Positions 1 to 64,000 of a stretch of 64,000 nucleotides of DNA are shown in pieces. This DNA is from a virus, in the IMG/VR virus record IMGVR_UViG_3300032287_002972, positions 1-64,000 of that record; one strand, written 5' to 3'. Under the pieces are notes generated by a model. That model did no database searches and had not been told where the DNA came from. It worked only from the letters and a program-made list of their open reading frames with translations. Every line of letters begins with the position of its first letter. Position 1 is the first letter of the stretch. Both the position numbers and the translations under genes were made by a program.

Positions 1-123
1 CTAGATACTAGAGATCCTAGATACTAGAGATCCTAGATACTAGAGATCCTAGATACTAGAGATCCTAGATACTAGAGATCCTAGATACTAGAGATCCTAG
101 ATACTAGAGATCCTAGATACTAG
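1..123. repeat. 16-bp tandem repeat array at the window edge
   Basis: The unit CTAGATACTAGAGATC is repeated seven times without error plus an 11-base partial copy, and the array runs off the left edge of the window. The unit contains CTAG and GATC and is less AT-rich than the surrounding DNA. No open reading frame uses it. It could be a terminal or intergenic satellite, or an assembly artefact at a contig end; the sequence alone cannot decide. Confidence 0.95.
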
Positions 124-142
124 TATATAAAAAAATAAATAA

Positions 143-180
143 AAAAATCCCCAAATATTTCAAAATAAATGGGGATTTTT
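143..180 (-). terminator. Rho-independent terminator after the tail sheath gene
   Basis: A 10-bp perfect inverted repeat (AAAAATCCCC / GGGGATTTTT) with an 18-base AT-rich loop lies just beyond the stop codon of the leftward sheath gene. It is followed by T-rich sequence on the minus strand. The symmetric A/T flanks mean it could work in both directions. Confidence 0.75.
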
Positions 181-198
181 GTATAAAAATAATTAAAG

Positions 199-3042
199 TT
201 AAATATTATCAAAGGATGCACCTGTAGGTGTTATGATAAATTCCAAATCAATAAATTCAAGTGATCTTGTCGGTTTTATATAAATCTTACCTCTAAGAGT
301 ATTTGCATCAATATCTTCTGGTTCGTTTGATACTGTTACACGGAATTCATATAAACCTCTTTCTCTTTTTATTGATTCTAATATCGGGTTTACTAATCTT
401 AAAAATTCATTTCTAACTTGTTCATCATTTTGTTCAAATAACAATCTAATAGCAACCGCAGAAATAAGTTTTCTGGATCTTAGTAACAATCTTCTAACAT
501 TTATTCTATCTAATGCAGATTCTCTAACTTGTAGAGTTTTATTTCCCCAAATTATGGTTCCAGTATCTGAAAAAGTAGCAATTGGATTAATTCTATTTTT
601 GTATAACTCATCTCTTTCATCTAAAGTTAATTTTTTAGTTGCTTTAATAGACTTTACTAAACCTCTAGAATAACCCGCAACTGCAAACCATGGAAAAGAT
701 ACATTATCTGTTAATGCAATATTTCTTACAACTTCACCTGTTGGTGGTATAAAAAGTTGTGTTGCATTATCTGCATCTCTAACTTGTATCCACGGCCAAT
801 ATGTTGCAGAATAATTTGTATCCAAAGAAACACTATCTAATGCGTCTACAACTTCTTCAACGGTTGAATAATTTGGTGGTGAAATTACATATAGTGAATC
901 TGCTCTTTCATTTTCAATCATATCAATTGCTTGTGATGTCAATGAACTGTGGTCGTAAAAATTAATTCCAGGGGTTGCAAAAATATTAATATTTACTGCT
1001 TCAGGATTAGCAAATGTGTTTATACCTTCTAAATACGCATAATAGTCTGAATTTCCAACTGAAGTATTAAATAAACCTCCATTTGATGTGTTACCATTCA
1101 CATATGTTGTTTTACCAAAAATATATTGGTCACCATATGTTCTAACTTGTCTGTATATATCCCAACCATCATAACCACCACATACCGCAAATGTAAACTT
1201 ACGATAATTTATATTTGTTAAAACATTATCAACACCTAATTGACTTTCTAAATTATATGGTGTTGTTATAAATGTAGTGCCTGTTATTGTTAAAGCGTTT
1301 GATGATAAATGAAATCCACTTGTTGAATCGATTGCGTTAGCACCTTTAAATTTAAATAAATCTTTATCAAATCCTACTTGAGAAGATAAACCAAAACTTA
1401 TTTTTTTAACTTTATCACCTGAAGATTGTATTTCAGTACCATCCGTATTGTATCCAATAATATCACCCGCATCATAAAATTCAGTTTTATACATTACTGA
1501 ACCCATTGTTGATCCAGAAAATGAAGTGTTATTTATAAATCCTTTAAAACCAGCAGGAAATGTATCTGATGGATGATTCGGAGCCATACTTAACATGATA
1601 TATTTTGATCTTAATTCATATTCTGTATCTGAAGTACCAACTTTTCTGGCAACATATCCAGGTAAATCAGGGTTCATTGAACATCTTGTGAATTTTTCAA
1701 CAACAACTTGATTTTCATCGGTATCATTAAAATCTCTTACTAGTAAATCAAATTCACCAGTTTCAACATTAATGTTTATTATTGAAATTTTAACTTGTTC
1801 ATTTGCGGCATTTCCGTCTGAAATTGTGATTACTTGAAATAAATCAGAAACTTTTCCTCCTCTTACTTCTGAAACAACCATTGGTGAAATAGGTGTGTCC
1901 CATTGAGAAGCAAAATTATTTCCTTCAGATACATAAACTTCTTCTAAACTTAAACCTCTAATATATCCTTGTTTAAATGATGATGATAAATAATTTGGGT
2001 ATGTTTCGTATACATAAATTGGAATATCACTTTTAGGTTTATCGAATACATCTGTACCTAATACTTTTGTCACGTATTTTGAAGATGTCGTATCCATGGA
2101 ACAAGTAAACGTTTTTGGTCCACTTGTTGAACCGGTTACATTAATTGTGAATTCTGATAATGGATTTTTCAATAATTCATCACCACTAATATTAAATTGA
2201 GTATTTCCTGTTGTTTCAAGTAACAATGTTTGTCCAGAATATGAACCTCTTGGTCTAAAAGATACAACAACTTGACCATCATAATCTGTTAATAATGTTG
2301 AATTATAGGTAAATTTAGTTACGTTAAACGAAGTAGTTGATGAATTATAAACAAATAAATAAGAATATACTTGAGTACCATTACTATTACATAATTGATT
2401 ATACCATTCTTTATTATGTGGACTAGATATGTTAGAAACGCCAGTCAGTAATGATACTTGTTCATCACTTGAAGTTAAACCAGTAATTTGAGATTCAGGT
2501 ACTTGTCCAATAACAAACCATTCTCCATCATTTGAAATAGTATTTGAACTATAATTAGTGAAGATATAGTCTGAAAAAGTATCTCCATCATATGATGTGA
2601 TACCAGATAAAGTATTATAAAATGTACTTCCTGTTATATCATTTACTGTTGATGGGTCACATGTTCCTGTTGTTGATACACTAAGAGAACCTAATTTAAC
2701 ACCTCCTAAAGTTTTTATTGAATACGTTTTAACAGGTTTATAACCTGTTAAACCTAAAATTTTAGTTACAAAAAGTTGATTAGATTCTTCAAGATATGAT
2801 TTTGCAATATATGGTAATTCATATTTAGGATTACCATTACCATCTTTAACTGGTGTTGAACCACCAAAATATAATTTAAATTCATCATAATTACTTATAA
2901 GTATAGGTTCAAAAGCAGGACCTTTTAATGTTTCACCAACTAAACCAAGAGTTGTTACACCCACACTTTGAGCAACAAATGTTAAATCTTTTTCAGATGT
3001 ATATACACCTGGAGATACGAATACTCTATTTGAATTTGCCAT
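199..3042 (-). CDS. Contractile tail sheath protein (T4 gp18-like)
   Basis: This 947-residue protein forms the contractile outer tube of the tail. The N-terminus (SPGVYTSEKD, then VGVTTLGLVGETLKGPAFEP) is the classic start of sheath proteins. The C-terminal part (RESALDRINVRRLLLRSRKLI, then RGKIYIKPTRSLEFIDLEFIITP) matches the conserved sheath C-terminal domain that makes inter-subunit contacts. It is longer than T4 gp18 (about 660 residues), with an expanded beta-rich middle of about residues 110-600, which probably forms surface-exposed domains. It is the last gene of a leftward tail operon, followed by a terminator. A TATTTATA box lies 31 bases upstream of its ATG. Confidence 0.93.
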   Translation of the reverse strand: MANSNRVFVSPGVYTSEKDLTFVAQSVGVTTLGLVGETLKGPAFEPILISNYDEFKLYFGGSTPVKDGNGNPKYELPYIAKSYLEESNQLFVTKILGLTGYKPVKTYSIKTLGGVKLGSLSVSTTGTCDPSTVNDITGSTFYNTLSGITSYDGDTFSDYIFTNYSSNTISNDGEWFVIGQVPESQITGLTSSDEQVSLLTGVSNISSPHNKEWYNQLCNSNGTQVYSYLFVYNSSTTSFNVTKFTYNSTLLTDYDGQVVVSFRPRGSYSGQTLLLETTGNTQFNISGDELLKNPLSEFTINVTGSTSGPKTFTCSMDTTSSKYVTKVLGTDVFDKPKSDIPIYVYETYPNYLSSSFKQGYIRGLSLEEVYVSEGNNFASQWDTPISPMVVSEVRGGKVSDLFQVITISDGNAANEQVKISIININVETGEFDLLVRDFNDTDENQVVVEKFTRCSMNPDLPGYVARKVGTSDTEYELRSKYIMLSMAPNHPSDTFPAGFKGFINNTSFSGSTMGSVMYKTEFYDAGDIIGYNTDGTEIQSSGDKVKKISFGLSSQVGFDKDLFKFKGANAIDSTSGFHLSSNALTITGTTFITTPYNLESQLGVDNVLTNINYRKFTFAVCGGYDGWDIYRQVRTYGDQYIFGKTTYVNGNTSNGGLFNTSVGNSDYYAYLEGINTFANPEAVNINIFATPGINFYDHSSLTSQAIDMIENERADSLYVISPPNYSTVEEVVDALDSVSLDTNYSATYWPWIQVRDADNATQLFIPPTGEVVRNIALTDNVSFPWFAVAGYSRGLVKSIKATKKLTLDERDELYKNRINPIATFSDTGTIIWGNKTLQVRESALDRINVRRLLLRSRKLISAVAIRLLFEQNDEQVRNEFLRLVNPILESIKRERGLYEFRVTVSNEPEDIDANTLRGKIYIKPTRSLEFIDLEFIITPTGASFDNI

Positions 3043-3073
3043 TTTAAATTTTTTTATTATTTATTTCTTATTT

Positions 3074-3081
3074 TATAAATA
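3074..3081 (-). promoter_or_regulatory. Putative late promoter box TATTTATA (sheath gene)
   Basis: The minus strand reads TATTTATA 31 bases before the sheath ATG. The same octamer occurs upstream of many other transcription units in this window. Function is inferred from recurrence only. Confidence 0.5.
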
Positions 3082-3159
3082 TCTTTATATTTAGCAAAGA
3101 TTTTTTTATCTTTCTTTTAAATAATAAAAAAATATCTTTTTATATCTTATATTATCTTT

Positions 3160-3321
3160 ATGGAAAAAATAGAATTAAAGAACATTAAAATAAGTAAAAA
3201 ACATCACGAAATTTTAAAAGAACATTGTGATAAAAATGGTTATAAAATGTATAAAATAATCCAAAAATGGATTGAAGAAAATTGTAACATAAAGAAAAAA
3301 GATATTTATGGTGAAAATTAA
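3160..3321 (+). CDS. Small 53-residue protein, ribbon-helix-helix-like
   Basis: This short ORF runs from ATG at 3160 to TAA at 3319-3321. It encodes a charged protein beginning MEKIELKNIKISKKHHEILK. A short strand (IKIS), followed by two predicted helices (KKHHEILKEHCDKNG and KMYKIIQKWIEENC), resembles the ribbon-helix-helix fold of small DNA-binding regulators. It stands alone between two leftward genes, so it needs its own promoter; TATCTTTA immediately before the ATG is a possible -7-like element. Its last bases overlap the end of the convergent 86-residue gene. The DNA-binding role is inference. Confidence 0.5.
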   Translation: MEKIELKNIKISKKHHEILKEHCDKNGYKMYKIIQKWIEENCNIKKKDIYGEN

Positions 3322-3510
3322 CTTAAATAAACTACACCTATTTTTGCTCCAATAAAAGGTATACCTAAAAGTTTAATTTTATTTGTGTCCGAAACTTCAT
3401 AGTTTATAGTTTCTTCTTGATGAAGTCCATTTATATCTAAACTAATAACACTATCAATTGGTGATGTTGTGGTAAATTCTATCGAACTACCATCATATAT
3501 AAATTTTTGA
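3316..3510. repeat. Direct repeat copy A (duplicated C-terminal domain)
   Basis: Bases 3316-3401 are identical to 3591-3676 (offset 275), and the similarity continues at lower identity for about another 100 bases. The repeat encodes the shared C-terminal domain of the two neighbouring leftward genes, including the stop codon. This is a recent tandem duplication or gene-conversion tract. Confidence 0.9.
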
Positions 3511-3578
3511 TGTGTTACACTAAGAGGTTTATCAGATGTATTTTTATAATTAGGATTTCTACGTTTAAAATTTCTCAT
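3318..3578 (-). CDS. 86-residue virion-type beta domain, paralogue of the upstream gene's C-terminus
   Basis: A basic 20-residue N-terminus (MRNFKRRNPNYKN) is followed by a domain of about 60 residues (FIYDGSSIEFTTTSPIDSV to IGAKIGVVYLS). This is almost identical to the last 60 residues of the 417-residue gene just upstream. The pattern DGxxxxF...P...V..DINGL...Y.VS..N.I.L is typical of small beta domains in phage tail and fibre proteins. No specific function can be assigned. It could be a detached decoration domain or a reservoir for domain exchange, and it lies in the tail operon between the 417-residue gene and the sheath. Confidence 0.7.
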   Translation of the reverse strand: MRNFKRRNPNYKNTSDKPLSVTHQKFIYDGSSIEFTTTSPIDSVISLDINGLHQEETINYEVSDTNKIKLLGIPFIGAKIGVVYLS

Positions 3579-3590
3579 ATTTAATTTTTT

Positions 3591-3785
3591 AATTAACTTA
3601 AATAAACTACACCTATTTTTGCTCCAATAAAAGGTATACCTAAAAGTTTAATTTTATTTGTGTCCGAAACTTCATATCCAACATTTTCTTCTTCAACTAA
3701 ACCATTTATATCTAAACTAATAACACTATCAATTGGTGATGTTGTGGTAAATTCTATCGAACTTCCATCATATATGAAATTTTGA
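3591..3785. repeat. Direct repeat copy B (duplicated C-terminal domain)
   Basis: This is the partner of the repeat at 3316-3510. The first 86 bases are identical. Divergence is concentrated in the middle codons (HQEETIN versus VEEENVG at the protein level). Confidence 0.9.
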
Positions 3786-4846
3786 TAAAATACATTAAGT
3801 AGTTTTCCAAATGTGTTTATAAAATTTTCATCTTTACCATTATAATATGTTATTTTTATATCTGAACCATCAATTGGTGGTTCAGAAAATGTTATTTTAG
3901 ATGTTTTATATATATGGAAATAATCTTCATCTCTGATTTGAACAAGACCATTTATTGTTACAGTAAATAAAACATTAATTGACTCATCAACACTAAAAGA
4001 AGTTTGTTCTCCATCACTAGAAAAAGACGCGATAGTAACTTCAATTGTTTTAAAAATATATTTTTTTGCAAAATTATTACTTTTAATAAATTCATTTAAT
4101 AAAAATAATCTACTAATAGCAGGTTTTACTTCAAACTCTTCATCATCAATTAAAAATCCTAACATTAAAAATGAATATGTTTGTATATAAAATCTTCTAT
4201 TTTCTAAAGAATCCATTGGAGTACTATCCTCTATTCTTTCTAAAATTATTGGTATATAGTGACCTTTTACGCTGGTATACGATTGACGTGATGAAAATTT
4301 TTGTAATATTTTTTTATTAAAAAGATTTATATCTCTTAACTTAGTACAAACCACAGTAACATCAAAAGATAAATCAACCGCAATAGGTTGTGGTATTTTA
4401 TAAATATCAGCACCCATTTGAGTACCATTCCACGTTGGAACTGATGAGTAAAAAAATTGTCTTCTATCAGGTATAGTTCTATGTATTGCAGGATTTGATC
4501 CGAATTGAACGTCAGGTTTTCTTATTATCGCAATAAATGGTAATTTTATATTTCCATCACTGTCAGAAAAAGACCAATTGTTTGAAATTTCACCCCATCT
4601 TTGTATTGTTAAAATTTTAGAAATAATAGGGATTTCTTCACCATCAGAAGTTATTTTAAAATTTTCTTTTATAAAATTTAACATACCTAAATCAAGATCT
4701 TCATGAAGAATTGAATCGGGTAAGAAAGTATCTGATTTTGTGATTCTTTCCAATAATTCTTTTCTTCTACCTTTAACAGTAGATTCGTTTAAATTATCTC
4801 TATTAGTGTAAACCTGTATGTCATTTTTTCTTTTAGGTAGTCCCAT
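3593..4846 (-). CDS. Tail/neck virion protein, possible tail terminator or sheath-stabiliser, with two C-terminal beta repeats
   Basis: The protein has 417 residues. Residues about 60-245 (IPIPQPIAVDLS-like core, then KILQKFSSRQSYTSVKGHYIPIILE, RRFYIQTYSFLMLGFLID) have the layout of tail-completion proteins of contractile phages (T4 gp3/gp15 region), but I cannot place it exactly. Two small beta domains follow (about 265-350 and 355-417). Each has the form SS.G....F.V....V...INGL...Y.......I.....P..G..I...Y. The second is duplicated as the separate 86-residue gene downstream. It sits between a putative neck gene and the sheath gene, which supports a head-tail junction role. Confidence 0.5.
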   Translation of the reverse strand: MGLPKRKNDIQVYTNRDNLNESTVKGRRKELLERITKSDTFLPDSILHEDLDLGMLNFIKENFKITSDGEEIPIISKILTIQRWGEISNNWSFSDSDGNIKLPFIAIIRKPDVQFGSNPAIHRTIPDRRQFFYSSVPTWNGTQMGADIYKIPQPIAVDLSFDVTVVCTKLRDINLFNKKILQKFSSRQSYTSVKGHYIPIILERIEDSTPMDSLENRRFYIQTYSFLMLGFLIDDEEFEVKPAISRLFLLNEFIKSNNFAKKYIFKTIEVTIASFSSDGEQTSFSVDESINVLFTVTINGLVQIRDEDYFHIYKTSKITFSEPPIDGSDIKITYYNGKDENFINTFGKLLNVFYQNFIYDGSSIEFTTTSPIDSVISLDINGLVEEENVGYEVSDTNKIKLLGIPFIGAKIGVVYLS

Positions 4847-4856
4847 TTTTTATATT

Positions 4857-5369
4857 TTATATACCTCTAAATTCTGATTCTTGTGCCGGAACACAAAGTA
4901 TCGTTCTATAGTGTGGTTTAAAACCAAACATATTATGTTTATTATCTGATGTAACTTTTCCATCATTTACTACTGTATAATATCTTACCTTTTCCTCTGA
5001 TTCAGGATAACCAATAAAATCACCATATCTTATATCTATTTTTAATTCTTCTAAGTGAGAAATATAAACAGAAACTGTCATGTTACCAGGTTCTAAATAT
5101 CTATTTAATCCTGTTTTATAAGTCGTGTTTTTAGGTTCATCAATTTTAACTAAACCATTAAATTCAACAGGTGGGAAAAATTTTATTTGGTCTTTTCCAA
5201 CTTCACCATAAACATTATCTATATCAGTCTTTTGTGTATTAATTCTAAAAAGAACTAATTTCATATTAATATCTCCATGAAGATATTCTTGACCTATCTG
5301 TTGATTTAATTTAAAATCATCTTCAGAAAAAAATTTAGTGATTCTTGTTATCGGTAATCTATTTTTCAT
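4857..5369 (-). CDS. Putative head-closure/neck protein
   Basis: This 170-residue protein is rich in beta strands and ends in a conserved-looking block (IRYGDFIGYPESEEKVRYYTVVNDG ... GFKPHYRTILCVPAQESEFRGI). The YGD(F)IGY...VRYYTV pattern is typical of small connector and neck proteins that join portal and tail. It is the first gene of the leftward tail operon. A TATTTATA box ends four bases before its ATG, so the transcript would be almost leaderless. The exact T4 counterpart (gp13, gp14 or gp15) is not resolved. Confidence 0.45.
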   Translation of the reverse strand: MKNRLPITRITKFFSEDDFKLNQQIGQEYLHGDINMKLVLFRINTQKTDIDNVYGEVGKDQIKFFPPVEFNGLVKIDEPKNTTYKTGLNRYLEPGNMTVSVYISHLEELKIDIRYGDFIGYPESEEKVRYYTVVNDGKVTSDNKHNMFGFKPHYRTILCVPAQESEFRGI

Positions 5370-5373
5370 ACAT

Positions 5374-5381
5374 TATAAATA
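5374..5381 (-). promoter_or_regulatory. Putative late promoter box TATTTATA, leftward tail operon
   Basis: On the minus strand TATTTATA is followed by ATGT and then the ATG of the 170-residue gene. It lies two bases from the -33 element of the rightward promoter for the helicase, so two differently regulated promoters share about 40 bases. Confidence 0.55.
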
Positions 5382-5382
5382 G

Positions 5383-5413
5383 TTTGTAAAATAGATTTTA
5401 TTTCGTATATTTG
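5383..5413 (+). promoter_or_regulatory. Host-type (Bacteroidota) promoter TTTG-N19-TATATTTG
   Basis: TTTG at 5383-5386 and TATATTTG at 5406-5413 are separated by exactly 19 bases, matching the -33/-7 consensus of the Bacteroidota housekeeping sigma factor. The helicase ATG at 5419 is five bases beyond the -7 box, which predicts a leaderless or near-leaderless early mRNA. This is one of the best clues to the host phylum. Confidence 0.8.
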
Positions 5414-5418
5414 TTCAT

Positions 5419-8271
5419 ATGGAAACAAAAATACCTGAAATAGAAGCTAGAGATTTATTATTAAAATATGAAGGTTTTAATAATCAAATATTAGAATGGA
5501 AATATAAAATTATTACAAATAAAAAATATAATTTAACACGTACTCAATCTGAGTATATTATTAAATTTTATAATATTATTCCTAAAGTCGCTAAAAAGTA
5601 TATAACAATAACTAAAAGTTTTGCTGAAAAATTAATGGTAGATAAAAATTTATCATCTTTAACTGAAAAAATTTGGTGTGAAAAATTATTGTGTGAAAGT
5701 GATAAAGCATATCACATTTGGGGTAAAATATCTGAAAATGAAAATAATCATGCGTTTTGGTTACCAAAATTTTCTATAATACAGGAAGAAAAAAAATTAA
5801 ACAAAGTTATTGATTATTCACCCTATTCTCATAGAGAACCTATGAATCATCAAAAAGAAGCAATAGAAAAATTATTATCGAATAAAAAATTTATCTTAGC
5901 TGACGACATGGGCGTGGGTAAAGGACTGATTATCAGTACTTTAGTGTATACTCCAAACGGAACTAAAAAAATTGGAGATATAATTGTAGGTGATAAAGTA
6001 ATAGGGTCCGATGGAAATCAATGTACAGTAATTGGTGTTTTTCCTCAAAAAAAACAAGATATTTACGAAGTAACATTTAATGACGGTTATAAGATAGTAA
6101 CTGATGGGTCACATTTATGGTCGGTCTCATCACCTAACTATGGTAAAAATACAAAAAATGAAAGATTAAAAAAATCGTTAATTTTATCTACAAAACAAAT
6201 GTTTGAAGGGGGGGTAATAACAATAAAAGGTGACGGGTATAATTCAGAAAAAAATTATAACATTGAAACTTATTATAAATCTCCAAATGGTAATAACAAA
6301 TGGCAAATTCCAATTGTTAATCCAATAAAATTTAATAATGATAATGAATTACCAATAGAACCATACTTACTTGGATTGTGTCTTGGTGATGGACATTTTA
6401 ACAAGGAAAAATGTACTTTTGTGGTACATCAAGATGATTATGATGAATTATTTGGTAATTATAACCTAACACCTTTAAAAACCAAACCAAATTTAAAGGG
6501 CGGTAAAATTTTTTTAGGTGAAAATACTGATAGAATTGGATTATTAGAATCTCGTTCTCATAATAAATTTATACCTGAGATATATAAATATTCCTCCATT
6601 GAGAACCGACTTGCAATATTACAAGGTTTAATGGATACAGACGGTCATTGTATGTTATCAAAAAATGGTTCTTTTAGAGGAACTGAATATTCAACAATTT
6701 CTGAAAAATTATGTGATGATGTGTGTGAAATTGTTCAAACACTAGGTGGAATTGCAAGAAAAAAATCAAGAATTAGTTTTTATAAAAAAGATGGTAAACG
6801 TGTGGAATGTTCAAAATCTTACCGTGTAAATATAAAACTACCATCAGGGATGAATCCGTTTCGTTTAAAACGAAAGTCAGAAAGATACAATGAACCTCAA
6901 AAATATCCAACTGGTAGGTATATTAAAAATATAGAAAAAATTGGTAAGGAAAATACGGTATGTATATCCGTTGATGCACCTGATAAGTTATATGTTGCTG
7001 AACATTGTATTGTTACACACAATACCACATCAGCAATTATTGCATCATTAGAAAGTGAATCAAAGAAAGTTTTAATTATTTGTCCATCATCATTAAAAAT
7101 AAATTGGTACAGAGAAATTAAAAATTATTCTGATAAAAACATATTAATTGTTGAAGGTAAAAATTGGGAACCAACATTTGATTTTTATATTATTAATTAT
7201 GATATTATAAAAAATTATCATAGTATAGATAAAACAGAAAACATTGAATCATATAAGTTAATAGAAAAAGAAAACTTTGATTTAGTTATTATTGACGAGG
7301 CACATTATATTTCGAATCCTACAGCACAGAGAACTAAATTGATTAATGATTTGGTTAAGAACATCCCAAAAGTTTGGTTATTAACAGGGACACCAATGAC
7401 ATCAAGACCTATCAACTATTATAATTTATTAAAAATTGTTGATTCTCCAATTGCGGCAAATTGGCAAGGATATGTTAAAAGATATTGTGCTGGTTATCAA
7501 TTTAACGTGGGAGGTAAAAAAATATGGAATACTAATGGGTCATCTAATTTAGATGAACTTAGAGAAAGAACTAAAAATATTGTTCTAAGAAGAATGAAAA
7601 CAGATATTTTAGATTTACCAGAAAAAATAGTTAGTCCAATATTTTTAGATTTAGCTAGTACTTTTTATAGTGATGAATTGGAAGATTTTATACGAATTTC
7701 AAAAGATAATAAAAATAAAGAATCTTTAACGGTAACAATAAATCGTTTAATGAAATTAAGACAAGTCATTGCATTTGAAAAAGTACCCTATACTTGTGAA
7801 TTAATTGATAAAGTTATTGAACAAGGAAAGAAAGTTATTGTATTCACAAATTTCACATCAAGTTTAGATATGTTACATGAAAAATATAAAAAAAATTCGG
7901 TAATTCTTGATGGTAGAATGTCAAAAGAAAAAAGACAACAGAGTGTAGATAAATTTCAAAATGATGAAAAAATAAAAATATTTATATCAAATATCAAAGC
8001 GGGTGGTGTAGGTATTACCTTAACATCGGCTGAGTTTGTAATAATGAATGATTTATCTTTTGTTCCTTCTGACCACTCACAAGCAGAAGATAGAGCATAT
8101 AGATATGGACAAAAAAATAGTGTTTTAGTTTATTATCCTGTATTTGAAAATACTATTGAAATGATAATTTATAATATTTTACAAAAAAAGAAAAATATTA
8201 TCGATCAAGTTATGGGTGATGGGGAATATTCAGAAAGTTTTGCCAATTTATTATTGAGTGAGATTCTCTAA
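5419..8271 (+). CDS. SNF2/UvsW-like superfamily 2 helicase interrupted by an intein
   Basis: The ORF has 950 codons; removing the intein (residues 169-535) leaves a 583-residue SF2 ATPase. Motif I is split by the intein: ADDMGVGK at 161-168 and TTSAII from 536. After the intein come motif II IDEAH (in LVIIDEAHYIS), motif III LLTGTPM, motif V (IKAGGVGITLTSA) and motif VI (QAEDRAYRYGQ). This set is typical of SNF2/HARP-type annealing helicases; T4 UvsW plays a comparable role in branched DNA and replication. Because the intein interrupts the nucleotide-binding loop, the ATPase should be inactive until splicing. The gene has its own host-type promoter and no operon partners. Confidence 0.9.
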   Translation: METKIPEIEARDLLLKYEGFNNQILEWKYKIITNKKYNLTRTQSEYIIKFYNIIPKVAKKYITITKSFAEKLMVDKNLSSLTEKIWCEKLLCESDKAYHIWGKISENENNHAFWLPKFSIIQEEKKLNKVIDYSPYSHREPMNHQKEAIEKLLSNKKFILADDMGVGKGLIISTLVYTPNGTKKIGDIIVGDKVIGSDGNQCTVIGVFPQKKQDIYEVTFNDGYKIVTDGSHLWSVSSPNYGKNTKNERLKKSLILSTKQMFEGGVITIKGDGYNSEKNYNIETYYKSPNGNNKWQIPIVNPIKFNNDNELPIEPYLLGLCLGDGHFNKEKCTFVVHQDDYDELFGNYNLTPLKTKPNLKGGKIFLGENTDRIGLLESRSHNKFIPEIYKYSSIENRLAILQGLMDTDGHCMLSKNGSFRGTEYSTISEKLCDDVCEIVQTLGGIARKKSRISFYKKDGKRVECSKSYRVNIKLPSGMNPFRLKRKSERYNEPQKYPTGRYIKNIEKIGKENTVCISVDAPDKLYVAEHCIVTHNTTSAIIASLESESKKVLIICPSSLKINWYREIKNYSDKNILIVEGKNWEPTFDFYIINYDIIKNYHSIDKTENIESYKLIEKENFDLVIIDEAHYISNPTAQRTKLINDLVKNIPKVWLLTGTPMTSRPINYYNLLKIVDSPIAANWQGYVKRYCAGYQFNVGGKKIWNTNGSSNLDELRERTKNIVLRRMKTDILDLPEKIVSPIFLDLASTFYSDELEDFIRISKDNKNKESLTVTINRLMKLRQVIAFEKVPYTCELIDKVIEQGKKVIVFTNFTSSLDMLHEKYKKNSVILDGRMSKEKRQQSVDKFQNDEKIKIFISNIKAGGVGITLTSAEFVIMNDLSFVPSDHSQAEDRAYRYGQKNSVLVYYPVFENTIEMIIYNILQKKKNIIDQVMGDGEYSESFANLLLSEIL
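5923..7023 (+). other. Class 3-type intein with LAGLIDADG endonuclease domain
   Basis: The 367-residue insertion starts at Gly169 (GLIISTLVYTPNG, block A) and ends at VAEHCIVTHN (block G), with Thr536 as the +1 residue. Position 1 is Gly, so the normal N-terminal Cys/Ser nucleophile is missing. The three class 3 signature residues are present: Trp234 after the block B His (GSHLW), Cys515 in block F (VCISVDAP) and Thr533 before the terminal His-Asn. Two LAGLIDADG-like motifs (LGLCLGDGHF and LQGLMDTDGH) indicate a DOD homing endonuclease between the splicing halves. It is in frame with no stop codon, so it is probably active. Class 3 inteins in Snf2 proteins are known in bacteria; this assignment is from motifs only. 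Confidence 0.9.
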
Positions 8272-8529
8272 ATAATTTAACATTTCATTTATTTTATTTT
8301 CAGATTCAATATTTTTTATGATATTTTTCCACCCATTAAATATCACTTCTTCGTTATATTCATTAATATTTTTTGGAATCACAACAGAAACAGTTTTTTC
8401 AGATTCATTAAATTCTAATGAAGTTTTATCGGTTACGTCCATATTATATTGTAATCTTTTTTCCATACAATATATAAAAAATTCATAAAATATTTTTGTT
8501 TTAAATATTTCGTTATTTGAGTTTTCCAT
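8251..8529 (-). CDS. Hypothetical 92-residue protein
   Basis: I do not recognise this family. The protein is charged, with an aromatic helix near the N-terminus (FYEFFIYCMEKRLQYN), a beta-like centre (TVSVVIPK) and a helical, acidic C-terminus. It is convergent with the helicase gene and overlaps its last 21 bases. Codon use resembles the neighbours, and the start at 8529 is followed by no better in-frame ATG. It is probably a small accessory or early protein. Confidence 0.55.
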   Translation of the reverse strand: MENSNNEIFKTKIFYEFFIYCMEKRLQYNMDVTDKTSLEFNESEKTVSVVIPKNINEYNEEVIFNGWKNIIKNIESENKINEMLNYLENLTQ

Positions 8530-8557
8530 ATTTAATATTTATAGTTAAATATAACAC

Positions 8558-8565
8558 TATTTATT
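8558..8565 (+). promoter_or_regulatory. Variant late box TATTTATT before the neck-like gene
   Basis: The box lies ten bases upstream of the ATG at 8576 and differs from TATTTATA in the last base. An exact TATTTATA is also present at 8536-8543 on the plus strand. Weak evidence on its own. Confidence 0.35.
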
Positions 8566-8575
8566 AATAAAAAAA

Positions 8576-9694
8576 ATGGCATCAACAATAATCACATCAA
8601 CAGAAAGAGAAAAGTTATTCACTCAAGTACTACATGTTTTAGGAATGCCTGTTAGAGGTGTTGAATTAACTGAAGAACAAATGGATACTTTTCTAGAATT
8701 ATCTATATCAGAATACGAACAATATGTTAGTGATTGGTTAATTGAATCACAATGGTCAGCATTAGCTGGTTTAAATGTCGATAACCAATCTTTAAGTAGA
8801 GCCTTTACAACAAGAAGTTTAGATTATGAGACACAATATACACATTCATATTCTAAAATTGTTGGATTACAAGCAGGTGGTGATTCTGAATTAAAAAAAG
8901 ATTATATTTCGTTAAGTGCAAATACACAAACATACATAATCCCTGCAGGACGAGAGATAAATGAATTACTGTGGTTTAGTCGGGCCGAATTAACTGACTC
9001 GATTGTTGACCCATTTTTAGGTGGTTTTGGTGGACTTGGTGGTGTTGCGTTTGGTGGAGTTGGTGGATTCGCTCAACAAGGTTCATCTGGGTCATATTTT
9101 ATGTTACCCGCATATGATTTATTACTTCGTATGCAAGATAGAAATGTTAAAAATCGTTTAATTGGTGGTGAACTAACATATAGAGTTACTGCCGGACCTA
9201 ATGGTACTAAAGTTGTACATTTATATAATGTTCCTGGAGGTAGATTTGATTTTGGTTCTATTCGTAATAATAGACAAAAAGTATGGTATTGGTATTATGA
9301 AACAACAGGTTCAGATACATGTATTGATAAAAATGATGGTATCGTAAAACTACCTTCTGATGTTGAAACAGAAGAATTAACATGGGATATGTTAAATAAA
9401 CCATCAAGAAATTGGATTAGAAAATATTTTATAGCTTACTCAAAAGAAGGTTTATCTAGAATTTGGAGTAAATTTTCTGGTGATTTACAAGTACCTGATA
9501 GTACAATAAAACTTGATTATCAATCTTTACAAACTGAAGCTAAAGATGAAAAATTAAAATTAGTCGAGGAATTAATGCAAAGATTAGAAAGACTTAGACC
9601 AGAAAAAATTCTTGAGAGAAAAGGTGCTGAGGCAGAAAATCTTAATAAGGCATTAAAGTATAGACCAATGCAATCACCGTATAATGTAATATAA
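8576..9694 (+). CDS. Putative neck protein (T4 gp13-like)
   Basis: The protein has 372 residues. The N-terminus is helical (residues 10-60, EQMDTFLELSISEYEQYVSDWLIESQW). It is followed by a segment (KKDYISLSANTQTYIIPAGREINELLWFSR) seen in neck and connector proteins of T4-like phages. A Gly/Phe-rich loop (about 148-165) and a beta-rich part (VVHLYNVPGGRFDFG) come next. It is encoded alone on the plus strand between the helicase and the polymerase, away from the head module on the minus strand. The neck assignment rests on general resemblance and is moderate; another virion role is possible. Confidence 0.5.
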   Translation: MASTIITSTEREKLFTQVLHVLGMPVRGVELTEEQMDTFLELSISEYEQYVSDWLIESQWSALAGLNVDNQSLSRAFTTRSLDYETQYTHSYSKIVGLQAGGDSELKKDYISLSANTQTYIIPAGREINELLWFSRAELTDSIVDPFLGGFGGLGGVAFGGVGGFAQQGSSGSYFMLPAYDLLLRMQDRNVKNRLIGGELTYRVTAGPNGTKVVHLYNVPGGRFDFGSIRNNRQKVWYWYYETTGSDTCIDKNDGIVKLPSDVETEELTWDMLNKPSRNWIRKYFIAYSKEGLSRIWSKFSGDLQVPDSTIKLDYQSLQTEAKDEKLKLVEELMQRLERLRPEKILERKGAEAENLNKALKYRPMQSPYNVI

Positions 9695-9706
9695 AATATT
9701 ATGAAC

Positions 9707-9727
9707 TTATTGATTAAAAATCAATAA
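9707..9727. terminator. Weak AT-rich hairpin between convergent genes
   Basis: TTATTGAT and ATCAATAA form an 8-bp stem with a 5-base loop between the rightward neck-like gene and the leftward polymerase gene. It overlaps the last polymerase codons. It may end transcription in both directions, but it lacks a GC stem and a long T tract. Confidence 0.3.
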
Positions 9728-12635
9728 CATGAAAAGATAAGTCATTTTCATTAGTTCCTATAATTTCATCAGAATTACTTTTAATACTATTTGCTTGTAA
9801 GTTTACAACTTTTCTATTATGGTCTATCCAATATTTATCAACTAAATCAATACTATTTTCTAAGTACATAAAGAAAGGGTCACGTTTAACTCTATTCCAA
9901 AATGAAACTTCACTATCAGATAAAGTCATTACTTCGTCTAATTTATCTTGTCCATCTTCTTTTATTGGAAAACCATTAACTAAATCACATTGAGTTTTTG
10001 TAAAGTATTGTCTATCTTTTGGGTCTTCTATAAGAATTTCATCACGAATCTCAGGTTTAAATACCACAAGTAATGGTTCAATACGTTTATTGAAATTTGA
10101 TAAATAACGAGGTACGTTATAATCTCCTTTTAGGTCTGGGTTATTTAAAATATCTTTTTCTGAAATCATATAACAATTAACTCTAATCATTGATTTCATA
10201 TCATCATCAGGTAAATTATTATTATTATTTTCCATATAATAACTTAAATCATCTTTTCTCCAACCACTTTTTAATTTATTTACTTTTTGTACATCACCAT
10301 CTGATTTTTTGAAACTATTATTTACATAATAAATTGTTTCACCTAAACCAGCGTGGTAATCATTTAACAAAATAAGTTCCATATGTGCTTGTCTAGACAT
10401 TAACGAACCTGACTTCGTTGTTTTTTTGACATATTGTTTGTAATCATCAATTGATTGTTTAACACGTGCTTTATTTGCTATTTTAGATAATGGTATTTCT
10501 TTATTATAAATTTTATTCACATAATCGTAATATAACTCTATAAATGAGACTCCATCACCATTTAATAAATGTTTTAAACCTTCATCCAAAAATTCTACCA
10601 CATATTGTTGTAATTTTTTAGATTTAATAGTATTTCCTGTTAATTTAATTTTTTCTTTTCCTTTCTTTAAAACTTTTATAATATAATTTTTTCTCGAGAC
10701 ATTAATACAAGATGGTGCGACATAATCAATATCAAGACCCATTTCATCCCTCATAAAAATATCATTAAATTCAGCTGTATCTGCCTCTATACCAATATAC
10801 TCTTTTCCTTTTATAACTAATTCATTTAAACCTTTACCGATATATCTATGTTCACCCACATCTTCCGGTGTTTCAAAATTAACCCCATCGGTGTCCATAA
10901 CGAGTGGTTTATATTGTTTTTTCATGTAGAACATAATCACCATTCTTAAAAATTGACGACCAACACAAGTAATTGTTTCACCCATATTCATATCACCCCA
11001 AGGAAATACTTGAGGTGCAGATAATGAACCAAAATATGCGTTAATGAAAATTTTGATAGGTAATTGTTTTCTATCGTACATTTCAGATTTCACTGGATCT
11101 GTTTTAGATAACTCACTTGTTAATCTTTTATATTTAATACGAATATTTCTAAAATATTTTAACATAGATTTTTGAACCCCCATAATATCACAATCAGGGA
11201 AAACATCATATACAAGTTGTATAGAAGGATAAAGTGAAGCATAGTCAAACTTTACAATATTTTTTGAATATCCAACTGTCAATAATCTAGATAAACCACC
11301 AGTTATTGGTCTTTTTTCATCTTTACTTGGTATCGCTAAATTATTTTCATAACTCCACGCTAACATTATTATTTTCCATAACGTAGCAGTACCCATTGTT
11401 GATACCCTTTCATAGGTTGTTGGTATTAATTTAGAAAGTAAAAATGTAGATTGTGAAAATGAATCGTCAACGACCATAGTTTCATATAAATCGTCATCAA
11501 GATATTGTTCTACAATTTTTTTACCTGTCCATATTTCATATTTACCAGGATATCTTTGTAAAAGATTTTCGGTCCCAACTTCTCCGATTTGTTTATAATT
11601 TCCTGTTTTTGGATTTAAATAATAACTCTCATTCTCCAAATATATTTTGGATATTTTTGCACCATCTACGTAAACACGATTTGTTTTTTCTTTCTCTAAA
11701 TATTTTGTGATATATTTTAATCCCCATGATTTTATTTCTGAATTAATCGCTTGGGCTCTACGAACTGAATGGGATATATCAATAATATTAAACCCCCACA
11801 TTATATGTTGTGTGTATGGTTCTACCTCATTAGCTAATTTTAAAATCCCTTCTTTTTCTTTTATTCCTTGTGATGTGAAAATTTGGGTTAAACCTTTTAA
11901 ATCAACATTCAATATTTTTGCTCTTTTTAATATAAAAGGCCAGTCAAAGGATGCTGAATTATATCCTGAAATTATTGTTGGTTTTGTTTCCCTTATTAGA
12001 TTAAAAAATTTTTCAATACATTTTTTTTCACCATCTTCACCAAAGGCATTAATAGTTTCCTTTAAAGAACGATTATCCTTAACACCAATTAATATTATAT
12101 TATTAATGTTTGGGTCTAAACCTGTTGTTTCAATATCAAATACAAAACGATGTACATCAGAATAATCTTCAATACCTTTAAATAATCTTTTATTTTTTTG
12201 AATTAGATATTGTTCAACTGGAGAAAGAATAATAAATAAATGTTTAAATTTATCACTCCAAGGGTCAATTCCTCCTTGTTTAAAGAAATTAATTAAATTT
12301 GTATATCCTTTTATTGACTTTACTAGATATGTAAGACCGTTCTCTAATCTTTTATTACCACCAGTTTGTAATTTTTCAATTAGAATACCGTGTTCCCCCA
12401 TTTTATTTTTTTGGAGAATTTTATCGTTTTTGTAAAAATTTAATCCTGTTAAATCACCAACCCAAAGAAATGGGACGATATTATCTTGTTTTATAAACTT
12501 ACCTTTTTCAGGATGTTGTATTATTTTGAATATTTTATTAGTTCGGTAATCGTATTCTACACCGACAATATATTCTTCTGAATCTGAACCGTTCAAGAAA
12601 TTTTCAATAATTTCTTGAGAAATAATTTCTGACAT
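9714..12635 (-). CDS. Family B replicative DNA polymerase (T4 gp43-like)
   Basis: This is the 973-residue replicative polymerase with 3'-5' proofreading. Exonuclease motif I is FDIETTGLD (Asp167, Glu169) and motif II is GYNSASFDWPF (about 224-234). Polymerase motif A is FDYASLYPSI (Asp464), motif B is KIFINAYFGSL (528-538) and motif C is MDTDG (Asp581, Asp583). All catalytic acids are present. It is slightly longer than T4 gp43 (about 900 residues). It is transcribed alone, and no TATTTATA box precedes it, which fits early or middle expression. Confidence 0.95.
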   Translation of the reverse strand: MSEIISQEIIENFLNGSDSEEYIVGVEYDYRTNKIFKIIQHPEKGKFIKQDNIVPFLWVGDLTGLNFYKNDKILQKNKMGEHGILIEKLQTGGNKRLENGLTYLVKSIKGYTNLINFFKQGGIDPWSDKFKHLFIILSPVEQYLIQKNKRLFKGIEDYSDVHRFVFDIETTGLDPNINNIILIGVKDNRSLKETINAFGEDGEKKCIEKFFNLIRETKPTIISGYNSASFDWPFILKRAKILNVDLKGLTQIFTSQGIKEKEGILKLANEVEPYTQHIMWGFNIIDISHSVRRAQAINSEIKSWGLKYITKYLEKEKTNRVYVDGAKISKIYLENESYYLNPKTGNYKQIGEVGTENLLQRYPGKYEIWTGKKIVEQYLDDDLYETMVVDDSFSQSTFLLSKLIPTTYERVSTMGTATLWKIIMLAWSYENNLAIPSKDEKRPITGGLSRLLTVGYSKNIVKFDYASLYPSIQLVYDVFPDCDIMGVQKSMLKYFRNIRIKYKRLTSELSKTDPVKSEMYDRKQLPIKIFINAYFGSLSAPQVFPWGDMNMGETITCVGRQFLRMVIMFYMKKQYKPLVMDTDGVNFETPEDVGEHRYIGKGLNELVIKGKEYIGIEADTAEFNDIFMRDEMGLDIDYVAPSCINVSRKNYIIKVLKKGKEKIKLTGNTIKSKKLQQYVVEFLDEGLKHLLNGDGVSFIELYYDYVNKIYNKEIPLSKIANKARVKQSIDDYKQYVKKTTKSGSLMSRQAHMELILLNDYHAGLGETIYYVNNSFKKSDGDVQKVNKLKSGWRKDDLSYYMENNNNNLPDDDMKSMIRVNCYMISEKDILNNPDLKGDYNVPRYLSNFNKRIEPLLVVFKPEIRDEILIEDPKDRQYFTKTQCDLVNGFPIKEDGQDKLDEVMTLSDSEVSFWNRVKRDPFFMYLENSIDLVDKYWIDHNRKVVNLQANSIKSNSDEIIGTNENDLSFHVIDF

Positions 12636-12713
12636 GGTATATTATTTTTAGTTTAACATATTATCTTACGATATAAATCGTAATTAGTCTTGACCACAAA
12701 TATACCAAAAATT

Positions 12714-13082
12714 TTAGAATATTGTAATAAATAATTTTTCTTTTATTGGTAAAATTAATTTATTAGTTGGATTAGAATTTGTATCCAAAAATTGTATTGT
12801 TATTTTCCCTTCATATTTTCCAATAACTGAAGTTTGTTGTTCTGTAAATCTATGAATTATATAATATTCATCTGTTGTTTGATTATATTTTTTATTCCTT
12901 GTTGTTATATTACATTCTGAATTTAATATAACAGGTTCATTATCTTCTATTTTGAACATATCAAATACAATAGATGAATTTTCTAATAAATCATTAAATG
13001 ATGATTTATCGTTTAATCCATCATCAATTAGTTTCATTTTTAATATTGGGTCAGTTGAACCCTGTCTGATAAAAAATTCCAT
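12714..13082 (-). CDS. Small virion-type protein of the fibre/adhesin cluster
   Basis: This 122-residue beta-rich protein (FFIRQGSTDPILKMKLIDDG ... GKYEGKITIQFLD ... LILPIKEKLFITIF) resembles the N-terminal attachment domain of upper baseplate and fibre proteins, where a strand pattern ending in L.P....L.I.I is common. I cannot name the family. It is the last gene after the LamG-type adhesin and has its own TATTTATA box four bases upstream of the ATG. Confidence 0.5.
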   Translation of the reverse strand: MEFFIRQGSTDPILKMKLIDDGLNDKSSFNDLLENSSIVFDMFKIEDNEPVILNSECNITTRNKKYNQTTDEYYIIHRFTEQQTSVIGKYEGKITIQFLDTNSNPTNKLILPIKEKLFITIF

Positions 13083-13086
13083 ATCC

Positions 13087-13094
13087 TATAAATA
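13087..13094 (-). promoter_or_regulatory. Putative late promoter box TATTTATA
   Basis: The box is followed by GGAT and then the ATG of the 122-residue gene. Spacing is four bases, as at other virion genes in this window. Confidence 0.5.
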
Positions 13095-13095
13095 G

Positions 13096-15336
13096 TTATA
13101 AACCATATTTTGATTTGTCTGCATTGAAATTTTGTAAAACTTCCGATGATGTTAATGATTTATTATATAATCTAGTTATACCAATTCTACCATTCATCCA
13201 TTGAGAGTATTCACCATTGTTATATGAACCTATATATAAATTAGTAGAAGTATTCAATAAACTTGATAAACTATGACTTACACTACCTATACTTGTACCA
13301 TTTACAAATGTTTCAAAGGTATTTGTTGTAATATTAGTAAATACAAATACTATTTGATACCAAGTATTAAGTGTTAAAACTTGTGCTATGCTATCTACAA
13401 ATAATGTTGCACCAGAACCTGACCCTGAACCTAATTGTGAGTATATATTAACACCTGAAACTCTAATACTATAACTAACATCTTGTGACAATCCACCTGG
13501 GTCGAACTTACCTAATATAACTTTACTACCCGTTGAATTTGATAAATACACCCAAGACTCCATTGTCCAGTCACCATTTCCCGGTTCTAACAATTCATTA
13601 TCTACAATTGATATTTGTGATGAAGAACCATTATATGTAAAGTATGGTGATGTATATGTTATATTACTCATTGTTCCATTTCTACCATTACCACTTAAAT
13701 CCGTAATAGTTGTTCCACTACCTGGATATGAAGATGGGTTAGATGGGTCATAATAGAGTCTTAAATTACTTGTAACAATTTCCGATGTTGGTGTTGGAGT
13801 TGGTGTACTCGTTGGTGTTGGAGTATTAGTCGCGGTTGGAGTTGGAGTTGGAGTTGGATTTGATTCCACAAATCTTGGGGATAAGAAATTATATTGTTGT
13901 TTTATTTCGTTCAATGATAATTTCTTGTTGTATAAATATAAATTTGCAACGTGCCCCCAAGGTTGACCTGATAAATCATTATTACCCCATCCCCAATGTG
14001 TAATTCCACCAGAACCTTGTAAGATTGAATTTCCAACTTGTGAACCATTTATATAAAATGTTTGGGAAACATTATCACCAACAACCGCCCATTGAACCCA
14101 AACTCCTTGAAATGATGACGCATCGTATCCCGAACTTCTAAATTCACTATCCCAATAACCCAATGTACTTCCTCCATTTGGAATAGTAATAGGTGCATAT
14201 TTTGGTGAATTTGTGTAAAGTAATGTTCTAAATCCTGCGGTACTAGATATTAATCTTGCCCAAGTGATATACGTATATCCTGTTGTTGGTAACGTAGGAC
14301 CAGTTCCATTTACAACAACTCTGTTAGTTCCTGTTGTACAATCAAAACATTTTACACCATTTAATGTGGTAAATGTTGAACCTAATAAACTATGGTCATA
14401 TGAATTTGTTAAATCATAAACAGTTGTTCCACTACCAGGATAACTTATTGAATTATTTGCATCTAATTGAAGTAATAACCCATCAGTGGTTAAATTAGGA
14501 ATTGTTGATAAAGTAAAATTATAATTACTCAAAACTTCTGCATCTGTCAATGATTTGTTATATACTCTCATTATACCAAATCTACCATTAAAATCAGTTC
14601 CATCACCTTGACTTGTAAAATCTCTATAACCAAAATTCATATAAAATAGTAGAGAATCATCCATCGGTGATTGAAAAGTTAAGTTTACCGAACCCTTAAA
14701 TACCCCATCAAGGTATCCCTTACATACCGAACCATCATAAGTTAAAACTATTTGATGCCATTGATTAAATGAAACTGCACCTATATTGCCGGTTGATACT
14801 AACCCACCTACCCCTGACCACAATCCAACCTCCAAATTACCACCAACTATTTCTATTGCCGAAAAGTGATACGATACATTTGGAGTTGTTGTACCATTAT
14901 ACTGAACTAACACCCCATTATCAGTTGGATATACCCATACTTCTACCGAATGAACTTCATTAGATATTGGTATTACCGAACTTAAATTTGGTGTTGTTAT
15001 ATAATCATCATTAAAAGTAAAATAATTAACAGTCCAAGTTGGAGAACCTGTAATTGTCCCATTTCTACTATTACCACTTAAATCGGTAATAGTTGTTCCA
15101 CTACCATTGTATGATGATGTACTAAATGTGTTATAATATAAAAGTAAGTTACTTGATACGATTCCTGTTGGAGTTGGTGTGATAGTTGGTGTTGGTGTTA
15201 ATGTTGGAGTTGGGGTAATGGTTATTGTGGGTGTTGGTATCGGTGTTAACGGCCATATTTCATTACCATTCAATACCACTCTACTTGCAGAATTACCATT
15301 AAGAACAATATTATCAATATTATCAAATAAACCCAT
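13096..15336 (-). CDS. Tail adhesin with three LamG/concanavalin-like domains and Thr-Pro linkers
   Basis: The ATG at 15336 is preferred: it starts one base after the upstream stop, whereas the longer reading uses TTG and overlaps it. The protein has a short N-terminal attachment segment (LFDNIDNIVLNGNSASRVVLNG) and a Thr-Pro-rich linker (about 30-58). Three repeats follow (about 60-280, 285-490 and 525-745), each starting with a (Y)(P/N)GSGTTITDLSGN-type strand and containing W.Q.V.....YxNG..., as in concanavalin-like glycan-binding domains. A second Thr-Pro linker separates domains two and three. It is probably a receptor-binding virion protein that recognises surface sugars. Specificity cannot be predicted. 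Confidence 0.75.
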   Translation of the reverse strand: MGLFDNIDNIVLNGNSASRVVLNGNEIWPLTPIPTPTITITPTPTLTPTPTITPTPTGIVSSNLLLYYNTFSTSSYNGSGTTITDLSGNSRNGTITGSPTWTVNYFTFNDDYITTPNLSSVIPISNEVHSVEVWVYPTDNGVLVQYNGTTTPNVSYHFSAIEIVGGNLEVGLWSGVGGLVSTGNIGAVSFNQWHQIVLTYDGSVCKGYLDGVFKGSVNLTFQSPMDDSLLFYMNFGYRDFTSQGDGTDFNGRFGIMRVYNKSLTDAEVLSNYNFTLSTIPNLTTDGLLLQLDANNSISYPGSGTTVYDLTNSYDHSLLGSTFTTLNGVKCFDCTTGTNRVVVNGTGPTLPTTGYTYITWARLISSTAGFRTLLYTNSPKYAPITIPNGGSTLGYWDSEFRSSGYDASSFQGVWVQWAVVGDNVSQTFYINGSQVGNSILQGSGGITHWGWGNNDLSGQPWGHVANLYLYNKKLSLNEIKQQYNFLSPRFVESNPTPTPTPTATNTPTPTSTPTPTPTSEIVTSNLRLYYDPSNPSSYPGSGTTITDLSGNGRNGTMSNITYTSPYFTYNGSSSQISIVDNELLEPGNGDWTMESWVYLSNSTGSKVILGKFDPGGLSQDVSYSIRVSGVNIYSQLGSGSGSGATLFVDSIAQVLTLNTWYQIVFVFTNITTNTFETFVNGTSIGSVSHSLSSLLNTSTNLYIGSYNNGEYSQWMNGRIGITRLYNKSLTSSEVLQNFNADKSKYGL

Positions 15337-15337
15337 A

Positions 15338-16552
15338 TTAATCAATTATAATATAAAGTGTACCACTTATAGGTGTTATTGAGGCGTACGATGCAGATGT
15401 TATTGTTTCTATCTTATTAATCGTATCTGATGAAACGATATTAGAATTATTTAATGTTGCACTACCACTAATATCTAATGAACCATCAATTGTTGTACCA
15501 CTTGTTGATTTTATTGTAATAGTAGATGTGCTATCGTCTATTTTTAAAAAATTAGTATCATCACCAAAGAAACTATATGTGGCATTTCCTTTAAAATGTA
15601 TATCAGATGCTGCGGTGTTATAAATTTTAAAATCTCTTGAATCGTTAAAATCTGGTTTTAAGTAAAGAGAACCTGTTCCTTGAATATTTGTTGTTTGAAA
15701 AACTTCGGTAATAAATAACGATCCACTAATAGTTTCATCGCCAGTAAAAATATTTGAACCAGTTATAGCATAACCTAAATTTGAAATTTGTGATGAACCA
15801 GAAACTAGAGATGGAAGGTTTATTAGATTTATCCAATCTAAAGAACCTGTTAAATTAGATGCTGAAACATTAAAGTTTGTTATTATCCCTCCGTTTAGAA
15901 CAGATAAATTACTCCCTAAAATTTCTACATTATCACCATTTGTTATTATATTTAAACTACCACTTAAGTTTTGTATCGTTTCTACTGCTAAATATTTACT
16001 ACCACTTATTGTTTGATTATCTACAAAAATATTTGAACCGGTTGTTGTTAAGTTTGATAAATCTTGTTCATTTGTTGCCGATATTATTCTAGAATCAAAA
16101 GATTCACTTACTGAATTATATGAAGATGTGAATATATTAAATATACTCGACGATAAAAACATAGAAACATTTGTTGGTAAATTAGATAATTGACTACCAT
16201 CACCAACAAAAAATGATGAAGATATTGGACCAAAAATCTTTAAACTTCCTGTGAAAATATGATTATCATCTAAACTATTCCCAAAAGAAGTGGAACCACT
16301 TATTGATTCTATAACAATGTTTGATATTGAAGAACTTAAAATATATTGTTGTGCCGTTAATGAACCACTTATTGTTAAATCACCATTAATTATCTGACTA
16401 CCAGTAAAATAATGTGACCCACTATCAACAAGTACATTTCTTAATGTTTGTAAAGTGGATTTATGTGTTATTCCATTATCAACAACTACAGTGATTCCTG
16501 TTAAACTTGGTGTTGTTGTTCCAGATAATTCCGATATTTTTTTATATGCCAT
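15338..16552 (-). CDS. Tail fibre/trimeric adhesin-type protein
   Basis: This 404-residue protein is rich in Ser, Gly, Asn and Ile. It has repeated GSGSxxxSGSL..-like segments (GDLTISGSLTAQQ, NHIFTGSLKIFGPISSSFFVGDGSQLSNLP, GDETISGSLFITE), the usual look of beta-helical fibre shafts. The N-terminus (MAYKKISELSGTT) matches attachment segments of tail-fibre-like proteins, and it lies directly upstream of the LamG adhesin. A TATTTATA box ends three bases before its ATG. It is probably a shaft or whisker-like receptor-binding component. Confidence 0.65.
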   Translation of the reverse strand: MAYKKISELSGTTTPSLTGITVVVDNGITHKSTLQTLRNVLVDSGSHYFTGSQIINGDLTISGSLTAQQYILSSSISNIVIESISGSTSFGNSLDDNHIFTGSLKIFGPISSSFFVGDGSQLSNLPTNVSMFLSSSIFNIFTSSYNSVSESFDSRIISATNEQDLSNLTTTGSNIFVDNQTISGSKYLAVETIQNLSGSLNIITNGDNVEILGSNLSVLNGGIITNFNVSASNLTGSLDWINLINLPSLVSGSSQISNLGYAITGSNIFTGDETISGSLFITEVFQTTNIQGTGSLYLKPDFNDSRDFKIYNTAASDIHFKGNATYSFFGDDTNFLKIDDSTSTITIKSTSGTTIDGSLDISGSATLNNSNIVSSDTINKIETITSASYASITPISGTLYIIID

Positions 16553-16555
16553 TAT

Positions 16556-16563
16556 TATAAATA
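16556..16563 (-). promoter_or_regulatory. Putative late promoter box TATTTATA, three bases from ATG
   Basis: The minus strand reads TATTTATA-ATA-ATG. The same three-base spacing is found at the portal and terminase genes. Confidence 0.55.
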
Positions 16564-16565
16564 TT

Positions 16566-17666
16566 TCAATAAATTATTATATTATTGTCTTCAGTATATA
16601 AACTAAAATTATCTTCAGTATAAAGACCCATATTACTATACCCATAAATAATATCTTGACAAATTTCATTACATTCATAAATATTAAAGTACGGTTTTAT
16701 TGATGTCTTGTAATAATGATTAATTTCACTAAATGATAATGGTTCTTTAAAATATTTGACTTGTATTAAATTAAATTGTGTAAATCCTGTGTGTAAATTC
16801 TCAATATTATTTGTTCCACCACCCCAAACCTGAACGATAGGGTTTTCATATTCTCTAGGTATTATTTCCTCCCAATTATTTAATTTATATATAGGTTTAC
16901 CGTTTAAATATATTTTTAATATTCCTAATCTTTTGTTTTTTTCATTAATCCATCTATCATTCAATGTATATGTATATGAAATATCTTCTGTTACACCTGT
17001 TAATACCTCTGTTGGGTTTAAAACTGTATAATCAGAAATCAAGTCATTTATACCACCATAGTTTTGTAAATCACATAAACCATAAATTTCGTTATATCTT
17101 TTGAATGTTATTGTAATATTGAAATCCTCTTGTGTTCCATCGGTACACATTACAGGTGTTTGACCTGAAGAAATATAACTTGTTTCTGTATAACCACTAG
17201 TAGTGTGACAATAACCTGAATATTTATATGTTTCCCATTTAATTCTACCATCTGTAGTAAATGAAAATGATAAATTATTATCTAAATACTTTGATGAGAT
17301 AGTTTCATTTTTAATTCCCCAATAATAGAATGTATTTCCACTTATCCAAGGTAATGAATCTCTATTGAAAACAAAATCTAAAGTCCATCCTTTTTCTGTT
17401 CTTTTTTCTACCTTGAAATCACAACTAAAATCAGTATAATCTGTATCAATTTCAAATTCAAAAGGTTTTACTGAGTTTAATGTTACACCTGTTATACAAG
17501 ATGAATCAAAAATTAAACTATTATAATCAATTTCGTTTTCAAAATCTAAAACTAAAAAATTATAATCCATTTCGGTTCCACCTAACTCATAATCATAAAG
17601 TTCAGATGTGTCTAATTTTAAATCAAGTTTTGTTCCCCAAAATTTTTTTATATTCTGACTATTCAT
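16566..17666 (-). CDS. Virion protein with a LamG/concanavalin-like domain
   Basis: The protein has 366 residues. A beta-sandwich-like region (about 90-310) includes KGWTLDFVFNRDSLPW, NNLSFSFTTDGRIKW, NITITFKRYN and LGILKIYLNGKPIY. These resemble lectin-like strands, in which the ligand-free jelly roll carries a Y.NG.. turn. The C-terminal tail contains a near-duplicate LYTEDN motif (GLYTEDNFSLYTEDNN). It is the first gene of the leftward fibre cluster, opposite a divergent rightward virion operon. It is probably a structural or receptor-binding protein. Confidence 0.55.
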   Translation of the reverse strand: MNSQNIKKFWGTKLDLKLDTSELYDYELGGTEMDYNFLVLDFENEIDYNSLIFDSSCITGVTLNSVKPFEFEIDTDYTDFSCDFKVEKRTEKGWTLDFVFNRDSLPWISGNTFYYWGIKNETISSKYLDNNLSFSFTTDGRIKWETYKYSGYCHTTSGYTETSYISSGQTPVMCTDGTQEDFNITITFKRYNEIYGLCDLQNYGGINDLISDYTVLNPTEVLTGVTEDISYTYTLNDRWINEKNKRLGILKIYLNGKPIYKLNNWEEIIPREYENPIVQVWGGGTNNIENLHTGFTQFNLIQVKYFKEPLSFSEINHYYKTSIKPYFNIYECNEICQDIIYGYSNMGLYTEDNFSLYTEDNNIIIY

Positions 17667-17670
17667 ACTT

Positions 17671-17703
17671 TATAAATATCTTTCATTTCTTTTGATATTT
17701 ATA
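17671..17703. promoter_or_regulatory. Divergent pair of TATTTATA boxes
   Basis: The leftward box at 17671-17678 (minus strand) ends four bases before the ATG at 17666. The rightward box at 17696-17703 lies 19 bases before the ATG at 17723. The intergenic region is only 56 bases and drives two late-type operons. Confidence 0.55.
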
Positions 17704-17722
17704 AATAAAAAAAAATAATTAA

Positions 17723-18472
17723 ATGGATACATATTTAAGAAAAATTATTGAAGAAACTTTTGCATCTAAATCACAACAAAGATTCTTTTACGCTAAGGCG
17801 GGTGATAAGTCTAAATCACCAAAAGAAAGAAAAAAATGGGGTAAATGGGCTAAAGAATTTTCTAGTAAAACAGATTTTAAAAAAATACCAGATAAAATTG
17901 AAGATGATATAGACGAAGTTGTTGATGAATTTGGTAATATATCAAAAAAGAAAATTCCATTAACTAAAGATAGTAAAGGGGGTAGTAAAAAAACTACAGA
18001 TCAAGTTGTCCAAACAGCCGGTGGTTCTATGGGTATTCATGGTGTACACGGTACACATACTTCACTTAGGTATTGGGCAGAGTCTGATTTAACTAAAGGT
18101 TTGGGATATCACGATACTTTAGGTCAAGATGCTAGTATGAAAGACGCTGAAGAATATTTTAAAAATGAACTTGAGATGGATGATAGAGAAACTGAAGAAA
18201 GATTATCATCATACGGTTATGATAAAAAATTAAAAGGCGATAAACTTAGGTTAATTGAAAATCCAAGTAAATTTATTGAAGACTATGTTGAAAGTATTCT
18301 TAATAAGAAAACAGATAATAATGATTTATTAAAAAGTGACCAATATGAAGATATTGAAAAAGAGATAGATTCATTAACTAAAAAACAAATAATGGCATTA
18401 AAAAAGAATATAAATAACAATAGTATCCCATTGAGTCAAGTAATAAAATTATTGAAAAATAAAGATGAATAA
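17723..18472 (+). CDS. Virion-associated protein with SKSQQRFF motif
   Basis: The protein has 249 residues. The N-terminal helix MDTYLRKIIEE carries an [LI]xE motif seen in many proteins of this phage. The next segment (FASKSQQRFFYAKAGDKSKSPKERKKWGKWAKEFSS) resembles the short SKSQQR-type phage domain of unknown function. A His/Gly-rich stretch (MGIHGVHGTHTSLRYW) and an acidic helical C-terminus follow. It begins a rightward operon and overlaps the next gene by eight bases. Its biochemical role is unknown. Confidence 0.6.
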   Translation: MDTYLRKIIEETFASKSQQRFFYAKAGDKSKSPKERKKWGKWAKEFSSKTDFKKIPDKIEDDIDEVVDEFGNISKKKIPLTKDSKGGSKKTTDQVVQTAGGSMGIHGVHGTHTSLRYWAESDLTKGLGYHDTLGQDASMKDAEEYFKNELEMDDRETEERLSSYGYDKKLKGDKLRLIENPSKFIEDYVESILNKKTDNNDLLKSDQYEDIEKEIDSLTKKQIMALKKNINNNSIPLSQVIKLLKNKDE

Positions 18473-18953
18473 AGATTTAAAAAATAGGATTTTTAAAATA
18501 CCACAAAATATTTTAAATAAAATAAATCATACAATTGTTGGATTAAATGGTAAAAATGTAAAAGGGATTCAAAGAGGGAAGAAACTTTTAGAGGATAAAA
18601 CAGTTAAGTACAGTCAATTGAAAAGAATTATTCATGATATTAAAAACATGGATAAAATAAATGATAAGATAAAATTTGATCTTTGTGGTGGAGAATTAAT
18701 GGAGAAATGGGCATTAACTTTTTTGGATAATGAAAGAGATTTGATTAAGAGTAATAAAAAATCGAGAAAAAAGAATGATGAAAATACTGGTTTTACTGGA
18801 CAAAGAAAAAATAGTTATTTAAGTACTCATACAAAGAATTTTAATTTTAAAATACCAAAAAATTTAATCAAGAGTAATTCAAATAAAAATAGTATTTCAT
18901 CATTAAAACTTTTTGAAGAAATAGAAAAAATAAAAAATTTAATAAAAGATTAA
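18465..18953 (+). CDS. Hypothetical basic 162-residue protein
   Basis: This lysine- and asparagine-rich, mostly helical protein was not recognised. Features are a GLNGKNVKGIQRGKKLLEDKTVKYSQLKRIIHDIKN segment and a basic region around 105-140. It overlaps the preceding gene by eight bases and lies one base before the next, so it is co-expressed with virion proteins. A DNA-binding or core role would suit its charge, but this is speculation. Confidence 0.55.
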   Translation: MNKDLKNRIFKIPQNILNKINHTIVGLNGKNVKGIQRGKKLLEDKTVKYSQLKRIIHDIKNMDKINDKIKFDLCGGELMEKWALTFLDNERDLIKSNKKSRKKNDENTGFTGQRKNSYLSTHTKNFNFKIPKNLIKSNSNKNSISSLKLFEEIEKIKNLIKD

Positions 18954-18954
18954 T

Positions 18955-19908
18955 ATGGGAACTCAATTAGAAATTATTGCAGAACAACAAAGACAACAAC
19001 ATCTATCTGTTAATCAATATAATTATAGTCAATTATATGATTCTAATAATCCTAATGCGTTATCAAATAATGATAATAAAGGTAAAGGTGAGTTAAATGG
19101 AAACATAGGTTCAAAAACCGACATATTAGAAAGAAAATCACTATTATCAAAAAATACTTATAATCAAAATTTTTTATATGATTCTAATAACTCAAACGCG
19201 TTATCTAATGGAGATGAAAAAGGTAAAGGTGAGACAACAAAATCAATTGGAGGGTTAACCGATATTAATGTTAGAAACATTCTTTTAAGTAAAAATATAT
19301 ACACATCTAATATTGGTTATGGGAGTGATAACCCAAATGCAATATCTGATGGGGATGATAAAGGAAAAGGTGAAAATAATAATGGTAGTATTGGATCTAA
19401 TAAAGACATACTTGAAAGGACAAAATTATTATCAAAAAATATTTATAAATTTGATACTATATATGGTTCTAATCATCCTAACGCGAAATCTAATGGTGAT
19501 GAAAAAGGTAGGGGAGAACTTGATGGGTTTGTTGGTACTAAAACAGATATGAATGAAAGAATAAATTTGTATTCTAAAAACATATACAAACCAAATTATC
19601 CATATAATTCTAATAATCCTAATGCAATATCTAATGGTGATGAAAAAGGTAGGGGAGAACTTGATGGGTTTGTTGGTACTAAAACAGATATGAATGAAAG
19701 AATAAATTTGTATTCTAAAAACATATATAGACCAAATTATCCTTATAATTCAAACAATCCAAACGCAATATCTAATGGTGATGAAAAAGGTAGGGGTGAA
19801 CGTAATGGTATTGTTGGGACAAAAACAGATATTAATGAAAGAACATTATTAATCGCACGAAATAAATATAACTCTATTGAAGATTATAAGAAAAAAACTA
19901 TTTTTTAA
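18955..19908 (+). CDS. Repeat protein with six 47-residue units, probable virion component
   Basis: The protein has 317 residues. Six imperfect units each contain NxPNAxSxGDxKGxGE, then G(x)xTDxxxRxxLxxKNxY. Units four and five are nearly identical even in DNA: bases 19489-19586 equal 19630-19727. No enzyme motif is visible. Regular glycine/asparagine turns and hydrophobic Tyr/Leu positions suggest an elongated structural protein. It is in an operon with virion-type genes, and its stop overlaps the next start by one base. Confidence 0.6.
   Translation: MGTQLEIIAEQQRQQHLSVNQYNYSQLYDSNNPNALSNNDNKGKGELNGNIGSKTDILERKSLLSKNTYNQNFLYDSNNSNALSNGDEKGKGETTKSIGGLTDINVRNILLSKNIYTSNIGYGSDNPNAISDGDDKGKGENNNGSIGSNKDILERTKLLSKNIYKFDTIYGSNHPNAKSNGDEKGRGELDGFVGTKTDMNERINLYSKNIYKPNYPYNSNNPNAISNGDEKGRGELDGFVGTKTDMNERINLYSKNIYRPNYPYNSNNPNAISNGDEKGRGERNGIVGTKTDINERTLLIARNKYNSIEDYKKKTIF
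19489..19727. repeat. 141-bp intragenic tandem repeat
   Basis: Two copies of a 98-base identical tract (19489-19586 and 19630-19727) lie 141 bases apart. They encode one structural unit of the repeat protein. The identity at silent positions points to recent unit duplication. Confidence 0.9.
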
Positions 19909-20795
19909 TGAATAATTTTAAAAATATTTTATTAGAAATGTCTATTGGGACTAAAAGGGAGAGGCTTACTCGAGCAATAAAAAATAGAGTTGTTGTTTCT
20001 TTTTATTATAATGGACCTAAAGGTGAGGTTTTACCAGGAAGAAGAATAAAAGCTGAATTAGTTGCACTTGGTTTAACAAAAAAGGGAAATTTAGTTGCTA
20101 GAGGATGGGTTCAACCACCTTCAGTTTCTAAAAAAGGTTTCGAAAAACATGGATGGAGATTATTCATGTTAAATAGAATGTCAGGTATTCAAATATATGA
20201 AGACGAAGTGTTTAACATTAAAAGACCTAATTTAAATGACAATGGTGATAAATCTTTAAGTGTTGTATATGTTACTTCAGATTGGGGCGGGTTATCTGAA
20301 CCAAAAAAAGATGAAAAAAAATTAGAACCAATATCAAAAACAGAACCCGAAACAGAGCCTGAAACAGAACCCGAAACAGAACCTGAAACAGAACCCGAAA
20401 CAGAACCCGAAACAGAACCCGAAACAGGAACTGTGTTACCTGAACCAAAAAAAGATGAAAAACCAACAATAACACCTGAACCTGAAATTGATTTTAGCAC
20501 TGAGATTTATAATGATTTAAAGAAAAAAATTAAAGATGTTGATGGTAAAAAAATGATATCACCTGATGATTTTAATATTTCTATGGATAATTTACGAAAA
20601 AAGAAAGTAAATGATTGGGCTAAAAGAAAAAAAGAAATTGGTGGTAACACAATACCTGGTGAGGGAACTCGTAGACGAATAGAAAAAGAATCTGAGATTG
20701 AATTATTTAATTTATTAAAAAAAGATAATATAATAGTATCTAGTACACCATTACAAGAATCAATAAAAAGAATAAAGACTTTAATCTTTTTTTAA
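19908..20795 (+). CDS. WYL-like domain protein with Thr-Glu-Pro-Glu linker
   Basis: The protein has 295 residues. Residues about 18-105 (LTRAIKNRVVVSFYYNGPKG, LPGRRIKAELVALGLTKKGNLVARGWVQPP, GWRLFMLNRMSGIQI) have the strand order and sequence style of WYL domains, which sense nucleic acids or nucleotides in regulators. Seven TEPE repeats follow (about 145-172) and then a helical, charged C-terminus. The N-terminus MNNFKNILLEM carries the [LI]xE peptide discussed under findings. It sits in an operon of virion-type genes, so it may be packaged. No helix-turn-helix is seen. Confidence 0.55.
   Translation: MNNFKNILLEMSIGTKRERLTRAIKNRVVVSFYYNGPKGEVLPGRRIKAELVALGLTKKGNLVARGWVQPPSVSKKGFEKHGWRLFMLNRMSGIQIYEDEVFNIKRPNLNDNGDKSLSVVYVTSDWGGLSEPKKDEKKLEPISKTEPETEPETEPETEPETEPETEPETEPETGTVLPEPKKDEKPTITPEPEIDFSTEIYNDLKKKIKDVDGKKMISPDDFNISMDNLRKKKVNDWAKRKKEIGGNTIPGEGTRRRIEKESEIELFNLLKKDNIIVSSTPLQESIKRIKTLIFF
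20340..20425. repeat. 12-bp tandem repeat encoding Thr-Glu-Pro-Glu
   Basis: The unit ACAGAACCCGAA (with T/C and A/G variants) is repeated about seven times inside the WYL-like gene. The repeat probably varies in copy number between isolates. It forms a stiff, acidic linker. Confidence 0.9.
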
Positions 20796-20822
20796 AAATA
20801 ATTATATTATAAAAAAAATACT

Positions 20823-21389
20823 ATGTCAAATAAAGGTACTATTACTGAAAATGAACTAATGATGAAATTAGTCCAAGCCAAAAAAGTGTTAAATAAAGTA
20901 GATAACGGTAATTTTGAGAGAGGACATGTAAATGAAACAATTTTAAGGTCAAATCCGGAAGACGTTGATATGGGTACAATTGAAAAAACACAAACATCAT
21001 CTGTTTCTTCACAAAAAATTATGGAATCTAAACTTCCTGATGCTATTAAAAAAGCAATGATTGATACACCAATACCAAGTATAAGTTTAAATGACTCAAC
21101 AGGATATGATTTTGTTAAAAATACAAAAAAATTAATGGAATCTGAGGGTTTTAAAGTTAATAATACAACAAATAAATCAATACAAAGTAATAATGACGGT
21201 TCATTAATGAAAGAATTAACTCCCTTAATTGAGAATATCGTAAGAAAAACAGTTACTGAAATATTAGACAATAAATTAAATCAAATTTTAACAGCACAAC
21301 AAACTATATCAATTAATGAAAGTTTAGTTTTAAAAGTTGGTGATTCTATATTTAAAGGAAAAATTACGGGAGTAAATAAAAGTAAATAA
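20823..21389 (+). CDS. Hypothetical 188-residue protein, probable virion or assembly factor
   Basis: The protein has a disordered, polar first two-thirds and a compact C-terminal region. The latter comprises a helix (LTPLIENIVRKTVTEILDNKLNQILTAQ) and a strand pair (LVLKVGDSIFKGKITGVNKSK) that looks like a small OB/SH3-type end. The helix may oligomerise. It lies alone between a virion operon and the glycosyltransferase operon. I do not recognise the family. Confidence 0.55.
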   Translation: MSNKGTITENELMMKLVQAKKVLNKVDNGNFERGHVNETILRSNPEDVDMGTIEKTQTSSVSSQKIMESKLPDAIKKAMIDTPIPSISLNDSTGYDFVKNTKKLMESEGFKVNNTTNKSIQSNNDGSLMKELTPLIENIVRKTVTEILDNKLNQILTAQQTISINESLVLKVGDSIFKGKITGVNKSK

Positions 21390-21456
21390 AAGTAAATAAT
21401 TTTTTATATTTTTTTTTATAATTTTTTTTCGTATATTTTTATATAATTAATTTTTA

Positions 21457-22677
21457 ATGTCAAAAATAAATATTTTAACAATACCACCAGACGTACACGG
21501 AGTAGGTAAGTACAGAATTTTAGATCCATTTAAATTTATAGGTGATAACTATTCAAATGAATTCCATGTTGATATATTAATGAACGTGGAGGATGATGAT
21601 GAAATTTTTAAAAAATATGATATCGTTGTATTTCATAGTTTCATTCATCAAAATACTCATGAACATAATTTAGAAAGAATTAAAAAATTAAGATCCCAAG
21701 GTATCAAAGTGATAATGGATATTGACGACTATTGGTTAGTCGATATTACACACCCGATGTATGGTCAAATCAAAAAAAATGAAATACCTCGTAAAAAAAT
21801 CGAATTAATGAAAGCTTCTGATTGGGTTACTTGCACAACTAAAACTTTTGCTAATTCCATTAGAACAAAATTAGGTATTAAAAATGTTATGGTTTTTCCA
21901 AACGCTATTGATTCAAATGAACCACAATTTAAATCAACACCAGAAAAATCAGATAAAATTAGATTTGGTTGGTTAGGTGGGTCGACACATTATTATGATG
22001 TTAAACTAATGTCTTCTGGAATTAGTTCTATTTTGGGACAGTATCCAAATACACAGTTTGTGTTATGTGGATTTGATTTAAGAGGTAATGTTACAGAATA
22101 TAATCCACAAACAGGTGAACAAAGAGTTAGACCAATTGAACCAATGGAAACTGTTTGGTATCGTTACGAACAAATTTTTACAGAAAATTATAAGTATGTT
22201 GATGAAGAATATAAAAAATATTTACTATCTTTCGGCCAGAAAGACTATGACACCTCTGAAAAGAGATATCGTAGAGTTTGGACACAACCAGTAAATAAAT
22301 ATGCTATGAATTATAATTTATTTGACGTATCTTTCGCCCCTCTTATAGAAAGTGATTTTAATGCTAATAAATCACAACTAAAAGTGATTGAAGCGGGTTT
22401 TCATAAAAAGGCATTAATTGCTAGTGAAACGTCACCATATACGATTGATTTGGTTAACGCATTTGAATATGGAGGTAAATTTAATAATAAGGGTAATGCT
22501 TTATTGGTATCACATAAAAAAAATCATAAACAATGGGCACAACAAATGAAAAGACTTATTGAAAACCCTAATATGATTGAGGATTTAGGTAATAAACTTT
22601 ATGAAACGGTAAAAGACACATATTCCCTTCAAAAAGTTTCTGAAAATAGGACACAATTTTTTAAATCAATAATCTAG
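21457..22677 (+). CDS. Glycosyltransferase, GT-B fold (GT4-like)
   Basis: The 406-residue protein begins with a Rossmann strand and loop (INILTIPPDVHGVGKYRILDPF). It has D.DDYWLVD, a central ASDWVTCTTKTFANSIR...VMVFPNAID segment typical of GT-B linkers, then IRFGWLGGSTHYYD and a C-terminal SQLKVIEAGFHKKALIASETSPY (the E-x7-E-like donor-binding region of GT4 enzymes). It probably moves a sugar from a nucleotide sugar to DNA, protein or host glycan. It begins an operon with dUTPase and PhoH. A TATATTTTTATA stretch lies upstream. Confidence 0.8.
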   Translation: MSKINILTIPPDVHGVGKYRILDPFKFIGDNYSNEFHVDILMNVEDDDEIFKKYDIVVFHSFIHQNTHEHNLERIKKLRSQGIKVIMDIDDYWLVDITHPMYGQIKKNEIPRKKIELMKASDWVTCTTKTFANSIRTKLGIKNVMVFPNAIDSNEPQFKSTPEKSDKIRFGWLGGSTHYYDVKLMSSGISSILGQYPNTQFVLCGFDLRGNVTEYNPQTGEQRVRPIEPMETVWYRYEQIFTENYKYVDEEYKKYLLSFGQKDYDTSEKRYRRVWTQPVNKYAMNYNLFDVSFAPLIESDFNANKSQLKVIEAGFHKKALIASETSPYTIDLVNAFEYGGKFNNKGNALLVSHKKNHKQWAQQMKRLIENPNMIEDLGNKLYETVKDTYSLQKVSENRTQFFKSII

Positions 22678-22681
22678 AAAA

Positions 22682-22918
22682 ATGCATTATTTAGTAACTG
22701 TAGGTTATGAGTTAGAACAACTCGACCGAAATGGAAATCCAAGGCTTCAAAAAGTAAAGTACGTTATTGAAGCAGATTCAGTTGAAGAAGCAACATTAGT
22801 TGTTTCAAAATATCGTTCTGACGATGTTCGTTCAAGTGAAAGTTTATCAATTGTTAAATTACAAATTGACTGTGTAATTGATAGACAAAATACACCACAA
22901 TATTACAAAACAATTTAA
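22682..22918 (+). CDS. Hypothetical 78-residue protein
   Basis: This small alpha/beta protein has the pattern HYLVTVGYELEQLDRNGNPRLQKVKYVIEADSVEEATLVVSKY ... SIVKLQIDCVI. It has two strands, a helix and a strand, like small ferredoxin-fold phage proteins of unknown role. It lies four bases after the glycosyltransferase. Its compact, conserved look argues for a real gene. Confidence 0.6.
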   Translation: MHYLVTVGYELEQLDRNGNPRLQKVKYVIEADSVEEATLVVSKYRSDDVRSSESLSIVKLQIDCVIDRQNTPQYYKTI

Positions 22919-22928
22919 AAAAAAGAAA

Positions 22929-23153
22929 ATGGAATTTTTTAGTCGTGAACTTCAGATTTTAAGACAATCACAAAGTAAAATGGTTGTAGAATATTTAAAT
23001 TCTTTACAAGTAAAAGTGACTGTAGAGGAATTACAAAAAATTACTGATGTTTTTGTTGAATGTTGTATAAGACCACAAGATGATGATTTGAAAGAAAGAA
23101 TAAAAAAATTAGATAAATGGTTGGAAACTAAAAAGAATAAAACAAATGGATAA
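22929..23153 (+). CDS. Hypothetical 74-residue helical protein
   Basis: I chose the ATG at 22929, preceded by an A-rich leader. The upstream start at 22878 would overlap the previous gene by 41 bases with low-complexity sequence. The product (MEFFSRELQILRQSQSKMVV... VTVEELQKITDVFVECCIRP) is helical with a possible Cys pair. It overlaps the dUTPase start by eight bases. No function is recognised. Confidence 0.55.
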   Translation: MEFFSRELQILRQSQSKMVVEYLNSLQVKVTVEELQKITDVFVECCIRPQDDDLKERIKKLDKWLETKKNKTNG

Positions 23154-23730
23154 AAATAATATTGATGATTATGTTAACAGATTACGAGAAATTGAAAATT
23201 ATTTAGAATCCGATGATGTTGATCTTTCACTTATAAGTGATTTAAATAAAGTATTATTGGCAATTGATAATGATATTCAAAATAACGCAATGAATGTTAA
23301 TTCTTCATTAAAAATTAGATTAAAAAAAATAAATCCAAATGCCGTAACCCCGTCTTATTCTAAAGACGGGGATGCGGGAATGGACTTAACGTCAGTTACA
23401 ATTATTTCTAATACATTTGACCAAATAACATATGGTACAGGTATATGTTTAGAAATACCAAGAGATTACGTTGGTTTAGTTTTTCCTAGATCATCCATTA
23501 GAAAATATGATTTAGAATTGTCTAATTCAGTGGGTGTTATTGATAGTGGTTATAGAGGAGAAATACAATTAACATTTAATAAGATTAATACTAAACATGA
23601 TATTTATAATATAGGTGATAGAATCGGTCAAATTATGATTATACCTTATCCTAATATTAATTTTATTGAATCTGATGATTTAACAATAACAGAGAGAGGT
23701 GATGGCGGTTTTGGGTCATCTGGATTATAA
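23146..23730 (+). CDS. dut: dUTPase with N-terminal helical extension
   Basis: This enzyme hydrolyses dUTP to dUMP and pyrophosphate, keeping uracil out of phage DNA and feeding dTMP synthesis. All five trimeric dUTPase motifs are present: DAGMDL, PRSS, GVIDSGYRGEI, IGQIMIIP and RGDGGFGSSG. The core starts near residue 47. The first 45 residues are an extra helical domain (VNRLREIENYLESDDVDLSLISDLNKVL) that loosely resembles the exonuclease VII small subunit. At 194 residues it is longer than the usual 140-150. It works with the dCMP deaminase at 37691-38131. Confidence 0.93.
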   Translation: MDKNNIDDYVNRLREIENYLESDDVDLSLISDLNKVLLAIDNDIQNNAMNVNSSLKIRLKKINPNAVTPSYSKDGDAGMDLTSVTIISNTFDQITYGTGICLEIPRDYVGLVFPRSSIRKYDLELSNSVGVIDSGYRGEIQLTFNKINTKHDIYNIGDRIGQIMIIPYPNINFIESDDLTITERGDGGFGSSGL

Positions 23731-23751
23731 ATTTTAATAAAAAAAAACAAA

Positions 23752-24465
23752 TTGAAAAAAACACAATTAAATTCAGAAAACAATATTGATAATAAAACAC
23801 CTAAGAAAGAAAGAATTAGGCAAATAATAAAAGAACCGAAAGAAAAATTTTTAACAACTAATCAAGAAGAATATTGGAAAATTTTAGGTGGAAACGAAAT
23901 TACTCTATGTTTTGGTCCTGCCGGTGTTGGTAAGTCATATATTGCTATGAAAAAAGCGGTAACTTTATTATGGGACGATACAAATAAGTATGAAAAAATA
24001 ATCATAGTAAGGCCAGCGGTAGAAGCTGAAGAAAAATTGGGTTCTTTACCTGGAAACTTAGAAGAAAAACTTGACCCATATATTTATCCATCTTATTATT
24101 TATTGAATAAAATTATTGGTAAAGAATGTAGAGAAAAATTAAAACAAGAAGGTTTTATTGAAGTTGTTGCACTTGCATATATGAGAGGGTGGAATGTTGA
24201 TAATTCTATATTAATATTTGAAGAAGCACAAAATACTACTCCATCTCAAATGAAATTATTACTGACAAGAATTGGGTATAATTCTAAATTTTTTATTTCA
24301 GGTGATTTAGAACAATCTGATAGGTTTAAAGATAAAACTAAAACGGGTCTATATGACGCTAAAGTAAGGTTAGAAAATATTAGAAATGTTGGTTTTTTTG
24401 AATTTGATACAAAAGATATTGTACGTAATCCAATAATTGGTGAAATATTAAAAAGATACGATTAA
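23752..24465 (+). CDS. phoH: PhoH-like ATPase
   Basis: The product has 237 residues and starts at TTG; the next in-frame ATG falls after the Walker A loop, so TTG is needed. Walker A is GPAGVGKS (55-62) and the Walker B-like element is ILIFEEAQN. The ISGDLEQSD segment is characteristic of PhoH proteins. The family is common in phages; its role in nucleic acid or phosphate metabolism is unsettled. It lies in the nucleotide/glycosyltransferase operon, 21 bases after dut. Confidence 0.9.
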   Translation: MKKTQLNSENNIDNKTPKKERIRQIIKEPKEKFLTTNQEEYWKILGGNEITLCFGPAGVGKSYIAMKKAVTLLWDDTNKYEKIIIVRPAVEAEEKLGSLPGNLEEKLDPYIYPSYYLLNKIIGKECREKLKQEGFIEVVALAYMRGWNVDNSILIFEEAQNTTPSQMKLLLTRIGYNSKFFISGDLEQSDRFKDKTKTGLYDAKVRLENIRNVGFFEFDTKDIVRNPIIGEILKRYD

Positions 24466-24503
24466 AACTTTATTAATCAATTTTTTTGTATTATATTTTA
24501 AAT

Positions 24504-25154
24504 ATGAAAATATTTTTAAGTATAGATGGTGTTTTAAGAAACACAATACAAAAGTTTGATTATCATTATAGAGATTATTTTCTAAATACTGAAACTGATA
24601 GTGATGATACTTTTGAATATGGTATGGTTAATCCAGTTCATAGTGAAAACATTATTGATTCATATAAGTTTCAATCATATGATGAATTTATTAAATTTAC
24701 CTATTTTGATTTTCCTGTAGAGATTTATGGTCATGCTGGCTTAAGTTATCATCAAGTTTGTACCGAACTAAATTCATTAATTTTTGAAAACCCTAATGTT
24801 AATATCACATTAGTTGGACATAGTGAAAAAGGTAAAGGTAAACCTGCTACACTTTTTTTCCTTTCAAAAAATGGTGTCATGTCTGATTCTATAAGATTTG
24901 TTTCGTTAGATAATTTAAATAAATTATGGAAAGAATGTGATTTATGGATTACGGATAATAAACTAATTATAGACTCATGTCCAAGAAATAAAAAGGTAAT
25001 AAAATTTAATACATCGTTTAATAATCACTTTACAAATACATTAGAAATAAATAAATTATCTGAAATTAAAAAAGAATGCTTGAAATCTTCGGAAAAAACT
25101 ATTACATCGACATTGATGGGATTACTTCAAAATGTCAAATCGAAAATCCTATAA
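24504..25154 (+). CDS. HAD-like protein with altered nucleophile position
   Basis: I chose ATG 24504 over an upstream TTG. The N-terminus MKIFLSIDGVLRN matches HAD motif I, normally DxDG, but the first Asp (the phosphoryl-accepting nucleophile) is Ser6. Later blocks are NITLVGHSEKGKGKPATLFFLS (motif II-like) and LWITDNKLIIDSCPRNKKVIKFN (motif IV-like). It may be a 5'-nucleotidase relative that has lost classical catalysis or uses another mechanism. The next gene starts 79 bases before its stop, in another frame. Confidence 0.6.
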   Translation: MKIFLSIDGVLRNTIQKFDYHYRDYFLNTETDSDDTFEYGMVNPVHSENIIDSYKFQSYDEFIKFTYFDFPVEIYGHAGLSYHQVCTELNSLIFENPNVNITLVGHSEKGKGKPATLFFLSKNGVMSDSIRFVSLDNLNKLWKECDLWITDNKLIIDSCPRNKKVIKFNTSFNNHFTNTLEINKLSEIKKECLKSSEKTITSTLMGLLQNVKSKIL

Positions 25155-25363
25155 AGAAAGAAGAGGATTTAGATACAATGGAAATTAATATTTTTAAATA
25201 TGAAACCATAAAAATGTGTCTAGAAAGATTATTAAATGAATTTGTAGATGCGGATGATGATATGGTGCCGTTTTCACAAAATGAAGTTTCCGTATCGTTT
25301 AAAATTGCGTTTAATACACTAATAAAGTATAAAATATTAATGGAAGAAGAAGAATATGAATAA
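25076..25363 (+). CDS. Conserved-looking 95-residue phage protein
   Basis: The N-terminus (MLEIFGKNYYIDIDGITSKCQIENP) looks like genuine protein, and the centre (INIFKYETIKMCLERLLNEFVDADDDM ... VSFKIAFNTLIKYKIL) forms helices. I therefore keep the start at 25076 even though it overlaps the HAD-like gene by 79 bases. An alternative ATG is at 25178. Its role is unknown; its stop overlaps the following glycosyltransferase by eight bases. Confidence 0.6.
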   Translation: MLEIFGKNYYIDIDGITSKCQIENPIKKEEDLDTMEINIFKYETIKMCLERLLNEFVDADDDMVPFSQNEVSVSFKIAFNTLIKYKILMEEEEYE

Positions 25364-26420
25364 AGAAAACATTGAAAAATTACAAGATTCGTTAAAAAAA
25401 ATAACATCAAATGAACATGTTATTTATTTTTTAACTTATGATACTAAAAACAATCCTAGAGCATCAGTTAAATATATTTATGACATTGCTTTAACGTTAA
25501 AGAAAAATGGTTTTAATTCTAAAATTTTAGTAGAAGATAAAACATATCAAGGCGTACAATCATGGTTAGGTGATGAATATGATGTATTGGATGTTGTTAC
25601 AATAAAAGAAGATAGAGTTGAGATAAATATTGAAGATATTGTGGTAGTGCCGGAATATTATTCTAATATATTAGAAAATCTTTCTAATATTAAATGTACT
25701 AAAGTTATGTTAGTACAACAAAAAGAATATATATATGAAACACTACCTATTGGTAGTCGTTGGATTAATTTTGGTTTTGATAAAGTTATCACAACAACAG
25801 AGTTATCAAAAAAATATATAAATGAATATTTCAAAGATACAAATGTGTTTATTATTCCTCCTATTATAGGTGATAATTTTAAACCGAACGATAAATCACC
25901 AAATCCAACCATTTCAATTTTTTGTAAGGATAGAACAATTAATAAAAAAATTATATCCGAATTTTATTTAAAATACCCACAACTTAGATGGGTTAACTTT
26001 AAAGATATGAATCAATTATCTTATGACGATTTTTCTGATTCATTAAAAAATTCATTTGTATCTGTTTGGATTGATGATGATTCTACATTTGGTACATTTC
26101 CATTAGAATCAATGAAATGTGGTGTTCCTGTTATTGGTAAAATCCCAAAAAATGAACCTGATTGGTTAGATGAAAATGGAATGTGGACATATGATGAAAA
26201 TAAAATTACCGAAATTTTAGGTAAATATGTTATGGCGTGGATAGAAGGTATTGAATTAACAGATGATGTTAAACAAAAAATGAAAGATACGTTATTACCA
26301 TATGATAAAGAAATTACCGAAAAAAATATCATAGTTATTTTTGATTTATTTAAAACAAATAGAATTACTATGATAGAAAAGGCATTAGAGAAATTAAATA
26401 ACGAAGAAACAAAAGTATGA
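25356..26420 (+). CDS. Glycosyltransferase-like protein, GT-B fold
   Basis: The protein has 354 residues and two Rossmann-like halves. The first has HVIYFLTYDTKNNPRASVKYIYDIALTLKKNGF and ends with a WINFGFDKVITTTELSKKYINEYF ... VFIIPPIIGDNF linker. The second has FVSVWIDDDSTFGTFPLESMKCGVPVIGKIP, the donor-binding region of GT4-type enzymes (acidic residue, then GxPVIG). The acceptor is unknown. It is translationally coupled to the GT-A enzyme downstream by a four-base ATGA overlap, so the two may act in one pathway. Confidence 0.75.
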   Translation: MNKENIEKLQDSLKKITSNEHVIYFLTYDTKNNPRASVKYIYDIALTLKKNGFNSKILVEDKTYQGVQSWLGDEYDVLDVVTIKEDRVEINIEDIVVVPEYYSNILENLSNIKCTKVMLVQQKEYIYETLPIGSRWINFGFDKVITTTELSKKYINEYFKDTNVFIIPPIIGDNFKPNDKSPNPTISIFCKDRTINKKIISEFYLKYPQLRWVNFKDMNQLSYDDFSDSLKNSFVSVWIDDDSTFGTFPLESMKCGVPVIGKIPKNEPDWLDENGMWTYDENKITEILGKYVMAWIEGIELTDDVKQKMKDTLLPYDKEITEKNIIVIFDLFKTNRITMIEKALEKLNNEETKV

Positions 26421-27199
26421 AAAATATAACAATTATTTTACCAATTCATGAATGGAATGAAGATTATAAATTAATGTTTGAAAATTCAGTAAAATCTGTC
26501 GAAGAATTTTATAATGATGTCAAATTAATTATTGTTGGACCTAAAAATGTTACATCAAATATTAACATTATTTCAGATAAATTAGAATCTAAAATATTAA
26601 TAAATGATGGTAATAGTGATTTTTGTAGTCAAATAAATTTAGGAATTGATAATTGTGACACTGAATGGTTTTCAATACTCGAAATTGACGATGAATATAG
26701 ACCATCTTGGTTAAAATTAATGAATACATATACTAAAGAAAATCCTAAAGTTGATGTATTTTTACCTATAGTTAGAGATATCAATGTTGAAGGAAACTTT
26801 TTAAGTTTTACCAATGAAGCGACTTGGGCCTATGGGTTTTCTGAAAAACAAGGGTTATTAGATAATGAGGCTCTTTTAGAATATCAAAATTTTCAAATTA
26901 GTGGTGCTCTATATAGAACATCCGTTATTAAAGAATACGGTAAGTTAAAAGAAAATATAAAATTAACTTTTGGGTATGAGTTTTTATTAAGATTAACACA
27001 TAATAATGTAGGTATTATGACAATACCTAAAATAGGATATCAACACGTAAATTTTAGAGAAAATTCATTATTTTGGTCATATAAAAATGATGACAAATTT
27101 AAAATATCAGAAGAAGAAGTTAAATTCTGGTTAGAGACTGCAAAGAAAGAATTCTTTTTTAAAAATAAACGAGATATAATAAATTATGTAAAAAATTAA
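26417..27199 (+). CDS. Glycosyltransferase family 2-like (GT-A fold)
   Basis: The 260-residue protein starts with ITIILPIHEWNEDYKLMFENSV. It has a second strand with IINDGNSDF-like sequence, then INLGIDNCDTEWFSILEIDDEYRPSWL, where ILEIDDE replaces the usual DxD. Later residues (ISGALYRTSVIKEYG, GYEFLLRLTHN) match the acceptor side of GT2 enzymes. It is coupled to the preceding GT-B gene. The pair may decorate phage DNA or virion proteins, or alter host surface sugars. Confidence 0.75.
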   Translation: MKNITIILPIHEWNEDYKLMFENSVKSVEEFYNDVKLIIVGPKNVTSNINIISDKLESKILINDGNSDFCSQINLGIDNCDTEWFSILEIDDEYRPSWLKLMNTYTKENPKVDVFLPIVRDINVEGNFLSFTNEATWAYGFSEKQGLLDNEALLEYQNFQISGALYRTSVIKEYGKLKENIKLTFGYEFLLRLTHNNVGIMTIPKIGYQHVNFRENSLFWSYKNDDKFKISEEEVKFWLETAKKEFFFKNKRDIINYVKN

Positions 27200-27201
27200 T
27201 A

Positions 27202-27900
27202 ATGCCCCGTAAGAGAACCCAAAAAGTATATTTTGGGGAGGACCAAGAAAAAGCGGTGGTGAGATATTTAGAATCCGAATCCGAAACAGAAAAGAATAAG
27301 ATATTCAATGAATATTTAAAAGAACCTCTCATTATAATGGTTGAATCCATTATTCGAAGATATAAACTATATCGAAAAGATTTAGATTTTTCAGATATAC
27401 ATAGTGATACTATGTCTTTTCTGATTACTAAAATTAATAAATTCGACCATACTAAAAACCATAAAGCTTATTCTTATTTTGGTACCATTTGTAAAAATTA
27501 TTTAATGGGATCAATACAAAAAGATGCAAAAGAAACCAATAGAAACGTTTCATATGAAGACATATCTTCAGATATTGAAGAAAATTTTGAATATTCATAC
27601 ACAATAGATGATACTTTAATTGATTATCAGGATCTTATAGTAAAATTTACAATAAGGATGGAAAGTTTTATTGAAAATGAAGACTTAAATGAAAATGAAG
27701 AAAAATTAGGTTATGCTCTTTTAGAAATTTTTTCAAATTTTGAAAAAATATTTCAAGTAGGTGATGGTAATAAATTTAATAAAAATTTAATATTATTATC
27801 ACTACGAGAAATGACATCACTTTCAACTAAAGAAATTAGAATTTCTATGAAAAAATATAAAAAACTTTATAAAGGAATATTATTTAATTTCATAAATTAA
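27202..27900 (+). CDS. Late-transcription sigma factor (T4 gp55-like)
   Basis: The 232-residue protein has a sigma-70 region 2-like block (DFSDIHSDTMSFLITKINKFDHTKNHKAYSYFGTICKNYLMGSIQK), matching gp55-type late sigma factors. The rest is helical and acidic, and no region 4 is evident, as in T4 gp55. Gp55 directs host RNA polymerase to late promoters with an 8-bp TATA-type box. It is likely to recognise the recurrent TATTTATA box in this window. It lies two bases after the GT-A gene at the end of the rightward early/middle operon. Confidence 0.75.
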   Translation: MPRKRTQKVYFGEDQEKAVVRYLESESETEKNKIFNEYLKEPLIIMVESIIRRYKLYRKDLDFSDIHSDTMSFLITKINKFDHTKNHKAYSYFGTICKNYLMGSIQKDAKETNRNVSYEDISSDIEENFEYSYTIDDTLIDYQDLIVKFTIRMESFIENEDLNENEEKLGYALLEIFSNFEKIFQVGDGNKFNKNLILLSLREMTSLSTKEIRISMKKYKKLYKGILFNFIN

Positions 27901-27908
27901 ATAATATA

Positions 27909-27916
27909 TATTTATT
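27909..27916 (+). promoter_or_regulatory. Variant late box TATTTATT
   Basis: The box lies five bases before the ATG at 27922, at the start of the baseplate operon. It has one mismatch to TATTTATA. Functional status is inferred from position. Confidence 0.45.
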
Positions 27917-27921
27917 ATATT

Positions 27922-28299
27922 ATGAGAAACAAAAAAAATTTTATATCCCTCGATACTGATTCTGCATTAGCATTAATGCAAGAAATTTACAATGATATTG
28001 TTGAACAAAAAAATACTGCATCAATGATAACTAAAAAAATGTTAACTTTTATGAAAGATTCTGAAGACATGAGTGTAATTGGTCCTGTAATAAAAGAACA
28101 ACAAAAAATTTTAAATGATTGTACCGAGAAGAAAATTTCTTTAGTTAAATTACAAAGTGCGTTATTAAAACAAACACAGGGAACAGGTTCTAACACAAAT
28201 ATGGGTAAACTACAATTAACCGAAGAAGATAAATTATTATTAGAAAAATTAATGAATGAACCTGATAATGAAACAAATTCAGGAATTTATAAATTATAA
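27922..28299 (+). CDS. Hypothetical 125-residue helical protein
   Basis: The sequence is almost entirely helical (SALALMQEIYNDIVEQKNTASMITKKMLTFMKD, then KLQSALLKQTQ and LTEEDKLLLEKLMNE). It looks like a coiled-coil adaptor. A small terminase subunit or late co-activator could look like this, but nothing identifies it as either. It overlaps the next gene by one base. Confidence 0.55.
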   Translation: MRNKKNFISLDTDSALALMQEIYNDIVEQKNTASMITKKMLTFMKDSEDMSVIGPVIKEQQKILNDCTEKKISLVKLQSALLKQTQGTGSNTNMGKLQLTEEDKLLLEKLMNEPDNETNSGIYKL

Positions 28300-30242
28300 T
28301 GAGTAAACTAAGAAACACTAAAAATTCTTTATTATCTTTAATTGAAGGGATAAAAAAAATAAATGATGACCCTAAAGGTTTTTCAAGTTCATATGAGAAT
28401 AAATATTTAAAAAACATCCCATCCACTAATGATTTTGTGGGTAAAAAACTTGATACGCTTAAACAAAAGAGAAACCAAAAAAAAGAGAATAAAAAAGATA
28501 TTTTTAACGAAATAATAGAAATTGTAGAACAATTTTTAAGTGTCGATAAAAAAACAAAAGAATCTGAAACAGTAAAAAATGGTTCAACTGTAAATTCAGA
28601 AAAAAATAGTACGAAAAAAAAAATCAATAGACATGCTATAACCGCATGTGAAAAAGTTTTAGGTTCAGCGAAAGAAATAGTGATAAAAAGATTATCTGAA
28701 TCTTTGTTTATTGGCGATGGGATATGTGGAACTAATAGTTCAATTACTGGGGATACAATTAATTTAAGACCAGAAGAGTTTGATTTATTAGATATGTTAA
28801 CTATCGATCCAGAAACATCATTAGGTCAAATTATATATGAACCAAAATCACCACAAAGAAATAAACAAAAAACAAATAGAGAATTGTACACTATTTTTAG
28901 TGGTGGTACATATGATTTTGTTTCCAACAATAATAATACATTATTTAAAACCAGTTGGAATGTATCAAATCAACAATATCAATTTTCAGGTTTAACACAA
29001 GGTAATGGTTCAGGTATTAAAGTGGTGGATTTTATTTCAGATTATTATTCATCAATTGAATTTCCTGAAATAAATGATATTATTAAAACTGGTATGTTAT
29101 TAACAATTCAGGGCGGTAAAAATAGTGGAAAAACTATTCAATTTGATAAATCATTAAATCTTATAGATAGATTATTAAAAAAATTATTATCTGTTTGTGG
29201 GTCAGACAGTAAAAAAGATGAATTGAAAAATCAAAACGCTGTTGATATGTTTGATGAAAGTGAAGAAGATATCGAATCTTATTTTGATTTTGACGATGTG
29301 GAAGGTATAGATTTAGATGATGAAAATTTAAGATATAGAAGTGTTTTAAAGTTTAAAGATTGTTACAATTTTGAAATGGATGTGGATGATACACATCTTG
29401 AAGATTTTGTTTATTTAATTAAAAATAAACAAGGAAAAAAGGTAATTGATGATGTTTTAACAAAAGTTGCAACTGATGCGAGTGAACAATCAAACGGTTC
29501 ATTAAAAATACCTGATTTATTTTCTAATCTAATAAATAATTTTATTCTGAATTTACCTAAGGCATTAATAATGTCTGTTTTATCTGCAAAAATATTTTTA
29601 CCTTTAATTATTTTATATAAATATTTTAAAACCTTATCATTAAATACTATAATTAATATTAAAGACTTAATGAAAAAATTCCATAAGGCGATTTATAATA
29701 TAGTAAAAGATTTGTTTTGGTTATTTATAAATGAATTTTGGAGATTAATTAAAATAGATTTAATTGCGTTTGTAACTAAATTAGTTAAAAAAATCATTAA
29801 AGAAAAATATAAAAGATATGTTTTAATTGTAACTTCACTAATAAATATAATAAAAAATATTCAGCAAACTAATATTGATAATTGTTTTAGTATTTTTGAA
29901 ATAATATTAAAAACAATTAATGGTGCAATTAACATGAAAGGACCAATATTCATTCCATCTGTTTTATTGTTCAATTCAGATTTAAGTCCTGGGTATAGTA
30001 AAGAACGTTCATTTTTAAGTATTGTAGAAAAAATGACAGCGTTGGGAGTTAACACTGCACCTATCTATGGTGAAGATAATAAATTATTAACAACAATTAA
30101 ATCAATTATTGACGGACACATAGAAGAAGAAGATACTAATTCTTTTGTGAAGATTGTTTTAAAGGGGGGTTATATTCCCGGACCTTTAGGTGGGTCAGTA
30201 ATTCCACCTGGAGTAATTGTTGGTGTTGGAAAAAAAGTTTAA
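28299..30242 (+). CDS. Large baseplate/virion protein
   Basis: The protein has 647 residues. The N-terminus has an [LI]xE-bearing helix (LLSLIEGIKK) and a charged coiled segment. The centre (about 140-330) contains beta-like strands (TYDFVSNNNNTLFKTSWNVSNQQYQFSG). The C-terminal half has hydrophobic helices (ALIMSVLSAKIFLPLIILYKYFK). It precedes the gp5-like baseplate gene, and the arrangement suggests a baseplate wedge or hub part. I do not recognise a specific T4 counterpart. Confidence 0.5.
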   Translation: MSKLRNTKNSLLSLIEGIKKINDDPKGFSSSYENKYLKNIPSTNDFVGKKLDTLKQKRNQKKENKKDIFNEIIEIVEQFLSVDKKTKESETVKNGSTVNSEKNSTKKKINRHAITACEKVLGSAKEIVIKRLSESLFIGDGICGTNSSITGDTINLRPEEFDLLDMLTIDPETSLGQIIYEPKSPQRNKQKTNRELYTIFSGGTYDFVSNNNNTLFKTSWNVSNQQYQFSGLTQGNGSGIKVVDFISDYYSSIEFPEINDIIKTGMLLTIQGGKNSGKTIQFDKSLNLIDRLLKKLLSVCGSDSKKDELKNQNAVDMFDESEEDIESYFDFDDVEGIDLDDENLRYRSVLKFKDCYNFEMDVDDTHLEDFVYLIKNKQGKKVIDDVLTKVATDASEQSNGSLKIPDLFSNLINNFILNLPKALIMSVLSAKIFLPLIILYKYFKTLSLNTIINIKDLMKKFHKAIYNIVKDLFWLFINEFWRLIKIDLIAFVTKLVKKIIKEKYKRYVLIVTSLINIIKNIQQTNIDNCFSIFEIILKTINGAINMKGPIFIPSVLLFNSDLSPGYSKERSFLSIVEKMTALGVNTAPIYGEDNKLLTTIKSIIDGHIEEEDTNSFVKIVLKGGYIPGPLGGSVIPPGVIVGVGKKV

Positions 30243-30443
30243 ATGGAAAAAGATAAAATTTTAGAAATCATTAATGACGTTAAAAATAAATCTAATAAAG
30301 ACTTATTGGAATGTGAAGAAGTTCTTTTTAATGAATATGAAAAGACAAAAGAAATAGTTATTGAATTAACTAATCATATGGATACAATAGAAGAAATGCA
30401 TTATAAAATTTCTACTGAAATAGAAAAAAGAAAGAACACATGA
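30243..30443 (+). CDS. Hypothetical 66-residue coiled-coil protein
   Basis: This short acidic helical protein (ILEIINDVKNKSNKDLLECEEVLFNEYEKTKEIVIELTNHMDTIEEMHYKISTEIEKRK) starts immediately after the preceding stop and overlaps the gp5-like gene by four bases. It may be a small chaperone or a structural spacer for baseplate assembly. Confidence 0.6.
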   Translation: MEKDKILEIINDVKNKSNKDLLECEEVLFNEYEKTKEIVIELTNHMDTIEEMHYKISTEIEKRKNT

Positions 30444-31999
30444 AAATAATAGATATTGGAATTTGTATTGATAATGTTGATCCTAAAGGTATTGGGAGAA
30501 TTCGTTGTATTGATTATGATGATTATATTTCTGGTAAAGAAAATTATAGAAAATATACACCATGGAGTGAAGAGGACCCGTTTATTGCGTTACCATTTTT
30601 ACCAAATAATATAAACTTTGTACCTGAAAATTTCCAATCTGTAAAAGTATTAAGATTTAACACAGAAAAAACAACCGTAAACCAAGAATATATTGCAGGA
30701 CCATTTACCACTAGATTTGATTTTAATGGTCAAACATATTCAGAACAAATTACTCCAACAACTTTTGGATCTGGAATAAAAGATAAAATAAACATATTTT
30801 CAGATGGTAAATTACCTAAAGACTGTGAAAATATGTTAACCAAAGATGTTGATTACTCAATATCAGGAAAATTTGGTTCTGATATTGTTTTAACAGAAAG
30901 TGGGTTAGTTTTAAGGGGTGGTAAATTATTATCTAAACAATCGGCAACAATAGAAGAAAGAAAAAGACTTTCTGATTATCCAGTATCTTCTAAAAAAGTT
31001 GCTAAGTTACAGTTAAAAAAATTTTCAGATAAAAAAGTATTAATTGAAGAAGAAAAAGTAATAACAACATATCAGAATGTTAATTTACAATATGTTATTG
31101 AATATGATGTTGACAGTATAACAAATCCAACAACTATCAAATTTTTTATTTATAAGATTAATACTAAAGTTTATGGTGATTTATTTAAATCAAATTATTT
31201 CACAGAATTCACTGAATTACCATTAAGTTCATTTACTTTATTGAATAATGACAATTCAACAACAACTCCCACGTTTAGTATTAATATGTTAGATAAAATT
31301 GATTTTAGCACTAGTAGTTTAAATAAAAAAATAATAGAAATTTGTTCAGAAATAAGAACAACAATTATTAATATAAAAGATAATGGTTTTATTGGTCTTT
31401 TTAGTTCAGATATAAATAAAAATTTTAACAATGTTAATGATTTTAATAATATATATCCTTTTTTCTTTAGACCAACCTCTAAATTAAGAACTTTATCAAC
31501 CTCTAATTCAACAGAATTAACCACAAAAAATAATTTATTATTAGGTGTTAAACTTTCTAAAAATATACAACAAAGTGGATTAGTTTGGTCTAGTATTTCT
31601 TTTTCACCACCACCTATCGTAAAAGTAGAAAAAACAAATAATCTAAAAAAAGATTTAACATCTAGAGAACAAACTTTTGGTAGTATAACATCAGATAAAA
31701 TTTATTTTTTATCAACAGATACTAATTTCACTAATAAAACAATAGAATTTGAAAAATTAAATAATTATGAATATGAACAAGATGATTATTTAAATAAGAT
31801 TGACCCTAATACATATGGTGTAGTAAGAGGGGAAATCTTACTTGAATTCTTAAAATCAATGTATGGTGTCTTATTAAATCATATCCATAATATAAATGAA
31901 CCATATGCTAGGATTTCATTTAGTGACCATGAAACCATGTCACAACTATATAATAAACTGGAAAATGAGTTATTAAATAAGTCAATTAGAATCAATTAA
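30440..31999 (+). CDS. Baseplate hub/central spike protein with gp5-like OB domain
   Basis: The 519-residue protein begins with IIDIGICIDNVDPKGIGRIRCIDYDDYIS ... PWSEEDPFIALPFLPNNINFVPE. This is the OB-fold pattern of T4 gp5/VgrG-type hub proteins, in which G.GRI/V and a proline-rich loop are typical. The C-terminal part (GVVRGEILLEFLKSMYGVLLNHIHNINEPY) also resembles the gp5-family end of baseplate proteins. No lysozyme motif is visible, so cell-wall cutting must be done by another protein. Confidence 0.6.
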   Translation: MKIIDIGICIDNVDPKGIGRIRCIDYDDYISGKENYRKYTPWSEEDPFIALPFLPNNINFVPENFQSVKVLRFNTEKTTVNQEYIAGPFTTRFDFNGQTYSEQITPTTFGSGIKDKINIFSDGKLPKDCENMLTKDVDYSISGKFGSDIVLTESGLVLRGGKLLSKQSATIEERKRLSDYPVSSKKVAKLQLKKFSDKKVLIEEEKVITTYQNVNLQYVIEYDVDSITNPTTIKFFIYKINTKVYGDLFKSNYFTEFTELPLSSFTLLNNDNSTTTPTFSINMLDKIDFSTSSLNKKIIEICSEIRTTIINIKDNGFIGLFSSDINKNFNNVNDFNNIYPFFFRPTSKLRTLSTSNSTELTTKNNLLLGVKLSKNIQQSGLVWSSISFSPPPIVKVEKTNNLKKDLTSREQTFGSITSDKIYFLSTDTNFTNKTIEFEKLNNYEYEQDDYLNKIDPNTYGVVRGEILLEFLKSMYGVLLNHIHNINEPYARISFSDHETMSQLYNKLENELLNKSIRIN

Positions 32000-32004
32000 C
32001 GATA

Positions 32005-32012
32005 TATTTATA
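32005..32012 (+). promoter_or_regulatory. Putative late promoter box TATTTATA
   Basis: The box sits 11 bases upstream of the ATG of the 458-residue virion gene, in the short gap after the hub gene. Confidence 0.5.
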
Positions 32013-32023
32013 TAATAAAAAAT

Positions 32024-33400
32024 ATGTCTTATTTTCGTTCGTATTTTAATAAAAATAACACAATACTAAAATTTTCAGCAATAAATACTGCTAAAAATCC
32101 AACTACTGAAATATTTTATGGTTCTAGTTTTTCTAAATTTTTATTTAAAGTAGATTTTACTGATATAATCTCAAAAGTTAATAATGGTGATTTAGTTATT
32201 GATTCAAATACTAAACATTATTTAAGAATGACAAATACAATATTTGGCGATTCTAAATTAATTGGAGAAAAAAGAAACACGGGAAGACAAAGAACAACAT
32301 CATTTGATTTAATTGTTTTTAAAATTTCAGAAAATTGGGATGAGGGTGTTGGATTTGATTATGAAGATGGTGGATATGACTATACTTATGGGAATAATAC
32401 CTTTGACATAAGACCATCAAATTGGTATAACAGAACAACATTGAATCAATGGGCAATTCCTGGTGTTTATTCAACTTCACCAGATATAATTGCAACAATT
32501 CATTTTGATAATGGTAATGAAGATATAAATCAAGACATTACAGAATATGTTAACGGTATTATTGTTTCAGGTAACACTAATCATGGTTTAGGTTTAGCAT
32601 TTGCTCTTTTATATGAAGACATAAATGATGAATATGACCAATCTGTATCGTTTTTTACAAAGTATACACAAACATTTTATGAACCTTTTGTTGAATCTGT
32701 TTTTGAAGATTTAATAGAAGACCATAGACAAAATTTTATTGGTGATAGAGAAAATAATCTATATTTATATGTCACAAAGGGTAGTAATTTTTATGACTTA
32801 GATGAATTACCTGTTGTTGATATTTTAAACAGTTCAGGATTATCTATTACAGGATTAACTGGACTTACAACAACAAAAATTAAAAAAGGTATCTATAAAG
32901 TTACTTTTGGGATAACAGGTGAATTATGTGATGGTAAAAGATTCTTTTATGATAAATGGAAAAATTTAATAATTGATGATGTTACAATATCTGACGTTAC
33001 ACAAAAATTTGTACCTAAACCTTTCTCAAGTTATTATTCATTTGGGTCTAATCCAACAGATTCACAAAATTTTATTATACAATTTTCAGGAATAAAACAA
33101 AATGATAAAATCATAAGAGGTGAATTAAAAAAGATTGTTATTGATTTTAAATCAATTGAAATCTCTAAATCACAAATATTCGAAAATGTTTTTTATAGAA
33201 TATTTATAAAAGAAGGTAAAACCAATGTGATTGTTTATGATTGGACTAAATTAGATATGACAACTAATGAAAATTCATTCTATTTAGATACGTCATTTAT
33301 GATACCTAGAGAGTATTTTATAGAATTTAAAGCATTAACATATACTGAGGAAATTTTTTATCCTAACTATATTAAATTTGAAATAATATCAGAAAAATAA
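32024..33400 (+). CDS. Virion structural protein, beta-rich
   Basis: The 458-residue protein begins MSYFRSYFNKNNTILKFSAINTAKNPTTEIFYG. Its N-terminal 200 residues (TKHYLRMTNTIFG ... FDLIVFKISENWDEGVGFDYEDGG ... NWYNRTTLNQWAIPG) have the look of a DNRLRE-type beta sandwich, in which SENWDEG..., W..... and an ATIHFDNGNEDINQDITEYVNG strand recur. Later strands continue this style. It lies between the hub gene and two conserved phage proteins and is probably a baseplate or fibre-anchoring part. Confidence 0.55.
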   Translation: MSYFRSYFNKNNTILKFSAINTAKNPTTEIFYGSSFSKFLFKVDFTDIISKVNNGDLVIDSNTKHYLRMTNTIFGDSKLIGEKRNTGRQRTTSFDLIVFKISENWDEGVGFDYEDGGYDYTYGNNTFDIRPSNWYNRTTLNQWAIPGVYSTSPDIIATIHFDNGNEDINQDITEYVNGIIVSGNTNHGLGLAFALLYEDINDEYDQSVSFFTKYTQTFYEPFVESVFEDLIEDHRQNFIGDRENNLYLYVTKGSNFYDLDELPVVDILNSSGLSITGLTGLTTTKIKKGIYKVTFGITGELCDGKRFFYDKWKNLIIDDVTISDVTQKFVPKPFSSYYSFGSNPTDSQNFIIQFSGIKQNDKIIRGELKKIVIDFKSIEISKSQIFENVFYRIFIKEGKTNVIVYDWTKLDMTTNENSFYLDTSFMIPREYFIEFKALTYTEEIFYPNYIKFEIISEK

Positions 33401-33410
33401 ATTTAAAATT

Positions 33411-33893
33411 ATGAAAAATATTAAAACAATTATTAAAAAACAATTAAAAAATATATCCGAATCTGCGTATAGTGAAGAGAATTATATGTTTTTTGAAAAC
33501 ATTTCTCAGATACATAGACAATGTGAGATTTTATTAAAAATGGATGAGAATGAAGTTGATTCAATCTTACAAAATGGTCACGATTGGGCAGATGATCATA
33601 TTTCAGAAGCTAAAACAAATATTGACCAAGTTTTCGATTTTTTAATGAATGAAACTGAAAGTACAGATAAAAAACCTAAAATGGATTCAAGATTAGAACC
33701 AAACATGGATACATTTAGTTTAAATGAAAATGAAGTGATTGATGAGTCTAAAAATAAACCAACTAACCCTAAACTATGGGCAGCGTCTTTAGCTTGGGCT
33801 AAAACTAAATATGATGTTTGTCCAAGTGCATATTGTAATGGTGCCGCTGCTAAAAGATATAAATCAAAAGGTGGTGGATGGAGAAAAAAGTAA
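33411..33893 (+). CDS. Phage protein with C-terminal GGGWRKK (Cys-rich) motif
   Basis: The protein has 160 residues. The N-terminal amphipathic helix contains ISE, and a helical acidic region follows (about 25-90). The last 45 residues, NPKLWAASLAWAKTKYDVCPSAYCNGAAAKRYKSKGGGWRKK, match the small positively charged module (P.AY..GAA.K.YK.KGGGW) seen at the end of many phage virion proteins. Function is unknown; a packaged or DNA-associated role is possible. It is co-transcribed with the next gene, 16 bases downstream. Confidence 0.65.
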   Translation: MKNIKTIIKKQLKNISESAYSEENYMFFENISQIHRQCEILLKMDENEVDSILQNGHDWADDHISEAKTNIDQVFDFLMNETESTDKKPKMDSRLEPNMDTFSLNENEVIDESKNKPTNPKLWAASLAWAKTKYDVCPSAYCNGAAAKRYKSKGGGWRKK

Positions 33894-33909
33894 ATAAAAA
33901 AATAAAAAT

Positions 33910-34875
33910 ATGAAAATATTAGTAACCGAAGAAGATTTAAAATACATAGAGGAATCTATTATGAATGGTCTAATTATTAAAGAAGACCTAAGAAGGTGGT
34001 TCAAGGAAAAATGGGTGGACGTATCTAAAAAGGTAGGTGGTAAACATCCTCCTTGTGGTAGAAAAGAGGCAAAAGATAAAGGGTATCCAAAATGTAGACC
34101 ATCTAAGAAAGTATCAAAAGACACACCAAAAACTGCTGGTTCATATTCAAAGAAAGAAAAAAAATCAATGACTTCTCAAAAAAGAAGTGCCGAAAAAAAA
34201 GACCCAAAAGTAGGTAAAGGTAATTTACCTACAATGACTAGATTTGATGAGAATAGAGTAATAAATTTGAAATTACCTGAAATAAGTGAAAAAAATCTAC
34301 CACCTACATTAAATGTATTAAATGAATCAGAAATAAATCTGAGTGAAGGACTACAATATCATTTAAAAAATGAAAAACAAATCATTGAAAATGTGTACAG
34401 AGTTTATTCAGAAAAATTTTTTAAATTATTTAATGAATCAAGAGAATTGGTAAATAAAAACATATTAAATGTTTTTGGTGATGATAAAGTACTTTTAAAA
34501 ACTGATATAGGTAAAACAGGTATATATGAAGGTATTGAGGTTTATTTAGATATACCATTTGTTTTAGATGAAGAAGAATATTTAGTTGAAGCAAAACATA
34601 GAGGTAAAGAAGTTAAATTAAACAAACCATTTAGAACACCAGGTGGTCCGAAAAAATTTGCGGTTTATGTTAAAAGTCCAAGTGGTAACATTAAAAAAGT
34701 TACTTTTGGTGATCCTAATTTGAAAGTTAGAAATAATAATAAAGTAGCTGCTAAATCATTTAGGGCAAGACACAAATGTGACCAAAAGAAAGATAGGACA
34801 ACCTCTGGATGGTGGAGTTGCAATGTGTCTAGATATAGGAAGGTGCTCGGTATCAAAAGTTCAAATCCTTGGTAG
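33910..34875 (+). CDS. Protein with two conserved Cys-containing phage modules
   Basis: The protein has 321 residues. Residues about 30-90 (LRRWFKEKWVDVSKKVGGKHPPCGRKEAKDKGYPKCRPSKKVSKD) match a short phage module with a CGRKEA...YPKC pattern, also seen in proteins of unknown function from many large phages. The C-terminus (SFRARHKCDQKKDRTTSGWWSCNVSRYRKVLG) is a second conserved module with CxxKKDRTT..WWSC. The Cys pairs could bind metal. The N-terminus has an [LI]xE motif (LKYIEESIMNG). It is probably virion-associated. Confidence 0.65.
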   Translation: MKILVTEEDLKYIEESIMNGLIIKEDLRRWFKEKWVDVSKKVGGKHPPCGRKEAKDKGYPKCRPSKKVSKDTPKTAGSYSKKEKKSMTSQKRSAEKKDPKVGKGNLPTMTRFDENRVINLKLPEISEKNLPPTLNVLNESEINLSEGLQYHLKNEKQIIENVYRVYSEKFFKLFNESRELVNKNILNVFGDDKVLLKTDIGKTGIYEGIEVYLDIPFVLDEEEYLVEAKHRGKEVKLNKPFRTPGGPKKFAVYVKSPSGNIKKVTFGDPNLKVRNNNKVAAKSFRARHKCDQKKDRTTSGWWSCNVSRYRKVLGIKSSNPW

Positions 34876-34888
34876 TAAATAAAAAAAT

Positions 34889-35155
34889 ATGGAATTACCT
34901 TTTTCTGAAAAAATAAATAATGGGTTTTATATTAGAACATTTTTATCAGATTTAAATGAAAATGAATTGAAATGGCATTTTGATGAAGAAGATAGAATTG
35001 TTATATGTGAAAACGATACTGATTGGTTATTTCAATTTGATAATGAATTACCAATTACCATAAATAAAAATAAACCAATCTTTATCCAAAAAAATATTTA
35101 TCATAGGATAATAAAAGGGACTAATAATTTAAAACTTAAAATTAAAAAACTATGA
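34889..35155 (+). CDS. Small cupin-like protein
   Basis: The 88-residue protein has ELKWHFDEEDRIVICENDTDWLFQFDNELPITINKNKPIFIQKNIYHRIIKG. His and Glu/Asp residues and a final YHR fit the beta-barrel pattern of single-domain cupins. The substrate is unknown. Small cupins of this kind recur in T4-like phages; this one lies between two virion-type genes and overlaps the next start by four bases. Confidence 0.65.
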   Translation: MELPFSEKINNGFYIRTFLSDLNENELKWHFDEEDRIVICENDTDWLFQFDNELPITINKNKPIFIQKNIYHRIIKGTNNLKLKIKKL

Positions 35156-36204
35156 AACTAATCACTTTATTAGAAAGTAAACAAACTGAAGAACTTGGAA
35201 AAAATATCCTTAAAGGTAAAGGAATATCTGAAAATAATATTGAAAATATTGTAAATGATTTTAAAAATGGAGATACGTCTCAAAATCAAAAAAATATTCC
35301 AATAATGTGTTTTTTTTATAATCCAGATACATCCACTAATCAAATTATTAGTGAGATAAATGATTTTAATCTATTAATGGATAATAGAAAAATCACTACT
35401 GAAAATTTTGGTAAAAAAGGGTTAACAATTAAGTACAAAGGCACTAATGGAGAAGATATTGAAAAAACATATACACCAAATGATTGGTTATCTTTTACCG
35501 AACTTATTCATGGTCAATTACAAATTTTTAATAGATCTAGAGAGAAATCTTCAGAATATGAAACTACTAAATATGATGAAGAAAAATCTGCTAACTTACC
35601 AATATACATGAAAGGAGATAATATTAATGTATATGAAGCTAAAGGTAAAAAAGATTGTATTAATTATACACACAGTTTAACAAATAAAACTTATACTTTT
35701 TGTATTGGTAGAACTGAACCATCACAAAATATGTATAATAGTTATAGAAATACTAGATCAGCTAAATTTTATTATATTGTAGATTTAAATAAAATGGATA
35801 AACCAAATGATCCATTACATATGGTTGTCTTACAAACAAATTTATTACCACAAAAAAGTATTACTTTAACGGATGCAAATAATACTTCTGGTAACATTGC
35901 GGAATATGGATCAGATGTTGATGGATATTTAGAATATTTAAAGTCAAAAGGTATTGATACGGATAAATTTGAATATTCTGAATTAACTGAAACTGAAAAG
36001 TATACAAATAGATTGGTTGGTCACTCAATTAATGAGTTAGAAACTCTTTTAAATTTAGATAACCCATCAAATCCAAACTACAAAAAACCTGATATTGAAA
36101 TTGAATCTGATTTAGAAAATTATTATTTAGGTCAATATATTGACCGTGGTCACACTTTAACCGATAAACAATTTGATTACTTCTTGAGTGTAAGTAAAAA
36201 TTAA
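35152..36204 (+). CDS. Accessory protein of unknown function (350 residues)
   Basis: The central part (residues about 155-270) has a distinctive pattern: YEAKGKKDCINYTHSLTNKTYTFCIGRTEPSQNMYNSYRNTRSAKFYYIVDLNK, then DPLHMVVLQT and LTDANNTSGNI. Similar RxSxxxMYxxYR...FYYVxD...LTDxxNTxG segments occur in other phage proteins I cannot name. It precedes the pair of helical-repeat proteins. Its C-terminus (YLGQYIDRGHTLTDKQFDYFLSV) resembles their N-terminal YVNTGxxIPEEQ segment, which suggests a related system. No catalytic residues can be stated. Confidence 0.5.
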   Translation: MKLITLLESKQTEELGKNILKGKGISENNIENIVNDFKNGDTSQNQKNIPIMCFFYNPDTSTNQIISEINDFNLLMDNRKITTENFGKKGLTIKYKGTNGEDIEKTYTPNDWLSFTELIHGQLQIFNRSREKSSEYETTKYDEEKSANLPIYMKGDNINVYEAKGKKDCINYTHSLTNKTYTFCIGRTEPSQNMYNSYRNTRSAKFYYIVDLNKMDKPNDPLHMVVLQTNLLPQKSITLTDANNTSGNIAEYGSDVDGYLEYLKSKGIDTDKFEYSELTETEKYTNRLVGHSINELETLLNLDNPSNPNYKKPDIEIESDLENYYLGQYIDRGHTLTDKQFDYFLSVSKN

Positions 36205-36218
36205 TTTAAGATAATGTT

Positions 36219-36917
36219 ATGAAACATTCTGAAGTATTAAGTAGATATGTAAATACTGGGTCAAAAATTCCAGAAGAACAATTTAATCAACTAACACCAT
36301 CATTGAAGAAGTCTTATATGAGGATGAGAAGTGTTGCAGGATACTCTGATTGGGAATTCGAATATTTAACTGATGATGAAAGAATAAAATTTATTGCAAA
36401 AAAAGGTAAAGAATTAGATGGTGATGAAATATATTTATTACTTGAATCTTCAAAAGATAAAGACCTTATTATAACAAAAATTATCAAGGTAAAAGATAGT
36501 ACAACATTACATTTCTTTGACATGAGTGTTATTGATAATGGTTTAGGTGCAGTAGAGTTTCTACTTCAATATTCAAATAATAAAGACCTTATTGCCACGA
36601 AAATTATTGAAAAAATAGGTTATGAATTAGATAATTATGAAATATATTTTTTACTTAAATATTCAGTTAATAAAGATGATATTGCGATAAAAATTATTAA
36701 TGAAAAAGATGGTGAGATAATTTTTAATGAATGTAAATATTTACTTTTTTATTCAAAAGATAAAGAATTAATAAAGAAATTATTATTACAAAATGGTGTT
36801 GATTATAAACATATAAATTATGAGATAACAAGGTATAATATAGATACCCCATTAATACCTGATGATTACCAATCAATGTTAAATGAGATAAGAAGGATTA
36901 AAGAAATGATGATATGA
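36219..36917 (+). CDS. Helical-repeat protein, paralogue 1
   Basis: The 232-residue protein starts with the module VLSRYVNTGSKIPEEQFNQLTPSLKKSYMRMRSVAG. Repeats of about 30 residues follow (ELDGDEIYLLLESSKDKDLIITKII, AVEFLLQYSNNKDLIATKII, ELDNYEIYFLLKYSVNKDDIAIKII). The pattern is YSxNKDxIxxKII and looks like a HEAT/ankyrin-type solenoid. It ends with IPDDYQSMLNEIRRIKEMM. Paralogue 2 follows with a four-base overlap. It is probably a binding scaffold; an anti-defence role is only a guess. Confidence 0.65.
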   Translation: MKHSEVLSRYVNTGSKIPEEQFNQLTPSLKKSYMRMRSVAGYSDWEFEYLTDDERIKFIAKKGKELDGDEIYLLLESSKDKDLIITKIIKVKDSTTLHFFDMSVIDNGLGAVEFLLQYSNNKDLIATKIIEKIGYELDNYEIYFLLKYSVNKDDIAIKIINEKDGEIIFNECKYLLFYSKDKELIKKLLLQNGVDYKHINYEITRYNIDTPLIPDDYQSMLNEIRRIKEMMI

Positions 36918-37684
36918 AACATTCTGAAGTATTAAGTAGATACGTAAATACTGGACAACGAATACCAGAAGAACAATATGACCGTTTAACACCTGTGTTA
37001 AAGAAGTCTTATCTTAGAATGAGAGGTGTTGCGGGTGATTATTTTGAATGGGAATTTAAAGTAATAAGTGATAATGAAAGAATTAAATATATTGAAAAAT
37101 ACGGTGAAAAATTAGATATTAACGACTTACGGTATTTAATTAGTCTCTCAAGTAATAAAGACAATATTATAACAAAAATTATTGATGTAAGAGTTGAAAA
37201 ATTGGATTCTAACGATATATGGGGTTTACTTTATTCTTCAGATAATAAACATGATATTGTGACAAAAATTATTGATGTAAAAGGTAAAAAATTGGATTCA
37301 AGGGAGATAATACCATTAGTTGCTGTTTTAAAAGAAAATAAATATGATACCACACCAAGTATTTTAAAAATTATTGATGTAAAAGGTGATAATTTGGATG
37401 AACATGATACAAACATTTTACTTAAATATTCAGTTAATAAAGATGATATTGCAATAAAAATTATTAATATAAAGGGTGAAAAAATACATTATGATGAAAT
37501 TTATATTTTACTTGAATATTCAAAAGATAAAGAATTAATAAAGAAATTATTATTACAAAATGGTATTGATTATATATTAATAAATGATGTTATAACTAAT
37601 GATGATATAGATACACCATTAATACCAGATGATTACCAATCAATGTTAAATGAGATAAAAAGGATTAAAGAGATAATGAAATAA
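36914..37684 (+). CDS. Helical-repeat protein, paralogue 2
   Basis: The 256-residue protein has the same N-terminal module (VLSRYVNTGQRIPEEQYDRLTPVLKKSYLRMRGVAG) and the same C-terminus (IPDDYQSMLNEIKRIKEIMK). It has one more repeat unit than its neighbour and a diverged middle. The pair arose by tandem duplication followed by repeat gain or loss. It is the last gene of the rightward operon and is convergent with the dCMP deaminase gene. Confidence 0.65.
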   Translation: MKHSEVLSRYVNTGQRIPEEQYDRLTPVLKKSYLRMRGVAGDYFEWEFKVISDNERIKYIEKYGEKLDINDLRYLISLSSNKDNIITKIIDVRVEKLDSNDIWGLLYSSDNKHDIVTKIIDVKGKKLDSREIIPLVAVLKENKYDTTPSILKIIDVKGDNLDEHDTNILLKYSVNKDDIAIKIINIKGEKIHYDEIYILLEYSKDKELIKKLLLQNGIDYILINDVITNDDIDTPLIPDDYQSMLNEIKRIKEIMK

Positions 37685-37690
37685 ATATTT

Positions 37691-38131
37691 TTAATAAAAA
37701 TATACCATAACATTACATTCATTAAATAATTTTATACTTTTTTCTTGAGATTCTTCCCATTTCTCTTTATTCTTTGTTGTACACACTTTTTTACACCAAA
37801 CGATTTGTATCCCCACATTTACAATGGCTCGAGCACAGTCCATACATGGTACTCCAGACGTTAAATAAATCGTTGAGTTTTTTAATGAAACACCAATTCT
37901 AGCTGCATTATAAATAGAATTTCTTTCTGCGTGTTCGATCCAAAAATACTTTTCAGGTCTCTCCTGTCTTTCTTGTTTTGAATCATCTAAACCTCTTGGA
38001 AAAGAATTATAACCTGTAGAAAGAATCTCATTATCTTTACCAACAATTACCGCACCTATTTGTGTCGATTCGTCTTTTGATTTTAATTTTATTTGTTCAG
38101 CAATATTTAAAAAATATTCAGTCCAGTTCAT
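37691..38131 (-). CDS. dCMP deaminase
   Basis: The 146-residue zinc enzyme deaminates dCMP to dUMP, feeding dTMP synthesis. It has the zinc-binding signature H67-A-E69 (IEHAERN) and PCMDC with Cys96 and Cys99. The Glu is the proton shuttle. It works with the dUTPase at 23146-23730. It overlaps the stop of the 65-residue gene by four bases (ATGA). Confidence 0.9.
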   Translation of the reverse strand: MNWTEYFLNIAEQIKLKSKDESTQIGAVIVGKDNEILSTGYNSFPRGLDDSKQERQERPEKYFWIEHAERNSIYNAARIGVSLKNSTIYLTSGVPCMDCARAIVNVGIQIVWCKKVCTTKNKEKWEESQEKSIKLFNECNVMVYFY

Positions 38132-38325
38132 GATAATTTTTGTTTGGAGATATAATGTACTTTGTTGTTTTGGTATAATCCCATATTTTGGGCAATACCT
38201 TTTTCTACTAATTTACCTATTTCAGTAAAACTTTTGGTGTCATTTAATGAAATTCCAATAATGAATTTTTCATTATCAACTTTTTCATAAGTTACTGGTT
38301 TAATAATTTTACTTTGGTCTTCCAT
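38128..38325 (-). CDS. Hypothetical 65-residue protein coupled to the deaminase
   Basis: This small protein (IKPVTYEKVDNEKFIIGISLNDTKSFTEIGKLVEKGIAQNMGLYQNNKVHYISKQ) has a beta-alpha character. Its stop overlaps the deaminase start by four bases. It may influence the deaminase, but it is not a known family to me. Confidence 0.55.
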   Translation of the reverse strand: MEDQSKIIKPVTYEKVDNEKFIIGISLNDTKSFTEIGKLVEKGIAQNMGLYQNNKVHYISKQKLS

Positions 38326-38348
38326 TTTTTTAAGACAAAAATAGTAAT

Positions 38349-38387
38349 AAAAAAACTTATTAAAAGGGTTTTTTAATAAGTTTTTTT
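38349..38387 (-). terminator. Terminator after the 279-residue gene
   Basis: ACTTATTAAAA and TTTTAATAAGT pair around a short GGGT-containing loop, flanked by A and T runs on each side. It separates the 279-residue gene from the deaminase unit. Confidence 0.6.
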
Positions 38388-38412
38388 AAAAAATTTTATA
38401 TTTTTTTTAAAA

Positions 38413-39252
38413 TCATAAAATTAATTTACCATTATAGGATTTTGCTTCTGAAAGTATTGATATGGTATTAGTAGAAAATGATATATATCTTTCATACATT
38501 TCTGATAAGAAACCTTGTATTCCACCCACTACATTACCAACACCTTTTGACACGGATTGACCCAATTGACTTGCTGTATTTTGAACTTTCTGAACGGCTG
38601 ATTTAAATGCCCCTTTTGCCCAATTAGATGCGTTTTCCCAAGTAACACCAATTTGATTTTGTATTGATGACCAAGATGTTTTTAAAAAATTACCTAACAT
38701 ACTTGAAAATTCTTTAATACCGGCAGCTGCAATTAAAACTTTTGCAAAAGTTTGTGAACCAAATTGTTTAAATAAGTTTACAGACCATTTAGCAACTGAA
38801 ACAGTTTGGTCACGTAAACTGGCAAATTGTTGTCCAACATATTGCGAACCTTTTTCGATTGCAATACCTGCAAGTTTAAGTGAATCAAGTGTTGCTTGTG
38901 TTGCTTGTGTGTATTGTTTAACTACAGATTTTCCTGTTGCAGATAAAAATTTCAGAATTGCATTTGCCGCTGCTTGTTGAATTTTAAATAAAGTTTTACC
39001 AATTAAAAATACTACAACTGCACCATAAATAATAACTTTAAAACTAAATTTACCGACAGTAATTGTAGTTTCTTTCATACCTTTTGATATTGCAATTGAC
39101 GCCTGATTAACGGCTTGACGTGCTTGTTGTCCTTGAACCATACCCATCTGTTTTCCCTGATTAAATGATGTGGATACTGATTGTTCTTCTATAATTTTTG
39201 AAATCAATTTCCTAAGATCTGATTCAGTTAAGTGGATTATTTTTCTTTTCAT
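38413..39252 (-). CDS. Membrane-active/virion protein with LTESDLRKLI N-terminus
   Basis: The 279-residue protein opens with HLTESDLRKLISKIIEEQ, an amphipathic helix ending in [LI]xE. A Gln/Ala-rich helix follows, then a hydrophobic stretch (FSFKVIIYGAVVVFLIGKTLFKI, about 70-92). The rest is Ala/Gly/Ser-rich amphipathic helices. Such a layout is seen in phage ejection or internal proteins that enter membranes. It lies just downstream of the major capsid gene and has its own late box 18 bases upstream. The precise role is unknown. Confidence 0.5.
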   Translation of the reverse strand: MKRKIIHLTESDLRKLISKIIEEQSVSTSFNQGKQMGMVQGQQARQAVNQASIAISKGMKETTITVGKFSFKVIIYGAVVVFLIGKTLFKIQQAAANAILKFLSATGKSVVKQYTQATQATLDSLKLAGIAIEKGSQYVGQQFASLRDQTVSVAKWSVNLFKQFGSQTFAKVLIAAAGIKEFSSMLGNFLKTSWSSIQNQIGVTWENASNWAKGAFKSAVQKVQNTASQLGQSVSKGVGNVVGGIQGFLSEMYERYISFSTNTISILSEAKSYNGKLIL

Positions 39253-39270
39253 TTTATTAAATTTATATTA

Positions 39271-39278
39271 TATAAATA
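39271..39278 (-). promoter_or_regulatory. Putative late promoter box TATTTATA
   Basis: This octamer on the minus strand lies 18 bases before the ATG of the 279-residue gene and immediately after the capsid terminator. Confidence 0.5.
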
Positions 39279-39289
39279 TATGTTAAATA

Positions 39290-39319
39290 AAAAAACCCCC
39301 GAATGTTCGGGGGTTTTTT
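39290..39319 (-). terminator. Strong terminator after the major capsid gene
   Basis: AAAAAACCCCCGAA pairs with TTCGGGGGTTTTTT. It has a GC core of seven pairs and a T tract on both strands. It lies 18 bases beyond the capsid stop, as expected for a highly expressed gene. Confidence 0.88.
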
Positions 39320-39336
39320 ATATATAGATAAAAAAA

Positions 39337-41058
39337 TTATCTTAATGTATCAATTCCAAATGTAGTCAAACCAAATACGTCAATTACACCATAGTAACGG
39401 TTATTAACCATTTTCTTTGCGTAACGAGTCATAATACCCTTAATTGGGGTAAAGTTAAATGGATTGTACATAGTTGGGGTCAACTGTAATGGTACGTAAG
39501 GTGCGTAAATATAACCTGCGTCCAATAATGATTTTCCTTTATGACCAATCATAATTTTACCAGCTGGTAAATATGGGTCACGGAATACTTGGTAACGACC
39601 TGCTAATGAACCAATTTTCTCAATACCCATGTTATATTGGTCTTGTTCAGGATGTGCGTTTGATACGTGGAAATATTCCAAATCATCAAATACCGCAGAT
39701 ACTTCTGAAGATACTACAATCCAGTTAGCACCACCACGAAGAGTTGTCTTATGGATTTGTGCAGAAATTTGGTTAATTTTAGTTACCAATGTTTGGTTCC
39801 AGTCTTTCTGAGTGTAACCTAAATATGGAGTGTTTCCTGTTGCACCATATCTCCATTCGTTATAATCCCACTTACTTCTCCATGCAGCACCCTTACGGAT
39901 ATCACGAAGAATTTCACGGTCAATTTCTGCTGCAATTTGTTCAGACAATAAAGCAGTTAATTCAGCCTCAGCGTCAATGTTATGGAATGCAGAAACGTCT
40001 TGTGCTAGTTCAGGGGACCAGCTTGCTCTTAACTTTCTTTCAGTAACTGATACAGTTACAGACTGAAGGTCAAAAGAAACTTCACCAATTACCTCTTCAA
40101 ATTCAAGAGATGCATATGTGTTATAAGTAATTTTAAAATCACTAATAAGTACAGGGTCAGTTACTGTAAGTGGAGAAAATCCAGCAGTTGTACTATAAGA
40201 TTCTAAATCTACACTTAAATAGATTTTACCTTCTTCATCACAAATATCTTGATATTTCTCTAAGTTAGTACCATTTTTAATTCCGTATTCAACAATACCT
40301 TTTCCGTATTTTTGAGTTACAACGTTAAAGTTTTTAACACCATTTGCGTTTGTACTAGTATTACCTGTAATTTCAACTGATAAAGATGCTAAAAATTCTT
40401 CAGTATCCATAACGTTACCATCAGCACCAATCATTTTACCTTGTCCGGCCTTAGTGAATCCACTAAGTACAAGAATTGTGCTTGAATGTGTTGTTCCGGT
40501 AGCTAACGATGATGTTGATTCTGATGGAACACCCGTATTGAATTGAACAAATGCATATGGGTTAGTTAAAGTGGTAGTTTTAGCTCCCCTTGAATAATCA
40601 AAAAGACCTTGGTCTGCGTCATCACTCTCTTCATAAAAACGGTCATAAAGACTTCTAGAAGAAGTGTAACCAGCAGCAGGGTCACCTTCGTTATTTGGAT
40701 AACCAAAAGGTGCTGATTTCGTGTCTTGAATTTTAGGTATAAAGAAAAATAATTTACCAATAGGTAAATTCATTGCTTGTACAGATACGATATCGTTAGC
40801 TAATAATTTAGAAAACACCCTACGAATAATAGGGAATACAACTGTTTCAAATGAACCACTTGCGTCAGAAACCGCAGCTTCGTTAATTAAATAACTTGCT
40901 TGGTTCTCATATAATTGTGCTACGTTATCTTTTTGATGTCCATCAAGTCCCTCTAGGAAACCTAGGTCATCCCATTTTTTAATGGTATCTTCTTTGATAA
41001 CACGTAGGTGTTTTAAACCAATGTTACCAACAATACCAGATTCTAATAATGCTCCCAT
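39337..41058 (-). CDS. Major capsid protein (T4 gp23-like)
   Basis: The 573-residue capsid precursor has the gp23-type core: VVFPIIRRVFSKLLANDIVSVQAMNLPIGKLFFFIPK and, at the end, PLQLTPTMYNPFNFTPIKGIMTRYAKKMVNNRYYGVIDV. The N-terminal propeptide probably ends at YLINE (Glu60), because ASYLINE-AAV matches the [LI]xE cleavage rule and the T4 gp23 site after Glu65. It is directly downstream of the scaffold gene and ends at a strong terminator. The mature shell protein would have about 513 residues. Confidence 0.93.
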   Translation of the reverse strand: MGALLESGIVGNIGLKHLRVIKEDTIKKWDDLGFLEGLDGHQKDNVAQLYENQASYLINEAAVSDASGSFETVVFPIIRRVFSKLLANDIVSVQAMNLPIGKLFFFIPKIQDTKSAPFGYPNNEGDPAAGYTSSRSLYDRFYEESDDADQGLFDYSRGAKTTTLTNPYAFVQFNTGVPSESTSSLATGTTHSSTILVLSGFTKAGQGKMIGADGNVMDTEEFLASLSVEITGNTSTNANGVKNFNVVTQKYGKGIVEYGIKNGTNLEKYQDICDEEGKIYLSVDLESYSTTAGFSPLTVTDPVLISDFKITYNTYASLEFEEVIGEVSFDLQSVTVSVTERKLRASWSPELAQDVSAFHNIDAEAELTALLSEQIAAEIDREILRDIRKGAAWRSKWDYNEWRYGATGNTPYLGYTQKDWNQTLVTKINQISAQIHKTTLRGGANWIVVSSEVSAVFDDLEYFHVSNAHPEQDQYNMGIEKIGSLAGRYQVFRDPYLPAGKIMIGHKGKSLLDAGYIYAPYVPLQLTPTMYNPFNFTPIKGIMTRYAKKMVNNRYYGVIDVFGLTTFGIDTLR

Positions 41059-41085
41059 TTTTTAATTTTTTTTAATTTTAATTTT

Positions 41086-42387
41086 TTATTTTAATTTTGA
41101 CATTAAGTCTTTCATTCTCCTAAACTGAGGATTTTCATAAGCTTTTGACTCAGAAAGTACTTGAGTTGAAGAAGAAGTACTAGGACTTGTTCTTAATTTT
41201 TCAACTACAGATTCAGATATTGGTTTTTTATTATCTAAATCATTTTTTAGGTTATTATAAAGATTTTTCGATTCTCTCAATGTTGATACTGAATCAAATT
41301 TCTTTAAAATATCAATTTTTTCTTTTTTAGTTGTGGAATGTTCAGTAAATAAACGAGTTGCATAAGCTAAATTTGCATTAAATACTGCAACTTCATTTAG
41401 TTTATCTTTAAAAAGGATTAATGCTTTTTTATATTCAGCATTTTGTTTTTTTAATTTACTAACTTCTTCATTGATAGCACCTGACGCGAATAATTTTTTA
41501 CTTTTTATTCCTGTTCTATTTGCACCACCTTTGTCTCCGTGTATATTCCATTTAGTTCTTGCTGCTTCATCCACATCACCTTCTGGCGACATCATGTCTT
41601 CGTTATCATCAAGATCTATTTCGTATACTACTTCGTCATCGTTATTAAAATCATCATCCTCATCTATTGGTATATCCATCTCATCATATGAATCGTCATC
41701 TTCGTCTACTGACATATCGTAATCACCGTATGAATCATCATCTTCATCTACTGATAGATCGTATTCACCATATGAATCGTCATCTTCGTCCATATATTCA
41801 TCCATTTCTGATTCGTCTAATTTGATGATATACTCACTATCACCATCTTTAAATTCAATCTGATTGTCGTCTTTTTTCACAATAAACCCATCTTCAGGTT
41901 TCATTGCTTTAAAAATTCTTAAAACTTCTGAAGGACTTGCGTCTGTGGCGTTAAAAACTTCATCATTTGTGTCAGAGTCTCCCATACCCATATCTGGATC
42001 TTCATCATCCACGTCTAGTTCTTCATCATCCATGTCTGGTTCTTCATCATCCATATCGGATTCTTCATCATCCATATCGGATTCTTCATCATCCATATCG
42101 GATTCTTCATCATCCATGTCTGGTTCTTCATCATCCATGTCTGGTTCTTCATCATCCATGTCTTGTTCATCAAGGTCATCATCACCATATGATTCTGGTA
42201 CATCTTTTTTACCTTTCTTAGGAGATTGTTTTAAAACATCCTCCTCTTCTTCCAAAGATTCTTTCAACAAATCATTTAGTTCTTGTTTCATTGTAGAAGC
42301 AAGTATACCTTTTGCGTTTGTTTTTACGGCCTCTTCAAGTGTTTGTATTTGAAGCAATGCTTGTTCTAAAATTGATTTTTCGTTCAT
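41086..42387 (-). CDS. Prohead core/scaffold protein, highly acidic (T4 gp22 position)
   Basis: The 433-residue protein has an N-terminal helix (LEQALLQIQTLEEAVKTNAK). A hyper-acidic region (about 75-235) carries eight DMDDEE(P/S) repeats and a second set of DDSYGEYDLSVDED repeats. The C-terminal half has long helices (KKQNAEYKKALILFKDKLNEVAVFNANLAYATRLFTEH) typical of scaffolding cores. It lies between the protease and capsid genes, the gp22 position in T4. It should be degraded by the protease during maturation. Confidence 0.75.
   Translation of the reverse strand: MNEKSILEQALLQIQTLEEAVKTNAKGILASTMKQELNDLLKESLEEEEDVLKQSPKKGKKDVPESYGDDDLDEQDMDDEEPDMDDEEPDMDDEESDMDDEESDMDDEESDMDDEEPDMDDEELDVDDEDPDMGMGDSDTNDEVFNATDASPSEVLRIFKAMKPEDGFIVKKDDNQIEFKDGDSEYIIKLDESEMDEYMDEDDDSYGEYDLSVDEDDDSYGDYDMSVDEDDDSYDEMDIPIDEDDDFNNDDEVVYEIDLDDNEDMMSPEGDVDEAARTKWNIHGDKGGANRTGIKSKKLFASGAINEEVSKLKKQNAEYKKALILFKDKLNEVAVFNANLAYATRLFTEHSTTKKEKIDILKKFDSVSTLRESKNLYNNLKNDLDNKKPISESVVEKLRTSPSTSSSTQVLSESKAYENPQFRRMKDLMSKLK
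42001..42168. repeat. 21-bp tandem repeat encoding DMDDEE(P/S)
   Basis: About eight 21-base units, each CATCATCCATATCGGATTCTT or a close variant on the plus strand, lie inside the scaffold gene. Successive copies differ mostly at two positions. The repeat may be variable between isolates. Confidence 0.9.
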
Positions 42388-42404
42388 TTGGAAATTTATT
42401 TCTA

Positions 42405-42412
42405 TATAAATA
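42405..42412 (-). promoter_or_regulatory. Putative late promoter box TATTTATA (scaffold/capsid)
   Basis: It lies 17 bases before the scaffold ATG, in the gap after the protease gene. It would boost scaffold and capsid transcription over the upstream genes. Confidence 0.5.
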
Positions 42413-42466
42413 TTGCGTTGTTATAAAAAAATTACTTTTTTAATAACAAAAACCAAAATAAATTAA

Positions 42467-43150
42467 TTATTTATATAAAAAATTGTCTAACTTATTCATT
42501 AAGTTTTTCATTTTATCCACGGACTGTGGTTTTTCCTCAGTTGATTCTTCATAATTATTTCTATCATCCAAATTTTTAAAAATATAAGCACCTGGTGTTG
42601 ATGGAGAAGATACTAAATCAAAACAAACTAATTCAAAATCGTCTTGAACAATATTTTGTCCTTTAATATTTTTTAGAGAACCAACTCCTCTTGATGATAT
42701 ACCTAAAGTTGCACCATTCATTAAAAGCATCGCTGCTTGGTCACCTTTAGTACTAACTATCCCCATTTTTCTCCACCCAGGGGATGTAAATAATTTTATT
42801 TTTCCCATTAAAATTTTCCCATCCCACCATGTTTCAGTTATTGAATGAGATACTCTATCTAAATCGATTAATGAACTTGATGGGTGATTTAATTCATTTA
42901 ACGCACCGCCTTTTCTTATTATGTTTTGATATTTTTCATTTTCTCTTTTTAAAAGAGTTTCTGGATATATCCTACCATTTTTATTCGGTGTGTCAAATTT
43001 TTGTAGTACTGCGTGTAATACCACATCTTCAAAAAAATTACTATCTTTCATTTCAGATATAATTTTTTTATTATCATTTGGTGATATTTGACCCGCATCG
43101 TATTCAATTAAAAGTTTTCTACCGTCCTTGAATGTAAATTCTTTTTCCAT
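42467..43150 (-). CDS. Prohead maturation protease (T4 gp21-like)
   Basis: This 227-residue serine protease is of the herpes-assemblin/U9-like type. Candidate catalytic residues are His89 (ALNELNHP), Ser152 or Ser153 (ATLGISSRG) and Asp178 (CFDLVSSPSTPGA), all in the expected order. The segment TPNKNGRIYPETLL is also a hallmark of T4-type proteases. It lies upstream of the scaffold and capsid genes. It probably cuts after [LI]xE in capsid, core and internal proteins. Confidence 0.9.
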   Translation of the reverse strand: MEKEFTFKDGRKLLIEYDAGQISPNDNKKIISEMKDSNFFEDVVLHAVLQKFDTPNKNGRIYPETLLKRENEKYQNIIRKGGALNELNHPSSSLIDLDRVSHSITETWWDGKILMGKIKLFTSPGWRKMGIVSTKGDQAAMLLMNGATLGISSRGVGSLKNIKGQNIVQDDFELVCFDLVSSPSTPGAYIFKNLDDRNNYEESTEEKPQSVDKMKNLMNKLDNFLYK

Positions 43151-43243
43151 ATTCTAATAAATATTATGTTATATCAATTAAACACATTAATTGATGTTGT
43201 TATTTATATATTTAATTAATAATCTTAATATATAAATATTAAA

Positions 43244-43669
43244 TTATTTCTTTTTATCATGGAAATTAAAAAGAACCTGATTGTTTAGTGTTTCATCGAT
43301 AATAAATTTCGATAAATTAGTAATTATTTCTTTTATTTCTTTGGATTTAAATTCAAATTCTTTATTAACATATAACGTTATTTCTAAGTCCATAAAGGAC
43401 CTTTTATTTGTTTTTATACTACTTGTTTTAATATCCAAATCAACAATAGATTCTTTTTTAAACAATACTGAATTTAAATTAAAAATATGATGTTTTATAT
43501 TTTTACTTATTTTTGAAATAATTTTATTAAATTCATAGTTTTCATTTGTAGGTTGTGTCCAAGAATTTAATTGAATATATATTGTTTTTAAGTTTTTAAA
43601 ATCAACTGTACCATATCCTATTTTTACATTATTATAAGATCCGATTTTTATAAATTTTCCTTTTTTCAT
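43244..43669 (-). CDS. Hypothetical prohead-module protein (position of T4 67/68)
   Basis: I place the start at the ATG at 43669. The longer reading from 43768 runs through a terminator hairpin. The product (about 141 residues) has a beta-rich front (FIKIGSYNNVKIGYGTVDFKNLKTIYIQLNSW) and an alternating beta/helix remainder, ending in KKK. It lies between the protease and the 250-residue gene. No family is recognised. Confidence 0.6.
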   Translation of the reverse strand: MKKGKFIKIGSYNNVKIGYGTVDFKNLKTIYIQLNSWTQPTNENYEFNKIISKISKNIKHHIFNLNSVLFKKESIVDLDIKTSSIKTNKRSFMDLEITLYVNKEFEFKSKEIKEIITNLSKFIIDETLNNQVLFNFHDKKK

Positions 43670-43733
43670 TAATAATTTTTTTATATAAAAATATACAAAA
43701 TATCTTGGAATATTCAAAACTTTTACAGCATAA

Positions 43734-43765
43734 AAAAACCTTGAATATTTACATTCAAGGTTTTT
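43734..43765 (-). terminator. Terminator after the 250-residue gene
   Basis: AAAAACCTTGAAT pairs perfectly with ATTCAAGGTTTTT around a six-base loop. It argues against the long start of the downstream gene. Confidence 0.8.
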
Positions 43766-43783
43766 CATAATTAATATTTTTTT

Positions 43784-44536
43784 TTAAAACAATCCGTTTT
43801 TTAATTCTACTAATTTATAGTAAGAATGTCTTGATACTTTTGTTTCATTAACTTGTTTCTTAACATCACTAAGTTTTTCCACTAACGAATTATCATTTGA
43901 TTCATTTAAGATATTTTCTATTTTATTATTTAATTCAAATTTTAAATAACTTGTTTCATTAATTAATGTTTCTTCATCCATTGACATGATTTCCTTAAAT
44001 GTCTTTTTCTGTTCTTCATTTAAAAAGTCTCCGTATTTTATATTAAAATTATTAACCAGTACTTTATTTAATAATGAAAAATTCTCAATTTGTACATCTG
44101 AAGGATTATTTTTAATAATTTCTTTTTCTTTCATTAGAAAGTTAATAAAATTTTCTTTTGATTTAAATTTATCATTAATATTGTTTATAGTATGTTCTTC
44201 AGATAAAATATCTAACCATTCATATAGTTCATTTTTTTCAACAACTACGTCCTTTAAAATTTTATTAATTTTTTTACATTCAGAATTTATTGTTTTCATT
44301 TTTTGAATAAAATGGGGTTCCAAGGATTCAACAAACAATCTAGCATTATCTTTTTGTGGAATATACGTTGTTTCCATGTCTTCATAGAATTTATACACTT
44401 CAACCAAATCTTTATTTGATTTTAATTTTTTAATTAAATCTTTCAATTCTTTCTTATTACCAGAATTATAAGATTCTGTTAATTTAATTAATAGTTTTGT
44501 TTTTAATTCACCAAATTTTATCATATTATTCTTCAT
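43784..44536 (-). CDS. Hypothetical helical protein, possible prohead core component
   Basis: The 250-residue protein is mainly helical and charged (LKTKLLIKLTESYNSGNKKELKDLIKKLKSNKD ... YLKFELNNKIENILNES). Its position, directly after the portal gene and before the protease, matches the T4 genes for small prohead core proteins. The portal stop overlaps its first ATG; a second ATG at 44524 avoids the overlap. A terminator follows, suggesting separate control of the protease side. Confidence 0.55.
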   Translation of the reverse strand: MKNNMIKFGELKTKLLIKLTESYNSGNKKELKDLIKKLKSNKDLVEVYKFYEDMETTYIPQKDNARLFVESLEPHFIQKMKTINSECKKINKILKDVVVEKNELYEWLDILSEEHTINNINDKFKSKENFINFLMKEKEIIKNNPSDVQIENFSLLNKVLVNNFNIKYGDFLNEEQKKTFKEIMSMDEETLINETSYLKFELNNKIENILNESNDNSLVEKLSDVKKQVNETKVSRHSYYKLVELKNGLF

Positions 44537-46343
44537 TTAATATATTTTTTAATTTATTTTCTATTTCATAAATATTCTTTTGTGCTTTATTTATGTCAAA
44601 TAATTTACTTAAATCATCACCATCACCTAACATATTTAATAAATTTCTTTTTTTAGTTGATTCACTTAAAGGTGATGAAGCATCGGATGGTGGTGGTGTT
44701 GACGATGCTGCACCTCCTCCCATATCCATACCACCCATATCACCACCAGCTTCACCTGTTTGTGATTTTTCTAATTTTTCTCTTTCCTCTTCTGGTATAC
44801 CATATTTAGAATCTACATCATCAAACACGCCAGATCTTTTAATGATATTTTGAGTATTAGTTAATTCAAACCCCATTGCTCTTTCGAGTCTTTGTTGTTG
44901 TAAATCTAATAATACTTCACTATCACTCATACCAAGAATATTTTTCTTTGCCCATGTGTGTGAAACCGGCAAAATACCCACTTGTGAGTTATCCGATGTT
45001 GCGTCTTTATATAGTAATATTTTTTCTTTCCATTGTTCTATTCTTAATAAATCAGATTGCGCCGATGGGTTAGTTAATGATAAACTAAAATTATCTAACT
45101 CATCTTCCATTCCAAGAAGATAAAGATGCATTAATGCTATCTTATTTAATTCCTGAACCAATGATTTTTGAATTCTATTTATGGTTCTTGCAAAACGTAT
45201 ATCCATTAAGGCTAATTGTTTTCCATCACCAACAATCTCTTCAAAACCAATAAATGCTTTAGGAATACGAAGTGCCGCTAACATTTTTTTCTGTATATAT
45301 TCAATATCAGCAATTTCACCTAAATTTTGTGCACCTGATAATGTTTCAATTGGACTGGTTTGTGCCGGATCCCTAATTGGAATAAAATAATCTTGGTCTA
45401 CCGCCATTTGATTATATCTCATATCCACTTGACCATTTCTTGAATCAACAATTTGGTCTCTTTTAAATTTATTTGCAACACGTTGTACATATGATTCAAT
45501 ATCTTTATCATCCATATTTCCAACAAATACTTTAAAAACTCTTCTTTCAGGTGCTCTGGTTGTTCTATAAATTAACATAGCATCTTCAGCTAAAAGTAAT
45601 TGTTTCCAAATCCTTCTAATTTTATCCAACATACTGGTACCATAGGGTAATTTTCTATCGTCACCTAGTAATCTAAAATGTGCAATTTCCCATGCTTGAA
45701 ATTCTAATTCTTTATTAGACCATTGAAATCTTAATTCCCTTGTTGGTATTTTATTATCTCTCTGATTCGGTGATTTAGATTCTCTTCCTTCAATTCTTTG
45801 TATTTCAATATTAGGTAATTGTTGACATCCAATAATTCCCTTTTCAGGGTCTATTTTTAGATAAATAAAATTATCCCCATATTTACAAACACCTCTAGCC
45901 CACATTTGTAAATTTGTGTTAATATCTAATCTATTAGTGAATAAATCTTCTAATATTGTTTTCACTCTTGAAGATTCTGAAAATATAGTTAAAATTTCAC
46001 CTTTTTCAGAAAGTGTTGTGGATTCTTCAGCATATATATCTAAAGCTGCTGATATCTCTGGAGTAAACTCCATACTTTCATAATCATAATAAGCCGATAA
46101 TCTATTGGGTTCATAATATACAGATTGATTATATAATGATTGTTCTAATTTTGTCCATTTATCTGCAATATATTGACTTTGTTGTGATTGTAGTAATTTA
46201 TTTTCGTACTCTTCTTTACTATTTGTTTTAAGTATTTCATCTTTTGAAAAATTAAATGACGGAGAATCCTCTGGTTTTAGTTTACCAGAAAATCCAAACA
46301 TTTTAGTTAATCTTTGAAATACTGTTGAATTATTATCTGCCAT
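44526..46343 (-). CDS. Portal protein (T4 gp20-like)
   Basis: The 605-residue protein forms the dodecameric portal at the packaging vertex. Conserved blocks include MEFTPEISAALDIYAEESTT, WARGVCKYGDNFIYLKIDPEKG, AHFRLLGDDRKLPYGTSMLDKIRRIWKQLLLAEDAMLIYRTTRAPERRVF and RMPKAFIGFEE-like LRIPKAFIGFEE. The length fits gp20 (about 524 residues) plus a Gly/Met-rich C-terminal insertion (GGDMGGMDMGGGAASSTPPP). It has its own late box three bases before the ATG. Confidence 0.93.
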   Translation of the reverse strand: MADNNSTVFQRLTKMFGFSGKLKPEDSPSFNFSKDEILKTNSKEEYENKLLQSQQSQYIADKWTKLEQSLYNQSVYYEPNRLSAYYDYESMEFTPEISAALDIYAEESTTLSEKGEILTIFSESSRVKTILEDLFTNRLDINTNLQMWARGVCKYGDNFIYLKIDPEKGIIGCQQLPNIEIQRIEGRESKSPNQRDNKIPTRELRFQWSNKELEFQAWEIAHFRLLGDDRKLPYGTSMLDKIRRIWKQLLLAEDAMLIYRTTRAPERRVFKVFVGNMDDKDIESYVQRVANKFKRDQIVDSRNGQVDMRYNQMAVDQDYFIPIRDPAQTSPIETLSGAQNLGEIADIEYIQKKMLAALRIPKAFIGFEEIVGDGKQLALMDIRFARTINRIQKSLVQELNKIALMHLYLLGMEDELDNFSLSLTNPSAQSDLLRIEQWKEKILLYKDATSDNSQVGILPVSHTWAKKNILGMSDSEVLLDLQQQRLERAMGFELTNTQNIIKRSGVFDDVDSKYGIPEEEREKLEKSQTGEAGGDMGGMDMGGGAASSTPPPSDASSPLSESTKKRNLLNMLGDGDDLSKLFDINKAQKNIYEIENKLKNILNEE

Positions 46344-46346
46344 GTA

Positions 46347-46354
46347 TATAAATA
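46347..46354 (-). promoter_or_regulatory. Putative late promoter box TATTTATA, three bases from portal ATG
   Basis: The minus strand reads TATTTATA-TAC-ATG. An mRNA starting at the usual distance downstream would have essentially no leader. Confidence 0.55.
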
Positions 46355-46399
46355 GTTTATATTAAAATATAGTTAAATATTTTATGATTATAAAGAAGT

Positions 46400-48172
46400 T
46401 TATCGTTTTATTTTGTTAAACAACCAAGAATATTCTTTATAATGGTCTTTAGTTGGTGTATTTATGAAATAATTATTTTCAGAATTATCTAATTGCATTG
46501 CACCAATTGAATCAAGTGCAGTACCGTAAGAATAAAATGATTTTTTTGTTTCATATGTTCTTTCTGATAATGTCCATGATTCTAACATTGCTCTGTCTGC
46601 GTTTTGATTCTTTTCAAGTTGATTAAAACACATATCTGCAGCATAAAGTGCCATAGACATACTCATAATTGAATCATCATGATAACCTTTCATGTGATCT
46701 GGTCTACCGTTTATATAAACAAATGTGCTTAATTCATTTAAAAGTCTTGAAGATCTAACTATAAAACCTTTTCTTAGTTGTTCTTCAAATGATGCAATTA
46801 TTTGTGTTCTTTTATTGTTGAAATTTAATCCTGGTATTTTTTCTAATGCTTTTTTATTATAGTCCCAAACATTTTGAGTATTAACTCCGTCAATGTATAA
46901 ATTTTTATAATTCATTTCTTGTAACTTTCTAGACGTTGCAATACCCATACCACCTGTTATATCAATTACAATAAATGATTCATATAATATTCCCCATTTA
47001 TAACATATTGTTGCTAAATCATCAGGGGGTATTTTACCAATATACTCCGCAACTTGTTCTCTTTCATCAAAATCTATAATATTAATTGATGAGAAATCTT
47101 CACTATCTCCACGACTAACGTCTACACCCATCAAATATCTATGACCCTGAACAGGTTCTTTCCATTGCCAAAAAGTACCTTGCATATATTTCTCTTTGGG
47201 TTCTCTTATACAATTTTTTGAGATATCTTGTTGTACACTTCCAGGAATAACACCATCACCAGAACCTAAAAAATCGGCTTCAAGTTCCTGTGAAATTTTA
47301 CGTCTATCGTATTTAAATTTTTTAGACATAGATTCAAACCATGAAGAAAATGGTTTATAACCCATTTCAAGATATTCATTATATTTTTCTGGTTCAAAAT
47401 CATATAAAATTATTTCATCATCATTATATTCTTCTCTATTTAACATATAATGACATATATCAACACATTTAATCCATCTTAAATCTTTAGAGTATCTGGG
47501 GTCTTTAAACCACCTTAAATCCGTTATATGAAAATCATTCATTCCACGAACAGATTGGTCATATACACCATGATATATTGGGTCAAATCCGTTTGGTGTT
47601 GAAATTAAAATAATTTTTCCACCTGTTGACAAAGACGCCATAGATGCTGCCCAAAAATCTTCACCAGCCTCAATATATGCAGCCTCGTCAAAAATCAAAA
47701 TTGTTGGGGTATAACCACGTAAAGCATCTGCTGATGTTGCGACCGCTTTAACCTCACAACCATTATTTAATCTAAATCTACTTTCTGAATTTTTATCTAC
47801 AGAAAATCCAACATTAATCCATTCTGGCCATTGGTCAATAAAATGACGAATTTTATTTGCCATTTCTATTGCAGTGTCTCGTTTATTTGCAATAACAAGA
47901 ACTCTTTCCGGATTTTCAGGTTTAGCTATTTGTAATCTTCTTGATATCCAAGCCGCGGTAACTGTTGTTACACCTGCTTGTCTATATTTTCTTGTGATAT
48001 TTTCATTATATGTTTCATAATCTTTTATTAACTGAATTTGATCAGGAAATAAATCTAATGGGACATATTTTTTTTGAGTATTATCGTAAGTTGTTAAATA
48101 TGTTTTTAATGCATACGGTGCGTCTTTAACTATACGTACATATTCTTTTAATTGTATTATTTTTTGATCCAT
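46400..48172 (-). CDS. Terminase large subunit (T4 gp17-like)
   Basis: This is the 590-residue ATPase/nuclease that packages DNA. The ATPase has the deviant Walker A YRQAGVTT (63-70, without the usual Lys), Walker B LIFDEAA (159-165) and coupling motif LISTPNG. The nuclease part has MGVDVSRGDSEDFS, VIDITGGMG and HDDSIMSMSMALY with the expected acidic residues. The lysine-poor P-loop is seen in other T4-type terminases. It is the first gene of the head module. Its late box ends three bases before the ATG. No small subunit is recognised in the window. Confidence 0.95.
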   Translation of the reverse strand: MDQKIIQLKEYVRIVKDAPYALKTYLTTYDNTQKKYVPLDLFPDQIQLIKDYETYNENITRKYRQAGVTTVTAAWISRRLQIAKPENPERVLVIANKRDTAIEMANKIRHFIDQWPEWINVGFSVDKNSESRFRLNNGCEVKAVATSADALRGYTPTILIFDEAAYIEAGEDFWAASMASLSTGGKIILISTPNGFDPIYHGVYDQSVRGMNDFHITDLRWFKDPRYSKDLRWIKCVDICHYMLNREEYNDDEIILYDFEPEKYNEYLEMGYKPFSSWFESMSKKFKYDRRKISQELEADFLGSGDGVIPGSVQQDISKNCIREPKEKYMQGTFWQWKEPVQGHRYLMGVDVSRGDSEDFSSINIIDFDEREQVAEYIGKIPPDDLATICYKWGILYESFIVIDITGGMGIATSRKLQEMNYKNLYIDGVNTQNVWDYNKKALEKIPGLNFNNKRTQIIASFEEQLRKGFIVRSSRLLNELSTFVYINGRPDHMKGYHDDSIMSMSMALYAADMCFNQLEKNQNADRAMLESWTLSERTYETKKSFYSYGTALDSIGAMQLDNSENNYFINTPTKDHYKEYSWLFNKIKR

Positions 48173-48175
48173 ATA

Positions 48176-48183
48176 TATAAATA
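48176..48183 (-). promoter_or_regulatory. Putative late promoter box TATTTATA, three bases from terminase ATG
   Basis: TATTTATA-TAT-ATG on the minus strand, between the terminator of the upstream operon and the terminase gene. Confidence 0.55.
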
Positions 48184-48188
48184 TAAAA

Positions 48189-48210
48189 AAAGGTGAAATT
48201 AATCACCTTT
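48189..48210 (-). terminator. Terminator before the terminase gene
   Basis: AAAGGTGA and TCACCTTT flank a six-base loop, and a T run follows on the minus strand. It ends the operon that finishes at 48234. Confidence 0.75.
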
Positions 48211-48233
48211 ATATATATGTTCTACAGTTTTTA

Positions 48234-49529
48234 TTAATTTAAACTAATACCTAAATCGTTTAAAAAATCTGTTAAATCATCCTCATCAGTATCTCTTGAT
48301 ATTTCATCTAACTCATCTCTAAATTGATTCATAGATTTTTTATATTCTTCATTATTAAACATTTTATTTACACTATCCATAATTTGGTCCATCATTATTT
48401 TACCTTTATTTGAACCCAATAAAACTTCCTTTGTGAAAACTAAAAATTCTCTTTCTGATAGTTTAAAAATATTATATAGTAGAAAATTTTGTAATTCTTT
48501 TTTATCTTCATCTATGAGAATTTCTTCAGGAAATTCTTTTCTAATTCTTTCCCATATTGAAGGACCTAATCTTATGTCCCATATTTCTTTTTCTAAAGTA
48601 TCTTCACTAGATTCAATATCATCAAAATCATCTGGTCTACCATCCAACGCAAATAATTCCATTGTTCCTTTAATTAATTCATGAACTAATACTGGAAAAT
48701 TAATTCCTCTAGCAATAACTTTACCTGGATCTCCTTCTTCTTTACCGGATTCAGCACTTTCTTTACCCGCCGATGAACCACTTAAACCTTTTATCGTTTG
48801 GTCGCTTAATTGCCAATAATTTAAATCATTTATTGACATCATAACACCGTATAAATTTATAATATCTGGACGACCGGTAATTTCTTCTAATCTTTCTGAA
48901 ACTGTATGAAACATATAATGACCTTTCTTAGACGCTCCTTGAATCATTGCGTTTACTAGTCTTCTTTTTGCTTTTCCTAAATCTAACTTTTCTACATCGT
49001 TTAAAATTTCTATTTCACTTTCAATATTAACTTGTTCAGGATTTTCTTCATTTGGTTTATCTCTATTAAAATCACTCATATCAATTTCATTCATTCCCAC
49101 GATTTTTGCATCATATTCAATAGCACCTTCGGGTATTGCAAATTCTTTCATCGTTAATTCAATAGCTAACTGTTCCAATTCTTTTCTGTGTCTTCTTTCT
49201 ATGTCCATAATAGTATTATGTGCATTAGCTAACATTTGTTGGAGAGGTAAAACACCTGACATACCTCTTTGTAATGGAGATCTATCACCTAAATACCTTC
49301 TTAAATTTGACACAACTTGTCTATATCTATCTGATGCTAAAACTTCTTGAAAGTTTTTATTTGGTTCTTGACCTGTAATAGGGAATGGAACTTTTCTAAG
49401 TGGTGTATCACCTCTTGATAATTTATCTTGTAAACCTTGGTCAGGTCTATCGTCTGTATAAAAATCCATTGCCATTTCTTTAACTGTATTTTCTATTAAA
49501 GATAATAAATTTTTTTTATTTATTTTCAT
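48234..49529 (-). CDS. Conserved-looking 431-residue protein, probable virion/assembly factor
   Basis: The N-terminus is MKINKKNLLSLIENTVKEM, with an [LI]xE-bearing helix. A compact region follows (about 85-260) with VSNLRRYLGDRSPLQRGMSGVLPLQQM, helices and RRLVNAMIQGASKKGHYMFH. RGINFPVLVHELIKGTMELFALDG (about 285-310) is striking: HELIKG is close to, but not, a zinc-protease HExxH. The acidic C-terminus is helical. It lies at the end of an operon just before the head module. No function can be assigned. Confidence 0.55.
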   Translation of the reverse strand: MKINKKNLLSLIENTVKEMAMDFYTDDRPDQGLQDKLSRGDTPLRKVPFPITGQEPNKNFQEVLASDRYRQVVSNLRRYLGDRSPLQRGMSGVLPLQQMLANAHNTIMDIERRHRKELEQLAIELTMKEFAIPEGAIEYDAKIVGMNEIDMSDFNRDKPNEENPEQVNIESEIEILNDVEKLDLGKAKRRLVNAMIQGASKKGHYMFHTVSERLEEITGRPDIINLYGVMMSINDLNYWQLSDQTIKGLSGSSAGKESAESGKEEGDPGKVIARGINFPVLVHELIKGTMELFALDGRPDDFDDIESSEDTLEKEIWDIRLGPSIWERIRKEFPEEILIDEDKKELQNFLLYNIFKLSEREFLVFTKEVLLGSNKGKIMMDQIMDSVNKMFNNEEYKKSMNQFRDELDEISRDTDEDDLTDFLNDLGISLN

Positions 49530-49535
49530 AATTTT

Positions 49536-50231
49536 TTATTTTAATCCTTTTGGTGATGATTTCTTTTCCTCACCTGGTTTTTTTGGTGATGGTGAATATG
49601 GGGTAGATGGTTTAACTATTGGTTTTTTTGTACCAGGTTTAGTTTTAATATCTGGCTCATTTTCTTTTAATCCTTTTGGTGATGATTTTTGTCCTGGTTT
49701 AGGTGAATATGGGGTAGATGGTTTAACTATTGGTTTTTGAATACCAGGTTTAGTTTTAATATCTGATTCATTTTCTTTCATATCACTTTTGGTGATGGAA
49801 TCATATGTCATGAATTCAGGAACGCCATTATGACCCGTTTTTACATTTGGACCAGTATTAACTTCATTTAGTTTACTTTTAATTAATTTTACAATATCAC
49901 CTTTTGATGTGAAATTATGGAAGTATTTATTTTCAACTAATTTTCCAACCAATCTAGATGACCTATTTTTTAAACCTCTTTTTCTTCTTGATTCGTAAAC
50001 TTCTTCTTCTTCTTCATAATGGTCTTTTTCTCTTAATTCAACATTAAGACCACTTTTTGTTAAATTTTTAATGTCAGGTATTGGTGTTTTTTTTGATGCT
50101 ATCACACTCCCCACTTGTTCATTAACCATAATCTTATTTAAAGATATAAGTTGTTTGTCATTTAACATTGATAATGTTCTTTCTGTAAAACCTTCTTTTA
50201 AAAGTTTTTTTATAATATCTATTCTTTTCAT
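49536..50231 (-). CDS. Proline/lysine-rich repeat protein
   Basis: The 231-residue protein starts with MKRIDIIKKLLKEGFTERTLSMLNDKQLI, a helix carrying LKE. A basic part (SRRKRGLKNRSSRLVGKLVENKYFHNFTSKGD) follows. The last 90 residues contain two near-identical units of the type ENEPDIKTKPGTKKPIVKPSTPYSPxP, which also appear as repeats in the DNA. It is probably a flexible internal or structural protein, one of four overlapping genes in this operon. Confidence 0.55.
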   Translation of the reverse strand: MKRIDIIKKLLKEGFTERTLSMLNDKQLISLNKIMVNEQVGSVIASKKTPIPDIKNLTKSGLNVELREKDHYEEEEEVYESRRKRGLKNRSSRLVGKLVENKYFHNFTSKGDIVKLIKSKLNEVNTGPNVKTGHNGVPEFMTYDSITKSDMKENESDIKTKPGIQKPIVKPSTPYSPKPGQKSSPKGLKENEPDIKTKPGTKKPIVKPSTPYSPSPKKPGEEKKSSPKGLK

Positions 50232-50629
50232 AATGTTTCTAATTTTATATTTTTATGTTCTAATGTAAATCCTCTGGATTTTAGTTTTTTTGTTATGGAA
50301 TCAATTGATTCACCAAATCTAAAAAATAATCTATCATTTTCAGAATCTAAATTTAATTTTTCCCAAGCCATTGCGATAATTCCATCGACTGAATCAATTA
50401 CACCAAAGTAATCTGAATTTTGAATCAATTCTAAATTTATATCTGAATCTTTTAATAGACCAACAATATTAATATATTCAACATTAGGTGATTTTATGGA
50501 ACTCGTTGAAGATGCTGGTATATCGAACCATTCTTCCATTTCAATCTCTTCATTTTCACTGAATATAAATTCATATTGTTTTTCACCTTTATAATCCAGT
50601 CCAATTTCATTAACATAAATTAATCTCAT
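50228..50629 (-). CDS. Hypothetical 133-residue protein
   Basis: This is an alpha/beta protein starting MRLIYVNEIGLDYKGEKQYEFIFSENEEIEMEEWFDIPAS. Strong strands and a VDGIIAMAWEKLN helix indicate a globular fold, but the family is unknown. It overlaps the downstream start by four bases and the upstream stop by one base, so expression is coupled. Confidence 0.6.
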   Translation of the reverse strand: MRLIYVNEIGLDYKGEKQYEFIFSENEEIEMEEWFDIPASSTSSIKSPNVEYINIVGLLKDSDINLELIQNSDYFGVIDSVDGIIAMAWEKLNLDSENDRLFFRFGESIDSITKKLKSRGFTLEHKNIKLETL

Positions 50630-51714
50630 TATTTAAAATATTTTCCTAAAGTTGAATTGATACTATTATTTATTTCTTTTTTTATTTCATCTAAATCTAA
50701 TTCTTGAATATCTTCATCATTTGAATCATCTTTCATTGGATTTGTCCCAACAAAACCACTATATTTTGGTTTTTCTTGGTATTGATTTGATGATGGTTCA
50801 ACATCCTCCTCACCAAGATCATCGTATGTACTTAAATCAATTTCATCTGTATGAACTGGTGTGTTTATAAATCTATCTAACTTATCCATTACTTCACTTA
50901 AATCCTCATCTTCAGGTTCTTCTTCAGGTAATTCAGGTTCCTCTAATGGAAGTTCTGGTTCCTCCGATGGGAGTTCAGATTCATTATCCTCTTCTCTGTC
51001 GAATTTTTTCCCAATTTCTTCAATATCTTCTTCATCTAATTTTTCTAGATCTACCGCTGATATAATCATGTTTAATACATATTTTATATCATCACTTTCC
51101 ATTTTTGATTTTTGGTCTCTTAATTCTTGACCAAGTTTCCCTGCAAATTTTTGAACTTCAGCCATATAATCAGATGGTTTATTTCCACCTGTTTCTTCAC
51201 TTCCTGGTTCTTCCATAGGTAATTCAGACCCCATATCAGTTGAATCTTCAGGAGATGGTTCTACCGGCATTTCTGCAGACGGTTCTGCTGGTATTTCAGG
51301 TGATGGCATGGGTTCTGATGGCATAGGTGGAACACCTTCACTTGGGTTAGGTGACATTCCTGTTTCATCTGTTGGTTTTTGTTTTAAGACATATTTTGTT
51401 GCTTCTTGTAAATCTTGTCCGCTAAGTAATTTAAGTCTTTTTAATGCCTCGGAATATGATGAAAATCTATTTTTATTTTTCATAAATAAACCTCCAATAT
51501 AATCTAAAGAACTTTCATTAAGACCTTTTTTTACATAATACCCATCTTTTTCTTTTATAATACCATAAACACCATTATATGATTCACTAATATATTCAGA
51601 TTTTTCATAAACTGGTGTTTTAGGTTTATTTCCGTAATAAGTTAATTCAAGGATACGTTTTAATTTATCGTCACCTTGTAATTTTTCACTTCCTAATGGT
51701 TTTAAATCTCCCAT
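50629..51714 (-). CDS. Acidic proline-rich virion/assembly protein
   Basis: The 361-residue protein has a globular N-terminus (about 25-110, YISESYNGVYGIIKEKDGYYVKKGLNESSLDYIGGLFMKNKNRFSSYSEALKRLKLLSGQ), whose DGYYVKKG...YIGG.FMKNK pattern recurs in large-phage proteins. A Pro/Glu/Met/Ser-rich linker (MPSEPMPSPEIPAEPS) follows, then a helix (MAEVQKFAGKLGQELRDQKSKM). A very acidic tail comes last. It could be part of the prohead core. Two TATTTATA boxes lie 37-57 bases upstream. Confidence 0.55.
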   Translation of the reverse strand: MGDLKPLGSEKLQGDDKLKRILELTYYGNKPKTPVYEKSEYISESYNGVYGIIKEKDGYYVKKGLNESSLDYIGGLFMKNKNRFSSYSEALKRLKLLSGQDLQEATKYVLKQKPTDETGMSPNPSEGVPPMPSEPMPSPEIPAEPSAEMPVEPSPEDSTDMGSELPMEEPGSEETGGNKPSDYMAEVQKFAGKLGQELRDQKSKMESDDIKYVLNMIISAVDLEKLDEEDIEEIGKKFDREEDNESELPSEEPELPLEEPELPEEEPEDEDLSEVMDKLDRFINTPVHTDEIDLSTYDDLGEEDVEPSSNQYQEKPKYSGFVGTNPMKDDSNDEDIQELDLDEIKKEINNSINSTLGKYFK

Positions 51715-51751
51715 GTTTTTTATTATTAATAATTTATTATTCTTAGTATAT

Positions 51752-51771
51752 TATAAATATACATATAAATA
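51752..51771 (-). promoter_or_regulatory. Double TATTTATA boxes before the acidic operon
   Basis: Minus-strand boxes lie at 51752-51759 and 51764-51771. They are the only tandem pair seen in the window. Confidence 0.45.
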
Positions 51772-51787
51772 TAAAAAACAACGTTTT

Positions 51788-52573
51788 TCATTGTTTTATA
51801 GATAATTCTTTATCAATGACTTTTGTTTTTATACCCATTAATTTTTTAATATAACCGTTTCTTCTTAACAGTTTAAAAGTTAAATTTTCATAGGAAAATT
51901 CACCACCACTTTCCAAACCACTTTGTCTAAACTTCTTTAATTTATTTTTTATTAATTCTACTTGTTTTATTTTTTCATCACCACTTTTTGTGTCTTTAAC
52001 TAAATCATCAATTTGTTTTTCAAAATCATTACTTTTCTCTAAAATTTTCTTTTCATCTATATCATGTGGTGTTTTTAATTTATTTGGTTCAATAACCCAT
52101 TCATTATTTAAAACAGAATATATTCCAGAAGATATTGATTTATCATTAATATCTTGAACATATAATTCCACTTCATAATTTTTAATTTTAATATTTGTGG
52201 TTAAACCCCAATTTTTTTTCTTTGTTTCAAAAAATTCTTCAATTATTTTTTTATATACATCATTATTCATATTATTTGGTATGATTTCATTTATATCATA
52301 CATAATATGTAAATCAACATCTGAATATTTTGACCAATTATAATTTGAAAGGGAACCTGTCAAATGAACATCAAAAACAAAAAAATCAATTTTTAGATAT
52401 TCTAAAAAATTATCAGTTATTTTTAATAATTTTTCTCTCACATCTTCTCTTAAAATGTAAGATCCATTTTTTTTTTCAAAAATATCTGATGATAAAGAAT
52501 TTTTTATTTTAAAAGATTTTAATATTCTTTTATCTTTTTCAATATCTTCAATTAATTCGTTTAATATACTCAT
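51788..52573 (-). CDS. Nucleotidyltransferase-fold protein
   Basis: The 261-residue protein contains VHLTGSLSNYNWSKYSDVDLHIMYD (about 73-98). This is the hG[GS]...D.D signature of the polymerase-beta/MNT nucleotidyltransferase superfamily, with Asp residues that would bind metal. A third acidic residue is probably in VELYVQD. Members of this family act in tRNA modification, antibiotic modification or toxin systems; phage copies are mostly unassigned. It is coupled to the KTSC gene by a four-base overlap. Confidence 0.75.
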   Translation of the reverse strand: MSILNELIEDIEKDKRILKSFKIKNSLSSDIFEKKNGSYILREDVREKLLKITDNFLEYLKIDFFVFDVHLTGSLSNYNWSKYSDVDLHIMYDINEIIPNNMNNDVYKKIIEEFFETKKKNWGLTTNIKIKNYEVELYVQDINDKSISSGIYSVLNNEWVIEPNKLKTPHDIDEKKILEKSNDFEKQIDDLVKDTKSGDEKIKQVELIKNKLKKFRQSGLESGGEFSYENLTFKLLRRNGYIKKLMGIKTKVIDKELSIKQ

Positions 52574-52815
52574 TTTATTTTTTCGTACTTATATTTTTTT
52601 GATATGTTTGAGTTAAAATATTTTCCTTGTGATTCTGCCATTCTTAATTTTGTAAACACTTCCCATGGAACTTCATTATATTGATATAATGAATTATTAT
52701 TAAATTCTACCAATAATGTTTTTTCTTCCGTATTATAGGTCGAGGATTTTATATTAGATGATTGAATTTGAACTTGGATTACTTTACCTTCAATCTTTTC
52801 GGATAGTATTGCCAT
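52570..52815 (-). CDS. KTSC-domain protein
   Basis: The 81-residue protein reads SSNIKSSTYNTEEKTLLVEFNNNSLYQYNEVPWEVFTKLRMAESQGKYFNSNISKKYKYEKI. It has the conserved KTSC-domain order: short N-terminal motif (here IKSSTYN), LxVxFxxxxxYxYxxVP, then AxSxGxYFNxxIxxxYxxxK. The domain's function is unknown but it is common in phages. It is co-translated with the nucleotidyltransferase. Confidence 0.8.
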   Translation of the reverse strand: MAILSEKIEGKVIQVQIQSSNIKSSTYNTEEKTLLVEFNNNSLYQYNEVPWEVFTKLRMAESQGKYFNSNISKKYKYEKIK

Positions 52816-52820
52816 ACTTT

Positions 52821-53543
52821 TTATCTTTTAAAACGATTTTTTCTTCTATTTTGTTTTATTTCTCTAAGTACTGAGGATAATGATTCGTTAATATTATTCT
52901 CTTTATTACTACCATCTAGTTTCCATCCACTTGCAATCATTTCTTTTACCAATGATATATTTTCATCAGTTGGTTCAAAACCTAATTCTTTTAAAATCAC
53001 ATATGGATTAATTTCATTTTCTTTCTTTTTAACGTCATATTTTGTTGACTTAATTAGTGTTAGTTTTTTGGGGTCTAAACCTTTTTCTTTTAATGCATTC
53101 TCTCTTTCTCTCTTTTCTTTGTCTCTTAAATCACCTATTTGAACACCTAAAGTTCTTCTTTCGAAATCATTTTTACGGTGTTCGTCACCTGCAAATTCTT
53201 CTATAATATCTTTACATATTTCGGTTAATTCTTTTTCAGTAAAACCATCATATTTTTCAAAAACAATATTTTGCATCTTACTTGGTCTATCTAAACCAGG
53301 TCTTCCTAATAAATGATGAAAATTAGCCGTTTGTTTTAGAAAAGAAGCTTCTGAAGTACCAATAATATCGGCAATTTCTTTTGTATTTACACCTAATTTT
53401 CCTAAATTAAACTTTGCCGAGTAAAATGCTAACAATTGTTCTTCTTCACTCCATTTTTCTTTATATTCTCCTTTTCTACCATATTCGTTTATTTGGTTAT
53501 TAAGAATATTCTTTAATTGATTTTCAGTTATCTGTACTATCAT
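52821..53543 (-). CDS. Putative DNA-binding protein (240 residues)
   Basis: The N-terminus MIVQITENQLKNILNNQINEY carries the [LI]xE motif. The next part, WSEEEQLLAFYSAKFNLGKLGVNTKEIADIIGTSEASFLKQTANFHHLLGRPGLDR, has the layout of an Ssf- or restriction-type helix-turn-helix, with KEIADIIGTSEASF as the recognition part. The rest is charged and helical, ending with basic residues (QNRRKNRFKR). It may bind DNA. It is the first gene of a three-gene operon. Confidence 0.55.
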   Translation of the reverse strand: MIVQITENQLKNILNNQINEYGRKGEYKEKWSEEEQLLAFYSAKFNLGKLGVNTKEIADIIGTSEASFLKQTANFHHLLGRPGLDRPSKMQNIVFEKYDGFTEKELTEICKDIIEEFAGDEHRKNDFERRTLGVQIGDLRDKEKRERENALKEKGLDPKKLTLIKSTKYDVKKKENEINPYVILKELGFEPTDENISLVKEMIASGWKLDGSNKENNINESLSSVLREIKQNRRKNRFKR

Positions 53544-53556
53544 TTTAATTTTTTAT

Positions 53557-53564
53557 TATAAATA
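53557..53564 (-). promoter_or_regulatory. Putative late promoter box TATTTATA
   Basis: The box lies 13 bases before the ATG of the 240-residue gene, just after the Hsp20 terminator. Confidence 0.5.
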
Positions 53565-53576
53565 TCTCAAAAATAA

Positions 53577-53601
53577 AAAAACCCCACAAATGTGGGGTTT
53601 T
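53577..53601 (-). terminator. Terminator after the Hsp20 gene
   Basis: ACCCCAC/GTGGGGT stem with a four-base loop, A-rich on one side and T-rich on the other. It sits five bases beyond the Hsp20 stop. Confidence 0.85.
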
Positions 53602-53605
53602 ATTA

Positions 53606-53974
53606 TTACTCTAAAGAAATTATTCTTTCTTTATTTTTTTCTTTAGATTTTGGTAAAATTATCTCTAAAATACCATTTTTTACATTCGCACTGATATCTT
53701 CTTCCGATATATCATTTGGAATGAAATAAGATTTTTTAAATGAACTAATAAATGAGAGTTTTTCATCTTCATTATTTTCTTTGTCATATTTAATTGTTAT
53801 CAAATCATCTTTTATCGAAATAGATAAATCTTCTTTTGATAACCCAGGTACTGATAAATAAACTAAGTACCTATCTTCCTTCTCATTAAATTTTACAGAG
53901 TTATTTTTTGAGAAGTCTTTGTCAAAAAGTGAATCTAAGACATCTTTCAACGGATCTTTGTAAATTGTTACCAT
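53606..53974 (-). CDS. Small heat-shock protein (Hsp20/alpha-crystallin)
   Basis: The 122-residue protein has the alpha-crystallin core: YLVYLSVPGLSKEDLSISIKDDLITIKYD, then FKKSYFIPNDISEEDISANVKNGILEIILPK, with the family's A.....GIL.I.LPK signature. A short C-terminal I-x-I-like tail (RIISLE) is present. The N-terminus is short, so oligomers may be small. It is divergent from the ClpC-like gene across an intergenic region of 140 bases. The pair suggests phage-directed protein quality control. Confidence 0.9.
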   Translation of the reverse strand: MVTIYKDPLKDVLDSLFDKDFSKNNSVKFNEKEDRYLVYLSVPGLSKEDLSISIKDDLITIKYDKENNEDEKLSFISSFKKSYFIPNDISEEDISANVKNGILEIILPKSKEKNKERIISLE

Positions 53975-54039
53975 ATTTTTATATTTTTACTTTTTTTTTA
54001 TCAAAAAACATTCCTTTAGAAAAAAAAAGACAAAATGTC

Positions 54040-54069
54040 TTGTTAAACTGAAAAAAAGTCATATATTTG
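54040..54069 (+). promoter_or_regulatory. Host-type promoter TTG-N19-TATATTTG
   Basis: TTG at 54040-54042 and TATATTTG at 54062-54069 are 19 bases apart, matching the Bacteroidota consensus. The clpC-like ATG is 45 bases beyond the -7 box. This supports early expression by unmodified host polymerase. Confidence 0.75.
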
Positions 54070-54114
54070 TACTTTATAATTTTTTTTGTATAATAATTTA
54101 AAAAACAAAAACAA

Positions 54115-56121
54115 ATGGCAGTAGATTATTTTGACGAAGGTCAACAAACATCCTTTAAGAGAGGAAGAAAAGGTTCAAAAACACCAATTCTCGACAATTT
54201 TTCAAGAGATTTGAACAAATTGGCTGAAGAAGGAAAAATTGATCCGGTTATTGGTCGAGATTCTGAAGTAAAAAGAATCGCACAAATTATTTCAAGAAAG
54301 AAAAAAAATAATGTTGTGATTGTTGGTGATGCTGGTGTGGGTAAATCTGTATTAGTTGAAAAATTAGCTTTATTAATCGTTAAAGGAGAATGTCCTTCAA
54401 ATCTTTTAGATAAAAGAATATTATCCTTAGATTTAACTTCATTGGTGGCTGGAACAAAATATAGAGGTCAGTTTGAAGAAAGAATTAAAGCAATTTTAAA
54501 TGAGTTACAAAACGAACCAAACATCATTGTTTTTATTGATGAATTACATACAATGGTTGGTGCGGGTAATGCTAGTGGATCAATGGATGTTGCTAATATT
54601 TTAAAACCAGCACTTGCTCGTGGAGAAATTCAATGTATAGGTGCGACAACTTTTGATGAATATAAAAAACATATTGAAAAAGATGCGGCATTAGTTAGGA
54701 GATTTCAAAAGATTCTTTTAAAAGAACCAACAAAAAGTGAAACTATCCTCATTTTAAATAATCTAAAAGATGTTTACCAAAACTTCCATAAAGTCAATTA
54801 TAGTGATGATGTTGTGGAAACTATTGTGAATTTATCGGGACAATATATTACTGATAGACAATTTCCAGATAAGGCAATTGATATTTTAGATGAACTAGGT
54901 TCTAATAAAAAAATAAATATAAAATCACCCGAAGTAATTGAAGAATTAAAAAAAGAGATAGAAAAAATAAAAGAAAGTAAATTACAGGTAGTGAAAAATC
55001 AAAATTATGAACAAGCTGCCAAACTTAGAGACGAAGAAAAGAAACTTTTAGTTAAACTAGATACTGAAAAAACTGATTGGTCTGAAAAACAAAAGAATAA
55101 TTTAATTCCAATTAACGTAGATGATGTATATAATATTGTTTCTGAAATTACCGGAATACCAATTTCTAAGTTAGATAGTAATGAAACCGAAAAACTAATA
55201 AAACTTGAAGAAAAACTTTCTTCAAAAATTATTGGTCAAAATGATGCTATTTCAATTATATCTAAATCCATAAGAAGAAACAGAGTTGGTATCAAAGATA
55301 ATAATAGACCTATTGGTTCATTTATTTTTCTCGGTTCAACAGGTGTTGGTAAGACATACTTAGCGAAAACTATTGCTGAAGTTGTTTTTGGTGATCCAAA
55401 TAAAATGATTCGAGTTGATATGAGTGAATTCATGGAAAAACATAATGTTTCTCGTTTAATTGGTTCACCACCAGGATATATTGGTCATGACGAAGGTGGT
55501 CAATTAACTGAAAAGATAAAAAATAATCCGTTTTCAGTTATTCTTTTTGACGAAATAGAAAAGGCACATAAAGATGTTTATAATATTCTTTTACAAATAA
55601 TGGACGAAGGTCATCTTACCGATTCTTTTGGTAGAAAAGTTAATTTTACTAATACCATTATTATTATGACATCCAATGTTGGTGCCAAAAAAGTTTCAGA
55701 TTTTGGAAATGGTTTAGGGTTTGTTACATCTTCTAGTGAACTACAAAAAGATGAAGTAAAAAAGTCTATTGTAAAACAATCACTAAAACAACAATTCACA
55801 CCTGAATTTTTAAATCGGATTGATGATATTATATTATTTAATTCTTTAAACAATGATGATATTAAAAATATTATTGATATTGAATTAAATAAATTGGTTA
55901 AAAGACTTTCTGAAAAGAATTATACCATATCTTTTGATAAAAGTGTAAATGACCAAATTATTAATTTAAATACAATGGAAGAATATGGAGCAAGACCGAT
56001 TAGAAGAATTATTCAAAATTTATGTGAAGATTTTCTTTCTGACGAAATATTAAAAGGTAATATAAAGGAAAATTTACCAATAAATTTAAAATTCGAAGAA
56101 AATAAGATAATAATTTTTTAA
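54115..56121 (+). CDS. ClpC/ClpB-type AAA+ unfoldase
   Basis: The 668-residue ATPase has two AAA+ modules. The first has Walker A GDAGVGKS (71-78), FIDELHTMVGAG and an ATTFDEYKKHIEKD segment. The second has Walker A GSTGVGKT (407-414), SEFMEKHNVSRLIGSPPGYIG and FDEIEKAH. The middle contains a UVR-like motif (NYEQAAKLRDEEKKLL) as in ClpC. The N-terminal Clp-N repeats are missing. An LGF tripeptide (534-536) lies at the position of the ClpP-docking loop in ClpA/ClpC, so it may use host ClpP. No clpP gene is in the window. Confidence 0.92.
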   Translation: MAVDYFDEGQQTSFKRGRKGSKTPILDNFSRDLNKLAEEGKIDPVIGRDSEVKRIAQIISRKKKNNVVIVGDAGVGKSVLVEKLALLIVKGECPSNLLDKRILSLDLTSLVAGTKYRGQFEERIKAILNELQNEPNIIVFIDELHTMVGAGNASGSMDVANILKPALARGEIQCIGATTFDEYKKHIEKDAALVRRFQKILLKEPTKSETILILNNLKDVYQNFHKVNYSDDVVETIVNLSGQYITDRQFPDKAIDILDELGSNKKINIKSPEVIEELKKEIEKIKESKLQVVKNQNYEQAAKLRDEEKKLLVKLDTEKTDWSEKQKNNLIPINVDDVYNIVSEITGIPISKLDSNETEKLIKLEEKLSSKIIGQNDAISIISKSIRRNRVGIKDNNRPIGSFIFLGSTGVGKTYLAKTIAEVVFGDPNKMIRVDMSEFMEKHNVSRLIGSPPGYIGHDEGGQLTEKIKNNPFSVILFDEIEKAHKDVYNILLQIMDEGHLTDSFGRKVNFTNTIIIMTSNVGAKKVSDFGNGLGFVTSSSELQKDEVKKSIVKQSLKQQFTPEFLNRIDDIILFNSLNNDDIKNIIDIELNKLVKRLSEKNYTISFDKSVNDQIINLNTMEEYGARPIRRIIQNLCEDFLSDEILKGNIKENLPINLKFEENKIIIF

Positions 56122-56125
56122 TTTT

Positions 56126-56157
56126 TTTGTTCTTTTGAGAAATTGTATATATTTATA
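56126..56157 (+). promoter_or_regulatory. Promoter-like TTTG-N18-TATATTTA/TATTTATA before the small RNA
   Basis: TTTG is at 56126-56129 and TATATTTA at 56148-56155. The same bases contain the TATTTATA octamer at 56150-56157. No protein start follows for 170 bases; the structured RNA does. Confidence 0.5.
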
Positions 56158-56162
56158 TTCAT

Positions 56163-56270
56163 ATATCTTTTATAAATAAGGAATCTTTGCCGATATCCTT
56201 TCGTTTAAGTCGTGGAGTTGAATCCACAAATGACCTGTAAGCCTCGACCCCAAATCGAGGCTTTTTTTTT
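56163..56270 (+). ncRNA. Candidate three-hairpin small RNA
   Basis: The stretch between the unfoldase and a hypothetical gene encodes no protein but three successive hairpins. The first is AAGGAATC/GAT-A-TCCTT (56178-56200), an 8-bp stem with one bulged A. The second is GTC-GTGGA/TCCAC-AAAT-GAC (56209-56234). The third is a GCCTCGA/TCGAGGC terminator. It has its own promoter-like sequence and terminator and is less AT-rich than its surroundings. It is not a tRNA and matches no RNA family that I recognise. The 5' end is approximate. Confidence 0.55.
56241..56270 (+). terminator. Rho-independent terminator of the small RNA
   Basis: A seven-base GC-rich stem (GCCTCGA/TCGAGGC), a seven-base loop and a run of nine T residues form a textbook terminator on the plus strand. 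Confidence 0.92.
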
Positions 56271-56301
56271 ATCAAAATTTTTTTTTATCAAAAATATTTA
56301 T

Positions 56302-56309
56302 TATATTTG
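56302..56309 (+). promoter_or_regulatory. TATATTTG -7 element
   Basis: The box matches the host-type -7 element and lies 22 bases before the ATG at 56332. A clear TTG at the -33 position is lacking (TTTT instead). Confidence 0.4.
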
Positions 56310-56331
56310 TCTTATTAATTAAAAAAAAAAC

Positions 56332-56646
56332 ATGACAAAAGATACTACAACATTAAAATTAACCATACATGGTAAATACGATAATTATACTGATTTTTAT
56401 GCGATGAATAAGAATATTATATATAATAACATAATTGATTTATTTGAATGTTTTAAAGAAGATGAAAAAAAACGTTTAGTTTTAAAATTGTCTGCTAATA
56501 TTGAAAATATTAAATGGAAAACTGATTTAGAATTTACAAGAGAAGAGATACATATTCTTAAAAGGGATGTGTTACCTTATTTTGAAGAACTTGAAGAATA
56601 CGAAACTTGTGAACGAGTAATTAATTTATGTAAACTTTTAGAATAA
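56332..56646 (+). CDS. Hypothetical 104-residue protein
   Basis: The protein has a beta-strand start (TTTLKLTIHGKYDNYTDFYAM) and a helical, acidic rest (IDLFECFKEDEKKRLVLKLSANIENI ... ILKRDVLPYFEELEEYETCERVINLCKLL). It may be an early protein because it follows a TATATTTG box. It ends at a bidirectional terminator. Family unknown. Confidence 0.6.
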   Translation: MTKDTTTLKLTIHGKYDNYTDFYAMNKNIIYNNIIDLFECFKEDEKKRLVLKLSANIENIKWKTDLEFTREEIHILKRDVLPYFEELEEYETCERVINLCKLLE

Positions 56647-56677
56647 AAAAGGGAAGAATTTAAAACTCTTCCCTTTT
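56647..56677. terminator. Bidirectional terminator between convergent genes
   Basis: AAAAGGGAAGA pairs with TCTTCCCTTTT around a nine-base loop, next to the stop of the plus-strand gene and 21 bases from the stop of the minus-strand gene. Confidence 0.85.
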
Positions 56678-56697
56678 AAAATTTAATTAAAGTAATG

Positions 56698-56865
56698 TTA
56701 CCATCCTTTTCCTGATACATTACTGTCTTTAGCAAGAGTAAATCCTACCGCACTTAGTATAGTGCTAATCATTCCAGCTTGGCTAGCGCTAATCCAATCC
56801 ATGTAAGTTGCGAAAGAAACTAGTGCTAGTACTAATCCTGCAACTGTGGTTTTCCAATTTTTCAT
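56698..56865 (-). CDS. Small membrane protein, holin-like (55 residues)
   Basis: The ORF from ATG 56865 to TAA 56698 encodes MKNWKTTVAGLVLALVSFAT followed by YMDWISASQAGMISTILSAVGFTLAKDSN. It has a hydrophobic helix (about 8-22), a second amphipathic or hydrophobic helix (28-45) and a polar end. This layout is common in small phage membrane proteins, including holins and pinholins. A late box is 32 bases upstream. It lies beside another small membrane protein and an SGNH hydrolase, which may together form a lysis unit. Role not proven. Confidence 0.65.
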   Translation of the reverse strand: MKNWKTTVAGLVLALVSFATYMDWISASQAGMISTILSAVGFTLAKDSNVSGKGW

Positions 56866-56897
56866 AATTTTTAATTTTTTAAAAAAATTTATTTGTT

Positions 56898-56905
56898 TAT
56901 AAATA
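56898..56905 (-). promoter_or_regulatory. Putative late promoter box TATTTATA
   Basis: The box precedes the 55-residue membrane protein and lies between it and the 87-residue gene's stop. Confidence 0.45.
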
Positions 56906-56927
56906 TCAATATTTTTTAAAATATGAT

Positions 56928-57191
56928 TTATTCTTCAGATGTTGATTCATTTTTTTCTAAATTTTTTTTGTTTATCCATTTATCTAATGATGCTATTCCA
57001 AATGAACCAAGTGTGATTACTAGAAATCCATCAAAAATAAATTCATTAATTAAAAGTTGTTTTCCCATCCAACCTGTAATTATATCGACAATCATGGTTA
57101 AAACCATCATTATAAAGGATATAAACCCTACTACTGATTTCTCATTAATTGAATTTTTATCATCAATTAATTCTTTTATAAATTTTTTCAT
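56928..57191 (-). CDS. Small membrane protein with two transmembrane helices, holin-like
   Basis: The 87-residue protein has a charged N-terminus, then VVGFISFIMMVLTMIVDIITGWMG (TM1, about 20-43) and FDGFLVITLGSFGIASLDKWI (TM2, about 53-73). A charged C-terminal tail follows (KKNLEKNESTSEE). The topology (two helices, short loop, charged ends) suits a class II-type holin or antiholin. A late box lies 20 bases upstream. The overlap with a plus-strand ORF in this region is a shadow. Confidence 0.65.
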   Translation of the reverse strand: MKKFIKELIDDKNSINEKSVVGFISFIMMVLTMIVDIITGWMGKQLLINEFIFDGFLVITLGSFGIASLDKWINKKNLEKNESTSEE

Positions 57192-57211
57192 TTTATTTAT
57201 CTTTGGTTAAT

Positions 57212-57250
57212 TATAAATATCAGTTAAACAACTGATATAATATATTTATA
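57212..57250. promoter_or_regulatory. Divergent TATTTATA boxes
   Basis: The leftward box at 57212-57219 serves the 87-residue membrane protein. The rightward box at 57243-57250 serves the SGNH hydrolase at 57270. The arrangement resembles that at 17671-17703. Confidence 0.5.
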
Positions 57251-57269
57251 TATAAGAAAATTATAACAA

Positions 57270-57872
57270 ATGAAAGAATTTTTTTTAATATTCGTATTAA
57301 TACTGTTTCCGATAATTAAACAGGATAATGATATTAGTTTAAATAAAGTCCCTGTTTTATTTATAGGTGATTCTCATACCTCTAATCATTCATGGGGGTG
57401 GCAGATACTTCTTAGAAATAAAACTAAATTAGAATTACATAATACTTCTGTTGTTGGTAAACATGTATCCACAATGGTTAAAACATCTAAAAAAACGATC
57501 ACACCATATTTTAAGTATTGTTTTATATATGGAGGTGTGAATGATATATATTCAAAACGAAATCCATATTTAGTATACAAAGATATTCAAACTATGGTAA
57601 ATATATGTAATTTAAATAATGTTAAACCTATAGTTATTGTTGGTTTAAACATAAACGAATGTATAAAAACCACAAAAAACCAAGAATATTTTAAACAAAA
57701 CTATATTAAATATCAACAGTTATTAAATGATAGTATTGTTGGTGCTAAAATAATTAATATTAATAATATTAACAGAAATGATTGTTTTGATTGGATTTGT
57801 CATATGAAATATTCTGGACATAAAAAATTATCAGACATAGTAATAAAAGAAATGAATTTTAAATCATATTAA
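57270..57872 (+). CDS. SGNH/GDSL-type hydrolase with N-terminal hydrophobic segment
   Basis: The 200-residue protein starts with MKEFFLIFVLILFPIIKQ, a signal peptide or anchor. Block I is VLFIGDSH with Ser35. Block III is YGGVND (87-92). A His-containing end (DWICHMKYSGHKKLSD) supplies the block V His. SGNH hydrolases act as esterases, for example deacetylating polysaccharides or peptidoglycan. The position beside two holin-like genes suggests envelope attack or lysis; receptor modification is also possible. It has its own late box. Confidence 0.7.
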   Translation: MKEFFLIFVLILFPIIKQDNDISLNKVPVLFIGDSHTSNHSWGWQILLRNKTKLELHNTSVVGKHVSTMVKTSKKTITPYFKYCFIYGGVNDIYSKRNPYLVYKDIQTMVNICNLNNVKPIVIVGLNINECIKTTKNQEYFKQNYIKYQQLLNDSIVGAKIININNINRNDCFDWICHMKYSGHKKLSDIVIKEMNFKSY

Positions 57873-57904
57873 TTTGGTATTATGATTTTTTTTTTGTATA
57901 TTTA
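57873..57904 (+). promoter_or_regulatory. TTTG-N20-TATATTTA promoter-like sequence
   Basis: TTTG at 57873-57876 and TATATTTA at 57897-57904 are 20 bases apart, one base longer than the consensus. The glycosyltransferase starts at 57923. Confidence 0.4.
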
Positions 57905-57922
57905 TTCAATTAAATATTTTAT

Positions 57923-58609
57923 ATGTCGTATCCTGAAGAAATCATAAGTGTTGTCATTTCAACAAGAAAAATTGATGATTCTAATGTACTAAAACTTAAA
58001 AAAAAGTTTTCACATCCAAGAACAGAAATATTGGTTTATGAAAATAATAATGATTTTTCTCTTTCTAAATTATATAATAAAGGTTTAGAAGAATCATCTA
58101 ACAATATTGTTGTTTTTATGCACGACGATATCGATATTGAAACACCTAACGTTGCTCACATTATAAATCAATTATTTAGTAAATTTCCTGACCATGGTAT
58201 TATTGGTTTGGCCGGTACAGATGAATTAGTAAGTGGTGTGTGGTGGGAAAAAAGAGATAAATTGTATGGTAAAGTAAAACATCAACATAATGGAAAAATT
58301 CATTGTAATCATTACTCAGAAAGTTTAGGATTTAATCTAAAAGATGTTGTTGCCGTTGATGGTTTGTTTTTTGCAGTACATAAGAATAGAATCAAAGAAA
58401 AATTTGACGAGACCTTTGACGGGTTCCATTTTTATGACATACCTTTTTGTGTTTTAAATTATTTACAAGGTGTTAAAATTGGTGTAACAACTAAAATCAT
58501 GGTAGTACACAAATCAATAGGACAAGTAAATGAACAATGGGTAAATAATAAATTAATTTTTGAAAAAAAATATGGTAATCATTTACCATTATTAATAAAA
58601 ACTTTTTAA
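57923..58609 (+). CDS. Glycosyltransferase family 2-like
   Basis: The 228-residue protein starts ISVVISTRKIDDSNVLKLKKKF. FSLSKLYNKGLEESSNNIVVFMHDDIDI gives the DxD-like HDDIDI donor-metal site. The remainder (GIIGLAGTDELVSGVWW, VVAVDGLFFAVHKNRI, FDETFDGFHFYDIPFC, VHKSIGQVNEQWVNNK) is characteristic of a compact GT2 subgroup. The acceptor is unknown. It is the fourth glycosyltransferase in this window. Confidence 0.82.
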   Translation: MSYPEEIISVVISTRKIDDSNVLKLKKKFSHPRTEILVYENNNDFSLSKLYNKGLEESSNNIVVFMHDDIDIETPNVAHIINQLFSKFPDHGIIGLAGTDELVSGVWWEKRDKLYGKVKHQHNGKIHCNHYSESLGFNLKDVVAVDGLFFAVHKNRIKEKFDETFDGFHFYDIPFCVLNYLQGVKIGVTTKIMVVHKSIGQVNEQWVNNKLIFEKKYGNHLPLLIKTF

Positions 58610-58621
58610 GTTTAATCCATA

Positions 58622-58629
58622 TATTTATA
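58622..58629 (+). promoter_or_regulatory. Putative late promoter box TATTTATA
   Basis: It lies 17 bases before the ATG at 58647. The tmRNA may be read from the same transcript, because no terminator separates them. Confidence 0.45.
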
Positions 58630-58646
58630 ATTAAAAAAACCGAATT

Positions 58647-58868
58647 ATGAAAAATTTGTTAGAAAACATTAAAACTTTTTTTGGTGTTGGTAAAAATGTT
58701 GAATCAGCAAAAAATGAAACAATTGTTGATGTTAAACCACAAGTAACCGAAAAAAAATCAAGTGTTAAGCAATCGAAACCTAAGAAAAAATCAACGGAGG
58801 AGATTCCTACAATTACACTTGATACTGTAACAATCACCGCAAGTAAAAAAGAATCAGAAGGAAACTAA
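58647..58868 (+). CDS. Hypothetical 73-residue lysine-rich protein
   Basis: The N-terminal part (NLLENIKTFFGVGKNVESAK) may form an amphipathic helix. It is followed by a disordered lysine-rich part (KSSVKQSKPKKKSTEE) and a strand-like TITLDTVTITASK. Immediately downstream is the tmRNA (17 bases), so the two are probably co-transcribed. Unknown function. Confidence 0.55.
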   Translation: MKNLLENIKTFFGVGKNVESAKNETIVDVKPQVTEKKSSVKQSKPKKKSTEEIPTITLDTVTITASKKESEGN

Positions 58869-58885
58869 TTTATTTTTTTATTAAT

Positions 58886-59309
58886 GGGGATGACATAGAA
58901 TCGATTGGTGTTAATATTGTGAGTAGGCACGTAGTCGGATTTCATCTACGACTTTAATAAATGGTGGAAAAAATTAGACGGAGACGTTTACAAAAACATG
59001 GAAATTGTTGGTTTACTAGCAACTTCTAACGTGGAAGTAGCCTAAGGGTAAAAACACGAAACGGGTCGGTGGACATATAACCTTGGAACAGAAGTCCCTA
59101 CGGTGTGATACAACCATAAAAGTGTCAAAGGTCTAGTTCAGAGAACTACCTATAAACCCATGAAAATGGTAAAAGTGAACTCGACACAGTTTTCGGTAAC
59201 AATGTCAAAATAGGAACCAAATATTTGTCAGTTGTGAATTAATTGAATAAACGTGTAGTCTATTTATGGTATTGCAAACAAGACCTGGTGGCAGTGACCA
59301 GCATCTCCA
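58886..59309 (+). ncRNA. ssrA: tmRNA (transfer-messenger RNA)
   Basis: tmRNA rescues stalled ribosomes by acting as tRNA and then as mRNA for a degradation tag. The 5' end GGGGATG (58886-58892) pairs with CATCTCC (59302-59308) as a seven-pair acceptor stem with one G-U. A T arm CTGGT/ACCAG (59285-59301) with a seven-base loop abuts it. TTGGTGTTAATATTGTGAG (5' side) pairs imperfectly with CTATTTATGGTATTGCAA (3' side) as the long H2 helix. AAACGTGTAG before the 3' arm resembles the conserved 3' part of bacterial tmRNAs. The likely tag frame runs from GGA 58980 to TAA 59045 (GDVYKNMEIV ... SNVEVA). CCA is not encoded, and the T loop (GGCAGTG) lacks TTCGAAT. A terminator follows at once. Confidence 0.82.
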
Positions 59310-59316
59310 CTTAAAC

Positions 59317-59349
59317 AAAAAAACCCACCAATTGGTGGGTTTTTTTTTT
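59317..59349 (+). terminator. Terminator of the tmRNA
   Basis: A perfect palindrome CCCACCAATTGGTGGG flanked by A7 and T9 follows the tmRNA by seven bases. It is a very strong intrinsic terminator. Confidence 0.93.
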
Positions 59350-59350
59350 G

Positions 59351-59574
59351 TAAAGATTTTCTTAAATGAATGTTTTAAATTAATAATTTAGATTTTTTAA
59401 TAAATATATCATAATAATATATTTTTTTTTTATAAATGTAAACACTATAAACAAACAAAGGAGTCAAATTGACTCCTTTGTTGAGATTTTGATACCTCCT
59501 TTCGTTTTTAGTTTATTTATTATCATATAGCGACCAACCATATGAGTCTATTAATAAATATCACAAAATTTATT
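59351..59574. other. Non-coding stretch with a 12-bp hairpin
   Basis: No gene is visible in these 224 AT-rich bases. One hairpin is clear: CAAAGGAGTCAA/TTGACTCCTTTG at 59456-59480. It may end leftward transcription after 59575, although it lacks a strong T tract in that direction. A CCTCCTTTCG segment follows (about 59504-59513). Otherwise I see nothing. Confidence 0.6.
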
Positions 59575-60477
59575 TTAGGTATACATTTTAGCTAATGTTT
59601 TTAAAACAGGTAATGATAACATACCCATAAACCCACCCATACCATTAGTTTTTGTTTCTTCTTTATTTGGTGTTAAATCACTCTCATTTGAATTTTGTGC
59701 GATAAATTCACTAAGTTTAGGATTATTAGATATTTCTTCTCTAAAATTTTCGTCTTTTTCTAATCTATCTTCAAAAGAGGTGAAATTTGGTAAACCAAAC
59801 ATTTGTAAAACATTATTTGCCATTATGAATCTTCTAAAAGAATCTCTTCTATCTTGTCTTGATCTAAATTTTAACCACCATTTTTGAATAAAATTACTTG
59901 GTTCCATTCCTCTTTTCGCAATATATTTTGATAATCTTTCACCTTGATAAAATCCTTTAAGACCTGTGCTAAATTTACCTCCTGTTGTTGTACTTTTTAA
60001 TCCTGTTTTAATTGCTGCTAATGGTTTTACTTTTGATAATACATTAGATAAACTACTAAACGCCTCTTTTATTTTACTTCCCCACGATGTATTCACTTTA
60101 CTTATTTGATTAATAGTTTTATTAACTGCTGGATTATTAGTTTTTTCCACAACTTTTTCTAAAGTATTTGTTAATTTTGGGTTTTTAGTTAATGCGTTTA
60201 CTAAATTATCACTATTTTTTAATGATAATTTACTCACACCTTGTAATGATTTAATAAATGGTTTAACTAAAATATCACCTACTGTTGGTATTAAAGCAAT
60301 CAACATTAATGCTGCATATAGTTTTTCACCTTTTTTTAAATAATATAAAATCAATGCAATATCCGCTAGTTCACCTATTACAGGTATGAAACCTGCCGCC
60401 ATTAATATATTTTCTAAAGTAAATAATGCTTCGTTAAGTAACTGTTTTTCCTCTAATAATTGTTGTTTTGTTTTCAT
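59575..60477 (-). CDS. Membrane-active virion-type protein (300 residues)
   Basis: The N-terminus (KQQLLEEKQLLNEALFTLENI) carries [LI]xE motifs. A hydrophobic block follows (about 25-80: ILMAAGFIPVIGELADIALILYYLKKGEKLYAALMLIALIPTVGD). Its GxIPxxGExxD...Y...G....A......IPxxGD pattern resembles the membrane-inserting helices that precede toxin domains in polymorphic toxins, and it is also seen in ejection proteins. The remainder is charged and helical with a DRRDSFRRFI segment. It could help DNA entry into the host; the role is inferred. Confidence 0.5.
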   Translation of the reverse strand: MKTKQQLLEEKQLLNEALFTLENILMAAGFIPVIGELADIALILYYLKKGEKLYAALMLIALIPTVGDILVKPFIKSLQGVSKLSLKNSDNLVNALTKNPKLTNTLEKVVEKTNNPAVNKTINQISKVNTSWGSKIKEAFSSLSNVLSKVKPLAAIKTGLKSTTTGGKFSTGLKGFYQGERLSKYIAKRGMEPSNFIQKWWLKFRSRQDRRDSFRRFIMANNVLQMFGLPNFTSFEDRLEKDENFREEISNNPKLSEFIAQNSNESDLTPNKEETKTNGMGGFMGMLSLPVLKTLAKMYT

Positions 60478-60478
60478 A

Positions 60479-61066
60479 TTAATGTATCAATTTACAAAAT
60501 TTTTCAGATAATACTTCTGATATATTTGATTGTCTTATAGCTTCACCAAATAAGTTTCCAGTTAATGTTGTTCCTGCAGATTTTAAATTAAGTCCATAAT
60601 CATTACTATCAATACCAGATATTTTCGACCCTAATTTTCTTACAATTACCTCTAATATTGCGTCTATAAGTTTTGGCATTCCATTATTTGACATACATGA
60701 TTCATGATTTTTAAATGGTCTTAAAAGGTCTAATGGACTGTAATCAGCAAGAAATTGAGCAGCAGTTGTTGAAATATCCGAATTTGCTCCAAAAATTTCT
60801 TTTATAACATATTGAATTATATATTCTCTAACACCAGATAATGTAGAGTTAGTTAATACAGATTTCCAATCAACCTTATCTAATTGTGATTTAATATCAA
60901 TTTCATTAATATCGTAACCTTCGTTTATTAATTTTATTGATATTTCTAATAAACGTTGGTTACGATAAGACTCATCACGAATATCTTTCAATTCATTAAA
61001 ATAATTATCTATTCTTAATTTTCTCTCTTCAAGAATTGTTTCTTTTATTTTTTGTTTTAATTCCAT
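60479..61066 (-). CDS. Hypothetical 195-residue protein of the right-end cluster
   Basis: The N-terminal charged helix (MELKQKIKETILEERKLR) carries ILE, an [LI]xE motif. The rest is helical and compact (VREYIIQYVIKEIFGANSDISTTAAQFLADYSPLDLLRPFKNHESC ... KLIDAILEVIVRKLG). It lies between two large proteins and is coupled by one base to the next gene. Not recognised. Confidence 0.55.
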   Translation of the reverse strand: MELKQKIKETILEERKLRIDNYFNELKDIRDESYRNQRLLEISIKLINEGYDINEIDIKSQLDKVDWKSVLTNSTLSGVREYIIQYVIKEIFGANSDISTTAAQFLADYSPLDLLRPFKNHESCMSNNGMPKLIDAILEVIVRKLGSKISGIDSNDYGLNLKSAGTTLTGNLFGEAIRQSNISEVLSEKFCKLIH

Positions 61067-61078
61067 AATGTTTTTATT

Positions 61079-63025
61079 CTATTCTTCATCATATGAACCT
61101 GTTCTTTTGAATACGATTTTATCACCACGTTTCCAATCTTTTACTGCTTCATTTGGATTTTTTGGTTCAAATCCCCCTCCTTTAAAATATTTAATCAATA
61201 GTTTTTCTTCTTCAGGAGTTAAATCTGGTCCTTTATAAACCCATTTATTTTTTCTTCTCTGTTCTAAATGACCATTTCTTCCTAAATCTTGAAGTAATTT
61301 TTTAGTAGGGTCTGTTGTATCGGTTTTAGTAGGTGTTTGGGTAGTCCCAGGAACTGGTGTTTGTGTAGGTACAGGAACTGGTGTTTGTGTGGTTCCAGGA
61401 ACAGGTGTTTGTGTAGGAACAGGAACTGATGTTGGTTCTGGACTACTACCACAAATTTTCTTAAAATTTTCTTCAGTGACGGCGAATCGTCCACCACCAC
61501 CAGGGAATCTTTCTTTTAGTTCTATATTATTTTTTGTTCCCCAAGATTCAGCAGTTGATTTAGTATTCGGACCTAATTTTCCATCTGCCCCTGACATACT
61601 TAAACATTTTTGTAATTGTGACACTAACGGACCTTTACATCCAAAATATAATGGGAAATTAGGACAATCCTTATACATATCTTTTTTTACTGGTATAATC
61701 TCTTCTTTATTTTTATCATCCCAAGTTATCTCAATACCATCCAATGGGTCACCTGTACTTGTTTCACCACCACCTGTTTTTCCACTTTTTATTTTTCTTA
61801 GTTTATCATACATTTGATTCTTAGCTTGAACCGAACCAGGATTAAAAGTCGCAATGTAATTTAGTGAAGTTTCCAAAGAAGCATCTGCTAAACCAGAATC
61901 GTTATATAGCTGTAAAAATTGTTTACCTTGTCCATTATCTACATATTTCTGTAATAATTTATTGGCTTGTATTAAATCACTTTCAGTAACAGGAAAATCT
62001 AATAGGTCTATCATTATTTCAACATCACCTGTGATGTTACTTGATGATTGTTCGTCGATTGGTTGTACTTTACCACCTTTACATTTCCACGTACCCTTTT
62101 TCTGACCATTATTTGTTAAAACTTTTCCATCGGCGAAAAATAATACACCTTCAGGATATGTTGTGTTTTTAACTTTAACAACTAAACTACCTGATGATAA
62201 TTTTTCAACCCTACCTTGTTTACTATCAAGTATCTTTTTTAAACATGGTGCCCATTCATTATTTGGGTCAATTGGTGGTGTTGTATCCATATCATCAGGT
62301 ACAATATTATCTTGTTTAAAAAGATACCATAATAATAATGTACTAATACCTGCACCTGCAGCATAAGCTAACGCTTTTTTCCAATTTAAATCCTTTATTT
62401 TTTCCCACCAATCCTTATTTGGTGGTGTTGGTTTTTGTGTCGGGATTGGTTTTTGTGTCGGGATTGGTTTTTTACCTTTATTTGCAAAATGTTTTCTAGC
62501 TAATGATTTTGCCGATTGGTCAGAATATTTTAGAACCCCATTTGCGTCTTTTTCTTTTTTCAAAGTGTTAACTAAATCTACTTCAGTACCTATTGATTTA
62601 TATTTATTTGTCCAAACACTATTTTGAACTAATTGGTCAGTTACTGCGTCAATTAATCTTTTACTAGCTTTGGGTGATTTAAGAATTGAAAGTTCAAAGG
62701 CTTTTCTAATTTCTTTTATTTCTGTTGATACAAAAGTACCTAGTTTTGGGTCAACATATTTAAAATCGTTACCTACTAATTTGGCGAAATCATCAACATT
62801 TTTAACACCTTTTGAAGGTAGAAAATTATTTCCGTATGTAAATCTTATATCGCCTTTAACGGTGTCAAATACTGGTTCGATTTCTTTAGCTGTTAATTTT
62901 AGATTACTAAACCACTTTGATTCAGATATTAAAAAATTATCATTTTCATTTACTAACAATTTAGAATTTAAAGATTCAACAAGGTTAATGTATTTTCTTA
63001 TTTCGATAGAATTATTATTTTCCAT
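61079..63025 (-). CDS. Large protein with transmembrane segment and peptidoglycan-binding-like domain
   Basis: The 648-residue protein has a helical N-terminal part (about 1-185), Thr/Pro linkers and one TM helix (ALAYAAGAGISTLLLWYLF, about 218-236). A beta-like domain follows (GRVEKLSSGSLVVKVKNTTYPEGVLFFADGKVLTNNGQKKGTWKCKGG). Near residue 460 is FPLYFGCKGPLVSQLQKCLSMSGADGKLGPNTKSTAESWG, matching the peptidoglycan-binding type 1 pattern (LQ..L...G..DG..G..T). A TPVPxPTQTPVP linker precedes the basic C-terminus. It may anchor to the cell wall during infection or lysis. No catalytic domain is seen. Confidence 0.55.
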   Translation of the reverse strand: MENNNSIEIRKYINLVESLNSKLLVNENDNFLISESKWFSNLKLTAKEIEPVFDTVKGDIRFTYGNNFLPSKGVKNVDDFAKLVGNDFKYVDPKLGTFVSTEIKEIRKAFELSILKSPKASKRLIDAVTDQLVQNSVWTNKYKSIGTEVDLVNTLKKEKDANGVLKYSDQSAKSLARKHFANKGKKPIPTQKPIPTQKPTPPNKDWWEKIKDLNWKKALAYAAGAGISTLLLWYLFKQDNIVPDDMDTTPPIDPNNEWAPCLKKILDSKQGRVEKLSSGSLVVKVKNTTYPEGVLFFADGKVLTNNGQKKGTWKCKGGKVQPIDEQSSSNITGDVEIMIDLLDFPVTESDLIQANKLLQKYVDNGQGKQFLQLYNDSGLADASLETSLNYIATFNPGSVQAKNQMYDKLRKIKSGKTGGGETSTGDPLDGIEITWDDKNKEEIIPVKKDMYKDCPNFPLYFGCKGPLVSQLQKCLSMSGADGKLGPNTKSTAESWGTKNNIELKERFPGGGGRFAVTEENFKKICGSSPEPTSVPVPTQTPVPGTTQTPVPVPTQTPVPGTTQTPTKTDTTDPTKKLLQDLGRNGHLEQRRKNKWVYKGPDLTPEEEKLLIKYFKGGGFEPKNPNEAVKDWKRGDKIVFKRTGSYDEE

Positions 63026-63054
63026 TTTATTTTATTTTATTTATTTTATTTTTT

Positions 63055-63981
63055 TTATATTTCACTAGGATCATAATCAGGTTGAGTTTCTTTATTACTT
63101 AAAGCACTAATTAAACTATCTTGATATTTTTCTTGTTTATTTTTCCCATAAATACCAAGACCAGCGATTGGTACTACCGTATCTGCCGCCGCGGCTATTT
63201 TTGACCCACCACCAAGTTTTGTAGTTAATTTTCCAGGTGCAGATAAAACATTTAATCCACCTTTAAAAAATGAACTAATTAGATTGATTAGTTTATTTAA
63301 AACCGTTTTTAATCCACCCATAATACCTGATAAAAATTTATAAAACATTGGTGATTTTGTTTTCAAAAAAGACATTGCTTTTTGCATTAATCCAACAACT
63401 TTAGAAGAGGATGATTGTATATTTTTTAAAAACGCAGTTAATTTTTTTGAATTTTTTACTGCTTTAGATAAACCTTCAGATGTTTTACCATACTGATTAA
63501 TTAATCCTGTGATTATATTCTTAGAAACTTTAGCGGATGCACCTGCAATAACCAATCCTAAAATGTCGGTTGCAAAAAATAACAATCTCCATCCTGTTGA
63601 TAATTCTGGATCTTCGTAATCTCCTGTTATAAATTCATATACATCTAATGCAACAACAATTGCCCAAGGTAACATTTTAAAACCAACACCTACACCTGAA
63701 GCTATTAATATTGCGTCAAGTATTATACCAATGGGATGGTATAAAGCACCTCTAATTTTTCTAGCAACATAAAGTGCACCTTTTTTTAATAAATTAACTA
63801 TGTTTTTCCAATCTCCCTCTGAAATTGCTATCCCAAGTTTTTTTAATCCTTCCCAACCTGTTTTTAAAAAATCAGAAACACCTGAAACTGCTGTTGATAT
63901 TGTTTCTTTACCCCAATCTACAATACTTTTACCAATACCTTCTTCTAATATTTCTTTTAAATAAGGTTTTAATACACTCAT
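63055..63981 (-). CDS. Membrane-active virion-type protein (308 residues)
   Basis: The N-terminus (MSVLKPYLKEILEEGIGKSI) is a helix carrying [LI]xE. Hydrophobic segments occur at about 92-120 (PIGIILDAILIASGVGVGFKMLPWAIVVALDVYEFITG) and 135-158 (WRLLFFATDILGLVIAGAS). The remainder is a series of Lys/Ser amphipathic helices with Gly-rich ends. It resembles the 300- and 279-residue proteins in layout and could be an ejection-type internal protein. The gene starts 19 bases from the window end, and its operon probably extends beyond. Confidence 0.5.
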   Translation of the reverse strand: MSVLKPYLKEILEEGIGKSIVDWGKETISTAVSGVSDFLKTGWEGLKKLGIAISEGDWKNIVNLLKKGALYVARKIRGALYHPIGIILDAILIASGVGVGFKMLPWAIVVALDVYEFITGDYEDPELSTGWRLLFFATDILGLVIAGASAKVSKNIITGLINQYGKTSEGLSKAVKNSKKLTAFLKNIQSSSSKVVGLMQKAMSFLKTKSPMFYKFLSGIMGGLKTVLNKLINLISSFFKGGLNVLSAPGKLTTKLGGGSKIAAAADTVVPIAGLGIYGKNKQEKYQDSLISALSNKETQPDYDPSEI

Positions 63982-64000
63982 ATTTTGAGTAGATTCAGTA

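Follow-up and report, generated by a model that had tools for sequence, protein, structure and literature searches.

The stretch of DNA analysed here (the window, 64,000 nucleotides) corresponds to positions 1-64000 in a virus record of 167,990 bases. Matches to portal (phrog_213), terminase and DNA polymerase proteins identify the virus as a T4-type tailed phage. The nearest portals from isolates are 36-42% identical and belong to Microcystis and Flavobacterium phages; a DNA search found no isolate relatives, its hits being confined to short T-arm segments of unrelated tmRNAs. The G+C content is 27%, and a Shine-Dalgarno signal occurs in 2 of 53 genes (1.4 expected). Absence of this signal is typical of Bacteroidota phages. 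The host is thus probably a Bacteroidota bacterium, as judged from this trait.

A complete one-piece tmRNA gene occupies positions 58886-59309 of the plus strand, extending 424 nt from G1 to the discriminator A73 (Table 1). Upstream, a reading frame ends 18 bases ahead of the tmRNA start, and the genes for an Hsp20 protein and a ClpC-like unfoldase lie farther away in the same direction.

Table 1. Features of the tmRNA locus and the associated phage genes
Feature	Position	Strand	Basis or remark
Hsp20 small heat-shock protein, adjoins ClpC gene	53606-53974	-	PF00011, 4e-18; possible associate
ClpC-like AAA+ unfoldase, 668 aa	54115-56121	+	Pfam AAA_2 1.8e-69, ClpB_D2-small, UVR; likely partner
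Acceptor stem, 5' strand GGGGATG	58886-58892	+	Sequence; holds G3 of G3:U70
Reduced D-loop ACATAGAATCGA	58893-58904	+	A18-equivalent 58897, G19-equivalent 58898
H2 helix, 5' strand	58905-58932	+	Covariation
Pseudoknot 1	58933-58969	+	S1 58933-58937/58949-58953; S2 58940-58946/58963-58969
Tag reading frame GDVYKNMEIVGLLATSNVEVA + TAA	58980-59045	+	40 tmRNAs have homologous tags; excess of synonymous changes
H2 helix, 3' strand	59251-59281	+	Covariation; includes invariant ACGTGTAGTC block
T arm	59285-59301	+	5 pairs; loop GGCAGTG 59290-59296 = G54 G55 C56 A57 G58
Acceptor stem, 3' strand CATCTCC, + A73 (59309)	59302-59309	+	7 pairs with 58886-58892
Intrinsic terminator hairpin CCCACC-AATT-GGTGGG + T run	59317-59349	+	Sequence; minimum-energy fold

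Architecture and conservation of the tmRNA gene

The RF00023 covariance model aligns end to end with 58886-59312 (model positions 1-374, 40.0 bits; E=2.5e-14 for a 1-kb stretch and E=1.6e-12 for the whole window, the latter computed against 4227 families). Taken with the T4-type portal and terminase in the genome, this match bears out the first-pass annotation, which had proposed a phage-encoded tmRNA and named a covariance-model search as a check on it, yet the score falls below the RF00023 gathering score of 47 bits. Neither ARAGORN nor an RF00023 search at the gathering level detected the gene, probably because of its T loop. The RF00023 family search of the gene's own record also missed it at first; negative results by that route are therefore weak. 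The description of phage tmRNAs as rare holds in a relative sense only, as about 2.3% of 18,146 phage genomes carry one (PMC9004378).

Most of the architecture had been recognised from the sequence beforehand: the seven-pair acceptor stem and the five-pair T arm joined directly to it are both present, and CCA is indeed not encoded. The 3' end reads ACT, the bases after A73 being CT, and CCA would need post-transcriptional addition. H2 is, as described, a helix with many G-U pairs, but its length had been put at about 20 pairs; we count about 26 in total, with small internal loops between. Pseudoknot 1, which is absent from the first-pass annotation, is supported here by covariation. The immediate intrinsic terminator is also there, a hairpin and T run directly following the gene. 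A consensus terminator scan did not include this hairpin among its listed sites. Downstream of the tmRNA, a strong 13-pair hairpin (59454-59482) resembles a terminator in the minus-strand orientation.

Stem covariation was analysed in an alignment (A1) that comprises 15 relatives. In H2 and the T stem, 95.7% of pairs are standard, versus 33-50% paired when the partners are slid; 19 of the 31 pairs show changes on both sides, and the covariation score is 0.481 (0.170 shuffled, at most 0.10 for slid partners). The T stem by itself is 100% paired in the relatives, with 4 of its 5 pairs changed on both sides, and pseudoknot 1 has 90.8% of cells paired and a score of 0.277 versus 0.153 shuffled. 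Thus, compensatory changes in the relatives keep H2, the T arm and pseudoknot 1 and do not break their pairings; the proposal of a tmRNA withstood the refuting checks that the first-pass annotation had set for it. G3:U70 and A73, the keys to alanylation in E. coli (PMC3968760), are present in all 15 aligned relatives. The folding energy of the tmRNA stretch corresponds to z = -3.1.

The tag reading frame encodes 21 residues, GDVYKNMEIVGLLATSNVEVA (58980-59042, then TAA), and is preceded by TTAGAC at 58974-58979. Tags of 20-22 residues occur in 40 tmRNAs of our set, and nearly all fit the pattern G[NED]..[ML]...GL......V.[VA]A, in which the inner GL and the C-terminal Ala are conserved. None of these 40 tags has the ALAA ending, a degron type that is common but not defining for tmRNAs; the window tag ends in VEVA, and the norm in its clade is VxVA or VAA. 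A distant one-piece gene, L300, has a tag ending in EYALAA. The earlier view of the tag as atypical therefore holds relative to the general consensus but not within the phage clade: judging from these tags, the VxVA/VAA ending is a trait of the clade and not a peculiarity of the window gene. Between similar tags, 137 of 241 single-base codon changes are synonymous and 104 are not, where 28% synonymous changes would be expected; the pairs counted are non-independent. This excess points to purifying selection on the tag as a peptide. At the level of sequence, these comparisons show 58886-59309 to be a structurally intact, protein-coding and conserved tmRNA.

A coupled exchange at the D/T elbow

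In tRNA numbering, the elbow of the window tmRNA consists of A18 and G19 in the D-loop and G54, G55, C56, A57 and G58 in the T loop. GGCAGTG thus stands in place of the canonical T loop UUCRANN, and in the D-loop UAG replaces UGG, matching the T-loop change. Together they form the alpha-type elbow, that is, a D-loop UAG with a T loop GGC[AG]G. The Rfam alpha_tmRNA consensus has the T loop GGCgGUA with AAuAGGAUCGAC; the beta and standard consensus sequences have UUCGAUU/UUCGAAU with the D-loop UGG. Because alphaproteobacterial tmRNAs also do without UUCRANN, the canonical T loop is a common feature of tmRNAs and not a defining one. The T loop had been flagged as unusual, which is correct relative to the general consensus; it is, however, of the known alpha_tmRNA type and is accompanied by the matching D-loop. 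A comparative study of 2005 described GG in the T loop of the Reclinomonas mitochondrial tmRNA and a U-to-G change in that of Caulobacter (PMC1168896). A sequencing or assembly error is rejected by the recurrence of the same loop in L123, L201, L066, L245 and the permuted genes. Nor is the loop restricted to phages, as the Rfam alpha consensus and the MAG contigs L207 and L208 also have it.

Viral tmRNAs were gathered in three ways, so that neither loop was conditioned on its counterpart: through the block ATAAACGTGTAGTC, through the T loop, and through the D-loop, where position 18 could be A or G. Among 69 distinct tRNA-like domains, 46 have G18/U55/U54/A58, 17 have A18/G55/G54/G58 and 6 have A18/G55/U54/A58; no other combination at these four positions was found. 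The association of positions 18 and 55 (G18/U55 in 46, A18/G55 in 23) gives a Fisher value of 8e-19 with relatedness ignored, and positions 54 and 58 are exclusively U/A or G/G, never mixed. Ambiguous domains, inspected by eye, obey the same 18/55 rule. One-piece genes have about 390 bases between the two loops; in permuted genes, the T arm is upstream of the D-loop.

On a tree of 60 one-piece genes, made from an alignment that left out the D-loop and T-arm regions, the T-loop state changes 7 times, at least 3 of the changes being forced by well supported branches. The D-loop state switches together with it in 60 of 60 genes; a sign test on the supported independent pairs alone (3 pairs) gives p=0.25, so that support for the covariation is limited once phylogeny is corrected for. 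The weight of the rule comes from its freedom from exceptions in one-piece genes, permuted genes and two candidate-phyla MAG genes. These comparisons show that the predicted elbow contacts are exchanged as a set, to A18-G55 and G54-G58, with G19-C56 kept. A matched exchange of this kind is to be expected if a working elbow is under selection. In E. coli tmRNA, TrmA places m5U and TruB probably pseudouridine in the T loop (PMC3968760); G54 and G55 would make both modifications impossible in the window RNA. In the literature consulted, we found no description of a coupled D/T switch or of an alpha-type elbow in one-piece tmRNAs, and nothing on A18-G55 or G54-G58 pairs.

Several other tmRNA genes came to light in the course of this comparison. 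L207 and L208:2206-2593 (-) are one-piece tmRNAs on Gracilibacteria/Patescibacteria MAG contigs with the elbow A18/G55/G54/G58; the L208 contig also holds what, from a reading of its translation, we take to be a malic-enzyme gene. The T arms of L248, L011, L235 and L265 have a sixth stem pair or loops of 6-9 nt, and the 18/55 rule is apparently kept in them. The window gene runs 5' to 3' and does not have the two-piece (permuted) order, in which the 3' acceptor piece lies upstream. In L165-L198 (e.g. L187:465-787 and L170:366-678), phage tmRNAs of the circularly permuted form have the T loop GGCAG[TA]G. For several of them, the highest score comes from the betaproteobacterial model, which has the consensus UUCGAUU, so that the alpha-type elbow also appears on beta-like permuted phage genes. 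Finally, L125:6686-6900 (-) contains a group I intron (RF00028, 68.7 bits) inside the tmRNA T loop, and L124 is likewise intron-bearing; L125 is a relative in which the tmRNA adjoins the same gene as in the window.

Clp, SmpB and the gene neighbourhood

The first-pass annotation had raised the possibility of a phage-encoded ClpC-like unfoldase, and such a gene was found 2.8 kb upstream of the tmRNA. Its product has two AAA+ domains, a UVR motif and an LGF loop, and scores below every cut-off of the curated NCBIfam Clp models. The N-terminal repeat domain is absent, the Walker A motif lying at residue ~70-83 in 57 of 57 ClpC homologues, and the [VLI]GF loop is kept in 53 of the 57. This loop is of the ClpP-docking type; ClpB/ClpC-type rings also work as chaperones without ClpP. 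In two cases (G029:C1:75453-77455 and L282), the ClpC gene is split into two frames near residue 402-419, by a frameshift, an insertion or an assembly error.

Among the 22 tmRNA loci with at least 7 kb of upstream sequence, 17 carry a same-strand ClpC homologue in the 7 kb upstream, and none has one downstream. An N-domain-less ClpC-like homologue is encoded by 18 of 18 sampled one-piece-tmRNA phage contigs, a sample in which some members were picked because ClpC had already been seen there; the contigs behind L125, L126, L224 and L264 encode ClpC, though the retrieved loci had shown none. The single permuted-tmRNA contig tested along with them has no ClpC. The reverse search, starting from ClpC, gave a tmRNA in 16 of 26 long contigs that carry ClpC; often 8-24 kb separate the two genes, and tRNA-like matches lie in that interval. 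In two uncultured huge phages with ClpC, no tmRNA was found within 15 kb. A tight ClpC-tmRNA operon is rejected, as only 2 of ~50 ClpC-ascertained contigs have a tmRNA in the 5-7 kb downstream of ClpC. The distance between the two genes ranges over 2-24 kb, and this variability suggests that the link may be the shared ancestry of one phage lineage.

Clustering of the neighbouring genes at 28 loci recovered ClpC at 21, an M20-like peptidase at 23, an uncharacterised protein of ~380 aa at 17, and a UVR-motif protein and Hsp20 at 7 each. The M20-like peptidase (L297, L267 and 67 more loci) is mostly encoded on the opposite strand between ClpC and the tmRNA, and occurs in most loci outside the window's clade. 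The uncharacterised protein (~380-450 aa) often lies immediately 5' of the tmRNA. At L311, L272, L233, L249 and others, a small, McsA-adaptor-like protein with two UVR motifs is encoded just upstream of ClpC.

SmpB is encoded by 4 of the 18 one-piece-tmRNA contigs, and several relatives have an SmpB gene (PF01668, E ~1e-46) close to the tmRNA. Among these are L070 and L328, both of which have in common with the window the gene next to the tmRNA, at 59575-60477. Phage SmpB was seen at 12 loci (L080, L093, L114, L224, L279, L285, L298, L070, L074, L105, L321 and L328), in many of which it adjoins the tmRNA; all readable T loops of tmRNAs accompanied by phage SmpB are of the U55 type. Of 19 contigs, 6 encode a ClpP, all of them among the 18 with one-piece tmRNAs; the protein is closer to the cellular protease than to head-maturation proteases. 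These ClpP proteins (L413-L418, on contigs G038, G032, G015, G021, G041 and G035 of large tmRNA-bearing phages) have the catalytic motifs. One contig of 282 kb (G038) combines tmRNA, SmpB, ClpC and ClpP. In the 168-kb window record, which may be incomplete, ClpC is present and SmpB and ClpP were not detected.

Proposed function and relation to known systems

It is likely, in our judgement, that the locus encodes a working tmRNA with an alternative D/T elbow, which would rescue ribosomes, tag their products and commit the tagged proteins to an at least partly phage-encoded Clp system. Host RNase P and CCA-adding enzyme would mature the RNA, host AlaRS would charge it and host SmpB would bind it. 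It could then rescue ribosomes stalled on broken mRNAs during infection, with the tag (A)GDVYKNMEIVGLLATSNVEVA being added to the stalled products. More speculatively, the phage ClpC-like ring may unfold the tagged proteins, docking via its [VLI]GF loop on ClpP, either that of the host or, in relatives, the phage's own; ribosomes and amino acids might thereby be recycled under the phage's own specificity. The first-pass annotation had suggested that re-tagging may serve to avoid or redirect host proteolysis, possibly with a phage ClpC-like unfoldase; the Clp part of that suggestion is supported by the co-occurrence of tmRNA and Clp genes. With the exchanged elbow, the RNA probably retains the D/T contact needed by SmpB and probably loses U54/U55, the TrmA/TruB targets, along with the stretch of T loop that T-loop introns use.

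Rescue with Clp-directed turnover ranks as the most likely function and rescue alone as the second. Rescue alone would imply that -VEVA/-VxVA is a poor degron, that tagged proteins are spared and that ClpC is an unrelated chaperone, a neighbour by descent. We regard it as unlikely, although the missing ALAA ending, the failure to detect ClpP in the window record, the variable tmRNA-ClpC distance and the Hsp20 gene beside ClpC, which suggests a chaperone role, are all consistent with it. The purifying selection on the tag, its inner GL and its C-terminal Ala exceed what rescue needs, however, and the retention of the ClpP-type loop in ClpC and the presence of ClpP in some relatives also count against it.

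A different question is why the elbow changed. The T loop could have been rewritten mainly to escape group I introns or integrases, the elbow being merely adjusted; the L125 intron sits in exactly this T loop, and there are several U55/G55 switches within the clade. Alphaproteobacteria have the same loop type as their standard, so other causes exist, and G55 loops may admit the intron as well; this account seems somewhat less probable even than rescue alone. It is very improbable that the phage RNA is a decoy that titrates host SmpB or blocks host trans-translation. Mycobacteriophage DS6A has an RNA comprising the tRNA-like domain only, and such molecules inhibit tmRNA (PMC4131195; PMC11915505), which fits a decoy, as does the failure to detect SmpB in the window record; but here the mRNA-like part is complete, the tag frame and pseudoknot are conserved, and relatives encode SmpB beside the tmRNA, which a decoy would not need. 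A decaying remnant with a degenerated T loop, which the sub-cut-off Rfam score and the ARAGORN miss might have suggested, is excluded in practice by covariation, the compensated stems of L123 and L201 (which share the loop), the matching D-loop, and the intact G3:U70 and tag.

Returning to rescue with Clp-directed turnover, a further step can be entertained tentatively, namely that one-piece-tmRNA phages of this clade practise a private VxVA tagging in which phage ClpC with phage or host ClpP prefers phage-tagged over host ALAA-tagged proteins. If so, the phage would decide which stalled products are destroyed, with phage SmpB joining in some cases. The relatives keep the tmRNA together with unfolding and sometimes proteolysis genes, and may thus have their own version of tag-and-destroy.

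The window gene shares with the standard one-piece tmRNA (RF00023) the G3:U70 acceptor, T arm, D-loop, H2, pseudoknot 1, resume site, tag frame and terminator. It differs in its elbow (A18/G55 + G54/G58, the standard being G18/U55 + U54/A58), its 21-residue VEVA-ending tag, its greater length and the lack of an encoded CCA. With the alphaproteobacterial two-piece tmRNA (RF01849) it has in common the T loop GGCRGNN and the D-loop UAG; the alphaproteobacterial gene is split into two pieces and circularly permuted, whereas the window gene is unpermuted and groups, by its body, with the one-piece tmRNAs of phages. The tmRNAs of isolates (mycobacteriophages, Streptomyces phages and the OM43 phage Melnitz, whose tmRNA is two-piece (PMC9004378)) are likewise encoded by large tailed phages, but their annotated tags are of the ALAA type (ANSNVASAYALAA, ANSKFAFALAA) or AADVAADYAAVGA, unlike the VEVA tag. 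Intron-interrupted tmRNAs are represented by the relative L125; the T loop of the window gene is uninterrupted. A 2025 database lists 79 phage tmRNA sequences (PMC11915505).

Phage tmRNAs, the alpha-type T loop and T-loop introns are already known. The combination found here apparently has no precedent in the literature consulted, and the same holds for an elbow that switches repeatedly and in a coupled manner, for tags of the VxVA class and for a gene set of tmRNA and ClpC, with or without SmpB and ClpP. Such genes escape both ARAGORN and the Rfam gathering cut-off, and phage tmRNAs are thus under-counted. The tmRNA elbow, which SmpB has to grip, exists in two interchangeable versions, and within a single phage clade one version has repeatedly given way to the other as a unit. 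This switch is direct evidence for the D/T contacts as well as a natural swap experiment. In large phages, tmRNA and a Clp unfoldase travel together, with SmpB and ClpP in relatives, and phage takeover of bacterial ribosome rescue and proteolysis thereby becomes testable.
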